From Diabrotica undecimpunctata (lineage: Eukaryota > Arthropoda > Insecta > Coleoptera > Chrysomelidae), in contig NC_092809.1 of assembly GCF_040954645.1 (NCBI RefSeq), positions 130,995,914 through 131,059,913 of the forward strand: a DNA stretch of 64,000 nt, read 5' to 3'. Below the pieces are notes generated by a model. That model worked only from the letters and a program-made list of their open reading frames with translations, did no database searches and was not told where the DNA came from. Of the stretch, positions 1 through 64,000 are shown in pieces (position 1 is the first letter of the stretch; every line of letters begins with the position of its first letter). Position numbers and translations under genes: made by a program.

Positions 1-565
1 GAAGAAAAATATACACAATGACTGAACCACAAAAGTCATGACAGCTTTAAACGCTCAAAAAATTACACAAATGCACAAATACAACTTGAGAAGAGAATCC
101 TAGTAAATACAAACAGCAAACAGTAGGAAACTGATGTATGGCACTTACTACTTCTCCAACTTTTCCAACGCTGCTACCGTCAGGTATGGTCAGTGTCGTG
201 GTAATTTTACTATGAAGAGGTCTAATGAAGTTGTGTTACAATTATCATTGTATAAGTTACCCAACTTACAAAAAATTTTACCGGCAACACTGAAGGACAA
301 AACTAAATTAATCCTTCGATCTTGAAGGGACACGCTCCAGTGGGGTAGATATCAAAAAGTAAATATTTATTATTTTCACACTAACACATGGTGCCAACCG
401 TGTTCTCTTCTCTTTTCACTATTAACTATTTTCTATTTCACTGCCGACGTGAACCAGCGAAGAGCGCTTTTCCACGTTCTCTGAGATGGCGACTTAAGCT
501 TTGCCTCGTCCCGATCTACAGCGCATTTTTGGATTTAGGAATGCCGAAGAAACTCAAAGAAAAGT
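1..565. other. No recognisable feature
   Basis: AT-rich sequence. The short open frames here (63-71 codons) show no motif I recognise and no conserved pattern, so I do not call them genes. Confidence 0.5.
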
Positions 566-569
566 TTCC

Positions 570-812
570 TGAGTGGAGAAGATTCGAAACCCCACAATAC
601 TAGAACGTCTCAGCAAGACTACTGAGATCATAAAAAGCATCAATGCAAAAAAAAATCTGGAGTATTTCAGACTTATAAGAACTTGCGAGATTGGTACGGT
701 GTTGATACAAGCATGCTTATTTAGGGTGGCAGTAAATAAAATTAAGATAGCTATGATGGTAACCAACGTTCTGAAAGGACATGGTATATGAAGAAGAAGA
801 AACTCAGCTGCC
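570..812 (+). pseudogene. LINE-B C-terminal fragment (RT tail)
   Basis: Decayed 3' end of a non-LTR retrotransposon. One frame reads KTTEIIKSINAKKNLEYF, like the 'GH' block after the RT palm in other copies here. Then NLRDWYGVDTSM and, after a frameshift, LFRVAVNKIKIAMMVTNV, which closely resembles the C-terminus of the better copies at 33351-33659 and 45810-46304. It ends in a stop followed by AAGAAGAAGAAA, the short purine tail seen at other LINE-B 3' ends (about 33670 and 46318). The intermediate GKRGPGRR stretch is missing, so the copy carries an internal deletion. Family assignment rests on comparison within this window; the clade is uncertain. Confidence 0.6.
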
Positions 813-869
813 CAAACATAATGGTCGACGCATAATTCTATAAAAAACAGAAATGTTCCAAGGCGCGGA

Positions 870-1130
870 CCAACAAATATACTGACATTATTTTACGCAA
901 ACGATACAGTTCTTGTCACATCATGAGACAAAATAATAACGGTATGTTCAAACTTATTTGAATTAAAACTTAGCGACTATGATACACAATAGTCGCTAAG
1001 TGGAAGTGATTAACTTCAGGTAGTGGGACGGTCGACTACAACACACGAATTGGCCTCAGTGGACGCAGCGACCAGTTCAAATACCTCGATAGAGTTTTGG
1101 AGAACGGATCTGAAAGCTACTTTTGAAAAG
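870..1130 (+). pseudogene. LINE reverse transcriptase relic
   Basis: The frame around 880-915 reads LFYANDTVLVTS, a degenerate form of the RT catalytic box (F/YADD followed by hydrophobics). About 150 bp on, a different frame reads DQFKYLDRVLENGSE, matching the FKYLG motif that follows the palm in LINE RTs. Stops and frameshifts separate the two. Orientation matches the LINE-B fragment just upstream, but the order is wrong for one copy (C-terminus before RT), so these are two insertions. Confidence 0.45.
968..1001. repeat. 12-bp perfect inverted repeat
   Basis: ACTTAGCGACTA at 968-979 is the exact complement of 990-1001, with a 10-base loop. It lies inside the LINE RT relic. Function unknown; it may mark a rearrangement. 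Confidence 0.7.
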
Positions 1131-1425
1131 GTAAGAAAAATGGTCAATCTTCTAAACGGTCTTCCGGACAAATTTATTCACGCATATATTAAATCACTTC
1201 TACATACGTACAAACCTTACTTCAGCCCACTGGTTGAGTATAAACATATATTTATGCCTTTACTCAATCCTACAAAATAATAAGGCTAATAAGTTTAGAA
1301 ATGAAAATTCGTCAGAAAGTACACTAGAAAACTTACGGCTTCCATACATCCAAAATGCATATTTTAAACATCTAGGCCATTCATCCGATCGGTGTGTAAA
1401 TGGAATTGTCAAAACATCATAGCTT

Positions 1426-1655
1426 TCTTCTTCTTCTTATTGCGCCATCTCCTTTCGAAGGTTGGCGATCCAAATGGCAACTGTAGCTTTGGAAACTACT
1501 GCACGAAAGATTTCTGTAGATGAGCGGTCAAACCATCTCCTCAGGTCTTTCAGCCACGAGTTCTGGCGTCTTCCTCCAACTGATCTTTTGCCCTATACTT
1601 TACCTTCCAGTATGACTTGGGGTAATTGATATCTTTCATCTCTCAACACATGACA
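1426..1655 (-). pseudogene. LINE-B C-terminal fragment
   Basis: On the minus strand the sequence encodes YQLPQVILEGKV, a stop, GKRSVGGRRQNSWLKDLRRWF and then STEIFRAVVSKATVAIWIANLRKEMAQ in two readable blocks. This matches the LINE-B tail: basic GKR-GRR motif, WLK-LR-W, then IANLR. The 3' end at 1426-1437 is an (AAG)n tail read in antisense (CTTCTTCTTCTT). Only the 3' ~230 bp is present, the usual 5'-truncated form of a LINE insertion. One in-frame stop makes it a relic. Confidence 0.65.
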
Positions 1656-1696
1656 TCAGAGCCTACAACATCCTAAAAACTACTTGCTTATCCTTC

Positions 1697-1985
1697 GGAA
1701 ATGACTGATATTCATCACACACCAAAGAGAAAAACTTCAGTGTCTTCCTCCTAAGCTGCTAAACTCTCCCTTCTCGTTTTCTATCAGATCTTCCAAAGCA
1801 CCACCGCTAATGACTAGCTCTAAACAACTTCCATCTTCATAATTAGTATACCATTCTTCGGAAATGATTGATATTCATCAGACACCAAAGAAAAAACTTC
1901 AGTGTCTTTCTCCTAAGCTGACCTCTCCCTTCTCTTTGTCTATCAGAGCACCACCGCTAGCTATTGATCAACTCTAAACCTTCCT
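1697..1985. repeat. Imperfect tandem duplication, ~160-bp period
   Basis: The block beginning CGGAAATGACTGATATTCAT near 1697 recurs near 1858 with scattered substitutions and small deletions. Both copies run through an ACTTCAGTGTCTT motif and a CACCACCGCTA motif. The duplicated sequence is noncoding as far as I can see and directly follows the LINE-B fragment. Confidence 0.6.
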
Positions 1986-2324
1986 AGCCACAACACTTTG
2001 ACGAATTGAGCTCGGTGATATTATGAGCACGTGATGAAAATTAGTTGTGGCCTTTGACAGCAGCAGAACCTGTAAATTTGTAACGCCTAAAAACTTAATA
2101 TATAGTTAACGAAATAAAAATTGGCGGAGTTTCAAAAAAGAAAATCTGTTACACGCTTCAAAAATGAAACTCGGTCATTGGAGAAACATTGGAAAATATG
2201 TATTCAACTATAAATAGACTATTAACTACACTGACACAGGACTTACACAACAGAAATGGGAATACTAAGAGAATCACGGGAAACACAGTGAGGCCAGAGA
2301 AAAGACAGGCGAGTGAATACTGAA

Positions 2325-2455
2325 TAGGAAGAAAAAATGGAACAATCATATGCGCAGAATGACACATGATAGGGACGTCAAGATAGCAAGGGGCAAATCG
2401 CCGTTGGGTAGAAGAAGTGTGGACCGACCACGGAAATTATGAAGAGACAATATAA
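2325..2455 (+). pseudogene. LINE-A C-terminal fragment
   Basis: One frame reads WNNHMRRMTHDRDVKIARGK followed by SPLGRRSVDRPRKL and a stop. The same motif order (W-N-H-I-R-M, then SP-GRRSVGRPRK) appears in the better LINE-A copy on the minus strand at 60017-60340. This is the region downstream of the RT palm. The fragment is short and isolated. Confidence 0.6.
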
Positions 2456-2459
2456 TATG

Positions 2460-3165
2460 AATGCACAATAAAAAAAAACAGAAACAGGCAGAAGTGCCTA
2501 ATAAGAAAATAGACGATGAAGAACTATATTGTGCAATAAACGCATTTTATAACGGTGAAAATATTGGAAAAGCTAAAATCGCTTACTCTAAAACAACAAA
2601 AAGTAAATATAACATACTATAATTGGACAACAAGCCACTCCCAAAAAAAGAAGTCAGACAATTCCTTTCTACCAATTAAATCATCAGCATGTCGACAATA
2701 CTGACTTATAATTATTATAATAACCGAAATTAAATTGTATTACAGAAGCAGTTTAATTAAAGAATAATTGAATGAATTAAAAGCAGAGGAATAACAAAAG
2801 CTTGTGATTAGAGTCATTAAATTAATTCGAAGATCGTATCACAAGCATTCATCTAAGAGAGTAAAACCAACCGTATCATTACACTTAATAACAAGGGAAC
2901 GTATCTCGTTATACCGGGTTAAAGCAACAAATTTTACCGAGAGATAAGATCTAGAAACAAGTTCTTGGAACGTAGAAGCAGACGAGAAAGAAGAGCTTGC
3001 AATATTGAGTAAAATATTTAAAAACAAATACCAGACAGTAAAAAATTCAATTAGTAGATCCAATAATTAAAACAAGCGTATTAATTAGTATGTATAGGTA
3101 TATTGCAACGCTTAACAGTTAAATCTCTCTCAGTCGTTGTTTTGGTAGTAAGGGAGTGTTTAGTG
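2460..3165. other. No recognisable feature
   Basis: AT-rich sequence with only short open frames lacking recognisable motifs. Confidence 0.4.
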
Positions 3166-3171
3166 TTACTT

Positions 3172-3570
3172 GATCACTGATAGAGTATGTGTAAAGTGTA
3201 CTATGATACTAATATGTATCCCTTGATTTGTCCCTACTATGCCTGCTCCCACACCCTCCGATGTTTTTGAGCCATCCGTGTACCAGGTAGCAGCATCTTG
3301 TATGGGTACACCTTCATTCCAGTCTTCTCTGCCTGGTATCTTAATTGTGAACTTATTGTTAAAGCTATATCTCGTAGTTGTTGCATCGATAGGTTGCCCC
3401 ATCGACTAGCTGTTTTCTGCTGTCAGCACCATGCATCTGGCTTATATCTCGCTGACTATGGATTAATCTGTGCATCACAGATCTGGCTTCGCCTTGTATA
3501 AAGATATGAAGTGGTGGTAGATTCAGCAGGACTTCCAACGCTGCTGTAGGAGTTGTTTTTCTAGATCTTT
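3172..3570 (-). pseudogene. LINE fragment: pre-RNase H region and RNase H start
   Basis: The minus strand from about 3560 reads TPTAALEVLLNLPPLHIFIQ then GEARSVMHRLIHSERYKPDA, a conserved stretch between RT and RNase H in RNase H-bearing LINEs (Jockey/R1/LOA-like). After a frame break near 3400 it continues to AATWYTDGSKTSEGVGAGIV, the first RNase H strand with the catalytic Asp in TDGSK. The frame breaks down near 3210. It may belong with the RNase H tail at 43206-43870, which carries the complementary part. Broken by stops. Confidence 0.7.
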
Positions 3571-3599
3571 ACGTTCATAAATACCATATGAACCTTGAC

Positions 3600-4920
3600 C
3601 TAGACGTGGTCGCCATTTTCGATTCTCAGTTTTCTTCTTTTAGTTAAGTCCATAATCATCGAGATTCTCTAATTTAATTTGAAGTTTAAACAACATTTTA
3701 TACGTAAACCAAAGGTTTTTAAACGAATTTGTACGTGGCTTTTTGAAAATGTTGATAGTCTGATAAAACAAAACGTTTCGGAAAAAAAAATTGTGGATAT
3801 TTTCGGATATTTTTCTTAAATTAATTAATTTAATATTACTTATTATATACTAATTTACACAAGAAGCTTTACACTTCTTGCAAGTTTTGCTACTATGCTA
3901 TACAACCAACAACTGGTAATTTTTCTTTATAAGTGGAAAATATTAATCGATGCCACTGGAAAATGTTATTTCTTCCTTACGTATGTTAGTATCTTTATCT
4001 TATATAACCGTAATTACAGATATTTCACATAGATTTAGAGGACGAATTATTGAAGTAATTTACGCCTTAATACGTTTTTTATACCAATTTGAATAATTAC
4101 GACGGTGAGAAAAATTGTGCTCAGCTCGACCATTAAAAACATATTTAACCTGGATTGCAATCAACGAAGCAGCAGTGCTATAATTTTGTAAAATTATCGT
4201 AAGCAGTGCAATTGAAGATAAGAGACGTATTGTTATGTACGTAATGATAGTAGTTAGTGGTATTTTTAATAGAGACTTGAAACATCGACTAATTCTACGT
4301 TTGGATTTTCCTTTTAATGTTGGAACTGATTTAAACATACACTTTTTATAGTGATTATATGGTGGAAAATGAAAATAAATATTGCTCTGTCGGATATAAT
4401 CAATTTCAAGATTAAAATCATCAAAATTAACAATAGTTATACAAGCATTGTGGAATACCATATAACAAAATAGACAAAACATCAAACACTGGCTATGGAG
4501 GGAACCCAGCACATCTACGAAAAATGGAAGTTGTTTAGGTGGCTCAGAAATCGATGAATAGATGATACAGAAGAAGTGTCCATCCTATGCAACAAGTACA
4601 GGCAAATTTGGCGTAAACTTACCACATGCTAATTTTAAGTCACATCGAAAAAACGGTAGCTTAATGTCGCAGTCAACATAATTCGTAATCAGATGAGAGT
4701 CCACAACATGAATGTCGTTAGATAAGTACTACTCGCAAAGATAGCTTGAGCCTTGGTCTTTTTAATATTAGACTCTACCTCTGATGCACAGTGGACAGCC
4801 TCAATTCATCTTTATTATTTCGTGGTCGCTGAAAGCGAGGGTTTGCGATAAAAATACTGTTTTTTTCTTTTACCAATGTTGGAACAGCTATTATTGTGAT
4901 TTATGTGATTTTTTAAATTA
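3600..4920. other. No recognisable feature; one unexplained 150-codon frame
   Basis: A minus-strand open frame of 150 codons spans 4060-4512 (ATG at its start). It is rich in Ile, Tyr, Lys and Asn as expected of chance translation of AT-rich DNA, and I recognise no domain. I do not call it a gene, though its length is above most chance frames here. Confidence 0.3.
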
Positions 4921-4924
4921 TTAA

Positions 4925-5484
4925 CAGGGAAGCGGAACAAAATCAGCTTGTTAAAAGTATTAACAAAGTACAGGAGCGTGATGCCTTAGCAACAGGAGTA
5001 AGTTTTAATACTATTAAACGGATCTCTAAAGAAATGAAAAATATGAAGGTGCTTCTACATCATCGACGTCTAACAACAAAATAATGAAATCTGGCCCAAA
5101 ATCCAACTTGGACGATTTTCACAGAGGTTTATTTCGACTTATAATAATAAATTTGTATGTCACGGAAAAACAAGTTCCTTGCAACACAAAACAAAAAAAT
5201 TTAGTGAAAACAGTACTTATATAGAGTCTCATGAAACTTTGAGAAAAATCATGAGGGATATAGGATTTCGATGGGGAAAAGCAAAGAATAACAAGAACAT
5301 TCTAATGGAAAAACCTGATATACAAGTGCTTCAGAGGAATTTTCAGAATATTAAACATTATAGGGAAGAAAATCGGTTCATAATTTACATGGATGAAACT
5401 TACATCCATCCCTCTCATAACCTTGACAACAACTGGGGAGATAGTACTGGGGAAATACCACCGAAGTATTTCACAACACAATAA
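4925..5484 (+). pseudogene. Tc1/mariner-like (DDE_3-type) transposase, N-terminal half
   Basis: Relic of a cut-and-paste transposase. The first part (4930-5045) reads NQLVKSINKVQERDALATGV then SFNTIKRISKE, a helix-turn-helix-like region. After a frame change comes NLDDFHRGLFRLIIINLYVT, the linker typical of this insect DDE family. The longest open frame (5179-5484) carries ESHETLRKIMRDIGFRWGK, then ENRFIIYMDETYIHPSHN, where the D of YMDE is the first catalytic Asp. The frame ends soon after, so the second Asp and last acidic residue are absent. Frameshift plus truncation make it dead. Other pieces of the same kind of transposase lie at 22990-23690, 24412-24645, 28388-28500 and 42670-42885. 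Confidence 0.6.
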
Positions 5485-5489
5485 AGATA

Positions 5490-6105
5490 GAAGAACGAAA
5501 TAAAGAAGATGAACATTTACAGTTGATCTCTATTTATTTTCTACTTGAATAAGTTAATTTTAAAGAAAACCCTTCTACATAGAAGAAAACTCTGGAGTAC
5601 GCCGTCACTGTGTCTTTAGCGATTGGCTTATACAACCTAACCTCACTTTACGACCTCTATTCGAAAGACTGTACCTTCATAGAAAGTTAAGAGCAATGGG
5701 GAGCGAGGTGAACGCATTAACACCCCAACCGATAAAGTTGAAACAGTTTTAAAGGTAAGAGATAAAATTTTACGAGGCCAGTTTTAACACTTTTAGAATT
5801 ACATTAACTGTATCGTTAAATCGTTAAATAACTTTAACTGTTAGGAACATGTTTAACGACACGAAATTTATCAATTAAGCCGTTAATGGGATTGCATGGG
5901 AGAAAATTAACGGAGGGCTGTAAATCATGACGTCGTGTTAGATAGTTAGCCGTGTTGGCTTACGTAACGCAAAAGATTTAACATGTTTTAAACAAATTAG
6001 GGCGCAGATTAAACTCTCATAACGATTCCCTTTAATTATTTAACGAAGCAAAGTAGCAGAAACAAACTGTAAAGCGAAAGTTTATAGAAACCAAGACAAA
6101 ACAGG
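5490..6105. other. No recognisable feature
   Basis: AT-rich sequence with several GTTAA-type motifs around 5815-5890 but no coding pattern. It forms the left flank of the gypsy element. Confidence 0.4.
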
Positions 6106-6110
6106 AACAA

Positions 6111-6126
6111 ATATATATATATATAT
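6111..6126. repeat. (AT)n tract, left flank of gypsy insertion
   Basis: Alternating AT sequence directly abutting the 5' LTR. With the longer tract at 12335-12380 it shows that the element landed in a TA microsatellite. The target duplication cannot be read because both flanks are the same simple repeat. Confidence 0.85.
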
Positions 6127-6437
6127 CGTTACGATAAATATACTGGCCTAACTTTTATGACTAATTATTCTGTTTTATTGTAGAAATTTCGGTGGAAGTC
6201 TAGATTCAAATTATGGTGAATTCTCCAACTTGATGTTCTCGACTATTCCAGTATATCAGGATTTCGTATATAAATACGACATTTTTATATGGAGGGCCAG
6301 TTAATACTCAAGACCCGCGCTCGCGAATTTGTACGTACGGATATAATAAATTATTGTCAGATAAGTTAATATAAATAAAGAAATAAATTAAATCCGTAAG
6401 TGTTATAAATATTGAACCTTTTAATAAATCCACAACA
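6127..6437 (+). repeat. 5' LTR
   Basis: 311 bp, matching 12024-12334 at every position except the first. It ends ...CCACAACA. The canonical TG start is CG here, TG in the 3' copy. A TATA-like motif lies at 6267-6276 and AATAAA polyadenylation signals at 6374-6379 and 6382-6387, giving a U3-R-U5 layout. Confidence 0.95.
6267..6276 (+). promoter_or_regulatory. LTR TATA box
   Basis: TATATAAATA in the middle of the 5' LTR, with a plausible start site around 6295-6305 and AATAAA signals ~75-100 bp further on. The equivalent position in the 3' LTR is 12164-12173. Inferred from position and sequence only. Confidence 0.55.
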
Positions 6438-6439
6438 AA

Positions 6440-6457
6440 TGGTGTCAGAACAGTGGA
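6440..6457 (+). other. Primer-binding site, probably tRNA-Leu
   Basis: TGGTGTCAGAA begins two bases after the 5' LTR. It is complementary to a tRNA 3' end TTCTGACACCA, which from memory is typical of eukaryotic leucine tRNAs; the match weakens after 11 bases. Position just inside the LTR is correct for minus-strand primer annealing. Confidence 0.65.
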
Positions 6458-6514
6458 ATACTTAAGATAAATTGCGAAAATAAATTACAAGTGAATATAA
6501 AATAAATTGTGAAA

Positions 6515-9500
6515 ATGGCTACGATTTATGAGCTGACAGTGACTAATTTAAGAAGACATCTTGAAGACAGAGAATTAGCTTCCACCGGAAAAAAGGCTGA
6601 GTTAGTCCAACGACTAAAGAACGCTTTGCTAGAAGAAGGACTAGATCCAGAGACTTATATATTTGAAGATGCTGTCCTCTCGTCGATTTCGAAAGTTTCT
6701 GGTGATGTAGCCAAAGTTTCTGGTGATGTAGCCAAAGTTTCTGGTGATGTAGCCAAAGTTTCTGGTGACATCGCATCATTAGAGAACAAAGTTTCCGGTG
6801 ATATCGCATCATTAGAGAACAAAGTTTCTGGCGATATTTCGAAGGTTTCCGGCGACATCGCTTCTTTAGAAAGCAAAGTTTCTAACGAGATTTCTTCCCT
6901 GGAAAGCAAAGTTTCTGCTAACATCTCTTCAGAAATCTCTAAAGTCACTTCTGAGATGTCTGCCCTGGACGATAGAATATCTTCGTTAAAAAACCAAGTT
7001 GCTGCCGATAAGTTGGCCTTCGAAGAAAAGATTAAAGAGATGGAAAGGAAGATGGAAGAAACAGGGACAGCAGAGAGAGGTAACAATCCGATTACAGTGG
7101 AGATAAAAGAAGACGAGACGAAATTTAAGTTGGAGACACGGCCGAAATTTGAAGGAAGTGGAGGTTCTATTCATGTTAAAGTCCCAACTTTCGACGGAAA
7201 ATCATCATGGAACAACTACATGAAACAGTTCGAATCAGCCGCAAGAGCAAATGGATGGTCTGAAAAAGAAAAGGCGGTAAACCTGACTATCGCTCTTCGA
7301 GGAGATGCCTTAGATGTGCTTCAGACCATAGCCGTAGAGGAGACCGATGATTTCGAACAACTCAAGAAGAGGCTAAATATGCGATATGGCCACGAACATT
7401 TGGAGCATGTTTATCAGTCACAGCTTAAAAATCGTAGACAGAAGAAAGAGGAGGCTCTTCAAGAATATGAGGTAGATATTGCCAGATTAGTACGATATGC
7501 TTATCCAACAGCTCCCGAAGACATGATGGAAAAATTGGCCGTTCAAACGTTTATTGATGGTCTTCGTGATCATGAAATGCAGAGAACACTGCGATTAGCT
7601 CCTCACAAGACGCTGGTTGATGTCCTATCCGCCGCCCTCGAATACGAGTCAGCTACGCAGGCCTCTGGCGGGTACAGTAAAGTTAGGACTGTAAAAGAGG
7701 AAGGAGATGAAGATAAACTTGACCAGCTCGTTAATATGATGAAAAGTATTACATGCAAGAAAACGAAGACCATAAAATCAAGAAACTCAACATCAGGAAA
7801 ACCAGAACGAGTCGGCTTTAGGGGAACAGCTTCGACCCGGAACTTTTCCAAAGATCCTCTTGTACTAATAGCTTCTTTGAAATGTCGTGAGGATAGTGTA
7901 TATGTAGATGGAGACATAAATTGTAAAAAGCATACGTTGTTGGTGGATACCGGAGCGACCAGAACCATTATACGCCCGACAGTTATAAACAGCCGAAAGA
8001 AACTGTTACCAACGAGGTTGCGACTTCGGACCGCTACAGGTGAAAATGCTAACATTCATGGAGAAATCCAGGTACAATTGGGAATTGGATCAGAAAAGTT
8101 CGTCCATACTGTTATAGTTGCTGACATCGAAGAGGATGTTATATTAGGAATGGACGTAATGAATATGCATGGATTCCAATTGGATTTTAAGAATAAGGTG
8201 ATCAAAGTTGGCAACGAGGAGGTATTTCTCCATCCACATAATGACAACACTGTGCAAGCAGCCATTACAGAAGATACAGTCGTGCCTGCGAGAAGCGAAA
8301 CGATCATAGTAGCGCGACTACAGGGAATTGTAGACGAAGGGACACCTGTTATGATGGAGCCTTGGAACCACGACGATGAGGTTGGCCGTGGAATCATAAT
8401 TGGAAAGGAATTGGTGACTTCGGCTAAAGAAATTCCTGTGAGACTTATCAATGTCAACGACTACCCAGTGACCATCAAGAAAGAGACAAAGGTAGGAACT
8501 TGTATACCTGTGACATCCATAATCCGTCAGGCGACAACATCTGATAATTCCAACGACAAATTCGACCAAATGGTTGCAGTTGCAGGACAGTCTCTAAATC
8601 AGATGGAGAAAAGGAAATTAAGGGAATTTCTTCGGCAGTATCGTGATATTTTCGTACCGAAAGGAGGAAAGACGGGAAGAACTACCGTTGTCAAGCATAA
8701 AATTGATATTGGTAATGCTAAGCCAATTCGTCAAACAGCTCGACGATTACCACAGGCGAAGAGAGAGGAAGCTGAAACGATTGTTCAGGAAATGAAGAAA
8801 GACGGGGTGATAGAACCTTCTACGAGTCCATGGGTCTCTCCGGTGGTCCTGGTTAAGAAGAAAGACGGAACGACGAGGTTCTGTGTAGATTACCGTTTGC
8901 TGAACAACGTTACCAAGAAAGATAGTTATCCTCTGCCTCGGATCGATGACACATTGGACACATTGGCTGGAAGTAAATTGTTTTCTACTTTAGATTTGAA
9001 GTCTGGATACTGGCAGGTAGAAATGGACCCAGTCGATAAAGAAAAGACAGCCTTCACCACAGGATCTGGATTGTGGCAATTCAACGTTATGCCATTTGGA
9101 CTTTGTAATGCTCCTGCGACATTTGAGAGGCTTATGGAAAATGTGTTGAGAGGGTTATCTTGGAAAACATGCCTGGTTTATTTAGATGACATAATCGTCT
9201 TGGGGGAGACATTCGAAGATCATTTGAGGAATTTAGAAAACGTTTTTAATCGACTTAAAGCTGCCCAATTGATGCTAAACCCCAAGAAGTGCCAGCTATT
9301 TCAAGGTAAAGTCAATTATCTGGGTCATATAGTCAGTAAAGAAGGAGTGGCCGTGGATAAGGGAAAAATCGATTCCATTAAGGAATGGCCAAAACCAACT
9401 GACAAACATCAAGTGAGAAGTTTTCTTGGACTATGTACTTACTACCGGAGGTTTATTAAGAAGTTTGCAGATATCGCTAAGCCATTAACGCGACTTACAG

Positions 9501-12034
9501 AGGAAGCAAGAGAATACCGCTGGGATATAGACTGCCAAAATGCCTTTGAAACGTTGAAAAAGCATTTAATAACAGCACCAATTTTGGGGTATCCACTGCC
9601 AGAAGGAGAGTTCATCTTAGATACGGATGCAAGTAATGTGGGAATTGGAGGAGTGCTGTCTCAGATTCAAGGAGGACAGGAACGAGTCCTCGGATATTTT
9701 AGTAAAGTTCTTTCAAAACCTGAGCGGAATTATTGCGTCACGAGAAGAGAACTTCTAGCAGTAGTTAAATCAGTAGAGCACTTCTATCAATACCTCTATG
9801 GCAGAAAGTTTCTAATCCGAACCGACCATGCCGCCCTTAAGTGGTTGATTCAGTTTAAGAATCCAGAGGGTCAGATAGCCAGGTGGATCGAACGACTCCA
9901 AGAATACGATTTTAAGATTGAGCACCGGGCCGGAGTTAGCCACAGAAACGCTGATTCTCTTTCCAGAAGGCCATGCCCAGCAGAGTGTTCCCACTGCAAC
10001 AAAACGGAATCCAAGGAAGCAGCAGTGCTAAGAACGACGATTGTCAACGACGACTGGACGCCTACTAAGATAAGGGAAGAACAAGAGAGAGATCCAGTTA
10101 TACAGAAAATCCGAAAATGGAAAGAGGAAAACCGTCGACCACCTTGGCAGGAAATATCAAACCTATGCTCAGTAGTTAAGACGTATTGGGCCCAGTGGGA
10201 CTCATTTATCATCGAAGATGGCTTGCTCAAACGAGTCCTGGAAAATGATGACGGTTCAGAGAAAAGAAGACAGTTGGTGATCCCAAAGAGCAGAATAGCC
10301 GAAGTACTTCGTCAGTTACACGACAGTCCATCGGGAGGGCATTTTGGTGTAAGGAAAACCCTTCAGCGAATTCGGGAACGGTTTTATTGGATGAACAGTT
10401 CCGACGACGTAAAAGACTGGTGTAAGAAATGTACTATTTGTGCTACGAGTAACGGGCCTCACCGGAAAAGGAGAGCTCCTATGAGACAATATAATGTTGG
10501 AAGCCCGTTTGAAAGAATAGCTTTGGACATTGCAGGGCCATTTCCAGAAAGTGAAAATGGGGGCAAGTACATGTTGGTAGTAATGGATTACTTCACTAAG
10601 TGGGTCGAGATTTATGCACTTCCAGACCAGAAGGCCGCCACCGTTGCAGATAAGTTGATCCAAGAATATATCAGCCGATTTGGAGTGCCTTTGGAGATCC
10701 ATAGTGACCAAGGCAGGAACTTCGAAAGTGATCTATTCCAAGGAATATGTGATAGACTAGGCATGAAGAAAACAAGAACTACCGCGTATCATCCGCAATC
10801 GGATGGTATGGTAGAACGAATGAATAGGACAGTTGGCAAGTATTTGACAAAGATGGTGTCCGATCATCAGCGAGATTGGGACCAATACCTTCCGTTCTTC
10901 ACAATGGCCTACAGATCTGCTGTTAACGAATCAACGGGCCAGACACCAGCCAGAGTCCTATTCGGACGCGAAATGCGACTACCTTGTGATCTAGAATTTG
11001 GGTGTCGACCTGGAGAAGATGTAGCAGGTGAAGATTATGTGATCGAATTACGAAGAAGAATGGACGATGTACATGAGTTGGTCCGTTCCCACCTTCAGAT
11101 TGCTAGCGACCGAATGAAGAAACGGTACGATACACAAGCCGAAAAGGGTTGCTTTAAGAAGAACGACAAAGTATGGCTGTATAATCCCAAGAAGCGAAAA
11201 GGTTGTTCTCCCAAATTGCAGCAGTTTTGGCAAGGTCCATACCTCATCATGGAGAAGATCAACGATGTCATCTACCGAATAAGCAAGATTCCGAGGGGAA
11301 AGCCGATGATAGTACACCATAACCGGTTGGCATCTTTCGAAGGTGACCACGACGTAGATGAAGAAGTGGAAGTAAACCAAGTCCAAGATGTGTCTGACCT
11401 CACGTTTGAGGAATTCATGGGTGCCTATGGAGGTACCGGTAAAGCGAGACATGGTGTTACCACTGAAGAAAAGCAAGATCTACTCGCGCTCCCCGATGAC
11501 TACTCGCTGGCCCTTACCATCCCGGCCAGTATCAAAGACGCACCAGGGTTGGCATCCGTCTTTCGAAGGAAGTTTGGTCGAGTTGCAGAACTTCAATGCC
11601 AAGTGCCAGCTCCCGGTAAAACCTTGAAACTCCAAGATGCATCACGTTACCTTTTCTACCTGGTAACAAAAGACACTGCCCGTGACCAACCTACCTACCG
11701 AGATGTATGGGAAGCCTTACTTCAATTGAGAGGGCACGTACTAGAGTCCGACGTGCAAAAGTTAGCCATGCCAAAGTTGGAGTGCCGCCAATTAGATTGG
11801 AGGGTTATCCGAAATATGGTGGAGGAGATCTTTAAAGACACCGAAGTCCAGGTGTTAGTCTGTTGCAATCCGCATAGTTACTGGTGCGGAGAGAAAACCG
11901 TCCCTTGTCATTTTTATACAACTGGAAGTTGTAAAAGAGGGTCCAGTTGCCGATACCAGCATACAGTTCCGGTTCCAGTCCCGACAAGGTTCCAGGAGGA
12001 ACCATCTTTTAAGAGGGGGGCAATGTTACGATAA
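6515..12034 (+). CDS. Gag-Pol polyprotein with SAP, macrodomain and CCCH finger
   Basis: Single ORF of 1839 codons. Start chosen at ATG 6515 (AAAATGG context); a reading from 6509 would need GTG. Domains by residue: SAP-like motif 5-40; 7/11-residue coiled-coil repeats ~60-190; Gag ~223-385, without CCHC knuckle; aspartic protease with LLVDTGA (D478) and ILGMD; RT ~730-960 with FSTLDLKSGYW, MPFGLCNAPATF and YLDD at 889-892; RNase H ~1033-1115 (TDAS, D1038); integrase H2C2 (H1269, H1276, C1303, C1306), catalytic D1338, D1398, E1434, and GPY/F at 1571-1576. The tail is extra: residues ~1653-1783 resemble the TARG1/OARD1 macrodomain (PGLA...RRKFGRV, YLVTK with K1719, AMPKLEC, LDW with D1761), then a CCCH finger C1798-C1806-C1812-H1816. 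Gag and pol are in one frame. The stop lies 9 bases into the 3' LTR. No stop or frameshift, so it is probably functional. Confidence 0.93.
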   Translation: MATIYELTVTNLRRHLEDRELASTGKKAELVQRLKNALLEEGLDPETYIFEDAVLSSISKVSGDVAKVSGDVAKVSGDVAKVSGDIASLENKVSGDIASLENKVSGDISKVSGDIASLESKVSNEISSLESKVSANISSEISKVTSEMSALDDRISSLKNQVAADKLAFEEKIKEMERKMEETGTAERGNNPITVEIKEDETKFKLETRPKFEGSGGSIHVKVPTFDGKSSWNNYMKQFESAARANGWSEKEKAVNLTIALRGDALDVLQTIAVEETDDFEQLKKRLNMRYGHEHLEHVYQSQLKNRRQKKEEALQEYEVDIARLVRYAYPTAPEDMMEKLAVQTFIDGLRDHEMQRTLRLAPHKTLVDVLSAALEYESATQASGGYSKVRTVKEEGDEDKLDQLVNMMKSITCKKTKTIKSRNSTSGKPERVGFRGTASTRNFSKDPLVLIASLKCREDSVYVDGDINCKKHTLLVDTGATRTIIRPTVINSRKKLLPTRLRLRTATGENANIHGEIQVQLGIGSEKFVHTVIVADIEEDVILGMDVMNMHGFQLDFKNKVIKVGNEEVFLHPHNDNTVQAAITEDTVVPARSETIIVARLQGIVDEGTPVMMEPWNHDDEVGRGIIIGKELVTSAKEIPVRLINVNDYPVTIKKETKVGTCIPVTSIIRQATTSDNSNDKFDQMVAVAGQSLNQMEKRKLREFLRQYRDIFVPKGGKTGRTTVVKHKIDIGNAKPIRQTARRLPQAKREEAETIVQEMKKDGVIEPSTSPWVSPVVLVKKKDGTTRFCVDYRLLNNVTKKDSYPLPRIDDTLDTLAGSKLFSTLDLKSGYWQVEMDPVDKEKTAFTTGSGLWQFNVMPFGLCNAPATFERLMENVLRGLSWKTCLVYLDDIIVLGETFEDHLRNLENVFNRLKAAQLMLNPKKCQLFQGKVNYLGHIVSKEGVAVDKGKIDSIKEWPKPTDKHQVRSFLGLCTYYRRFIKKFADIAKPLTRLTEEAREYRWDIDCQNAFETLKKHLITAPILGYPLPEGEFILDTDASNVGIGGVLSQIQGGQERVLGYFSKVLSKPERNYCVTRRELLAVVKSVEHFYQYLYGRKFLIRTDHAALKWLIQFKNPEGQIARWIERLQEYDFKIEHRAGVSHRNADSLSRRPCPAECSHCNKTESKEAAVLRTTIVNDDWTPTKIREEQERDPVIQKIRKWKEENRRPPWQEISNLCSVVKTYWAQWDSFIIEDGLLKRVLENDDGSEKRRQLVIPKSRIAEVLRQLHDSPSGGHFGVRKTLQRIRERFYWMNSSDDVKDWCKKCTICATSNGPHRKRRAPMRQYNVGSPFERIALDIAGPFPESENGGKYMLVVMDYFTKWVEIYALPDQKAATVADKLIQEYISRFGVPLEIHSDQGRNFESDLFQGICDRLGMKKTRTTAYHPQSDGMVERMNRTVGKYLTKMVSDHQRDWDQYLPFFTMAYRSAVNESTGQTPARVLFGREMRLPCDLEFGCRPGEDVAGEDYVIELRRRMDDVHELVRSHLQIASDRMKKRYDTQAEKGCFKKNDKVWLYNPKKRKGCSPKLQQFWQGPYLIMEKINDVIYRISKIPRGKPMIVHHNRLASFEGDHDVDEEVEVNQVQDVSDLTFEEFMGAYGGTGKARHGVTTEEKQDLLALPDDYSLALTIPASIKDAPGLASVFRRKFGRVAELQCQVPAPGKTLKLQDASRYLFYLVTKDTARDQPTYRDVWEALLQLRGHVLESDVQKLAMPKLECRQLDWRVIRNMVEEIFKDTEVQVLVCCNPHSYWCGEKTVPCHFYTTGSCKRGSSCRYQHTVPVPVPTRFQEEPSFKRGAMLR
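6692..6940 (+). repeat. In-frame 21/33-bp coding repeats (coiled coil)
   Basis: Units of 21 bp (KVSGDVA) and 33 bp (KVSGDIASLEN) run head to tail from 6692 to about 6940. The first three 21-bp units are identical. Seven- and eleven-residue periods are the heptad and hendecad periods of coiled coils. Identical neighbouring units point to recent expansion by slippage or unequal exchange. Confidence 0.9.
12011..12023 (+). other. Polypurine tract
   Basis: AAGAGGGGGGCAA lies directly before the 3' LTR, the expected site for plus-strand priming. It also encodes the last residues of the polyprotein. Confidence 0.85.
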
Positions 12035-12328
12035 ATATACTGGCCTAACTTTTATGACTAATTATTCTGTTTTATTGTAGAAATTTCGGTGGAAGTCTAG
12101 ATTCAAATTATGGTGAATTCTCCAACTTGATGTTCTCGACTATTCCAGTATATCAGGATTTCGTATATAAATACGACATTTTTATATGGAGGGCCAGTTA
12201 ATACTCAAGACCCGCGCTCGCGAATTTGTACGTACGGATATAATAAATTATTGTCAGATAAGTTAATATAAATAAAGAAATAAATTAAATCCGTAAGTGT
12301 TATAAATATTGAACCTTTTAATAAATCC

Positions 12329-12334
<6 letters not shown>
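12024..12334 (+). repeat. 3' LTR
   Basis: Begins TGTTACG and ends CCACAACA. Matches the 5' LTR at 310 of 311 positions. Contains the stop codon of the gag-pol ORF at 12032-12034, so the terminal codons depend on the LTR. Confidence 0.95.

Positions 12335-12380
<46 letters not shown>
12335..12380. repeat. (AT)n tract, right flank of gypsy insertion
   Basis: About 46 bp of alternating AT directly after the 3' LTR; the right half of the target microsatellite. Confidence 0.9.
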
Positions 12381-12384
<4 letters not shown>

Positions 12385-12660
12385 CGTTTTAATGGGAATA
12401 CTAGTTTAAGAAAATTACGTCAAATTACAAGATGACAAGTACTGTAACAGTGTGTACAGCAAGAAATGTACATCAAATGAAAAATGACGAAGATTCAATT
12501 TACAAAGGGAGTTTTTTTGTAGGTTGTGACCATGGTAAAGCCTATTTACTATTCTATTTTTGTGTTCACAGATCTACATTCTACGTGTGGCTTAGCGTAA
12601 AATTAAAAGATAAAAAAAATAGAAATGCAAATAGAACAAGAATTTCACATATGACAATAA
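12381..12660. other. No recognisable feature
   Basis: A 79-codon plus-strand frame (12432-12671) has no motif I recognise. Confidence 0.35.
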
Positions 12661-12667
12661 TTACAGC

Positions 12668-12830
12668 ATAGACACTGATGTATCAAAAAAAGAAGATGGA
12701 ACTGCAGCAGCAATTATTTCCGAAGATATATCAATCAGCTACAAATTAGCACCAACAGTTACCATTTTTTCTACTGAATTGTTTGCTATTATAAAAGAAT
12801 TATCACTAGTTTCACGCATAAGTAGATAAC
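12668..12830 (+). pseudogene. LINE RNase H fragment
   Basis: Reads TDVSKKEDGTAAAIISEDIS then YKLAPTVTIFSTELFAIIKE. This is the RNase H core of RNase H-bearing LINEs: TD-S at the first catalytic Asp and TELFAI at the catalytic Glu helix. Coding similarity fades after 12830; weak traces may run to about 13130. No intact frame around it. Confidence 0.6.
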
Positions 12831-13489
12831 GTTATCTTACACGATCTACACTACACGTCTAAACGTCTCTGGCACGACAAAAAATTACCAGAAAGAATCT
12901 CAGCTTTTTATGACGTTGAACGATAAAAAATAACATGCGCATATCCACCAATATGCTAGAAATGGCATAGCCCATTTGCTTGTACAAAATCACGAAGATA
13001 TTGACTTTATGAAAGTAGAATGTTGCCACATACGACTATCTAGAGACCAACGAAATGCAGGAATAGTTCACATTTCTCTGGGAAGTGATCCGGAACCAGA
13101 CGGTATCACAAACAGGGCACTAATATGTTTATAATACTGACTGAAATTTGTATGCCGAGATGATCTGGAGAAATATAATAAGGAAAACCAATCTCACAGA
13201 GGCACAGAAGCAAAGGGAATGACGAAATGATTCATCAGCCGAGTCGTATTCAATTACGCACGCGGCATCATCGCTACGCGTGCCCTTTTACCAAGCATCA
13301 CGTGCATGTCACGTGCGTATTGTTATTCAATATGTCTTAAACATACTTCAAGCATAATGTTGTCAACCTTTTCGATGACATATTTTGCACGTGGCGCAGA
13401 TATTTTGGTGCGCAAACTATATATAAAGTTTGTTAAACACTAGGCAATGCTAATTTGGTTTTATTCAAATTTTTATGTAGCAGTAGAAA

Positions 13490-14075
13490 ATAAGAAGCGA
13501 GAGTTGAAACGAGAATAATGTCAGGAAACAGATCTTTCTTTGGAATGCAACATCTAATAAAGTCAAAACTTCTTTCACGAGACACAAAAATCCGGATATA
13601 TAAGACCATAATACGACCAGCAGTCGCGTATGGAAGCGAAACATGGACGCTAACAAAAAGAGAAATAAATAAATTACTGGTGTGGGAACGTAAAATTCTT
13701 CAAATGATATATGGCCCTTGCAGAGACAGCGTGACAAACGAATGGAGGGGCAGATACAATAACGAGCTAGAGTCTCTATTCGGAAAAGAAAATCTAGTCA
13801 GATATATAAAGGCCAATAGACTCAGATGACCAGGGCATGTGATAAGCAGTAACGACAATCGTCTTATTAACAATGTGTTCTGGGAAAGGCCAGAGGGAAG
13901 AAGGTGTGTAGGGCGGCCTAGAAAAGGGTGGAAAGATGCAGTCAAAGAAGATCTAGAGAAAATGGGAGTGCGACAATGGGAATTACTGGCACAGGACCGA
14001 CAAACATGGAAGGCAATAGTAAACGCGGCAAAGACTCACGAAGAGTTGTAGCGCCATTGATGATGATGATGAGTA
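13490..14075 (+). pseudogene. LINE 3' end (RTE-like RT C-terminus)
   Basis: Nearly intact C-terminal part of a non-LTR RT. The frame from 13518 carries KLLSRDTKIRIYKTIIRPAV, YGSETWTL, WERKILQMIYGP, then a TGA at 13827 exactly where the family normally has Trp (R-L-R-W-GHV). After the stop it continues as PGHVISSNDN, RRCVGRPRKGWKDAVKEDLE and QDRQTWKAIVNAAK, ending in a stop at 14049. A (TGA)n-type tail (14058-14073) closes the 3' end, as is common in RTE-like LINEs. One nonsense change is the only obvious lesion in this part; the 5' portion is absent. Confidence 0.75.
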
Positions 14076-14079
14076 GAAA

Positions 14080-15055
14080 ATAAGAAATAATGTACAAAAG
14101 ACAGTCAACAGCAATAATTAATCAAGGATCAATGACGATGAAAGATCTGATGACCTTGCCAGAAGATCAGCTTACATCAAGAGAATACAATAAACTCCTA
14201 ATAGGAAAGTATACCCGGACATGGAAAAACGTTTTCAATAAGTGGTAAATGCATATGTTTACTAAACTCTAAATTTGAAAAGCATGCAATTACTAAAGCA
14301 AGTAATATCATACCACCTTTTCCGATAATGAAATAACAGTTTAAACATAATAACTAATGTCTTAAAATCTACGTAAACATATAATTTCCTTAAATCTCCC
14401 CTTAGGCTATAATAAACAGAGGCAAAACGGAATAACCTATAATTGTAACCTCAACATCTATTACCAAGCCTTATAATTCGTTCCATCGTTTTGCATTCGA
14501 CTGACAGTAACTACGTGGCTCCATTTTTTAAATCAACCTAGTCATTAGTGGAAATACGACTGCAACCTATAATAAATTTAACCATAATGCAACTGAAATA
14601 TATGAGATTATTATATTTTGTCGGCCAAATCGAGACAAAGTACGACCATATCCAATCTTATAGCCTTTATTGTGTTTGGTTAATGATAATAATTTTAAAA
14701 GAATCGAAGGAAAGCCGGCGTTGGTCTCATTATTTAAATTATAGATTGTGAAGTTTCGATATCGTCGTATTCCTTCGTTGGTGGTGGGTATATATTAATG
14801 GAACATACGTGGATGTGGCTTTTAAATAAAAACGAAATATATAATCCAAAAAGTACACTCACAAATCGTTGCTATCAAGGACAAGAATTTGGAATATAAT
14901 ACAAGGGCGCGCATACAACTTAATTTTTAGCAAAAATAGTAATATTAGCAATAAGCAAGAATAGCAAGTTTTCCAAAACCTTTTCATGTTTAAATTTTAT
15001 GTAAATTCCTATGAATTCTTGCCCTAAATTCAGAAATGTAATAATAATCTAGTGA
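14080..15055. other. No recognisable feature
   Basis: AT-rich, no coding or repeat pattern that I can support. Confidence 0.4.
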
Positions 15056-15059
15056 GTGA

Positions 15060-15140
15060 CGTCTTCTTTCGAAGGTTGGTGGTGATCATGACTACTTGTA
15101 TGCTATTTAAAGCTACTCTAAAAAGTTAAAGAACGCTTGA
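15060..15140 (-). pseudogene. LINE-B extreme 3' end
   Basis: The minus strand reads LFRVALNSIQVVMITTNLRK, the last block of LINE-B (compare LFRVAVNKIKIAMMVTNV at 700-770). Only ~80 bp; a heavily truncated insertion or remnant. Confidence 0.5.
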
Positions 15141-15144
15141 AAAT

Positions 15145-17205
15145 AGTGGAACAATTAGAGAACAATTTTTGGAACTTTACAGCACCTCCATCTACCTTCC
15201 TGCAATGCAGTATTTAAAAATATTGCTGCATTCCATGAAGAGCTCGGTAGTATAAGTTGATGTTGTTTATTAGTAACCAGAATTAGTTAAAAAACATTTG
15301 ATAAATTAAAGACAATCACATTTAATAACAAAAATACTCAGCGATTGACTCAACGTAGCAGAAATGAGCAGAAACGAGAGTATCAAGAAAAAATATGAAA
15401 AGAAGTGTCAAGAAAAAGTGGAGGAAGATCTAAAAAAGAGAAAGGGAAGACCACCGAAACATTCTGACTCAAGATGGATTCAAATTGGTCAGGGCGGAAA
15501 GTGAAAAAGAATAAAAGTTTAGAAAAAAAAATGAAAATAAATTGTTAAAGGATATACTTAGGCTGTGTTTTTCTTCTCTAACACTTCTTGTTGAATCACT
15601 ATGTATTATAAAGATATAGCAGTTAATTTGAATAATATTAACTAGGTCGAATACAGTCATCTACTATATTAATTAATAATTTGTTATTTTTTAATTGAAA
15701 GACTCGTGTCCTGATGACATTAAACCACGTAAGTATTTTACTGTTTTTTACTTTAATTTAAAAAAAAACTAGACATTATTCGAGCTTACAATAATTAGTA
15801 TAAATAATAAAACACAGAGAAACCGATATCCTCATAAATTATACCTTTGGGGAAATTAGAAAGACTTACTTCTACCTTTTAATACGAGCAACAAAGTGGT
15901 TAAAAAATCGAGCTATAAATATTTAAAAACGCGTTTAAAATTATTATGATTTTCGATTTCCAAGGAAAAGAAAAATTTTAATTTAAAACATAGATATATC
16001 AAGGTCGGATTACAACAGTAAAGAATATTGTATAAAGAAAATACTAGCAAATATATGTGCTACAAATCTAAGTAACACAATTAATGAGGGCAAAATGACA
16101 GAGCATTAACAAATTAATTTTAATTAACAAATTTAGGGCTTCCTCCCCATGAGGAAGCTCTAAAATCTGCACAAGACAGACTGTGTCTCCTTCCCAATAC
16201 GGCACGAGAATGTCCTATGAGTATATAGGACAATAAAACAGCTGTGAATCACGATATAAATAAAATATACACCTACGGATCAACTGAGGACGTGATAAAG
16301 AGTCATATTTAGGTCACTGACTGACTATTTCTTGATTTAACATGGCACACACACAGGGAAAACAAAAAGTACACATACACACAAACAACCCTAAACCATG
16401 CTCAATAGGCAAATCTCCAGACAGTTGCACCACAACTGACTCAATGATGAGATTTGTTCTGTGACTACTGCACTCTGAAATCCGAGGTGTAAAACCATCA
16501 AGCTCAGGGATGTATGGTGCAGGAGAGAATGTGTTGCCTAAGCGATGCTCCAGGGAGCTGGCCAAATCTGGAAGTTTGTAGCCTTAGGGCTTTATGAGCG
16601 CACTGTCGTGCCTTACAGAATTTTGTTCCAAGTCGTTGGAATCAAATCGAAACGAGACCAAAGAAAAAAAGAGATGGTCCAGAACAGGACTTAACAATCA
16701 GAGACACTTCTGATTCTACTCTAGCATTTCGATTTACCTCGTATATGTTAACAACACCGAAAATTATTCTCAATCTTTTTGCGTCGCTGAGATTGATAAT
16801 ATAAACATTTTTAGTATGTTTATATTAACACAAATTGTTTTTTGGTTCCGCTTTAGGAATAAACAGGAATCTTTCCGTTTATGTTTTGTTTATACCGAGT
16901 TGGAAGAATGATGTCACTCTACGATGGACCGCCAAAGCAGTTGATTTCATTGTTTAGTCCAGATTTTCTTAATAAAATTGGTTATTGTTATTCGTTATTT
17001 GTCATCGGGAATTCAGTAATGTGTAAGCGTGTATGTGTAGTGTAGGATTCAGTAATGTGTAGGGTTAGCAGTTAGACGAGAAGCAGATTCGATTCGGAAG
17101 AGATAAGATCTCGGCATGTAGTTTTTTCAAAGCCGGCAATTTTTTTGAGGTTAGAGGTGTCCTCCTCTTCTATCCTTTATCCTTCGTAATAATGTGGTGA
17201 CGTTA
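15145..17205. other. No gene; one small hairpin
   Basis: AT-rich. A perfect 8-bp stem with a 5-base loop lies at 16138-16158 (GCTTCCTC / GAGGAAGC). A minus-strand frame at 16314-16565 (83 codons) has no motif I recognise. Confidence 0.4.
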
Positions 17206-17214
17206 TGGTATTTG

Positions 17215-17540
17215 AAAAATGGTTGCTATCCATTCTTCTCTCTCCTGGGCGCGGTGTGCTGCCTCAGACAGAGAGTAACCGGTAGCGCACTTTATTTGGT
17301 CTGACCATCGGAGTGGCGATCTTCCTTGGGTTCTTTTACCATCTACCTTACCTTCACCAACCTCTCCATGCCTTCCATTCGTCTGGTAATGTGTCCAAAG
17401 TACCTCAATATATTTTGGTTGATGATTGTGGTAAGCCTAGTATTGATGTCGAGTTCTGTCAATATTAAGACATTTGTGAGATGTGCTGTCCAGTGTATGC
17501 GCATCATTCTACGATATACCCACATTTCAAAGGCCATTAT
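17215..17540 (-). pseudogene. LINE-B fragment (RT C-terminal region)
   Basis: The minus-strand frame from 17537 starts MAFEMWVYRRMMRIHWTAHL and continues with an NVLILTEL block and ILRYFGHITRRMEGMERLVK. This is the FEMW-YRR-L-I-W, then YFGHI-R region also seen at 40780-40910 and 45970-46110. After a stop it degrades to SDGQTKCATG. Truncated at both ends. Confidence 0.6.
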
Positions 17541-17544
17541 ATAT

Positions 17545-20245
17545 CGTGAGTTGGACTTTTTAATGGTCCATTTAAAATTATTCCCTTTTCATCCTTAAAA
17601 TTTTTTAGGAAAAAATGCCTTTCTTTCTATCCAGCAAGAGGATTCTTTTAAACGGCGTCCAATTTAAATAGTTTAGGAACCTTCTAGTGTTTGTTGCCCA
17701 GGTAATCTCTGTAAGTATTTCTTTGATTTCTTTCTTTGTAGTTACCCCTTCCAGTCCCTCAAATAAAGACACTTATTCATGACCCAGCTCTGAAACCAAA
17801 ACAAGAGTAGCTGTTCGCAAACGTTTAAGTTTATTTGCTTACCCTATCTCCAGCCCAGTAATTGTCCAGTTCCCCCCTTTCAACCCCCTATAAGCAATTA
17901 TATATTCTTACAACTGTCTCCCAGCAACGTGGTAAGCTGTATATATTGTTGCAAATGACACCCAATGTGGTAGGTAAATTAAATTGCTTCACTATAAAGG
18001 CAACGAATAGAATGAGATTTCTACAAGCGAACCTTTAGCACAGTAAGGTATCTTCGACAGAATTTATTGTGCGTAGTTTCTTCTATCTACCTACAGGCCA
18101 ATATCTGTTTATTATAGATAAAACGTCTAGCTCATTTGTTTCAGTTTATCCCTTTCTTTCGTTTGGCTTTTCCACATTATACCAGCATTTTGCTTAATGT
18201 GATGGCTGCATCCCATTTTCCTCTCAATATTTTCGTAATATGTGGTCTCCATCAACCAATACGTTTGCTCTATCTTTTATATGTACTGCTCATATTAATT
18301 TGAGTTTTAGAACAAGTTCCACGACTGGAGACTGTATGTTGATCTTATCATTTACCCATTCCTCTTTGTCTCGCAATGATATTTCGAGCATTTCTGTTTA
18401 CATGACTCTTCAAATTTTGTTGGTTCTATCTAAGTTTTTCCCAATACCCATCCAAGTTTGATTTTAAAGCAGTCATTTGGCCCAGTAGCTCCTTGCATAC
18501 TGCGATCTGAAAAATCTTTCCATATAGGTTTTTGTCAAAAAGATCTACGCTTCTTAAATGATTATTATCTGCTTCGAATATACATTAATACAAACTCTAG
18601 TTAGTCTAGTTAATCAAATGTTACGTTATTCGTCGAGTTTCACATTAAAGGTATTATTTTTGGAGTTTTAAGACATATCAGCGTTCAGGCAGGGTGACTT
18701 GTCAGATTTTGTACCGATATTTAATGCATCGATATACGAATATAAAATTCCACGTATCAAAAAGACAGAAAACTTAATATTTGTTTTCAGGCCTATAAAT
18801 GAAAACTAAAAAGTCTTTTTTATAAAAAATTATAATCAAAAATAATACTTGTTTGTGCTTTCAAATTATTTAACAAAATAGATAATATAATTTGCTTGGG
18901 ATCAATATTTCTGCCTTTTAATTTGATAAGGTTGGTAACAGTCAATGTCAGCTAATGTCTGATGTCAGTAGTTATCAAGATCCTTCTTTAAAAATTGACT
19001 CACAAACGTGTCGTCTTTCTGATAAGGTTTTTATGTTTTCCCGTCCCTGTATGGGACGTATGGGACGCTCGAAGTGTCACCCAAGATGAATGAAAACACC
19101 AAAATTAATCTGATTAACAGTCCGAAACGGCTTATTTTGCATTATGATTATTCAAAAATCTACATGATATATATCGGATCAACATCAGTAAAAAAGAAGC
19201 AAATTCCAGGGAATATTTTTATATACTTTATGATTTTGATCTCAGTTTATATTTTCTTTTTAGTATAACAATGCTGGCATAGAATGTAAAAAATCAAACG
19301 CCCTTCATCATGCCGTTACGAAAGGTCGCGTGACGTTTAATTAAAGTTTTTTTTCGTGTAGCGATAACTCGAAACTCTAAATTTCATTTCATGTAGATAA
19401 AGAAATTTTATTACCGATTTGGTAGGTATAAATTATGCATGAGACTCTGTTGTCTCGAGAGCTTTTAGTTGCTCGCAAAAATATTACTTGTTCACGTGTA
19501 CGTTCAGATGGAAGTCGCGTTTGAGCACTTTAACTTAATAAAAACGTACAAGTACATTAACATTTAGGTCGCGCATATAATTGCTAAGAAAATGTATTTG
19601 TCTATTTACAGAAACGACGACCATATGAATCGGAAGATATTCGTTTAAGGATGTAAATTATACAGGGCTTAAAATCAGTAATTCAGAAAAACTGGTACCT
19701 ATATAAGAGGAAAATGTGTTTGAGATTCGTCTGTAGTTGAGAATAGCAGAAAGTGAATGAATGACGAGATAACAAAAATGAGAAAGAAATTGAGTGCAGT
19801 GGAATAGGAAAACAACTACAATCTCTCCACCATGTAATGAGCGCTTCAAAATATAATAGTAACTGACAGTTAACGACAAATTTAAGAAAATGTATCACAT
19901 CAAGAAAGATGATATTATTGCCGAGATAGTTCCAAGAAAACCCAAATCACAGTTAATAAAAACATTCTCCATTGTTTGGGCGATTTAATGGTATTGAATT
20001 CAGGTGAGTTTTGTACCAAGTCGGTCTGTAATAGTATATCTAACCTATAAAAAGATCATTTTACACAATAGTTATAACGCCGTCAACGCCGAGCGCCGTC
20101 ATTGCTTGCGAACAAGCTAGTAGCTCTCTGTGTGCTAGCCCGCACTCCCACCAACAACTGACCACTCGATGCGCTTTGGAAATGGAACACAGAGAACAAG
20201 AGAATTTTTCAAAATCGCGGAGAACTGACACGAAACGATCTCAAA
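17545..20245. other. No recognisable feature
   Basis: AT-rich sequence of 2.7 kb. Several 60-75-codon frames on both strands carry no recognisable motif. A somewhat GC-richer patch lies at 20090-20240. Confidence 0.4.
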
Positions 20246-20249
20246 AGTC

Positions 20250-20735
20250 AAACCTTACAAAGAAGCTAAACCCAAAATACTTATCCAGGAAATTTCAATT
20301 CTTAGAAGACAATTACAAGACATAACAATACCCAGACATATGTGGCAGGCAGAGTTATTAAACCAAGTAAGGAAATAGAAGTGGAAAACACACTTTGATA
20401 AAAAGCACTCGGAGGCAGTAGACTTTATGGAATGGCTAGACGAATTAAACATGGCATTCAAACATTACCAGAATTGTTAGGAAACCATGCGTTACTATGG
20501 TACCGAAACAACAACAAAAATTAGAAATCGTGGAAAGACTTAAGCGAAATTTTAAGAAACATCTCTATCCCAGAAGATATTTGCTGCAACTGGAGGAGCA
20601 AATCAGAAACGGAAAGCAAAGGCAAAACGAGTCAGCGGATAGATATATTAGGGATACGCTTTAATTAGACGAGAGGGATCATTGACTAGAAATCAAGAAC
20701 TGGAACGAATATATAGCTTGTATCCATCTGCGTAG
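20250..20735 (+). pseudogene. Dead LTR-retrotransposon gag
   Basis: Two frames separated by a shift show a retrotransposon Gag pattern. The first holds FMEWLDELNMAFKHY and then ELLGNHALLWYRNNN. The second has FKKHLYPRRYLLQLEEQIRN, GKQRQNESADRYIRDTL and then a stop. A later piece reads NQELERIY. The motif order (LLG-AL-WYR, then a F-YPRR-LE---R---Q---ES---Y block) is that of gypsy-type Gag. It differs clearly from the Gag at 7181-7670, so this is another family. Several stops and frameshifts; no pol seen downstream. Confidence 0.55.
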
Positions 20736-20799
20736 GCTTTCCATTTCCTGTAGTCTCATTTTTAATTTAATATTCTATTGGTGTTGACATGTCCGCTTT

Positions 20800-21600
20800 A
20801 GCAGCATCTCAAGGAATACTTCTGACGCAAAGGGATCACATTGTTAGACTTAGGATCTCACAATGTAATTTTTCCACGTTAATCTGAATAACTCTCGAGA
20901 GTGCTGCGGCGAATTTGGATTCTGCGTCTGTGAAAACTCGTATGAAATTGGTTGGGATGTTGCTGGAGCGGGCAATTATGAGGACGACTTGGCATAAGGG
21001 AAGTTGATTTCGTACATACTGTCCTCGATGTCTTTTTGAGATAGGCCTTTGTTCACGCCGGTCATTACTAGATGTAAGTTTGTTTTGACCTTTCTGGATG
21101 TATGGATTGTACTGCGGGTGGCTTTACGTGAAAGTCTGGGGAATTTTGTTTAGTTGTAGAGGTGGTTTGTAATTGTGGTGTGGTAGGATTTAAGGGTAGT
21201 GTCGATTGAGTTGTGCGTTTCGGGTGATAAATGTCTGGATTGGTCGTGTAGTGTGGAATTTATGGTTGAAGTGGATTGATTGATGGGAAGGATTGTTGTA
21301 GGGATGGTTTAATTTGGTTAGAGTTTTGGGTTGTTTTAGGAGCTAGTCTGAGAAAGTCTGGGGAATTTTGTTTAGTTGTAGAGGTGGTTTGTAATTGTGG
21401 TGTGGTAGGATTTAGAAGAAGTGTCGATTGAGTTGTGCGTTTCGGGTGATAAATGTCTGGATTGGTCGTGTAGTGTGGAATTTATGGTTGAAGTGGATTG
21501 ATTGATGGGAAGGATTGTTGTAGGGATGGTTTGGTTTGGTTAGAGTTTTGGGCTGTTTTAGGAGCTAGAGCTTGGATTTATTGGTCGGACTGATTAGAGT
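20800..21600 (-). pseudogene. ORF1-like retroelement protein relic with internal duplication
   Basis: Read on the minus strand, the Pro/Thr/Gln/Asn-rich duplicated part (21130-21568) comes first, with frames such as NPTTPQLQTTSTTKQNSPDF. Then, after a frame change, KVKTNLHLVMTGVNKGLSQK-DIEDSMYEI, followed in another frame by NFIRVFTDAESKFAAALSRV. A disordered N-terminus followed by an RRM-like region of this type is typical of ORF1/Gag-like proteins of Jockey/R1-like LINEs. No CCHC knuckles were found. Frameshifted; assignment is moderate. Confidence 0.4.
21130..21568. repeat. Direct tandem duplication, 222-bp period
   Basis: Block 21130-21351 is repeated at 21352-21568 with few differences. 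The start (GAAAGTCTGGGGAATTTTG) and end (TTTTAGGAGCTAG) are the same in both. 222 bp is 74 codons, so the duplication keeps the minus-strand frame. Confidence 0.9.
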
Positions 21601-21658
21601 CAGATATATTATTGTCCTTGGTGTACGACCAAGGACAATAATATCAATGTCTCTAATC
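21592..21658. repeat. 67-bp interrupted palindrome
   Basis: A perfect 17-bp stem (21606-21622 with 21628-21644, 5-base loop) is enclosed by a second pair, GATTAGAG at 21592-21599 with CTCTAATC at 21651-21658. It could extrude a long hairpin. Confidence 0.85.
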
Positions 21659-21659
21659 T

Positions 21660-22985
21660 GTTGGTTGTTGACTAACAGAACATCGATAGATCAGCAGTAG
21701 ATAAAATAAATATCGTTGATAAAGTCCTATTTGAAGTGCAGAACCTCTTAAACAATGGCTAAAACATTTTATATTGTATTTCAAGCTGCTTCCTCTTTGT
21801 TATCCCCAATACATTCTCGCGAAGTCGTACATAAAAAAGTGCTTAGTAGCTAGTTAGGTGAAGAGTGTGGTTTCAAAAGACGTATAAAATATTGTCTACC
21901 GTAAAAATGAAAAAGACGTTTCTTAGAAACACTTGGGTTTCAAAGGGCTCCATCGAATTGATTTCACATATATTTCTTGAAAATCGTCGTCATCACTAGT
22001 TCCAAAATTAAATGTTTTATACAAAGATTTTTAAATCTACTTTTAGCTACCTCTAAAAAAACATTTTTGATTTATGAAATATTTTGTTTATTGTAAAAGT
22101 TAATTTTAAACTATTATGGAACCAATATTTTTTACAATTGATTCGAATATCAAAAATGAGGTATTTCAATCTTCTAGGAAGACATTAAAAATCGGTTAAA
22201 TTAGTTATAAACGGTTTAGATAGCACTGTGCAGGATAATTTAATACCAATTAAGTTTATGACTCAATAAATCACTGACATCTATTTTACAACCAGAATTA
22301 ATTTCGTTATTAGCGATAGTTGTCTTTTTCTCTTTTACGTCGTAGTAGGGAGACTGAGGCCTCTAACGTATCATGTAGGTATACCAGACGTTTACCTAAG
22401 TACCAGACGCAGAAAAAATTATTCAGCTTTTCGTGCCTATGCTGTTGTTATAAGTCGACATACTGTTTTCCAGTAATCCAAGAAACTTAGAAGAAGATAT
22501 GCGGAGGTAGAAGACACAATAGGCGAAGATTGTTATGATTCCTCAAAGCACAGATACTAAGGTATAGTACATTTGAAAATAATTAATAGCACACATTTTA
22601 TTGCACGTGACATAAACCCAACAAAAGATCATAAAACAGTGACGGAGATTTTCTAAAATAAAATATTCAGCAATGTTCTGAAAATGTTTGGGTTTTAGTC
22701 ATTTTAATCAACAAATGATATAAGTACGTAATCTCTACAGGTACAAAATATTTACAATTTCCAAAAAATATAGGGTCAATTTATAACCCCTTAACTTTCT
22801 TAGAAAGGATTAAAATTTCCAAGCAACAGAACGTGTTTTGCAGATTGCGAATCATTTTAGTTAGGATTAACAGGTTATGTTTGTAAAGTCCCGTGATTAC
22901 AACATGCAGAATTGTTAGTTCTATAATAAAAAGCGATATTAATAAGTGAACTTGTGTAGTAAAAATGTCACAAATGTCTAATTTT
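21660..22985. other. No recognisable feature
   Basis: AT-rich; no coding pattern supported on either strand. Confidence 0.4.
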
Positions 22986-22989
22986 ACTT

Positions 22990-23690
22990 CTGTAAAATAA
23001 AAGTGTCATTTAACCGTGCCAATGAAAACTTTGTTGAAATGTACACGATACTCTTGTACACGAACATTTTAAAAGTGCTGTTCGGAGTATACATAGTTTC
23101 TAAGTGTTCAGATATTACCGGAGTTGGAGAAGCAACTATTTATAGACTTTTAAAGCAACAAAAGAGTGGAAGTATTACAGAAGCAGCTGAAACGTCAACA
23201 TAGAGAAAACCCATTCATATAGTATAGACGATACTGTGAAATGAAAGTTCGAAGAAAAATTTATTAACTTTATTTACAAAAAAAAAATCCTCTTTGGATA
23301 AACTTTTAGTAGACGTTAATGAAGACGAATCTTTACCAAACATTAAAATAGATAAATTGTGGAAAACTTAACGTGAATTAGGATTCGTTTATGAGAATAA
23401 CAATAGAAAATCTACGCTCATACAGAAAGAAGAAATTATTTGTTGGAGGAGGCAACATTTAAGGGAAATTTGAAAATTGAGGAGAGAAGGCAAAAATATT
23501 TTTTATTTAGATGAAACATGGATAACATGGATAAATGAAGGGCATTTCATATTGGAAGAGATAAACGATTTGTTGATGGAGGCTTGCTAAATTTTATTTC
23601 AAATTCAACGAACGACTACCACGAAGAAATGACTGCTGATGTTTTTGAGGAATATTTCAGCAGCGGCGGCCGGCCAGGTGAAGTAGGTGA
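22990..23690 (+). pseudogene. DDE-type transposase relic (N-terminal and first catalytic block)
   Basis: Begins with SFNRANENFVEMY and a helix-turn-helix-like VGEATIYRLLKQQKSGSITE, then a stop. Degraded frames continue with LLVDVNEDESLPNIKIDKLW, FVYENNNRKSTLIQKEEIIC, REGKNIFYLDETWITWINEG and NSTNDYHEEM-like sequence. FYLDETW holds the first catalytic Asp, as in the relic at 4925-5484. At least four stops or shifts. The plausible C-terminal part of the same kind of protein lies downstream at 24412-24645 on the same strand, so the two may be one gene split by ~720 bp of other sequence. Confidence 0.6.
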
Positions 23691-23882
23691 AAGTGGGGTT
23701 CCCCAAAAAAATATATTTATTCTCTTTTAATTAATACATATAAACATTAAAAAAGACAGCTAGCTTTATTAGCGGTAGGTACTTGACGGTCAAGTCCTCA
23801 CCTATGTCACTTGCCGTGTATGATTCAGGAATAAGTGAATATCATTTTTGAAATGCGAAATCCATTTGCATAAGCGTTTACG

Positions 23883-23905
23883 GTTGCCATGGCAACGTGA
23901 CGTCA
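23883..23905. promoter_or_regulatory. X-box (RFX-type) plus CRE motif
   Basis: GTTGCCATGGCAAC at 23883-23896 is a perfect palindrome and fits the RFX X-box consensus. TGACGTCA (23898-23905), a full CRE/CREB site, follows after a single base. Both are seen directly; use as a regulatory site is inference. No recognisable host gene is nearby. Confidence 0.4.
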
Positions 23906-24411
23906 GTGTATCGCTAGTGATACCTGAGAAAACTAGCAAGTGCAGTTCCTTTTAAAAATAGATTATCCGTCTTCACCCACTAGTTGGATGGGTATTTAGT
24001 ATTCCTATTTTTCGGAAATTTCACAGCGACAATATTTTGAAATTTAGTCTATTAGATAGATATTTTTTATATAGTATAGTGTATAGTATAGTATTTATTA
24101 GTCACAGTATTAAGTTTATTTGTTTAGTGCACTGTATTAATACATTTCTCTATGGTATGTTTCGGATTTCGGATATAAGGTGTTCTCGTGGATTTCGTTT
24201 GGACACAAATAATTTTAGACAGACATGAATCCAATTAATGACTTGATGTGTAATATATTGGAGACTCCGTTAAGGCATTGGAAAAAGGAAGATAAAAAGG
24301 ATGTTCTTTTACATGGTCGACCAACCAGTATTTTAAACATAGGACTAAAAAAGGAAGTTAAAAAAACAGGCTAGTCGTATAACATTAATTTTTAAGTCTT
24401 TTTCTTAAGAT

Positions 24412-24645
24412 ATGTCGCGAGAAATAATACATTTAAACTTCCAAGATGTTCGTCAACTATTATCTGACTCATTATCAAAAATTTCATCTGACAATTGGCA
24501 AAAAGCTTTAAGACGTGTCATAGCAGTGGAAGAAACATTATGGAAACTTGATATGATAATAGAGGAAACAGTAGAACCAATTATTATTTCTGTGGGAAAT
24601 GAAGAAACTGATGACGATGATAATGCCTTCTTATCGGAAGAAGAC
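24412..24645 (+). pseudogene. DDE-type transposase C-terminus
   Basis: The frame from ATG 24412 reads LNFQDVRQLLSDSLSKISSD then NWQKALRRVIAVEETLWKLD, MIIEETVEPIIISVGN and an acidic EETDDDD run. The pattern (V--L---A---I----W-----V---E---W--D-II---VEPIII, then acidic) is the C-terminal helix region of the insect DDE_3-type transposase seen elsewhere here. No catalytic residues are included. Preceding bases TTTTCTTAAG could act as a 3' splice site, but I cannot show that. Confidence 0.55.
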
Positions 24646-24739
24646 AACCTATGCATTTACGTATGTAATTATAAATTTATATTACTAATTATAAGTTTAT
24701 ATAACGCTAGCATCCAAAATATATTTATTATTAAATTGT

Positions 24740-26590
24740 AAGAAAATGTTCTAAACCAATATTTAGTATTTTTATAAAAATTAATGTGGCTACGTAATAT
24801 TGACATTGTAGTTTTTTTTATATTAAAGTAATTTTATGTTCTCCGTCACTGAGGTGTTCAATTATTGCCTAATCCCTTAGGGTTTGCTCATTTGCATTTT
24901 ATAATGTATTGTATTTGAGTTTTGTCGGGGTGGTGATATTAAAGTCGAGTGAAAATTAGAGGAATCAATTAATTAATGAAAATCAGAAGGTATTGACCAA
25001 CCCTGTACTTAGACCTTTGCTAGAAAATTTGTACTATCAATCATTTTCAAATGTACTATAAATGGCACACATTGAACGAAGATACTTCGAACGAAAAAAT
25101 AATAAAATTGAAATATTTATACTCAGAATTATGTAAAAATAGAAAAAAAAATGTATCAAAAGCAAAATCGCACGAAGTGATTTGTCGCAATAAAAAATCC
25201 AAAATCATTACACAATGATTGAAAAATGCCTTGATGATGTTGAGGATGTTGGTTTTATTCAAAAAATTAAGAGATTTTTTGATTTGTGGTTATTTAACAC
25301 TCTATTACGCTATCCTATTAAAGTAGATAAACCATTGTACCACTAACAACTGTCACGAGCTAGCTTCCCAACTAATAATACCTTGCTTAGATATAGTTTC
25401 TCTTCATTGTAAGGAGCGGTGTAAAAAAACACATTTTTATGTTTGCGTGTTGAAAGTCTTTTGTCGAATAAAAGCTTTTATTGGTCTATAATTGTGATGG
25501 TTTCGGGTTTTATTAGGCACTAAAAAAGTGGTGAATGGATGGATATAACAAAAGTTTTTTCGGTGTCTCATATCTCTAAAGTCCGCCCCGAAGTATGTGG
25601 TTATGTTATCCTTTTGTCCTTTAATAATAGATCCCTAATATATTGCTTGATATCCTTTAGTTTGTCAAAACTCTCATTAAGTTATCTGTTACAATGGGTG
25701 GTTTTTTTATTCATATCAAAAGCGTTAATAACATTTTTATATGCATTAAAAGCAAAAAGACTGCTTTCGGGCACTAAATGTTGGGTGATGTACACAAAAA
25801 GCAGAAAATACACGATTATCCAGGAATGGAATTCACAAAAAACATCCGGAAGAGTAAGAAAGAACGAAAAAGAAGAATAAATAAAAAATAAAGAAAAGGG
25901 AAAAGATGACTATTAACATTTTTTTCTTGATCGCATTTAGTTGTTTAGTAACGTGGGATTGAAAAATAAATTGCAACAGTACTTGCGTTAGTGTAGGTAG
26001 CAGCTGATATACAACAAATTGGCGTTCTAGAAGGGCAATTCAAAAACAACGTGGAAAAAATACAATACGGTAATATATTAGACCATATTTGGAAGAACAT
26101 GGTTTAAAATCAAAAAGAACCGTCCAGATCTAGTACACTACTTCTGTAACACAGAGAACAGCGGCATTGCTCAATTGAACCATCAGGGACATTTCCAAAA
26201 TCGTGTTGTGCTTGTGCGTTTTATTGATGCTAATTTCTTATTCATGCAATATAATACAAATTTTGAAAAGTGTGCGTGGTTTATGATTAAAGGAAATTTT
26301 AAATGAGCGTTTACAATCACCTAATCTGAAAACATTTAGATGCAGAACGACGAAGAAGGAAATGAAGTATCTCGAACGGGAGGCCTAAAAATAAAATAAC
26401 AAAAAAAAATAATATAAAATCATATCATAGAAAACGTCGAGCCTTTCATAGGACTATATGTTTACATACATTCCTATAAACTGTACCTTCCTATAAATTT
26501 GAAGAGGAAAATGCATAACCCTTTTTACTAAAGGTGTATACCAATGGATTAGACGTCATGTCTCTTACTACGAAAATCTATTAGAAAACT
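24740..26590. other. No recognisable feature; one unexplained frame
   Basis: AT-rich. A plus-strand frame at 25539-25880 (113 codons) is hydrophobic in the middle and ends in a basic tail; I do not recognise it and chance is likely. Confidence 0.35.
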
Positions 26591-26599
26591 AGAGACAAC

Positions 26600-26865
26600 A
26601 CAAACAGCAATGGAACGAAATTAGAACATCAATAAAAGATAAGATTAGAGACACCGAAATAAGGCGGAGAACAAATTTAGGCACATCGTGGAGAAGGTGG
26701 TATAAATGAAATGGCGATGGGCCGACCACATACTCATAGCCAGTTACAATGATAACAATGATACGCCGAATGGATAACAATAGGGACGATCAGAAGCTCA
26801 GAGAGACCTCAAAAGAAGTGGGTAGGCGATAAAAAACAGGGGCGTTCAAACAGTGGGAGAGAGAC
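26600..26865 (+). pseudogene. LINE C-terminal fragment
   Basis: Frames with breaks read KIRDTEIRRRTNLGTSWRRW (with base differences), WRWADHI and RDDQKLRETSKEVG. The R-R-T-----I---KW-W--H- pattern then a basic RP-like region is the post-palm part of RTE-like LINEs. Highly decayed; similarity judged by eye. Confidence 0.4.
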
Positions 26866-26873
26866 CAAAAAAA

Positions 26874-26878
26874 AGAGA

Positions 26879-26923
<45 letters not shown>
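26874..26923. repeat. (GA)n microsatellite
   Basis: About 50 bp of GA repeats with one GGG interruption. It generates long Ser/Leu frames on the minus strand that are not genes. Confidence 0.95.
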
Positions 26924-26924
<1 letters not shown>

Positions 26925-26927
<3 letters not shown>

Positions 26928-28385
26928 AGACCGGACAAGACAAAGACCAAAGAAGAAGACACGAGAGTGCATCTCGGTAAAGGGGATTGATAGTGGCATG
27001 GCCCAAAGTATGAAAATTATGGAGAAATGAGAAATTAAGGGATAAGAAACTTCCTGGATTACAATATTTTATAAAGATATAGATGGAAACGATGGAAAAA
27101 ACGGAAAAGAACAAAGAAACGCACATAAAATACAATAATAGAAAGTAATTAAAAGAAAATCACGTGCAACGTGGAAAAAAGTTTAACAAGAAACAGAAAA
27201 AAAATAACAAAGAAGATCAGAGGGGAATATACCGGTGTTACGTAAAGATTACCAGGCTCACCATAAATAATGGTCTTAACTGAAACACCTTAAAATGCAA
27301 TGTGCTTGACTTAGAGCTTTATCAAATGACATTAATGAATACAAAAAAAAACAATGATAGAGAATAAAAAAAGTGATTTGCCTTTAAACAAACGAAACAG
27401 CGAACACATCACAAACATAATTATTCTTTTGATAGTATTCCGAACGGGTTTACTGGATTATTTAATAAATACGTTCTTAATTGTTTTAACTTAATAGCGC
27501 TTTTTATCTGACATACACAGCAAATGAATGATTGTATAATTACATATAAAAAACCGTATAAATATTTACCTTACAAGACTTAACGACTTGAAACAACGAT
27601 TTTTTTTGTACGTTTTTAATGATTTAAGGAGTGTTCTTGAAAGGTGTATCGCGCGATTGAATAATTCATATGGAAGGTAATTAAAGATTGTGACATCTTT
27701 AAAATTTATGGCGGCACTTCAACCGATCATTTTGCAATGTCATCTAGAGAGAGAACATCTGTGGATAATTTAGAATTAAATCGTAATTGCTTTTTAGAAG
27801 AAAAACGAATATTGCATTAATAGTTCTACTGCGGAGAGAAAAATTTAATGGCAACATACATACCTTTAAGAATGCATACTCTCCTATAACATTGATTAGT
27901 TGCTTATGATGATATGAAATAAAAATTTACAGGAATAATTTGCGGAGGTTTTATTGGCATTTATAAAGTAGTGCAATCAATAATTTTTAACCATGATTTT
28001 CTTCATTATATTGTCGATTGTAGGTACGTTACAATAAATCTCGCGATAAGATTATAATTTGGCAACAGTGTCGATTTTTTGCAACTTTTGCATTTATGTC
28101 ATTTACAACTAATTGCATCACACAAATCTAATTATAAACGCAAATACTTGCAAAAGCTGATAAGGGTGTTCAAAATAATATCAACCATCGTAATATAGAT
28201 TTCTGTTTAAATGCATGTATTGTTATTATTTTTCAGAGCCCACTTAAACAAACAGTAATAGTGGTCGAGTCCATGTTTAAAAGAACTTTTTATGACCACA
28301 CTGTCAAAACTTAGAGTATTTGGTATTTGGATCTCTATCAAGAAAGCAAATCAAGTCTTTGTCGTCTAAAGACAAAGTCCCCAAA
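26925..28385. other. No recognisable feature
   Basis: AT-rich; no supported coding pattern. Confidence 0.4.
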
Positions 28386-28387
28386 AC

Positions 28388-28500
28388 CTCAAGTACCTCA
28401 TAGACGAACTACTGCAAGAACATGGGGATAAAATATTACGACTGTCGCCATATCACTGTCAGTACAATACGACAGAGAACGATGCTCTAAATCAGGACTG
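28388..28500 (+). pseudogene. DDE transposase middle fragment
   Basis: Reads KYLIDELLQEHGDKILRLSP then YHCQYNTTEN. Insect DDE_3-type transposases carry PPYHC-LNPIE around the last acidic catalytic residue; here PYHC-YN-TE keeps the Glu position. Only ~35 codons remain. Confidence 0.5.
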
Positions 28501-28504
28501 TTCA

Positions 28505-29190
28505 ACGCGAGATCCGCAGGACGCATGAGGCCCACGGATGGATACTCTGCGTTTAGAAAATATGAACGCATGAATCCGAAATATATGTCATTATATATAT
28601 TAAAAAAAGCTCTATCGTGAAATGATCAGATCAAAATCACAAATTAAGAATGTAAAAACAGTTGATATGTACTATATAAAAAATAGTTCTATTTGCGTAG
28701 TAATTTACTTGTAGTTACCTGCATTGCAGAGACAATGAAATGGTCACATACTAAAACCAACACAAGACTAAATAATAACACTCCATGACCGCATTACGGT
28801 TAGCACTCTTTTTATCGCAAAACCATAGAAAACTTTACGGCTCCCATAACTTTTCAAAATAATTATTCAATAACAATTTAATGGCCGACAATAAAAATTA
28901 AATTTAATGATTTTATGTATTTCTCAAAATGGATTTTATTATTACAATAAAAAGATTAAAGTCGTAATGGACGCCGACAAGCAATAAATATGCAGCAAAG
29001 AAACAATTGACAATCATAAATTCCTTCACAAACGACGCGTATTCTATGAATATAAATTGAACGACGGATACATAAAACTGAAAATAGACACTTTGACATT
29101 AGCGTCTAAATGGGTATTGCCACCCACTCGTACCAACATATAGACGGAGAAAAGTTGAATTTTGAAAAGAGAAAAATTGGAGTGAAGTAA
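28505..29190. other. No recognisable feature
   Basis: AT-rich apart from a short GC-richer patch at 28500-28560 containing CCGCAGGACGCATGAGGCCC, which resembles hAT-like repeat ends; not enough to call. Confidence 0.3.
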
Positions 29191-29194
29191 TTTT

Positions 29195-29400
29195 ATCAGA
29201 TAAATATTAGATTGAATGGAACTATCTTCAATAGATCTAGATAAATTCTCGTATTCGCTGATAATATCGTTATAGTGGACAGAAGTATGAGAAACGTAGT
29301 GTTTTACAAAGTTTACGAATGCGGCAAATGAACTAAAACTTAAATTGGCAAATACTAAAAATAGAATAAAAAAAACATAAAATGAATTATGCTTGTTTCA
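29195..29400 (+). pseudogene. LINE RT palm fragment
   Basis: Reads NGTIFNRSR, stop, ILVFADNIVIVDRSMRNVVF. FADN replaces the FADD catalytic box, and the following VIV-RS block is standard for LINE RTs. Stops on both sides. Confidence 0.55.
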
Positions 29401-29464
29401 CTATACACTTTGAAGTCTATACGGATTCATTTGATGACAAATAAACGTATGAATTGCTTTTCAG

Positions 29465-29640
29465 AGGTTCCCCACTAAAGTTTGCGATAGGAAATCATCG
29501 AAGAAAGACACTGTGTAAACTCTTTTGTAAGGAGACAGCTGGACATGTTTTATAATCTTGTTAACAAGAGATACACCAAAGATTAAGAAAACTTGGCTTA
29601 GCGACGATCGCTCAGCGATGATTTTAAATTTCAGTACATA
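29465..29640 (+). pseudogene. Possible RNase H-LINE C-terminal zinc region
   Basis: Reads KTLCKLFCKETAGHVL, a stop, then EIHQRLRKLGLATIAQR. The C-x3-C-x5-H spacing and following R-R-LG recall the C-x2-C...H...C tail after RNase H (compare 43700-43750). Weak. Confidence 0.3.
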
Positions 29641-29649
29641 TTTTCACAA

Positions 29650-30650
29650 AAGATAAATTCGTAAGACTACTCACAGGAATTTTTACCTAAATATTCGGCG
29701 TTTCTTCCTCTATACAAGACAACCGTTAAACCTACAGCAAAACCTTTACAAAAATTATCATTCGGAAGCTATAATTACGAGTCCCGTTAGAACAGCCTTT
29801 GATGTTTTGTCTAAAGTCGTCGGTAGTTCTTTTGTTTACAAGTATGGAATATGATTTCTCAAAGAAATGTTGACGAATATCCCGTTATGAAGTACCCTAA
29901 CGTTTCCCTTTAACTTTGACCACCCTGATACAAATTAACTGTACCTCCTCTTTAACCATTTTTTTTTTCTATAAAAAGGAATATGTTTTTATTCAATTTC
30001 ATTTTCCACTGGGCAGTTAAGGTATGTATTTGAAGTTTGACTGGTATTGTGTTTTAAAAACCCTTGATAAAGGGTAAGCTATTATCTTTTGAAGAGCTTT
30101 TCTCCACCCGGTTCTTTTTTTGTTGTTATTTTATGTCTGTTCTTTCTTGTGTTACTCACCTCTAAGAACGACCCCGCTCATAATCTATCAGTACTGAGCA
30201 ACGGAGCCTTCGAGTTATTGTATACCAGTTTCCTAAGATTAATTCTTCATAATCTAGATCACTAGGTATAATACAAGATTCGTCAACGATGATTTAAAGT
30301 GAATCAATTTTTCAATTATCCCATGCTCGTTCTGACGGTTTTCTCTTAGATCAAGTGAACTTTCCAATTTGACGTGAACTCGTGCTATCAAGTGATTATG
30401 ATCAGAATATGTCAGCGTCTGGATATGCTTTTACTGATCTACCAGTACATTCACTTCTAGATTGAAACGGATGACAAACTAGTGCTTATGAACTGCTGCA
30501 GCTAAACGATGTAAAGTGATTGCATGTCCATCTGATTTATTGTAATAAATACAGTATGATACAGTTGCCGTTTTATAATCGCTGAAGGAAGAATGTAGAC
30601 ACATAAGAATTGGATTATATATATTTGTAAAATTATCAAGTAGCAATATA
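29650..30650. other. No recognisable feature
   Basis: AT-rich; nothing supported. The 23-bp stretch 30595-30617 reappears inside the Penelope copy at 33771-33793. Confidence 0.4.
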
Positions 30651-30679
30651 AAGGATGTGGAATTGGTGATGGATTCGAC

Positions 30680-31268
30680 CGTTTTTGTTTGAACACTTTG
30701 AATTTAATAACCAAATATATACAAATAACAGTGCAGCACTTATAATGAGTAATCCTCTCGAAGTCCATTGCTATCAGATATTTTTATGGACCATCTAGAA
30801 ACAAAGATTTCAAAATATTCCATTTTCAAACAATTTTGGTATTGGTGGAGATACGTAAACGAAGTACTGGTATGTTTTACAGGAATTAACAGACAACTTG
30901 ACCAATTCTTATCATATATTAATTCACCCCATAGTCATATTGAATTCTCAATAGAAAAAAGAACATAATCAATCCATAAATTTTCTAGATTTAAAAATTA
31001 TCAGACTTAAAAACAACATGAATTCTTCTACCCATACTGACACGACTATACACAATTCATCATTCCATCCTACACAACATAAATTGGCTGCCTACCATAG
31101 TATGATACATAGATTAATAGAGATTCCCATGTCAAAAAATAACTTCGATATAGAACTGAATATCATTAAGCAAATAACAGTAAACAATGGGTACAACGAA
31201 CACACAATAAATAAAATTTTAAATCGAAAACTACATAAGAAAGCCCTGAAATTAGTATTTCCAGTAGT
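30680..31268 (+). pseudogene. Penelope-like reverse transcriptase fragment
   Basis: Starts with FEFNNQIYTNNSAALIMSNP, equivalent to the NQIY--------MGSPLSP block of Penelope RTs. After a frame change it reads IFMDHLETKISKYSIFKQFW, then WRYVNEVLVCFTG, where the catalytic YVDD is changed to YVNE. Then RQLDQFLSYINSPHSHIEFS. A stop follows; the next frame (31018 on) gives FHPTQHKLAAYHSMIHRLIE and INKILNRKLHKKALKLV, the thumb region. Loss of catalytic Asp residues and stops make it inactive. Ends where LINE-B was inserted. Confidence 0.8.
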
Positions 31269-31379
31269 GAGAAATCTCTATTGGAACCAACAGGCTGTGG
31301 TAACATTAGATGGAAATAGCACGGCTGCGCAACAGACAAGTAGAGGAGTGAGACAGGGCTGTGTACTTTCCCAATACTA

Positions 31380-31429
<50 letters not shown>

Positions 31430-32809
31430 ATGATGTGTTGTTTGTTTGAATGATGAGCAATGAGTATTTTTAATAATATAATATATAGGGTTTTTATCGC
31501 GGTTCTCAAAGAATTAGCTTGTAAGTACTTTTTTAAATTATCTTTATTATAACTATTATGAAACACACATATATATCTAACCTAGCCAATGTAAATTTAA
31601 AATAAACTATCTTTAAATTGATATTCTTATAAAACTAATTAAATTCTATAGACAATGTAAAATTTAAACAAACTATCTTCAAAATTGAAATTGTTATGAC
31701 ACTAACTAAATTATATTAACAAAATTTTGTACCTTTCTTTCACTGAATGCCTAAATGAACTGTTTTCCACTATATAGATTCTAATCATCACTGAATGTCT
31801 TCGTACTTCGGTTATCCTTCTTTTTGTGAAATTACTTTTTCCAATTATCAGCTTCTACCAATTTAAGATATAGTTTTCTTCACCAGCATTTATACACCAC
31901 CAAGCAAACCAGCAAACACCATTTATATTTATTCTTCTTTTCAATATACCAATATCCAATTATTATAAGTTGATTTATACTAATCTCCAATCATAATATA
32001 ATTTTAATTCCTTCCAATGTCCATCCAATATTCTTCTAATATACTTTTATAATTATATTAAACAATTTGACTATTTGTAACTGATTCACTTACTCCAACT
32101 AACTTTCATATTTCTTACTAAACTTTTCTGACTGACTTCTTGAAAATTCTGAACAATTTACTTCACTAATTAAATGTGTCTACTAACTTTCATAATAAAC
32201 TGGCCTGACTTCTGACTAAAAACTGCCATCTTGAATCCAAATCACGAGTATTTATATCTTTTTGGATATTCTAGAACCATCTGGTAAGAGATCATGTTCC
32301 AATTTGTTCTATTTCTTCGATATGGATGTTCTCGAAAAAATATCTGTTCCATCCACCGACATAATCATTATTCCAGAATATTCGACCGTAAACAATGGTC
32401 ACACTCTGCACTCTGGAGAATTCGTTAATGTTCCATTGATAATTTTGTTGACATTTAGGCTTTTCAGATCAGAATAAACATTTAAATCATTAAATATATA
32501 TAAATTAAACATTTTAAACTAACATTATTATTATAACCCCACTTATATTCGTATTATGATTAATTTCTATTTGTCAATTTACTGTATAGTTGGTTGCCTA
32601 TGCACATGGCTCACTTAAATATATTTACAACATTAAAATACAACTTTTTACACTTATTATATGCTAATTTATTAAAAATGCCCTCACATAAATATATTTT
32701 TATTAAATTCTCTAGTATATAACTTATTTAAAATAATCAAATACTTTTTTATATCTAATATTATGTAGTATATAACTTATAAATTAATTTTTTAAACAAT
32801 ATCATTTCA

Positions 32810-32859
<50 letters not shown>

Positions 32860-33690
32860 CGAAGAGTTATTTACGCAAGTACTTGAAAACTGTACAGAAG
32901 GGATCAAGATAAACGGTGAAAACATAAATAACATCCGTTATGCTGACCTGCAGACGTTACTAAACACAATTTGTGATACTGGGGAACAGTTTGTTTTAAC
33001 AATAAACATAAAGAAAACCATGGTTATCAGTAAGAGGGGCAAATCATTACAAGGATCCAGTTAAAAAATGAAGATATTGAGCAAGTGGACAAAATGAAAT
33101 ACTTAGGAGTCTGGATTACGGAAGATCTGAATCCGAAATCAGAAATTCCCTCAAGAATAGAGCAATCAAGAGCAGCGTTTTTGAAGATGAGGAAATTTCT
33201 GAGTAACCAAAGACTCAATCTGCAAATCCGATATCGGATGATAAAATGTTATATCCGCTCTATTCTTCTTTATGGTTAGAAGCCTGGACTGTTAATGTTG
33301 ACTTAATGAGAAAACTGGAAGCTTTTGATATGTGACTTTTTAGGAGAATTTTGAAGATACCATGGACCGATCATATTACGAACGAAATGGTGTTTCATAG
33401 AATGGGAAGAGACAGAGAACTTTTGACCACCATTAAAAGGCGAAAGACAGTATATTTGGGACACATACTTAGAAATGATAAGTACGAGTTGTTGCAGCTG
33501 ATTATGAAGGGTAAAATCGAAGGAAAAAGGGGTCCTGGTAGACGACAAATATCCTGGCTGAAAAACATTCGCGACTGGACCGGGTTAAACACACAAACGC
33601 TCTTAAGAAAAGCAGAAGATAGAGACGAATTTGCAATGGTTATAGCCAACCTTCATTAGTGGAGACGACACTAGAAGAAGAAGAGAAAAA
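31269..33690 (+). mobile_element. LINE-B copy inserted in Penelope element
   Basis: 5'-truncated LINE-B copy. Left part (31269-31383): NLYWNQQAVVTLDGNS then RGVRQGCVLSQYYL, the RT fingers/palm. Right part (32858-33690): a Y-SEELFTQVLENCTEGIKI block, NINNIRYAD, KYLGVWITEDLNPK-like sequence, WTDHITNEMVFHRMGRDREL, KRGPGRRQISWLKNIRDW and VIANLH with a stop at 33657, then an (AGA)n tail to ~33688. The RT catalytic box is truncated after RYAD. The left frame ends at FNIY and the right resumes at IYSEEL, so the 31384-32857 segment is an insertion into this LINE. Several frameshifts. Confidence 0.75.
31384..32857. mobile_element. 1.4-kb AT-rich insertion flanked by (TA)n, possible solo LTR
   Basis: Bounded by (TA)n at 31384-31425 and 32814-32857. 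The interior runs from TGTTATGATG (31426) to a final CA near 32808-32809, the TG...CA form of an LTR, but no target duplication can be read through the TA tracts. An imperfect ~66-bp tandem repeat lies at 31587-31719. No coding pattern; a 71-codon frame at 32262-32477 has no motif I recognise. Identity as a solo LTR is a guess. Confidence 0.4.
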
Positions 33691-34320
33691 CCCAGTACCT
33701 TCTGCTCGATTACATATACAGGCAAGTTATCAACAAAAATAGCCAAACACATAAAAAAGAAAGGAATAACGTAGACACATAAGAATTGTATTATGGTAAG
33801 ATATCAACAAAAATAGCCAAACACATAAAAAAGAAAGGAATAACACCAGCTTTTAGAACAAATAACCACTTAGGCAAATATATTAAGAACAACAAGAGAT
33901 AAAAGAAAAAGCAATTACACAGCGGTGTATACAAACTAAAATGTGACGTCTGCCCAAGAACTTACATCGGTCAAACTGGTAGAACTTTTATCAAACGTAC
34001 AACAGAACATAAAAGGGCTTTCAATAATAGAAAAACAGACTCTACGTACGCACTTCACCTTCTAGACCATAATGATTCTTTTAATGACGAATTTCAAATT
34101 CTTCATATTCAAAATAAAGCCCTTAAGCTATCTTTATTAGAATCTATGGAAATCAACCAATTAAAAAATACAGACAGAATTCTGAATGACCAACTTGAGA
34201 CAAACACTACTACCCTCCTCAACTTATTCAGTTAAAGAATATAAAATGTAAACACATACCAAAAATAGATCACTTGAGAAAGGCACTCTGGCCGAAGCGC
34301 TGTAGTGAAAATAATTTAAA
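33690..34320 (+). pseudogene. Penelope-like GIY-YIG endonuclease
   Basis: Open from 33903 to the stop at 34233-34235. Reads LHSGVYKLKCDVCPRTYIGQ then TGRTFIKRTTEHKRAFNNRK. G-V-Y-K-L (33924 on) and T-Y-I-G are the GIY and YIG strands, the R of TGR and the EH of EHKRAF follow, and C-DVCP resembles the zinc-binding insertion of Penelope endonucleases. The end reads LLESMEINQLKNTDRILNDQ with a terminal LLNLF. The upstream linker (33700-33900) carries a stop and an internal 50-bp duplication, so RT and endonuclease are disconnected. Confidence 0.8.
33721..33844. repeat. 50-bp duplication with templated filler
   Basis: 33721-33770 is repeated at 33795-33844 with two mismatches that I can see. The 24-bp spacer (GTAGACACATAAGAATTGTA...) matches 30595-30617 in the same orientation, with one mismatch. 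The second Penelope copy (58430-58480) has the sequence once, so the duplication is secondary. Confidence 0.85.
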
Positions 34321-34324
34321 ATAA

Positions 34325-34890
34325 ATTTTGTAGAAGTGTTGAAAACAAAATTTGTCAGTGTTTTATTGTTCGATGTGGAATTACATTGTTTATAATTATA
34401 GCTCCTTAAAAATAAACACCCAAATTAGTAGAATTCAATATAAGCATTAACGAATATCATTAACTTTTCGCATAAACATGAGTGAACGCCATAAACGCAA
34501 ATGATTTTTACGGCAAGAACTGTTTTTAAATAGTTACTACTTTGCTGCGTTTATCATTTCCTTATGTCTGGGCTATACGGCATTTCAATATTCTTTTACA
34601 ACTACTAATGACATTTTACGACTTTAAAGAATCATAAAATAGAAAGTGTTTTAATACGGGAATTAGGCACGCGCATGCTACATGTGGTAGCTGTACATAT
34701 GGCGTTTTTTGATATACTCAAAAACATAGAGAATTCATTCTTAGAGCTATCCCTCTGGGATGAAAAAATAATAATTGAAAACAACTTTTATAGCTACAAT
34801 ATATTATAGTGAGAAAGAGATATAAATACAAGTGAAAGTGAAGTGAAAACAAAAAAACAGTGAAAACACACTACAATAATAAAAAAGTAG
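34325..34890. other. Penelope 3' UTR and unassigned sequence
   Basis: 34338-34372 is a Penelope 3' untranslated stretch: its reverse complement reappears at 58194-58224 next to the second copy. The rest is AT-rich with nothing recognised. Confidence 0.5.
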
Positions 34891-34899
34891 CCTATGAAG

Positions 34900-35230
34900 T
34901 ACACAATATGTGTATATCCAAGACGACGATGCTCTATATCCCCTACTTTGTTCAACATATTTCTAGAGAAAACTCTGAAACCATAAAAAAAGTGCGAAGG
35001 AATGGTAGCACAACGAGATGAATACTTATATATCTTAGATTCTCTCAGACACGTTTTATAATTAGAAGATTACAACACTGCAGAATAAGTTTAATGGAGA
35101 TAACCCTAATCAAAACTAAGAGCAACAATATAAGGCAACTGAGGACGAAGGAGCACACACATTTTAAGTATTTAGGAATGATTAAAATGGTAAATGCAAC
35201 CTTAAATTGCATCCCGAAAGCATACCTTAC
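34900..35230 (+). pseudogene. LINE RT fragment
   Basis: Reads SPTLFNIFLEKTLKP (after RRRCSI), the palm block preceding the catalytic box in LINE RTs, then decayed sequence, and HFKYLGMIKMVNATLN at 35160-35215, the FKYLG motif downstream of the box. The box itself is not recognisable. Confidence 0.55.
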
Positions 35231-35234
35231 GAGG

Positions 35235-35635
35235 TTGCTAGACCTGTAAGCATAACTGACGAGGTTGCATCTAGCAGGTCATGAGCGAATCAAGTCTTGC
35301 TCCAGCAATATCAGGAAACGTATGATAGGGACCTATTCTCCAATTAAAAAAAAAAGACAAAGAACTTATGAAAGCGATATCTTCTAACTACAGACATGGC
35401 AAATACATAATAGCCGCCGAAAGCGGTAACTTAAATGACTCTACAACTTCACACCACGACATAACAAAAATAACAGCTGACCAGGTTGTTCAACCATCTT
35501 TTACTAAATGGAAAAACATTGGGAAGGCAACGAAATCTAGAGTTATAATGTGATTGTATTATTAAAACGAGTCGTAGGACCCGATTTCCAAGATAAACAA
35601 TGTTACTCCTATCCTTCAAAATATATTTTTAAGAG
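35235..35635. other. No recognisable feature
   Basis: Two short frames (35368-35553 and 35550-35774) without known motifs. Confidence 0.35.
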
Positions 35636-35639
35636 AAAC

Positions 35640-35745
35640 AACAAGAAATATCTTCTTTCGAAGGTTGACAATGATCATGGCTATTTGGATCATGTTTACC
35701 GCTACTTTGAAGAGTTGATTAGATGCGCAGTTGAACCGTTGAAAG
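35640..35745 (-). pseudogene. LINE-B extreme 3' end
   Basis: The minus strand reads INSSKVAVNMIQIAMIIVNL, the final IA--I-NLR block of LINE-B, with CTTCTTTCGAAGGTTG at its 3' boundary as in the fragments near 15065 and 1450. Only ~100 bp. Confidence 0.45.
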
Positions 35746-35774
35746 AGAATATTAGAATTAGAATATTACAATAA

Positions 35775-36245
35775 GAGAACAGGGAAAGAATATTATTCTT
35801 ACCATATTGCTTGATATTTCATTACGTATCTAGAATAAAATGCTTAAGTGTGTGATGTTTTTAAATCAACCATTGGCGGTGATAAATGTTGATTTTATTA
35901 TTAATGCAATAAAAAATATTTATAAAACTAATGTTCCTAATTTGTTTACTAAAATGTTATATGACCCGCATGTATAATATATATATTTATAAAATACGCT
36001 AATCGTAAAATTGAACAGAAACCGTTTATTATCATTAGCAACAAAATCACATAAAATATTTGTTCCAGTAGTGCCAACAAAAACAATTTATGTAAATGGT
36101 GGTGCACCTAAATTTACAGGTCCGGATTCTAAAAATTAAATATAACTGCCTATGGAATGAATATTTTTTTTACGTTGAAAATCCTTAAAGGCGACATAGA
36201 AGATATCTTTAACATTACTCGACTCGACTATTACGTCTATTTACG
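35775..36245. other. No recognisable feature
   Basis: AT-rich, nothing supported. Confidence 0.4.
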
Positions 36246-36249
36246 GTCT

Positions 36250-36445
36250 AGACTCTAGACGGTGCCGTCTTCTTCACCGTAGGTTGGCTCCACATTCGGC
36301 AAACCTTTCGCGGTTTTGAGCGATCTTAAAAAATGATTGTTAATTTCAACCAATCCAGCATCTTACATTTTTGAGACATGAACATTGTCTTCTGCCCAGA
36401 GGCCTTTTTCCTTCGATCTTACCATACATTATTAATTTTGCTGTT
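36250..36445 (-). pseudogene. LINE-B C-terminal fragment
   Basis: The minus strand reads AKLIMYGKIEGKRPLGRRQC then LKNVRCWIG, and after a shift IAQNRERFAECGANLR. These align with LIIHGKIEGKRGPGRRRISW and the final NR-E----IANLR of other LINE-B copies. Frameshifted and truncated. Confidence 0.6.
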
Positions 36446-36449
36446 CGCT

Positions 36450-37985
36450 TGCGTAAACATTGCAAAAAAATTGCTCAAAAAATAACAAAGCAAATCTTGC
36501 CTATACGCTTTACATAATAGTTATTTATATACCAAGGGCATTAAGTAGATGTTTATGCCCGAGGGCGACGTAAAGACCATAAAATGGCCTTTTGTCGTTT
36601 CTAAAGTTTAGAAAACTGCTGCCCAATTTCACATCCAAGTTCTTCTTTCTGAGCATTTTTATCAGTTTATCATGTTTAACATTGTTTGTTAGACTCTATG
36701 AAGCAGACATAAAAGTATTAATTAATATCTAAACATCTTTGAATAAGAACATTACAATCACTTATCTCGTGCTTACACCATGACGGAAGCCCAATTTCAT
36801 CTCGCAAATGTCTAATTCTAGTTTGGGGTGTATTCTGGTATATATAGGCTCCAGTTACTAAATATGAATTATTATGAAGCGTTATATATGAAAGTGTTCA
36901 ATTTTTCACATGCCGAAAACATTATATTTTTAGCTGTATCATTTCTATAATTCCCAACCTCAATTTCAAATCATTATTTAATCCCACCCTTAGTAATAAT
37001 TGCTACTCCTACCTTTAACCCCCACCCCCTAGAAATACAGACATTATTGGACTAGGCAATATAAAAATCGCTCCCTCGACTGCCGTTTACCGTAGAGGAT
37101 AGACGATTTTTCTCCTCTCTTAGTGATAGCGATTAGTTAAAAAGAAAAAGTACCATGTACACGTAATAAAACTATTCAAATCCGCTAAAGATAACTCGAA
37201 CTCATATGACAAACCACTGCGTGTGATAGCTGCCTGTGTGAATACCGCGAGTATATACAACAGTAATATTGGTGACTGTTTTATAAACTTAATTGAACGA
37301 CTATCTGTATAAAATTTGATGACCGTATATGTACATGAACCCTTAATTGTACTAAGCTTTATTACGTTATTTGCATTAAGCGTACAAAAATGAAGGCACC
37401 CAAGTTTTATTATAAATAGCAGTATATTTTAATAGTCTAAAAAGTAAAGCTGAAGCTGACTGAATTATAATTATGTGATGGTTTAAGTGATAAATTAATA
37501 TTTTTGACTTCCACGTAATAAAAAAAGCTATTTTCACTTTACCCTTTCAATATCAATAAACCATTCCGATACTGTTACATCTGTTCTAGTAGATAAAGCA
37601 ATACATTAAATTGAATGCTCGTTGTTTGGTTATTAGTTTTTCGCTTTGGACGCTTTCCAGACTATTTAGCCGGCCACCAAATCATGTTTTACGGCCTGTT
37701 ACAAATGCCAGAAAATTATTATGAGATGAGACGGATTTTAAAAAGAAAATGAATTTAAACCGTTCGTTAGTAGCTGTGAAAAATTGTGATTAACGAGCTC
37801 GATTTTTTATACAAACGGAGCATAATTCTGTTACCTACTTCCGCCGAAATGTCGACAAGAACGTTAATAATAAATGGTTTATTTTTAAAAAGAGATTTGT
37901 TAGTTATTTGTTACAGGTGTTTTATAAGTCAAATAATAGAATGATATAAATAGAAAACTCTAAAAATATCGTTTTCGACAAAAAT
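36450..37985. other. No recognisable feature
   Basis: AT-rich, 1.5 kb; no coding pattern supported. Confidence 0.4.
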
Positions 37986-37999
37986 ATTTCATTTTTCTG

Positions 38000-38225
38000 A
38001 TTCTGATTTTGATATTGGTCGTGGGGTTGAAGAGGAGAAAATACGGCATGTCCCAAAATAAAGAAAAAAACAAGGGGAGTAGACTTGTAGAGTTTTATAT
38101 ACAGAACAACCGTTTAACATCCAACACCTTTTTCGAACAACATTCCAGAAGGTCCAGAAACCACCTGCGAACAGAGAAAGAAGAGTCATCGAGATTCTTA
38201 TTGATCTTATTCCACTCGACCTGAA
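38000..38225 (+). pseudogene. LINE endonuclease (APE-type) fragment
   Basis: Reads NKGSRLVEFYIQNNRLTSNT then FFEQHSRR. The pattern N--G--L-EF---N-L---NT-F-----R is the conserved C-terminal part of the AP-like endonuclease in RTE/CR1-like LINEs. Catalytic residues further N-terminal are not present. After 38160 the frame continues without known motif. Confidence 0.55.
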
Positions 38226-38624
38226 CTTTCAGAAGTACATCAAATTAAAAAAAAAACTACTCTGAAGAACATTTATAGCGAATATAATCTAGTTGTAAAC
38301 GACTTAAACTCCAAAGATTTCTGAAAGTCGAAAGAGAAAAATTTGTAAGAAAAATACGGCATTGGGCAACTAAAAAAAAACCCAAAAGGAGGATATAAAT
38401 ACGTCTCAGGGTCGAGAAAGAAATAGAAACGATAAAGAACACAGTACAAATGAAGACGTTGTAGAAATATGGAATGGGAATAATAAATTGTTAAGCTCTA
38501 AGATGAAGATATTCGATTCACGAAATACAAAAAAGAATGGAAAGCGAAAGCCAACGAAAAACCTAATTCAATGCAAATGAGTCAATAAAGGCATAAGCAA
38601 AAGTGCACTGTATAGTAATACATT

Positions 38625-39049
38625 GGTTAGTGATCAGTGTAGTAGTGTCTAGGGGCTCGGAAGACTGAGACCTCGGAAGCCCTGAAGAAGACATCGAAGA
38701 GGATGTCGAAAGCTCGGCGCAATGACAAACGCCGCGGTTCAACCAGAAAGACTGTTAAGTTTAATATTATTTCCTGTACTAGTTTTACAGCTCGATTATC
38801 TGGCATTCTTTCTAGGTGACCAAGCCAGTTTAGTCTTTGTGACTTTACAAATCTGACAATATCTGCGCTCTGCATTAGTTCATCCAGCTCGTGGTTCATT
38901 TTAATTCTCCACGAACCATCGCTGCATTAGGTTGGTCCAAATATCTTCCTTAGTATTTTGCGCTCAAATATCCTCAGTTGATTTTCATCAGTGGTTGAGA
39001 GGGTCCAGGTTTCACATCCATATGTGACCACTGGTCTATATATACACTG

Positions 39050-39050
<1 letters not shown>
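38625..39050 (-). pseudogene. RTE-like LINE RT C-terminal fragment
   Basis: On the minus strand: IYRPVVTYGCETWTLSTTDE then NQLRIFERKILRKIFGPT, a disturbed WRIKMNHELDELMQ, ADIVRFVKSQRLNWLGHLER and MPDNRAVKLVQE. This is the ETWTL / ERK-LR-I-GP / NHEL--L / RL-W-GH--RM order of RTE-like elements. The 5' boundary is a (TA)n tract at 39052, breaking the element in its TATATACACTGG motif. Confidence 0.7.

Positions 39051-39051
<1 letters not shown>

Positions 39052-39103
<52 letters not shown>
39052..39103. repeat. (TA)n microsatellite
   Basis: About 52 bp of TA repeats at the broken end of the LINE fragment above. Confidence 0.95.
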
Positions 39104-39106
<3 letters not shown>

Positions 39107-39109
39107 TGT

Positions 39110-40255
39110 TTATTACGGATATATATTATAATTAATTAACTACTGTCGATAAAAGCATCATTACTTGTAACATTACTGTTTTATTTTCGTAGATAGTAAC
39201 TTTTTTAATTGTTTAAAAAACTAGGTGATTATTATGTTTAATTAGAAACACGTTATCGTTCTTTATTTACCTATAGACGGACGTAGTTCTCCTATAATTG
39301 CATGCAACTAATGACAGTAATGAGTAAAAAGTTTTTTAAGGCGTAATGGTATAATTAATTTTTTTTACCACGAACATAATTTATATTTACAGCCATTACT
39401 CATTAACATATAAATTGTAGTTTAACATAATTGAAGAGCGTCTATACAGTGTGTGTTAGTGAGAGCATCCTTTCCAGTCTGCTTTTTTTACGGTATGTCC
39501 CAAAATGAAGAAATATCAGGTAAGATTACAAAATGCAGACAGAATAAATACCTCTTTGAAAATTCTTTACTCTAACTTAAAAAAGTGAGAGCATTTGCAT
39601 TGTGGTGTACTGAAGAATTCTCAGAATATTATCACGTCCGCCAAAGACTGAGAAACAAGAAGAACTAATATAATTGTAATAATAAGATGTGAGGTAGAGG
39701 ACCGGGCAGTAGATTGATAAACCCACACTGACACATGTATTTTTAGCATAAGGACACACGTGTACCACCAACAAGAGGGAGATATAATTAGCTCCTTTGT
39801 CCTGAGAAGCTGCAAAAGTATCCATTTACATTGCCTAACGCTTTTTGTTCAGAGATCAACAACAGCTAAGGGTACTAAATACCATGGAAAAGAAAGCACA
39901 TGTAAAATTCGCCAAACTATAGAACCCCCCAAACTACATCCTGCGAAAAAAACTAGGGTAGAATATCTTCCAGCATGGAAGCACGAAGACCAAAAGAACT
40001 GCTTGGTAATGTATAAACACTAGATAATAAGCCTTAAAACATCGCAGGAGACCTTCGCCCTTTAAGTGATAGTTTCTAGACATACCACTTAAAAAAATTA
40101 TAAAAACTTGAATAAAAACTGCTTCGACCACCAAGAAAAAAAAACAACTAACAAAAATGATGCCAGCCAAAAAATAATTACTATATAATAAATGGGTAAC
40201 GTCGTAAGTGGGGTGTGGGTGCCGAGCAGAAAATATTTTGTTTTTTTTTAACTAT
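39110..40255. other. No recognisable feature
   Basis: AT-rich. An 87-codon plus-strand frame (39760-40023) is not recognised. Confidence 0.4.
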
Positions 40256-40264
40256 TTATACGTG

Positions 40265-41130
40265 AAACTCATGTGTGGGGTGAGGCAAGGCTGTATTTTG
40301 TCTCCTGCAATCTTCAATTTCTACTCTGAAAAAATATTTAGTGAAGCTTTACACGAAATTGAAGAAGGCATTCTACTAAACTTTGTATTTACGGACAACC
40401 AAGGAAACCTACAAATCCCTAGGAACAAAATCATATATTACAGGCAACAAGATGGACTTAATAATATAAACGTAAAAAAGACAAAGCTCATAATCATTAG
40501 CAAAAAAACGATTACTCTGTATCAACCAAACCCCAATAGAAAGAGTGACGCACTACAACCACCTAGGCATCATAATAAATGAAGAATTGACCAAAAATCA
40601 AGAGAAAAGAGCGCGCATTGGAAAGGCTAGATACACCTTCAACCGAATGAGGGCCTTTTTCAAGAGCCACAACCTCTCTCTTGGTATAAAAGTAGGAATG
40701 TTGCGGATGCTATGTCTGCTCTGTCCTTTTTTATATGCTGTTAAATCGTTTACCTTGAATGAAGATATGTGCAGAATATTGGAAGCATTTGAGATGTGGC
40801 TATATCGGAGAATACTTAACATTCCGTGGACTGAAATAGTCACAAATGAGGTCCTCAGAAGAATGAAGAAGAACCGAGGGATACTGACTATCAAATCTCG
40901 AAAGCTGTAGTCTTTGGACACATTATGCGAAATGAATCCATATATGAGCTCCTACAAGCCATCCTGCTAGGAAAAATATTTGGAAAGTAAGGTCCAGAAA
41001 GGAGAATATCCTGGTTAAAAAACCTCGGAACCTGGTTCAACACAACATCTTTGCAAGATTTCTGCGCTGTTGCAAACAAGATAAAGATTGCCATGATTTG
41101 CCAAAATTCGTCACGGATAGGCACACCGAG
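40265..41130 (+). pseudogene. LINE-B RT and C-terminal part
   Basis: Starts in the palm with CGVRQGCILSPAIFNFYSEK then IFSEALHEIEEGILLNFVF; the catalytic box is garbled. A second frame gives an ARYTFNRMRAFFKSHNLSLG block, LEAFEMWLYRRILNIPWTEI and TNEVLRRMKKNRGILTIKSR, followed by shifted traces of the GKI-G--GP-RRISWLKNL block and of FCAVANKIKIAMICQN. The order matches the copies at 31269-33690 and 45740-46325. Multiple frameshifts. Confidence 0.7.
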
Positions 41131-41139
41131 AAGAATATC

Positions 41140-42660
41140 CTTGCTTGCTTTTTGTATATCAATATGGATTTCATAATGGCGCGTCTTATATTAAGAGAAG
41201 TACCCACACCTGGGAGAGCTAGTCGAAGCCACTAAAAAAATAGTCCAACGTTCTTATGTTATAGAGTATTGGGTGCATTTTTGAGTTTCTTAGCCAATAT
41301 ATTGACATTTACTCTACAAGTCCTTTCCATTTCCTCTCTATTTTTCTCTCTTCGATGACTTCTGTCTTCTGACTTTTTTCTTTCCGTCAGATTGGTACTT
41401 GAATACCTGAGTGCTATGTTCACTTGATATTTCCTTGTAGTGTATGCCCAATCCATTTACATTTCTTTCTTTTAACGGCAACTGTTATTTTCAGTTGTTT
41501 TGTTCTTTTCCGTAGCTCTGAATGGGATTTCTCAAGTTTGTATATTTTTAAGATTTTTCTTAGTGATCTATTAACAGACGTTTGCAATATTTTTATGGTT
41601 GTCTCTTCATATTCTCAAGTCTTTCCGACATACAGGATTATTGTTGTATTATCTCAAAATTGTCGTAAGACATTGACACCGAAATTCTCTATATTCAACT
41701 GTTTCTTTAGTTATATGTACCAATTTTTTATTATTTAAATATCCAGTTTGTTTGTTCAACAGTAGGAGTACCTGAAAAGGGCACTAAAGAAATATGAGAC
41801 CCACCAATATTCTTTATCACATACAAACAAACTAAGAAATACATTGCTTCTTCGACAAAAAATTAAGAAATTCTTTGTAAGAATCTGAGAAAAACTTTGT
41901 AAAGAAAATCTTCATTGTTAAAATATGATTATTCTTGTTCTGGTTGTTCCTTTAGTTGAATTATATTTGTTCACCCCGTAGGCATAAAAAGCATAATCGA
42001 TAAAGTGGATAAATGCTTATTTTCTTAATGAATATTTACCACAAAAACATGTTTCCGCCGGATAATTGTCTCTTTATACCGTCGTAATGACAGTCTTTAT
42101 TAAACGAAAAAGTGTTAAAGCACCATTATTAAGGAAATATGCATTTTAAATATCAAGGTCTGAATATATCAGCCACGTATAGTTGCAGGGTAGAGACTGT
42201 TAAAAGATTATAAAGATAAAGATAATAAAAAAATGATGGAATCGTTAGCAATCTCATGAGTCACTTAAATTTAATAACTGCCATAAAATCGGTACAGAGT
42301 GAATGAGGGTGACGCTTTGATCTCGATCATAATAAACAAGATTAAGTTTATGTCGTGTAATGGAGGGTTTAAAAAAAACTACAGCAGATTTATGGTACAA
42401 ATAAAAAGATGTCTTTCCATTGTGTACAACATTTTTGCTCTACCGTTATATCCAGCAACATCTGACGAATAATAACTTATGTTGATATTTTTATTATGTA
42501 TTTATTATTTCACCAGCATGTAAATCTTTTACAATCCTGTAGAAGTGTAGAGAGAACTCACAGTTCCAATTTATTCGTACGCCTCTTCAAGCCTTTTCTG
42601 CAACAACTTCAATGATACACGACAACCTTCAGTCTCAATTTCTAATAAAATGTTTGTCTT
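41140..42660. other. No recognisable feature
   Basis: AT-rich; a 104-codon plus-strand frame (41424-41738) is Phe/Ser/Ile-rich with no motif. Confidence 0.4.
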
Positions 42661-42669
42661 AGTCCCTCA

Positions 42670-42885
42670 GGTCTATTGCAGTTGCTTTCCGTTTAGCAGG
42701 TATTGTATCTGGAAATTGGGAATTATTTGATCTTCATTTGTTAACATATTCGCTCGTTGAATTATCCTTTCTACTGTTCGTACTGATACTCCAGTAACTT
42801 CACTCACACGTTGTTTAATATTGGTTCGATTATCTTCAGGAAACAGTGTTTGTATACATTTAAACACTGTCAATTATCCCTTTGG
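42670..42885 (-). pseudogene. DDE transposase N-terminal helix-turn-helix
   Basis: The minus-strand frame from 42873 reads MTVFKCIQTLFPEDNRTNIK then QRVSEVTGVSVRTVERIIQR. FK----FP--------V---TGVS--TV---- is the DNA-binding N-terminus typical of insect DDE_3-type transposases. The downstream part is unreadable, so this is a fragment. Confidence 0.5.
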
Positions 42886-43049
42886 ATTCCTGTGGCAATC
42901 TGATCTGTTTACTCGTACCACACGTAACTGTAGTATTCTATAAAGTAATTTTTAATACGCGTATTCGCTCCTTTCTTTATGAGACTGTTCAATCACAAAT
43001 TAGTCCATTAATTTGTAATCTCACTTTAATTTTAATTTCCTGAATTTTT

Positions 43050-43205
43050 ATGGTTTCACCGTGTATAATTGTGAAACATATCCATTAGTAGCTTAATTAC
43101 AGTTTGTTTAACTTCCTGTAAATAAATTGCCTAATAGGTATTGAGGAAATGCTTCCAATCATTTCCTAGGTTCAAATTATATATGCCAGCTTTCAAAAGT
43201 CAAAG
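43050..43205. repeat. 156-bp direct repeat, left copy
   Basis: Matches 43962-44117 at 154 of 156 positions by eye (differences at 43071 and 43180). The two copies bracket the 756-bp RNase H-bearing insertion, consistent with a very long target-site duplication. Confidence 0.9.
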
Positions 43206-43961
43206 CAGGTAAAACTATAATCATCTGCACAGATAGCAGACAAGCGCTACTAACCTTGAATAGACCACGTGTCACATCAGGTTTAGTAATGGAGTGTCAC
43301 AAGTCACTAACCCAAGCTTCGGATGGTAATACCATCATCCTGAGGTGGGTTAAAGGACACAATAGGAATAAAGGCAACCGCATTGCTGACCAATTAGCTA
43401 GGAAGGCGGCAGGCCTAAGACTCTTAGGACCTGGGGATCTTTTTGGTTGGTCAACTACAACAATCGCGGAAATTGTCAAATGTCACTCCCATGCGCAAAC
43501 CGTAAAAAGATGGGAAGAAGGGAAAGGATGTAAACTTGCCAGGGTAACACTAAGTAACCTTGAAGAGTCAACATCTAAGAAGTACTTGGGAATGACCAGG
43601 AAAAACCTACGTTTGGCAGTTGGTTTTTTAACTGGTCATTGTCAACTAAGCAAACACCTCCATACACTGGAGCTAGCAGACACACCTCTATGTAGGAAGT
43701 GTGAACGAGAAGACGAAACTGTAGAGCATGTCCTATGTGAATGCCCAGAGTTATCGTTAATACGAGAGTACGCGTTCGGCGAGTCCTGGCCAACACCTGC
43801 CCACATAAGAGAGATGTCTCCTGGTGACTTGTCCACCTTCCTAGAATTGGCAGGATGGACAATGAGCTAAGGGTGACAGCTTCCTGGGAGGATGCACAAT
43901 GGGTCAATTGTGGCCTAAGTGCTGTGAAACTTAACTCGCCCTCCCTACTCTACAGATACAG
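43206..43961 (+). mobile_element. 5'-truncated RNase H-bearing LINE insertion
   Basis: 756 bp between two copies of a 156-bp direct repeat. Contains the 3' end of an RNase H-LINE (next entry) and ends CTCTACAGATACAG without a poly(A). Close match of the flanking repeats suggests a fairly recent insertion. Confidence 0.75.
43208..43870 (+). pseudogene. LINE RNase H C-terminus and zinc motif
   Basis: Open without interruption to the stop at 43868-43870, but truncated 5' so it has no start of its own. Reads GKTIIICTDSRQALLTLNRP, then ILRWVKGHNRNKGNRIADQL-ARKAA: the TDS catalytic Asp, the GH-----GN--AD motif of RNase H. Further on comes CRKCEREDETVEHVLCECPE, a C-x2-C-x8-H-x4-C zinc-binding tail common in R1/Jockey/LOA-type LINEs. 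The lack of lesions over 660 bp fits a recent event. The RNase H start seen at 3172-3400 may be the same family. Confidence 0.75.
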
Positions 43962-44117
43962 ATGGTTTCACCGTGTATAATTTTGAAACATATCCATTAG
44001 TAGCTTAATTACAGTTTGTTTAACTTCCTGTAAATAAATTGCCTAATAGGTATTGAGGAAATGCTTCCAATCATTTCCTAGGTTCAAATTAAATATGCCA
44101 GCTTTCAAAAGTCAAAG
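43962..44117. repeat. 156-bp direct repeat, right copy
   Basis: Partner of 43050-43205, exactly 912 bp away at every position. Confidence 0.9.
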
Positions 44118-44119
44118 GA

Positions 44120-45730
44120 TTTTGTTCTATGTAGGGGGCAATACACTTATTTGATGAATCGTAGCATTTTAGTGAGATTATAAATATAGCTGTGGGACTA
44201 GTTTGGGTCGATTATAAATTTTTACCTCAACAACAACTACAGTGTGATAATTCTGTAGCTGTCAATAAAACTATATTTTACGCAACGACTTCAACATTTT
44301 ATTTTATCATCGTCGATTGAGAAGAATAGGACACAGGGAATTAGAAACAATTCGAAATTATAATTACATTCGAATTGTCCAAAGACTGGAAGTCATAATG
44401 TCATATTGTGTAATTTTTATGTCTCTAATGACGGTTTTAAACATAAATTAATCTTTGTAAAAGCAATTATTATTGTTTAGGTGAGTAATATATTTTGCAT
44501 TTTGAAATATAAAATATTGTTCCCAAATTGTTTAATATTGCAACGCCACTGCATAGATGTTTCTATTGTCCATGCAATAAAATATTTGTTGGATACGCCA
44601 GTACATTTCAAACCAGCTATATGTATGTATTTACTGATTGACTCCGACAGTAAATGTTATGACAAATATAATTCTGTCTCGTGTACACACAAAAGATGTT
44701 TAAAAATTCTTAATTGTCATTAGATCGTCTTTCTACAGACAATTAACTGCACTATTAACAAATACTCTCGCAAGCTACATACTGTTCATAAAAGTTTATA
44801 ATTTGAAACCTTTTGTTATCGTTTTTCTTCTAATTCACATTTACAGCGGACAAAGTTAAGACCTTCGCGTAATTTGATCTTAACTCTGAAAGCTATTAAA
44901 ACTTTTTAACAATACCTTTAAACCGGGAATTATCTAGTTTCCATTGTTTTCTACATTTAATATACGTTAAAAGCACCTGCTTCTCATTATTATTACACGT
45001 ATTGAAAGAATTGGTAGTTACTCGTATTATTTCATCTTATTACCATTACCTTAAATAATATTTAGTATATTTCATTAAGGCTCATAGTTTAGTCCTTAAT
45101 TTAGTGCCATTTGTCCATTTGATTTTTTCGACGGACGATCGAAATATAAAGCTCAGTCGATTGTAGTAGATAGCGATGACTGACGTGTTAACTAAGGTAT
45201 AAATATTAAAAGACTACACCCCAAGTCTACGTTTATCTCAATTTATACTCTTCTAATTCGCGGCACTAAAAGTTTCCACTCAACAAACAAAAAACGCGTG
45301 TGTTTTTTTTTATCATGTTATAAAACACACACAATGCCTCGTGTATCAAAAAATTTGAATATGAAAACAAAACTTTCTTCAGCGGATAAAAATTAAGCTT
45401 ATGTGATATGTGCGAAGATTCTCGATTTGAACATGACATGGATGTACGAAAAGATGAATTGTGAAAAATACTACTCAACGCAGAGCAAATAGACAAAAAA
45501 AACATCACATAGAGAAACTACACGGTAACATTCCCTGGTTCTTAATGTATATTGATGACGTGGTGGACTAGGAAATACTGAAAGGTAATCAAATAAAAAA
45601 CTGGAATGATGAAGACAAACTTTTAAAGAAAAAAGTTTAAAGCGATCAAAGATGGAGTTACTACTACAAATAAGATGATACATTGGTATGGTGAAATGTT
45701 TGTTAAAAGTATTAGTTTCAAGTATCTAGA
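44120..45730. other. No recognisable feature
   Basis: AT-rich. An 80-codon plus-strand frame at 44481-44723 is unrecognised. A WFLMYIDDVV-like stretch near 45540 could be a decayed RT box but lacks context. Confidence 0.35.
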
Positions 45731-45739
45731 TCCAAAATT

Positions 45740-46325
45740 TATATATAATTATATTTGGGCTGCAATATTAAGGATACCTGGGATCACAGCTACGAAATAA
45801 AAACTCGTATTGAAAAAGCCAGAAGCTCTTTTAACAGCCTTTCTCTGCAACTTATCTTTAAGTATCAATATACGCATAAGAATTCTTAGATGTTACGTCT
45901 TTAGTGTCCTCCTCTATAGAGTAGAAAGCTGGAGCCTTATAGAAGATGCCATAAAACGATTAGAGGCATTTGAAATGTGGTGCTACCGACGTATGTTGAG
46001 GGTCTCATATATACACCATACAAGTAACATAACTATTCTACAGAGGCTAAAAAAAGACAAAGAAATTATTAACACCATAAAGAACAGAAAATTGGCTTAC
46101 TTTGGCCACATCATGCGTAATAATAAATACCGACTTCTACAGTTGATTATACACGGCAAGATTGAGGGTAAGAGAGGCCCTGGACGTAGACGTATATCCT
46201 GGCTGGCCAATCTTAGGAAGTGGACTGGTCTAACGTCAACTGATCTATTTCGAGCTGCTGTGAGTAGAATAAGATGCGTCAATGTGGTCGCCAAAATCTC
46301 TTGAAGATAGGCACATTTAGAAGAA
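45740..46325 (+). pseudogene. LINE-B C-terminal region, best-preserved copy
   Basis: Starts at YLGCNIKDTWDHSYEIKTRI then EKARSSF; after one shift the frame 45810-46304 is open for 164 codons: IRILRCYVFSVLLYRVESWS, LEAFEMWCYRRMLRVSYIHH, IKNRKLAYFGHIMRNNKYRL, LIIHGKIEGKRGPGRRRISW, LANLRKWTGLTSTDLFRAAV and NVVAKIS, then a stop. The purine tail AGAAGAAG lies at ~46319. This defines the LINE-B C-terminus for comparison with the other fragments. No palm or endonuclease upstream, so 5'-truncated. Confidence 0.75.
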
Positions 46326-46329
46326 GATC

Positions 46330-46635
46330 CAAAATTGGAAGGCGTAGACTAAAATAGTTAAATGAGGATCATCAAATACGAAGAATTGATGAGTTGCAAT
46401 TCCTGGAAGGAGTAGGAGAGGACGTGATGAAGAAGAGGAATTACGGTCGAAGTCGACCGAAAGGCAAAGAGAATGATAACAACTACAACCGCTACAGACT
46501 GACGATGGATTTAGAATTTATGTGAGAGAAAATTACGAAACCGGAAATTTTTCAGTAGAAATAGAAAGCGCACACTAGTATATAGGGAGAAAATACATAA
46601 CTTATTGTTATAGATATATCCTGCAAGAAATTTTT
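46330..46635. other. Flank with a short repeat
   Basis: No gene. A ~34-bp stretch (46571-46604, ACTAGTATATAGGGAGAAAA) recurs on the other side of the TIR element at 48259-48292 with a few differences. Confidence 0.5.
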
Positions 46636-46644
46636 AAAGCATAA

Positions 46645-48233
46645 ATGTCGGTAAAGTTAGCATATCCATTTTATAAGATCGAATTCAGACCAAAACTACA
46701 ATTTATTACGGAAAGCAACAATTTATTGCCGTAGCCGTTTCCGAGACCCAATGGGTATGCTAACTTTACGGTAAAGCTAGCATAGCCATAGCTATATCTC
46801 AGCAAGGCAAATGGCTACAGGGCCCACCTTGGCGGCATATTTTATTGCCAATAATTGCTGTTGATTGGTACATTGATCAGTCGCCCAAAAACTCTCTCCA
46901 TCATCCCCTAGAGCAAAACTTACCCACGGAAAAACAAGATATCGTCCAAAAACGATGAAACTGGAAAAGTTAATTGCAAGGAATTAATTGCTAATTTATT
47001 GCTAAAGTTTTATGCCTAAAAACAAGCTCTGCAACCGTTTCAGACAAATAGTGATTATGCTAACTTTATAGTAAAGCTAACATCATCATCATCATCAGCC
47101 CATTTTAAATTCACTGCAGGACATAAGCCTCCCCTGATTGAATCCAGAGTGTACGGTCTTGTGCAGTGTGGATCCAATTTTTCGTCATCTTTCGCAGATC
47201 ATCTTGCCGTCGTGTAGGTGGTCTTCCTCTGTTTCGTTTATCTGTAACTCTTTTTCTTTTTCGTAGGTCTTCGTTTGTGATCTTGTCTTTTATTCTTACT
47301 CCTATTGTTGAAATTGTTTTTTGATATTGACAGTGACAGAAAAAAAAATAAAAACAAGAGTTTTACAATAAAGTAATTTTGAAAAACACTTGTAGATGCA
47401 TAGAATCTTGTAGATGAAGAATCTTGTAGATGCATATTTGAACTTTACTTTAAATACTTTTTAACTTCAAAAATAATAATTTTTTACAAAATAATGAATT
47501 TTAAATCTTTGAAAATGAACGATTTCGCGTTTTTCAAAAATTCACATAAGTATTATAACTCGACAACGATCAACTTTAAAAAAAGTTACTACGAACCTTT
47601 TTTGTTCAGAATGAGTCCAAAAACGTTGGTCCCGGGCGAAATATGTAAATTTTAATAAATAATAAACAAAATCTTAACCAATATGGCCAGTGGTTTCTTT
47701 AGGATTTTTTGATGATGTTTTTAGGAAGATAGTAACCACTTATCCTTGTCAAAATATTCTTACTTATACGTGAAGGTTTAAAGATTATAAAACTTTTTGT
47801 AGAATTGTAATTCATTTAGTAGTTTTTTAGAAAAAAAAAATCCCAAAATCACTAAGTCATTTTTTTCTACAAAAAATTGCGAATAACTCGAAAAGGAAGC
47901 ATGTTTAGAAAAATTACCAGGAGAGAAAAAGTAGTTACTTCGATGAGATACGTCTAAAAAAATTACTCGAAGCGATTCGGGAAATTGTTTTTTTTTGTTA
48001 TAAGGTATTTGTTAATAACAATTTCCGGCCCACTTGGAAAAATTAAAAAAAATTACATTAACTTAAAAATATATAGAATCGAATAAAAGTTTTAGTGCGG
48101 TATAAATGCAAAAAAAAATTAGTCGGTAGGGGTACATTCCGTTTCTAAGCGTCTTTTTAGGGGTAAACCGCTCGCCTAATAGTCTTTGTCTGAATTCGGC
48201 CTTATAAAATGGATATGCTTACTTTACCGACAT
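46645..48233. mobile_element. TIR element with 9-bp target duplication
   Basis: Terminal inverted repeats of ~47 bp start ATGTCGGTAAAG on both ends (46645 inward and 48233 inward, three or so mismatches). The flanks AAAGCATAA at 46636-46644 and 48234-48242 are a 9-bp direct repeat, read as the target duplication. Nine bases is the usual size for Mutator-like elements, but no transposase is present, so it is a non-autonomous copy. The TIR core (GTAAAG-TAGCATA) recurs internally as inverted pairs at 46756-46784 and 47056-47083. A LINE 3' end is inserted at ~47081-47325. Confidence 0.75.
47081..47325 (-). pseudogene. RTE-like LINE 3' end inside TIR element
   Basis: The minus strand reads VRIKDKITNEDLRKRKRVTD then KRNRGRPPTRRQDDLRKMTK, NWIHTAQDRTLWIQSGEAYV and a stop, followed by a (ATG)n tail at 47081-47097. 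The GRP-TR--D-L-K---NW---AQDR--W---GEA order is the C-terminus of RTE-like elements. 5'-truncated. Its tail abuts the internal TIR-like motif at 47056-47083. Confidence 0.7.
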
Positions 48234-48244
48234 AAAGCATAAGA

Positions 48245-50145
48245 AGGTTTATAAAGAAGTACATTAGTATATAGGGAGAAAACACAGAACTTACAAAACT
48301 TTTAGTGAAAGTTAATATTCTGTACTTTCTTGTTGTTTTTATAACATACACTCTATATATGTCTTTAAAATGTATGGAGTATTGTAAAGTAAAAAATATT
48401 TTTTAAATTCATTACCTTTAAATATATACCTTTGAAATTAAAATATATATTCATATCCTGCTAATTTATGTGTACCCAAAGCAATAAAAAACGGTTGCAT
48501 GTCAACGTATTCGTCAGATAAGGTTTAAACACGTACGTTTTACTGCTTTCCTCTACTCATGTGAGGTGCAAAAGTAAATTTAATATTCCGTTCCACGTCA
48601 CGGACCGCATACTGCTATGAATAAACATTCGGTTTTTGTTAAATACAGGTTTAAATTAACTTTGATTATATACTTAGATGTGGTGCTAAACTTGTAAAGT
48701 CCAGACAAAGTTTTTTTAACAATTCTACGCCATTTTAAATGATACGTCGTGTCGTTTGCTATATTTGTATTAACAATTGATGCACTCATCGAGTTATTCA
48801 CAACGACATACCAATTAATCTGAGATATGCCAATGATATAATTTTATAGCAAAAACACTCATTAGGAAGGTTGTTAATATAGAAGTAAATGAATAGTAAG
48901 AACTCTATGAAAACATCGAGGCATCGTCTTATAATATGTATTACATCTTCTAAAGTATGGTATCATGGATGATTTGAAGAAGATACAAGCGCTTGAACTG
49001 TACATACACACCAAGACATAATGAGTATTATTTGAACAGAAAATCACAGATATCGTAAAATAATTAACACAAATATTGTTTACCTGGAATATAATTTGTT
49101 CATAAATAAATGCAAACGCAAAATATGACAAAATGCGCCAAATGACATATTTTCGTCTCAATTCATCGGACTTCTCTCATTCAGGCGATACGATTATAAG
49201 CTGAAACTTCATTCATTGATAATATATCGGCTGAAGTGTTAGTATTTTAACAGTGTTAGTATAATACTACAGGTCTTCTTCATCTCCTTGTTAATGAGCC
49301 ACTTTTTAGTACGAAACGAAGTCATTTCTTTTTAATTTGGATGCTAAACAGTTGAAACAGATATTGTTTTTCGTGGATAGAGAAGAACGAATAAGAGACA
49401 ATCAAATTATACATTGGTCCTTTGAGCCGGATATTAAATTTGCACTATATAGTCATGGACACTTCATATACTTTATGAAACCAAGACATATTTGATTATA
49501 GCAAATGCTACATGAAGTGAAAATAAGAAAGCAGCCAAAAATAGACACGGTTGTACATGAAGGACACTTTATTATAAATATTACTTATTCTGTAATAACT
49601 GACAACACAAAATACAACCTATTGAAAGCCACAGGTTCCTTTGTCGATGGAAGGTCGCCTTATTCGTCGGTTATCGGTTCCAGGAATATACTTGCAGTAG
49701 ATTACAACTCAAACTATTTTGAAGTCACAAACGACGACAACGAAAGGTTTATAGAATTAAACAGGAGAGAGTTGGCATACTCACCAAAAACAATTATTAA
49801 TATGGATACCAAGCCAAACTGTATCCAAAATGAGCTATATGAAAGAACTCATAACATTAACTCCAAGATACTAGAATATTAGATATAGGAAACCAGTTGG
49901 TTGAAGCTGAGCACACCGAACCTCTGGTTAGTCATTCTTCTTCTTGTAATACAACGAGATTCTGTCTTTTTTGTCATCTGTCTTCTTGTAACGTTGATGT
50001 TCAATTGTCATAACGTTATGAAAGCCTACCAACTGGACCTTTTTATTCTATTTTTTTTTATCTGTCCCACTTTGCATTTCGGACACATTCGTTATACGTG
50101 GTCTCAAATTTTCAAACTATTTTGCCTATGTTTCCTGATTTATAG
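48245..50145. other. No recognisable gene; one 125-codon frame
   Basis: A plus-strand ORF from ATG at 49505 to a stop at 49880-49882 encodes 125 residues with a balanced composition (charged and polar, not simple AT-derived). It includes the stretches VHEGHFIINITYSVITDNTK and NDDNERFIELNRRELAYSPK. I do not recognise it. It could be a fragment of a retroelement or virus-derived protein, or chance. The rest is AT-rich. Confidence 0.35.
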
Positions 50146-50149
50146 CGTT

Positions 50150-50570
50150 TAGAATTACGTTCTCGTTGCCTGGTTTCGTTCTCTTTTCATGTTCCATTTC
50201 TTCTGAGCTTCGTGTAGATCTTGTTCTATTTCCCCGAGAAGTTTTCCCAGTGTGTTTTTTTTTAATTCGATAATTGCGTTATTTGTTCTACCGCTCAATC
50301 TTTTGTAAACTTCATATTCTTCATGATATATGTTGTTAATCTACTTTATGTAGGCGTTCTTCTTTTCATTTGCCAGTTCCCTGATTTCTGGGGTTAACCG
50401 TGGTTTATTATTTCTTCTATATTTGTGTTTATTGTTCTTTTTCCTAGACGGCTAGGCCCTAGCGCTTCCTCGACACTATTCTTAGTTGTTCTTTACTTTT
50501 TCCTAGGCGGCTTCTACATTATGTATTGCCGCTCTAGGATTTTGAGTAAAGTTTCGTGTAGTTTGTTTTA
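50150..50570 (-). pseudogene. LINE fragment between endonuclease and RT
   Basis: The minus strand reads NKPRLTPEIRELANEKKNAY then YKRLSGRTNNAIIELKKNT, LGKLLGEIEQDLHEAQKKWN. The KP--T-EI--L--EKK-AY...YK-L---TN--I---K---------IE-DL--AQKK pattern is the linker between endonuclease and RT in RTE/CR1-like LINEs. Stops occur upstream. Neither domain core is included. Confidence 0.6.
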
Positions 50571-50574
50571 ATAA

Positions 50575-51025
50575 AAGTATCTGATACTTTCGTTCTTATA
50601 TTAATGGATAACCGATTTCATTTCTCGTGTATTTACAAAAAAAAAAATCATGTTTTTTGTGGTCAAAATACGTATTATCATAACACGATTATCACGATAG
50701 TCATCGATGTGTGACATTTCGATTAAGTGTACTTAAGTATTTGAGCTACCAATAAATTATTTTTTCCACGCCACTACAATTATTATTTTTTCTGTCAACT
50801 CAATATTATTTTTCCATCATTGATCAAGAAAAATGGACAAAGGTCAATTAAATTATACAGTGATGGCTTCGGTACTTTGTGATGTCGGTGATTTACATTG
50901 ATTAGTGAAAAAAGGAAATAAAAACAATAACTGGAATTACAAATGCGTCGTTATAATAACAGTTGAGAAAAAACGACTTATTTAAAAAAGAAAAACCTGC
51001 AGCTACGATAGCTACAATAATTGAG
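50575..51025. other. No recognisable feature
   Basis: AT-rich, nothing supported. Confidence 0.4.
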
Positions 51026-51029
51026 GAAT

Positions 51030-51190
51030 TGGAATTATTACCACTGTATTCACTTGATTTGGCGCACGATGAGTTTTTTATTGCTAAACAGATGTCTACT
51101 TTTCGAATTCTTAGGTTTTGGATGACTTAAAAAAGTTGAAGATACATACGTTTAGAAAAGTATATTGAGCATAAGATTATGTTGCAAAAT
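51030..51190 (+). pseudogene. Mariner-like transposase fragment
   Basis: Reads ELELLPLYSLDLAHDEFFIA. Mariner transposases carry HPPYSPDLAP-D-FLF around the last catalytic Asp (DD34D); here LDLAHDEFF keeps the Asp position. About 50 codons, then decay. Confidence 0.45.
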
Positions 51191-51194
51191 GAAG

Positions 51195-53100
51195 GGACCT
51201 AACTTTCATAAAGTAGAGGCAGGTTAGTATTTATCGACGAATAATTTAAGGCTTCCGACTACAAAAATGCTTTAAAAGTTTGCCGATATTCCGACGCTTA
51301 TGACACATTAGCCACTAATAGAAAGGCATGTTACACGTAAACACGATATTACGCCTCACAACAATATCGTTTATTATCGAAAGGTTGGGCTTTTTATGAT
51401 ATAATACCTGAAATTTATTTGACGTATTATATTGTACATTAACATAACTACAAGGATTTAATCGGTGAGCATTCACCTGCAAAGGCAAATATTTAAACAG
51501 CGCGATAGAACATATTGATACCAACCGGTTACATCCGGTAAAAAGCTCCATCGACTTTTTATTTAATAATTTATCCTTTTCTAAATATTTGGAATTGTGT
51601 CGTCAATATTTGTTTTTGTTTTGGCTTCCAATACAAATTGTTGTACCTATATGAAATATGTCATCCAGGCAGATTTTGATGTAGATATAGAGATAGAAAA
51701 AACGAAAATACGTATTTGAACGTTTAACACGTTTATACGTTTGAACAGCAAAAAATATAGGCGTCATACAGATAACTACAATGAAAACTAGCAACCCGGA
51801 TACTCTCTAACACGTAAATTATGGTAGTGCCTACACATTTTGGCAATGATTATTTGTTTTTGTGATCACTCTTATTTCTATTATACTATTATACTATAGT
51901 GATCTCCAATATCACCTGAAATCGGATGATGAAATGTTTTCTGACTAGCTATGGATGAACAAGCCTTAGGAGGTGACTTACGACTCAATTTTCTAATGGT
52001 GTTCGCACATCTTAATAGCTACATAAATAAATAAACGTGAAGTTTTATATGTGAGAAAAAATAATCATCGCAGACCAACCAGTGGAACATAATAGGGCAG
52101 ATCTCATACTAACAAACTATCTAGCTCTAGAGACACAAAAATAACCAGCATATCGCCAAGTAAAGAGATCTTGAGTTACAACTAATGAGAAAATGAAAAA
52201 GACCCAGGCGATACCTATGGGAATCACTTCGAAGAACCTCCCAAACAAAATCAAACAGTTGGGCCTTGTGAAAAGCAGTGAAAATCTCAGGACATGCAAA
52301 CAGCGGTGCATAGATGCATACGAAAATTTTGAGAAGTGGAGAAGTGCTCTGTACACAAGGTTACCTAAGAGTCGATAACACGGAAAGAGCTCCAAATCTG
52401 AATCCTTTTAATGCCGTAGGAATCTGTGATAAGTGAATTTTCCGCTTATGAGTGAATACGAACCTTGTGGCTTAAATTTATAAAAAACAAAGAGTTTCGA
52501 GTAACAAGGGTTTCATTGTAAATAATACGAATAACGCAACATGGGAGTATCATTAAAATAGAACATAGAGAACAAACAAATGAAGATGAATATTTGCAAA
52601 GGTTCCAAATAAAGTTAAAGACTAAGGTCCACATCGTTCATGCCACAAATGTTGTATAGTGGTTCGAAGAAAGAGAAGTTATTTGAAAAACAACTAGCAC
52701 AAGGGAACATATTTCCCTCAAGCAATTTATTGAAATAATAATTTTACTTCAAAGAGACCATCATTCATAGTTCATATGATTTCAGATTGTTCCTTACTGC
52801 AAACTATCATATGTAGATCATATTATTAGGTCATATAAAAATAAAATTGGTTAGGTAGCAATGTTTTAATTGTTGGTTAAATCATGGTTTTTTTGTGAAA
52901 GTTGTTTAAATCCCATAAAATAAATGTATCAAAGGATAGCTGTCAGTATGGTAAAAGGTCATTTTAGTGGGCGCACTCTGCGGAGAAAAGCACGGCCTAC
53001 ACAGCTCTAATGTAAATGTATCAGTTTGCGGTGCCTAAAAATGTGAGTTCGATTGCACCTACAAACAGAAAACTAAAAAGAATTCTAATGTCATCTGTCA
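51195..53100. other. No recognisable feature
   Basis: AT-rich; frames at 52117-52395 (minus) and 52193-52378 (plus) are not recognised. Confidence 0.35.
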
Positions 53101-53104
53101 GAAG

Positions 53105-53290
53105 AGAACTGGAATGACCGGGCCGATGTTATTGCAAAATTGGGCTCGTTCTCTCTGTCTCGGCATCTGAACCTCTGATTGAAACACCCTTCAGACTGTC
53201 CAAGGCACCGTTAAGGAGCTCCTTTCGTGAAAGTTCAAGAACTTTTGGGCTAATGCTGCTCGCTTGTGGTAGCTTACAACTCAACTTCTC
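53105..53290 (+). pseudogene. LINE RNase H C-terminal fragment
   Basis: Reads NWNDRADVIAKLGSFSLS then, after a +1 shift, SASEPLIETPFRLSKAPLRS. N-RAD-IAKLGS matches the GNE-AD-LA--GS end of RNase H in Jockey/R1-like LINEs, followed by the EP--- segment. Frameshifted. Confidence 0.5.
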
Positions 53291-53394
53291 CCAATCGTAG
53301 GAGATATTTTTTGGCGGTCAGTATGTTCACTGTACACTGTAAACTTAGAAGGTCAATCAAGAACGAATACCGAAGGAAATATTAAATAGCAACC

Positions 53395-53535
53395 AGAAGT
53401 CAATAGAAAATGAGGTAGACCGAGAACAAGTTGGACCGAAGGAATAGACAAAGAGCTCAAAGAAAGAAACATAGAAGAGGGCCAGACTAAGTAACGATTG
53501 GAATTCGGAAAACGGCGGAGAATGTTATAAACCGA
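53395..53535 (+). pseudogene. RTE-like LINE C-terminal fragment
   Basis: Reads GRPRTSWTEGIDKELKERNI then EEGQTK, a stop, and RLEFGKRRRML. GRPR--W---I---L--R---EGQ------GKRRR is a terminal motif of RTE-like LINEs. Short fragment. Confidence 0.55.
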
Positions 53536-53574
53536 CATGTAGTAGTAGAATGGGATAACCTGGGAATAAACAGC

Positions 53575-53690
53575 AGGAGAAATAGTGTACAACCTGAGGT
53601 TCGCTGAGGACGTTATTTTATTCGCGTGTGAAGAAACAGAAAGTGGGAATATCTACAGCAAAACGGAAGCAATACCACAAAGACACAGTA
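53575..53690 (+). pseudogene. LINE RT palm fragment
   Basis: Reads AGEIVYNLRFAEDVILFACE then ETESGNIYS. LRFAEDV--F is the RT catalytic box with D changed to E. It lies downstream of a C-terminal fragment in the same orientation, so it belongs to a different insertion. Confidence 0.55.
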
Positions 53691-53789
53691 TATGGCTACT
53701 GCTCTTTAGAAATATAATAAATAGAAAAGAAGCACATAAATCATCATACAATCGAACTATATTTTTGTGAATTTACAAGAAAAGTACAA

Positions 53790-55010
53790 GGTAATACAAA
53801 ATTTCTAAGATAATTATTACTTTCACATCTGAAGAAGGGCGATGGAACCTGTCACAGGAGTAAATAAATATTTAAATAAAAATATAAAATTTAGATGTAG
53901 ATATATATTAAGATAACCCCCATATGTAGGTTTGGAAAATGGTTGTTAAAAAAAAATAATAAAATAAAGACTCAAACTAAACAGTTATTAACATAGTAAT
54001 TGAATATCTCATTAAATTACATCAATTATAATTGACGATTAAATATAATTCCGGATCACATATGACAGATTTAATTTCCTGCATGTCATAAAAACCGTGG
54101 CAATCATTACACCTTTGAGTGCATTTATATGTGTATACGTCATAACCCTTGGTTGTGCAGATGCAATATGCAACGAGATACAATTAATTAAATGTTTGAT
54201 GTTCTTCCTTTCTTTAACTTTTTTTTTGTTTGTAAGACACAATTATCTTCAATTGAAATATCAACATATGACCTCATTTTTTAAATTACCTCATTAAAAT
54301 TTAAAAAACAACGGCTGCAAGCCGTTGCATTTCATTTCTTTTCAGCCTCCACCCAAAAATAATCGCATCGCATTAATCCAAAGTGAAAAAATACACTGTA
54401 ATTCTTACACACCAGAAGGAATTAATCCGGTCAAAGAGAACTAACTCCACGAGGTTTTGCACTGTTTTCCGTGGGAAGAGCTATCCTTGTGGCAGGAAAA
54501 TCCACGGGGTATACTAGACACTGACACAAGCAAGAACTAGGTCGCGACCGCTTCCAATCGGTGTAGCGGCTGTTACGTACCGGCTGTTTCAGCTCGAACT
54601 GAACGGATCTATCTAAAGAGCGGTTCAGTTTGACGAACGGGCGAATTCGCGACGCAAGCGCACCATTTATCAGTAGACCCAGTATCTATCTATCTCAACA
54701 GTGTTGTTATGATTATAAACCAGTTAAATTTTGTAGTCGGCGTGAAAAATATGTTTTATTACAGAATAATTAGGGACAGAACAATTTTATTAAGCAACTG
54801 AACACGAACATAATACATTGATCGCTTGAAATTAGTATCCTTGTGAAGTTTTAATATTAATTAATTAATTAATTAATTATTTTTATTGATTTATGAAAAA
54901 TATCACGTACAAGTTAATTTTAACATAGGAGTTAAAAAATAATAAAAAATACAGAGAATTATGAATTTAAAATAAAAATGATTATTTATTCGAAAAGAAC
55001 CAGTAAATCA
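53790..55010. other. No gene; simple repeats and a small hairpin
   Basis: Contains an 8-bp hairpin (CAACGGCT / AGCCGTTG, 54309-54327), a GC-richer patch at 54440-54680 and an (ATTA)n run at ~54857-54880. No coding pattern. Confidence 0.4.
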
Positions 55011-55019
55011 AATATATTT

Positions 55020-55345
55020 GATTGGATGGTTCTTCCAACAAATAATGGTTTACAAATGTCTCGTGTCCTAGCCTCACAAAGTCCTAAAAGGTCATTAAAT
55101 AACGTCTCATATCTCCAACATCACTGGGGTTATCTTCTAAATATTTGAACTGTTTTATGAAGATTTTGTTGTTCGAGATATTCCTATAAAAAAATATCAT
55201 TTGTAGCTAAGTCGGTAAAGCGATATGGCCACGATGTGTTTCAAATTTTGAACTGTTTCATGAAGATTTTGTTGTTCGATATATTCCTATACAAAAATCA
55301 TTTGTAGCTAAGTCAGCAGTGTGAGGTGGCCACTGAATCGTTTTG
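55020..55345 (-). pseudogene. Mariner-like transposase fragment with internal duplication
   Basis: The minus strand reads IPQSITSTNKTIQWPPH then LATNDFLYRNI-like sequence and, once more, WPYRFTDLATNDIFL, a stop and EYLEQQNLHETV. WP-RS-DL---D-FLW-YL is the last catalytic block of mariner-related transposases in insects. The block occurs twice because of a ~101-bp tandem duplication (55144-55230 and 55246-55332). Stops in both. Confidence 0.45.
55144..55332. repeat. Tandem duplication, ~101-bp period
   Basis: TTTGAACTGTTT-ATGAAGATTTTG ... GGCCAC occurs twice with scattered differences and small indels, inside the mariner-like fragment. Confidence 0.85.
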
Positions 55346-55349
55346 TTCG

Positions 55350-56005
55350 TCGATGTTATACTTTGGGGAATAGTTTCACGAAAAAAGTCGAAATAATTAC
55401 TTTCATTATAATAGAATTAAATATTGAAATTACTCCCAAATTTTGAAGAAGTGGAATAATATTACTCTGAGGTAAATTGTACTTCTGTCAACTCTTCCAC
55501 AAATTGACATTTAGTGATGACGTCACCTCGTCATTTTTTACATTTATCTTGATTTTAAACGTGAATTATTTAATCCCTACGACTTCTTGATGGTATCATT
55601 GGCTAATTATGGATTTGTATGGAGTATTCAATTTATAGTTTTCTGGGAAAGGTTTACTTTTAAGGGTTTATTCAAAATTTTTGTTTAACTGTATTTACGT
55701 TGTTTTTCTTTATTATGCTGTTTTATTTTGAACTTAAGTTTATGATGAAATTGCACGTTTTCCTTTAAGGTATTGCAAATACTTTGGTTATGTTTTTGAA
55801 GTAAGAACAATAAACAACAGAGCACCTGGAGGTATTTACAAAAAGATTACAGGGACAGGATTTTATGGCCAACAAACATATATTTGTAGGTTCATAAGAA
55901 CATAAAAACGAAATAAAAAAACTTGTTGAAATCACCCATATCAAAAAAGACGAGTGGATTCCCTATCTTACCTACAAATCTGTTTAAAAAAGAACCCAAA
56001 AATGC
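55350..56005. other. No recognisable feature
   Basis: AT-rich, nothing supported. Confidence 0.4.
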
Positions 56006-56009
56006 TTTG

Positions 56010-56235
56010 CAAGATCATTATCATCATTATTCTGGCTTTACAACCCTGCGCGGGTCCTAGCCTCATTAAGAATTTCTCTACAGTCGTGCCTATCCATGGC
56101 CTTCCTCAGCCAAGCACGTATTCCCATATTTCTCATGTCTTCATCGATGTTATCAAGGAACCTTGTTCTGGGCGTTCCTCTTATCTCTGACCAATGGGTC
56201 TATCAAGGAGCGATTTTCTACCTGGGCCACTTTGT
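56010..56235 (-). pseudogene. LINE 3' end (RTE-like)
   Basis: The minus strand reads IRGTPRTRFLDNIDEDMRNM then GIRAWLRKAMDRHDCREILN and EARTRAGL with a stop, followed by an (ATG/ATA)n tail at 56012-56030. RGTPR-R-LDN---D---MGI--W---A-DR-DWR-I--EA is a C-terminal motif of RTE-like elements; here the W of DWR is C. 5'-truncated. Confidence 0.65.
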
Positions 56236-56339
56236 TCCATCCGCATTACATGCCCTATCGACCTCAGACGTCATCTTAATATGCAAGATCACTAAATATA
56301 ATAATAGATGAAATAAAGCGCTTGACCGAGTTCAAATAC

Positions 56340-57000
56340 AAGATGTGATACATTTATTATATGACAAGGGGAGACTGATGGATATCATTAAGACAGTAAA
56401 AAAAATATACAAGTACAACAAAGTAATTATGTATATGGCAATATATAATGTAGAAGGCAAAATAAAGGAAATAATTGCGAATGAAACAGGCATAAAGCAA
56501 GGGAATTCCCTCACTCTTTTCCTAATCAATTTTATCATGGATGAAGTTGTAAACAAAGTTAAAACCAAAAGGGGAAACAGAATAGGATCAAAGAAAATCA
56601 AAATTTTTATAGTTCTTCTTCTTCATCTTTTTATGTAGACTCTTGTCTGTTTTTCAATGTACCTCCAGTAAGTTGTCGTTCCATCGTTTTCGTGGTCTTT
56701 CTACTGATCGTCTTCCTATTGGGGAACCGTCTCTTGCCATTTTTACTACTCTATTTGTTGTCATTCGGCTTACGTGATCGTTCCATTCCACTCTTATCTT
56801 TCTTACCCAATTATTGATGTTCTGCACCTTGCATATACGTCGTATATCTGTACTTTTTGTTTGTTTACTCTAAATTTTTATAATTATAGCAGAAAATTAT
56901 TAGATCATCGTTCAGAGGATGCTGCACCAATTTTACACTAACATTATACAGTCAAACATGAAGTATTTCATAGAAAAAATTTGAAACTAGTAATTTCAAA
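56340..57000 (+). pseudogene. LINE-A-type RT core, split by an insertion
   Basis: Frame 56345-56611: VIHLLYDKGRLMDIIKTVKK-like start, IANETGIKQGNSLTLFLINF then IMDEVVNKVK and GSKKIKIF. This is the fingers/palm block (GIKQG-SL---LFNFIMDE). It resumes after the insertion at 56882 with IIIAENY, a stop, and VQRMLHQF, the block just after the catalytic box. With the insertion removed, the YADD box codons are missing, so the copy was defective or lost them. The insertion at 56612-56871 is bracketed by an 11-bp duplication. Confidence 0.7.
56612..56871 (-). mobile_element. LINE-A 3' end inserted in a LINE RT, 11-bp target duplication
   Basis: 260-bp, 5'-truncated LINE-A in antisense, nearly the same sequence as 59950-60210. 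It ends at 56612 with GTTCTTCTTCTTCATC (purine tail in antisense). AAATTTTTATA flanks it at 56601-56611 and 56872-56882, a clean 11-bp target duplication. Minus-strand coding reads the KVQNINNWVRK-, WNDHVSRMTTNRVV- and GSPIGRRSVERP-type blocks of LINE-A. Confidence 0.85.
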
Positions 57001-57009
57001 TACAAATAC

Positions 57010-57285
57010 ATTGTAAACTGGCAATTGAAGATAACATAGTTTATTGAATAGTTGATGGAAACGGAGTATCTAGGAAATACATGAAATTTATTTATTTTAT
57101 CGTATGTCAGTTTAGACACATTAAAATAACTAATATAACCATCTGTGAAGGGTTATAAACAAACACCAGGTCTATGAATATAATCTATTTTCCATCTGAT
57201 ACTTTGTCTCGAAAATAATAGTGATTGAAGCACTTACGAGAGTTGTCTTTTTAGTTTTGCATATAGCCATAAAGATAAAAAATAT
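57010..57285. other. No recognisable feature
   Basis: AT-rich, nothing supported. Confidence 0.4.
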
Positions 57286-57289
57286 ATAG

Positions 57290-57620
57290 ACTTAAAGTAT
57301 TTTATTGCTTTTCAAAATATGTCCCACCAAGATTAATACACTTTTGCATACGTTCAAACCAATTGGTAAAAGAGTTATTCCGGGCTTCAGTTGACACCTG
57401 CAAAATCGATGCTTTAAAGGCATCGATGGCTTCTTCTGGCCACTGTAATGGCTGCCCACGCATTGAATTCTAGCTCTTTGGAACTGAGGTAGGGGCTATA
57501 CAGTGGATGGTTTAACAATTCAATGTTTTAAAGCTCTAAAAACTATATTGTTTTTTGAGCAGTGTGAGCAATTGCATTGTTCTGATGTATGATGATTCGC
57601 CGTTGTGTGTTGCTAGGTGG
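57290..57620 (-). pseudogene. Mariner transposase C-terminus
   Basis: The minus strand reads TQRRIIIHQNNAIAHTAQKT then NIELLNHPLYSPYLSSKELE, and later EEAIDAFKAS, FTNWFERMQKCINLGGTYFE and KQ before a stop at ~57300. Mariner hallmarks: H-DNA--HTA (second Asp changed to N, as QNNA), HP-YSP-L (third Asp replaced) and the terminal WF-RM-KCI---G-YFEKQ. Loss of both Asp residues and stops make it dead. Confidence 0.75.
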
Positions 57621-57749
57621 CGCCCTCTAAGCAACTATATGCAAAAATAAAAAACCAAACTTAATATTTATAGAAGACCCTTGAAAATACCCTGCATAAA
57701 TCATCACGAGATTCTTCAAAGGTCCAATAAATAAAAAACTGGCTTTATA

Positions 57750-57850
57750 CCATTAAAAAAAAAACAAGGGAGGACTAGGAAGACGAAAACATGCGTGGTT
57801 GAAAAATATAAGAGATTGGACCGGTTTGGACTCACAAATAACAAACACAA
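57750..57850 (+). pseudogene. LINE-B C-terminal fragment
   Basis: Reads KGGLGRRKHAWLKNIRDWTG then LDSQITNTN. Matches the GPGRR-ISWLKNIRDWTGL block of LINE-B (33540-33590). Only ~100 bp. Confidence 0.6.
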
Positions 57851-58189
57851 ATAAATTTAAATAGAAAAAACCAACAAGCATCAGATCCATAAAAACTATC
57901 GGCAGAATAGTTAACTCAAAACTAAAAATTACCAAATATTTAAGTAGATAATATGTAGATGGAAAACAAAAAAATCTCTAACGGTGCAAAAATCATTTTT
58001 CTGTGCCAATTTTTATTTTGCAAGCAAAGTTGTGGAACAAAATCAAATCGATTTTAATAAGTTTTAAGAAAAAGATCAAAAATAAAACATAAGTGAAATT
58101 TTTTTTGACCGGACGTTAACAAAGACATGTTTTAGACGTATTTCTGCACGCCGATTACGAATCGGTTGTCCAAAATAAGCGAATCTATC

Positions 58190-58345
58190 GTCTCACAATA
58201 AAACACTGAAAATTTTGTTTTCAACAAAATTTATTATCACCAGTACATCGTCTAAGTATCCCCACGAAAACAAAAACTGTTTGAATATGGTATGTTTTGA
58301 AATCTTTGTTTCTAGATTGTCCATATACATACTGGTATGTTTTAA
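58190..58345 (-). pseudogene. Penelope RT fragment joined to 3' UTR
   Basis: The minus strand reads SMYMDNLETKISKHTIFKQF then LFSWGYLDDVLVIINF, matching 30780-30870 of the first copy and keeping LDDVL at the catalytic site. It then runs straight into sequence (58224 to 58194) that is the reverse complement of the Penelope 3' UTR at 34338-34372, so the thumb and endonuclease are deleted here. Confidence 0.65.
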
Positions 58346-58740
58346 ATCAAAAACTACATAAGAAAGCCCTGAAATTAGTATTTCTACCACCAGAGAAAAT
58401 CTTAGTACCTCCTGCTCGATTACACATAAAGGCAAGATATCAACAAAAATAGACAAACACATAAAAAAGAAAGGAATAACACCAGCTTTTAGAACAAAGA
58501 AGAACTTAGGCAAATATATTAAGAAAAACACGAGCCAAAAGAAAAAGCAATTACACAGCGGTGTATACAAACTTAAATGTGGCGACTGCCCAAAAACTTA
58601 CATCGGTCAAACTGGTAGAACATTTATCAAACGTATAGCAGAACATAAAAGAGCCTTCAATAATAGAAAAACAGACTCTACGTAACCACTTCACGTTCTA
58701 GACCTAATGACGAATTTCAAATATAATCTTATAGGATCGA
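58346..58740 (+). pseudogene. Penelope GIY-YIG endonuclease fragment, second copy
   Basis: Starts AAAAACTACATAAGAAAGCC, as at 31228-31247, and continues through the linker to SGVYKLKCGDCPKTYIGQTG and RTFIKRIAEHKRAFNNRKTD, where a stop follows. GVYKL and TYIG are the GIY-YIG strands, with R and EH after. It lies head to head with the inverted RT fragment at 58190-58345. It serves as the uninterrupted reference for the insertion site in the first copy. Confidence 0.75.
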
Positions 58741-58744
58741 AATT

Positions 58745-59940
58745 GTGGGTTCGTATCTTTATTTCGATCTAATAACTTGGACAGAAGCCTGTATTTCCTT
58801 ACAAAAAAAAAACATTAGAAAAATATTTTCAAACAAAACAACTGCCAAGACCCACTTTACGAAAGCACAAAGACATCGCAAACCTACTATACTAAACTGA
58901 TCCTCTAACAACCAGACGGATATTAATGCCATTGTTAAATATTTTTTCATGAAGTGCAGTTCTACAGTATTTTCGTCTTTACTTCTTCTCGGTTTGTCGT
59001 TTTACTATACAATAATTAACCAGTTTGAAGATACATAATTGTAATGTGAAATTACTCCTCCTTGAAACGATGGAGCGAGAAGCTCTCTAAAGAGAAGTGC
59101 GAGAAGCACTATTAAAATAGTGTAACAATAATCTAGAATTAAATTAAACAATTTTTTTTCAAATCTATGCTTCACCAAGTCGTAATTTGCAAAGCAAAAC
59201 TTTGTTAATAAAGTATTTCCAAATTTTAGTATTTCCCAAAGATAATTTTTCTAAAGACGCCATTTTTCTATTGGAATAAATTGAAATAAATGACCATTTA
59301 TGGCTTTTTTGACCAGTCTATTTTACGGGAAGTTGCTGGGAACTAGCAAATTAAAGTCAGACAGTTTAACATTCTGCTAACGTTTTCAACACGATCTCGG
59401 GAGATTGGTTGGACTATTACGCGAAATCTGCGGCTCTAAGTGTACCAAAACAAGCGTTTTTGATAGACTGCAAGAACACAGAGTAAAGTGGAAGACAGAC
59501 AGGTGGATAAATGAGTACGGTTCTGAATTTACCGAAAGGCTGAAGCGAACATCGAGAAATGTTTACTCGATAAAAATTATTGAGAAATCAGCGAAATGGG
59601 ATTGGGAACAACGATAGGTTCATTTTTTGATTGATTCGTCTTGATGGGATTGATTTATTAGGTTCTGTTTACGCGTAGGATGAATTAATTTATTAGGGTC
59701 CGTCTTTGTTTTATCCATTAAATGGAAATATTTGATTAAAGGTATATCATTAAGTTTGATTTATGTCTAGGAATACGAAATAATAAAAATATTGGATTAT
59801 AAATTATTAATAAAGACAAAAAATTAACGTTTTTGTTAACTACACGTGGAAAGACCCAGACTTTTTTTAATCTTTGTAGGATATCCATATCTAATTTGAA
59901 ATCTAACAGTCTACTTACTAGATTTTCGTAGTTTTATTGA
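58745..59940. other. No recognisable gene; one 70-codon frame
   Basis: A plus-strand ORF at 59405-59617 includes VFDRLQEHRVKWKTDRWINE and ends IIEKSAKWDWEQR. It is charged and balanced in composition but matches nothing I know. The remainder is AT-rich. Confidence 0.35.
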
Positions 59941-59944
59941 CTGC

Positions 59945-60560
59945 CATATTTTCTTCTTCTTCTTTTTGTGTAGACATGACTGTTTTTCAATGTGCCACCA
60001 GTATGTTATCGTTCCATCATTTTCGTGGTCTTCCTACTGATCGTCTTCCTATGGGGGAACCGTCTCTTGCCGTCTTTACTACTCTATTTGTTGTCATTCG
60101 GCTTATATGATCGTTCCATTCTACTCTTCTATTTCTTACCCAGTTCTTGATGTTCTCCACCTTGCATCTACGTCGTATATATTTGCTTCTAGCTCTGTCC
60201 CATAGTGTCTTGCCATAAATTTTTCTAAGTGTTTTCATTTCTGCTGTTTCTAACATCCTTTTTGTCCTCTCTGTATCAGGTGTTTCTGCCGCGTATCTCA
60301 TTATTGGTCTGATGATTGTTTTGTAAATTATGCCTTTCATTTCTTTCCCGATATTTGTATTTCTCTATATTGTTTCATTCAGGCAGTCTGCGGCTCTGTT
60401 GGCTCTATTCAGTTGATCTTCCACTTCAGTTTCGAGCTTTTTGTAGCTAGATAATGTGATGCCTAGATATTTAAACTCCATGACTTGTTCTATTGTCTGA
60501 CCTTCCAGTTCCAATTTACATCTTAGTAAATTTACTGTTGTAACCATGCATTTTGTTTTT
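59945..60560 (-). pseudogene. LINE-A C-terminal part, best copy
   Basis: The minus strand from ~60550 reads EGQTIEQVMEFKYLGITLSS then ETEVEDQLNRANRAADCLNE, and after a frame change near 60360 MKGIIYKTIIRPIMRYAAET, KTLRKIYGKTLWDRARSKYI, VENIKNWVRNRRVEWNDHIS, RMTTNRVVKTARDGSPIGRR and SVGRPRK. The 3' end is at ~59950 with a purine tail in antisense. One frameshift; endonuclease and palm absent. Its 3' 260 bp matches the insertion at 56612-56871. Confidence 0.75.
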
Positions 60561-60769
60561 TTTTTTTTGGGGAAATTAACATGTTAAATTTTCTGGTGGT
60601 TATATTAAATTGGTGCAGCATACGTTGTAAAGCCATATCTTCTATGAATGTTAATATAATTTTTAACCATTAGTCCCATTATTAAAAACACCATACAGTT
60701 TTGTAACGCACTAGGTAGAAAACTGTCTAATACAGATGTGGAAGCAATATACGAGTCCCAAGAACAAAA

Positions 60770-60870
60770 CTAGCAGAGTCACTGGCTAAGCAAGGCTCTA
60801 CAGGAATTTTCTAAGACTCAGAACCACTTCGCCTAAGAAATTAACGTGGCTGCGAAAAAATGATAATAAC
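60770..60870 (+). pseudogene. Possible LINE RNase H end
   Basis: Reads KLAESLAKQGSTGIF, a stop, DSEPLRL. LA-SLAKQGS resembles the AD-LAK-GS end of RNase H in Jockey-like LINEs with the following EP segment. Very short. Confidence 0.35.
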
Positions 60871-60874
60871 AAAT

Positions 60875-61435
60875 GGAGACCTGTACAAGAGCAAACAAAT
60901 ACGAAGACAAACAATAGCAATATTGATAGAAGGTTTTCGTATACTGAAGAAACATTTTTACCACAATAATAGGTATGGACGACGTAGGACCACGTAGTAG
61001 TTGGATTGAATGAACCATGGCGTAGAAAATGAGCTTATGAATTAATAAATGCTTAAATGACATGAGGCCAAACAAGTATTGAACCAGGAGAAATCTTTAC
61101 GCCTCTGTAACAAAGTCGGTAGCTTTTATTAGGAGCGCAGGACTAATTCTGGGAGTGCCATAACCGCTTATACCACATAGGAGGAGGAGAATGGTTTTTA
61201 CAATTGCTTTACCTTTCTTCATTATAATTAACAGTTTCATTACGTATTATGGTTCTCTCTTTCGTCCTTCTCAAAATATACGAATCATATAAAAATATTT
61301 TTATTTGCGTCTCAGCTGAAGACTGAATAATACCTCACTCGTTCCTAATAAATTTCTAAATTTAAACTGCCTACTGCTAATTTTATTGTTATAAGGTTGA
61401 ATGCTCGAATAAATGAACTTTGATCAAATGAAAGG
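60875..61435. other. No recognisable feature
   Basis: AT-rich, nothing supported. Confidence 0.4.
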
Positions 61436-61477
61436 CAGATATCGAGCACAGTTTATTAATTAAATCTTGCCCAAGTA

Positions 61478-61502
61478 CTTTCGCTTCGCAGAGCATCTTC
61501 AG
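61478..61502 (-). ncRNA. Hammerhead-like core motif (tentative)
   Basis: The minus strand reads CTGAAGA, then a short GCT/AGC hairpin, then GAAA: the conserved CUGANGA and GAAA boxes of a hammerhead ribozyme. The flanks TGCCC and GGGCA are complementary. Penelope-like elements are known to carry hammerhead motifs and are present in the window, but no Penelope coding part adjoins this motif. Short stems; could be chance. Confidence 0.25.
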
Positions 61503-61616
61503 GGGCATTTCGTCAATTTTGGCCTATCCAACAATCATAGAATGTCATAAACATAAAATTGTACATTACACTTCACTACACAAGGACAAACAGTTTAAAA
61601 GTTTTAAAATAGGCGA

Positions 61617-61680
61617 AGCTACATTTTGGTTGGCATCAGGAGAGAGGCACATCTCTTCTGATGCCAACCATAATGTAGCT
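61617..61680. repeat. 64-bp hairpin, 23-bp arms
   Basis: Arms 61617-61639 and 61658-61680 are complementary with one mismatch (AGCTACATTTTGGTTGGCAT / its partner). The inner loop is itself partly self-complementary (GAGAGA / TCTCTT). Confidence 0.9.
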
Positions 61681-61848
61681 TAGAAAGAGTAGAAATAGTG
61701 CTTCTATCTATTCTTTATGTCTCTTCTTCTATATTTTCTTTATTAAGCTGTTTACTTTTTTGAATTCCCCACCTTAAATATTTTTATATTGGCTTCTTTT
61801 TCCATAAAATTTAATATTTCATTAGTCATCCACCTTTTTGAAGTTATA

Positions 61849-62498
<650 letters not shown>

Positions 62499-62500
62499 TA

Positions 62501-63149
62501 CTTCTATACGCGCGTTCGACGTTGGAAATTTGTGTGTATTCGTATATATTGAGTGAATCGGCAAAATCATTACATATATGTAAGATATAGGTAAGAGGGA
62601 GACAGAAGATATATTTTCTCTCTCTTTCTCTCTCGAGAATAAAAATGTTCCTTTTGTAAACATATTTAATATTTATTAATATTATTATTTTTTTATTAAT
62701 ATTATTATCATGGTAAATTAAACATATGCGTAAGTTATGTATATTGTCATTTTAAAAAAATACTTATGAATATTGCATTTTAATTTGAATTGTATTATAA
62801 TATTGAATTATGTGGCAGTGTATTGTATTGTATTTTTATATTAATAACAAAATTAACAATGAATTTTACTGCAGAGAATGTGTAAAAATTTTTTTTTGCA
62901 TTCAACTCCTTTTATACATATATGAAAATAAAAATATATATTTTCATTAAAATATTGATTCAATCCTTCATTTACTTACTATACTCCTATTACAGGTCAA
63001 ATGTTCATATACAGCCAACGATGCACCATATACCTGTATACCTAATTCTTTTTCTCTTTCTGCTCTCTCTTACCTATAGCATTACATATGTAATGATTGT
63101 GCAGATTGACTCCCATATAAATTTGTAACGAAGAACGCGTGTGTAGAAG
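62501..63149. mobile_element. MITE-like element with long TIRs and TA flanks
   Basis: 649 bp. The left end CTTCTATACGCGCGTTC and the reverse complement of the right end CTTCTACACACGCGTTC begin long imperfect inverted repeats (~130 bp). Shared blocks include AATCATTACATATRTAA and GGTAAGAG. TA lies on both outer sides (62499-62500, 63150-63151), the target duplication of Tc1/mariner-type elements. No coding capacity, so non-autonomous. Confidence 0.75.
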
Positions 63150-63260
63150 TATAACTTCTACCGGCAGTCCCACTGGACTGCCACACCCGTTTTTTTTTTT
63201 GTCTGGTGCGTTATATTTAGTTGGCTGATACCAACCATTTGAACTACGTCCATTTTTCAA

Positions 63261-63399
63261 CCTCGATTTGTGGTTGAAACTAACCACAAATCGAGGCCAT
63301 CTGACCTCGATTTGTGGTTAGTTTCAACTACTTTTAAAATCTTTTCACTGGTGATGATCTGATAGGACTTACAATGAAGTTTTTACTTCATTGTAAGTC
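63261..63399. repeat. Cluster of three perfect inverted repeats
   Basis: 63261-63275 pairs with 63282-63296 (15 bp, loop 6). 63273-63296 pairs with 63305-63328 (24 bp, spacer 8), so the middle segment can pair either way. 63366-63380 pairs with 63385-63399 (15 bp, loop TTTT). All stems are perfect. Confidence 0.95.
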
Positions 63400-64000
63400 T
63401 TTTTAAACTATGGTATACAGCCAACGACTAGGATTTGTGATAATATTCTTAAAAATAAATAACAAAAACTTACAATACAATATTGTACAATATTGAATTT
63501 TATTCTTGGTAACGTAGCGAAACATATAAAATGAAGCACCTGCTGCATACTCTATCTAATACATTATATGACCGTGGTAACAATGGCGCGTTTAATTCGT
63601 TGCCAAGATCTTAAAGCATGCAATTAACTTATTTAACATTTAAAAATTATGCACGTACTCGTTACTCACGGCACAAATTTCTGACATTACTAAAATAGCA
63701 TTTTCTGTTATGATGTTAATTTGTGTTATAACGCATATCACGAAAGTTTTGAGGAAAATCATGGACAAGAATAAAATTGTTTTAAAATGATAGAAGTCTA
63801 GCTGTCTTCTTGGTGGCACCACTACTTGGACGGAATTAACTATTGTAAAGTTAGAACTACTATGTTTTCATGTTTAATGATACTAAGTGATTATTTTTGA
63901 GTGATTATGTTTATTTCCATACTGATAAACTGTTTTAACACATAACTATTTGAACTTAAAATGTGTAAACTGTTTACGGACTGATAGCTGATGTTATAAT
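63400..64000. other. No gene; one palindrome
   Basis: AATATTGTACAATATT at ~63480-63495 is a perfect 16-bp palindrome. Otherwise AT-rich with no coding pattern. Confidence 0.4.

What the first reader, a model, noticed from the sequence alone, without database searches (positions are those of the whole stretch)
11471..11962. Gypsy polyprotein with a C-terminal macrodomain and CCCH zinc finger
After the integrase GPY/F module (residues 1571-1576) the same uninterrupted ORF continues ~230 residues. Residues ~1653-1783 match, by pattern, the macrodomain of the ADP-ribosyl hydrolase TARG1/OARD1: PGLA followed by RRKFGRV, YLVTK with a lysine at 1719, PTY, AMPKLEC and LDW with an Asp at 1761. The glycine-rich loop expected after AMP-I is changed to LECRQ, so it may bind rather than cleave ADP-ribose. 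A canonical C-x7-C-x5-C-x3-H finger (1798-1816) follows. Known: some RNA viruses carry macrodomains that counter host ADP-ribosylation. Inference: this element may read or reverse ADP-ribosylation, perhaps as anti-defence or for chromatin targeting at integration.
Basis: partly seen in the sequence, partly recalled or inferred. Interest (0 to 1): 0.88.

Follow-up and report, generated by a model that had tools for sequence, protein, structure and literature searches.

The report
ADP-ribose reader fused to retrotransposon integrase
A beetle retrotransposon present in more than two thousand copies carries, fused behind its integrase, a macrodomain of the TARG1 type that selection has kept while the element spread, and that would likely let the element recognise ADP-ribose marks on host proteins or nucleic acids.

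The parts
6127..6437 (+). 5' LTR (311 bp)
   Evidence: 311 positions compared with the 3' LTR, one mismatch, at the first base (repeat found)
12024..12334 (+). 3' LTR (311 bp); the ORF's last codons and stop lie inside its start
6440..6460 (+). primer-binding-site-like stretch just after the 5' LTR
   Evidence: read directly; the tRNA was not matched
12011..12023 (+). polypurine-tract-like stretch just before the 3' LTR
   Evidence: read directly
6515..12034 (+). single Gag-Pol frame, 1839 codons and stop, in this copy
   Evidence: (listed from GTG 6509), ATG at 6515
6533..6628 (+). SAP domain at the N terminus of Gag
   Evidence: Pfam SAP 5.9e-7, 29.4 bits against cut-off 23.9
7286..7570 (+). 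Retrotrans_gag
   Evidence: Pfam 5e-8
7904..8164 (+). aspartyl protease
   Evidence: Pfam gag-asp_proteas 4.1e-10
8852..9334 (+). reverse transcriptase
   Evidence: Pfam RVT_1 2.4e-39
9521..9907 (+). RNase H
   Evidence: Pfam RT_RNaseH / RT_RNaseH_2
10280..10795 (+). integrase zinc-binding and core domains
   Evidence: Pfam Integrase_H2C2 1.4e-21, rve 7e-14
11234..11332 (+). integrase C-terminal module (p58_C, GPY/F region)
   Evidence: Pfam Integrase_p58_C 2.7e-13
11474..11866 (+). TARG1-type macrodomain, residues 1654-1784
11669..11671 (+). K1719, at the position of TARG1 Lys84
   Evidence: K in 57 of 57 family A copies kept
11771..11800 (+). loop PKLECRQLDW; no Asp at the TARG1 Asp125 position, two residues missing; D1761 aligns with Gln128
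   Evidence: the same ten residues in 54 of 57 copies, one-residue variants in 3
11906..11962 (+). CCCH zinc finger, residues 1798-1816
   Evidence: Pfam zf-CCCH 7.8e-7, above cut-off

Best explanation
This is a Ty3/Gypsy element of leaf beetles whose polyprotein ends, behind the integrase, in a TARG1-type macrodomain that selection has maintained and a CCCH finger, and in this family the macrodomain likely works as an ADP-ribose reader that would hold the integrase-bearing complex to ADP-ribosylated host chromatin or proteins. Shown: sequence homology, position in the same frame, more than two thousand copies of the adjoining 24-mer, the same architecture in other beetle elements, purifying selection on the macrodomain in two families, absence of one or other catalytic residue in the two families of this genome, and an intact catalytic pair in sister elements and in the host's own OARD1-like gene. 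Predicted: the macrodomain fold. Inferred: the host species, one capture of a host-type OARD1 gene by an ancestral element, ancestral cleaving activity, later change to binding, and the tethering role, by analogy with the chromodomain that sits at the same place in chromoviruses (recalled). The CCCH finger may add RNA or nucleic-acid contact (inference from its family).
Against: No binding, cleavage, expression or integration-site data. Absence of Asp125 need not mean loss of cleavage: DarG has only the lysine and SCO6735 neither residue, yet both cleave DNA-linked ADP-ribose (PMC9411070, passages). The stretch opposite TARG1's GAGIA reads APGLA and the catalytic loop is shorter, so even binding could be lost. 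In A the singletons are not clearly neutral (N 39, S 23, omega 0.60, p 0.038). The macrodomain changes faster than RT (68% against 93% identity to P0012), and it is no more alike than the linker before it in four of six comparisons (P0012, P0013, P0027, P0026; the reverse for P0022 and P0001). The stretch from the macrodomain's end through CCCH gave no sign of constraint among variants shared by 3 or more copies. Whether the tail stays joined to integrase after processing is unknown.
Confidence: 0.45

Rival explanations
1. Lysine-only eraser: like DarG, the domain would use K1719 without Asp125 to strip ADP-ribose from nucleic acid (element RNA, cDNA ends) or protein, protecting the element from PARP-type marking.
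Against: Family B has Arg at this position in 50 of 51 copies and is under purifying selection all the same; so have P0025 and P0032, the latter inside the same branch as A. The loop that carries Asp125 is shorter. Young copies say little about one codon.
Confidence: 0.25
2. Scaffold: the fold is kept for protein stability, packing or nucleic-acid contact within the integrase region, with no ADP-ribose involved.
For: No row of the branch that holds A and B keeps the catalytic pair (9 of 9 lack it); altered loop opposite GAGIA; faster change than RT.
Against: The Asp of the QDL motif (TARG1 Asp20; its role in binding is recalled) is invariant in the nine rows; 13 of the other 14 element-side rows keep Lys84 and Asp125.
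Confidence: 0.2
3. Neutral passenger: a host gene fragment caught by one copy and carried along without function.
For: Captured host fragments are known in LTR elements (recalled).
Against: Purifying selection in both families, presence in elements of Aromia, Gonioctena and Diabrotica, large copy numbers.
Confidence: 0.02

Closest known systems
TARG1 / OARD1 / C6orf130 (ALC1-like macrodomain class)
   Same: Predicted fold and 34% identity over the domain; Lys84 kept; Asp20 equivalent kept.
   Different: Asp125 absent and its loop two residues shorter; sits inside a retrotransposon polyprotein followed by CCCH; activity unknown.
DarG macrodomain
   Different: DarG is an antitoxin paired with DarT; 24% identity; no such partner was sought here.
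Chromoviruses (Ty3/Gypsy with a chromodomain behind integrase; recalled)
   Same: A captured chromatin-related domain at the C terminus of integrase.
   Different: No chromodomain match behind integrase at E<=1; the module is a macrodomain plus CCCH.
[quoted passage not shown] 2009 as cited in PMC4977317, passage only)
   Same: A retroelement that carries a macro domain.
   Different: Vertebrate retroviruses with an additional ORF, by that passage; not a domain fused behind integrase of a Ty3/Gypsy element; macrodomain class not seen here.
Insect-virus macrodomains, e.g. Kadipiro virus VP8 (best BFVD fold match, E 8.1e-15, 31% identity)
   Same: TARG1-like predicted fold in a virus; that Kadipiro virus is found in insects is recalled.
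   Different: Protein of another kind of virus; relation to the element's domain not tested.

Membership tests
Ty3/Gypsy (Metaviridae) LTR retrotransposon | LTRs, and protease, RT, RNase H, integrase in that order | tested here: met
Ty3/Gypsy (Metaviridae) LTR retrotransposon | RT groups with Ty3/Gypsy clades in a tree | not tested
   no reference RT set was run
TARG1/OARD1-type macrodomain | Sequence homology to TARG1 | tested here: met
   E 1.2e-22; profile 2.7e-35
TARG1/OARD1-type macrodomain | Macrodomain fold, closest to TARG1 | tested here: met
   predicted model only:
TARG1/OARD1-type macrodomain | Catalytic Lys84 | tested here: met
   K1719; 57 of 57 copies; Arg in family B, 50 of 51
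TARG1/OARD1-type macrodomain | Catalytic Asp125 | tested here: not met
   absent in this family; so filed as a TARG1-type domain, not as a TARG1 enzyme
TARG1/OARD1-type macrodomain | ADP-ribose binding and hydrolysis | not testable with these tools
   needs purified protein
DarG | Lysine without Asp | tested here: met
   DarG's state from PMC9411070, passages
DarG | Paired with the DarT enzyme in an operon | not tested
   not searched; the partner is a bacterial toxin gene
Chromovirus | Chromodomain behind integrase | tested here: not met
   none at E<=1 in the pieces that cover integrase and tail
CCCH zinc finger (PF00642) | C-x7/8-C-x5-C-x3-H and curated score | tested here: met
   29.3 bits against 20.5

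The most novel reading that the evidence does not exclude
A lineage of insect Ty3/Gypsy elements captured a TARG1-type ADP-ribose eraser, fused it behind integrase, and in one branch rebuilt its active site: sister elements keep the full Lys/Asp pair, family A keeps only the lysine (the state of DarG, and close to the TARG1 position-125 mutant reported to form a covalent intermediate), and family B keeps only the aspartate. The element would thus carry its own counter-PARP device, either a nucleic-acid de-ADP-ribosylase or a covalent ADP-ribose trap, at the very point where chromoviruses carry a chromodomain, making ADP-ribosylation a direct arena between insect hosts and retrotransposons.
Probability: 0.25. 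Interest if true: 0.88.

Novelty: new variant of a known kind. Interest (0 to 1): 0.74.

Why it matters
ADP-ribosylation is known as a battleground between hosts and RNA viruses (recalled), and loss of PARP-1 in flies raises several gypsy-superfamily transcripts, perhaps indirectly (PMC7712786, passages). A macrodomain fused behind integrase and kept by selection in two high-copy families makes the question 'do retrotransposons read or erase ADP-ribose?' directly testable with one purified domain. It also warns that some insect gene models named 'ADP-ribose glycohydrolase OARD1-like' (P0003, P0004, P0008) look like pieces of these elements rather than host genes.

Tried and rejected
Rejected: a chance pattern (E 1.2e-22); a tail private to this copy; a neutral passenger; a TARG1 active site completed by Asp 1761. 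Pfam's Macro model does not reach this tail; in the sister tails P0005, P0027 and P0033 it matches below its cut-off. A first selection count on 49 family B loci was chosen by protein similarity and so biased; it was replaced by the pattern-based samples, which do not depend on the macrodomain's sequence. A protein search with the RT-to-tail piece found one protein, P0012, among 421 candidates. A search of the host genome with P0002 for intermediate subfamilies did not complete. Rows dropped before the tree: those under 95 residues and P0046, P0070, P0071, P0089, P0090, P0091, then 17 Aromia near-copies (which keep the pair) and P0004. In one search the window's own row was missing by a frame slip; one search has it. 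My first count of the catalytic pair had typed states, with one row (P0006) wrong and host rows set by eye; one search read the states from the alignment (window row still typed) and replaces it: 13 of 23, not 12, and two changes of the pair on the tree, not three. Literature searches without use: OARD1, transposable element, Diabrotica: none of the 10 listed of 100 held OARD1; 3 papers, the fish review first; none of the 10 listed of 25 held 'SAP domain'. Supplements, preprints and most subscription journals could not be read.

Full report
What is there. The window lies on contig C7 of a 1.74 Gb genome. Contig C10 of that genome has exactly the length (81,904,310) of the contig that holds P0008, named Diabrotica undecimpunctata; so the host is probably that leaf beetle (inference; flow cytometry put that species at 1.56 Gb, PMC8982398, passage). 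The element spans 6127-12334: two LTRs of 311 bp with one mismatch, inserted in an AT repeat, and one frame of 1839 codons from 6515. Pfam on four pieces gives SAP, Retrotrans_gag, aspartyl protease, RT, RNase H, integrase zinc, core and p58 C-terminal domains, and a CCCH finger.

Copies. The 150 scored rows of a genome search with the tail have 99-100% identity and no stop (capped, 5946 candidates at first look). A 24-mer just before the macrodomain occurs 2115 times exactly. A second family in the same genome (B, 42-45% identical in the tail) has its own 24-mer 558 times. Some of these will be fragments. The host also has an OARD1-like gene, in a frame of 683 residues (L049), 48-49% identical to human TARG1 with both catalytic residues.

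Relatives. A profile search gave 90 proteins. Proteins that hold integrase p58_C together with the macrodomain, mostly with CCCH, come from Aromia moschata, Gonioctena quinquepunctata, Diabrotica virgifera and unnamed samples (in P0033 the p58_C score is below cut-off, in P0040 it is listed). Host-type OARD1 proteins come from many insects. In a tree of 62 macrodomains, 21 element rows and two Nilaparvata lugens rows lie on one side of a branch and 39 host-type rows on the other (bootstrap 85, SH-aLRT 97; the bootstrap had not settled, the root is not inferred). 'Host-type' is my label for rows without integrase or CCCH; some are metagenomic and unnamed. One capture is consistent with this, not proven.

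Active site. TARG1 works through Lys84 and Asp125 (PMC9411070, passages; PMC7050489, passages, which writes Glu125). Of the host-type rows 39 of 39 have both. Of the 23 element-side rows kept, 20 have the Lys, 15 the Asp, 13 both. The nine rows of the branch that holds families A and B all lack the pair (A and five kin keep the Lys alone, B and P0025 the Asp alone, P0032 neither), and 13 of the other 14 keep it; the tree needs two changes of the pair at least. Within family A the Lys stands in 57 of 57 copies; in B position 84 is Arg in 50 of 51 and position 125 Asp in 46, Glu in 4. So the ancestor probably had the pair and one branch lost it (inference).

Selection. I took the first 60 listed pattern matches of each family, all on C1, chosen without regard to the macrodomain. 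Family B: 51 of 60 aligned over 95% or more (9 dropped); changes seen once N 83, S 25 (omega 1.12, as for drift after insertion); changes seen in 3 or more copies N 9, S 18 (omega 0.17, p 6.8e-6). Family A: 57 of 60 (3 dropped); singletons N 39, S 23 (omega 0.60, p 0.038); shared by 3 or more N 2, S 11 (omega 0.06, p 1.8e-5). The macrodomain was therefore maintained while the elements multiplied, in both families, although neither keeps the catalytic pair. The stretch from the macrodomain's end through CCCH showed no clear constraint (A N 5, S 0, all in the linker; B N 5, S 4). In the biased earlier sample the integrase part of B gave omega 0.11 and the macrodomain 0.15. Between the window and P0012, RT is 93% identical, integrase core 86%, the linker before the macrodomain 73%, macrodomain 68%, CCCH 68%: the tail changes faster than the enzymes.

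Mechanism. Constraint on the domain without the TARG1 pair is what a reader would show. It sits where chromoviruses carry a chromodomain (recalled), so tethering of the integrase complex to ADP-ribosylated chromatin is my choice. Against certainty: DarG keeps only the lysine and SCO6735 neither residue, and both remove ADP-ribose from DNA, so a lysine-only eraser stays open; a covalent trap is a bolder form, since change of residue 125 in TARG1 is reported to lead to a covalent intermediate. Why it would pay: in flies without PARP-1, 5 of 8 significantly changed mobile elements went up and 3 down, and ten more, nine of the gypsy superfamily, went up without reaching significance by FDR; the authors note that this may be indirect.

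Prior art. Searches for macrodomain with LTR retrotransposon and Gypsy and macro domain with Ty3, integrase and retrotransposon found no paper; TARG1 with retrotransposon gave five, reviews by title; macrodomain with retrotransposon 31 papers, 15 listed, none on this by title; macro domain with Gypsy and polyprotein one, a fish review whose passage says that some fish retroviral sequences encode macro domain proteins. The library holds open-licence papers only, so this is no proof of absence; transposon databases could not be searched.

Noticed in passing
window 7700-7900 (Gag-Pol boundary); L059-L065: Two forms in both families. In one (frame of 1403-1425 aa, 60 of 150 rows) Gag ends with a CCHC knuckle and Pol is in another frame; in the other (1760-1850 aa, 69 of 150, the window's among them) Gag and Pol are fused and the knuckle is lost or damaged, in A by a deletion of about 65 nt, in B by other small changes (3 split and 3 fused A copies and one of each B read). 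Whether fused copies move on their own, or the CCCH finger stands in for the knuckle, is open.
   Followed up: partly
window 6533-6628; P0044: A SAP domain opens Gag in this element and in an Aromia relative (Pfam 5.9e-7 and 1.1e-8), followed here by KVSGD-type repeats whose copy number may explain the range of frame lengths (untested).
   Followed up: partly
L049 1024-3075 (-): The host OARD1-like gene has a second, weaker macrodomain-like stretch (residues 576-671); several host-type insect proteins show the same doubling there. Pfam gives no family for this protein at E<=0.01.
   Followed up: no
P0007, P0068 (Nilaparvata lugens): Two planthopper proteins named OARD1-like lie on the element side of the tree; P0007 has no CCCH finger, P0068 ends before it. 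Element remnants or a domesticated copy.
   Followed up: no
G000:C6:82032814-82033419: One copy lies in an open frame of 3518 aa, about twice the usual length.
   Followed up: no
P0009 (D. virgifera): A gene model that starts with the element tail and runs on into sequence that looks like a transposase (read by eye).
   Followed up: no
fold search: The best viral fold match is VP8 of Kadipiro virus (an insect-associated reovirus, recalled), at 31% identity: possibly another capture of a TARG1-like domain.
   Followed up: no
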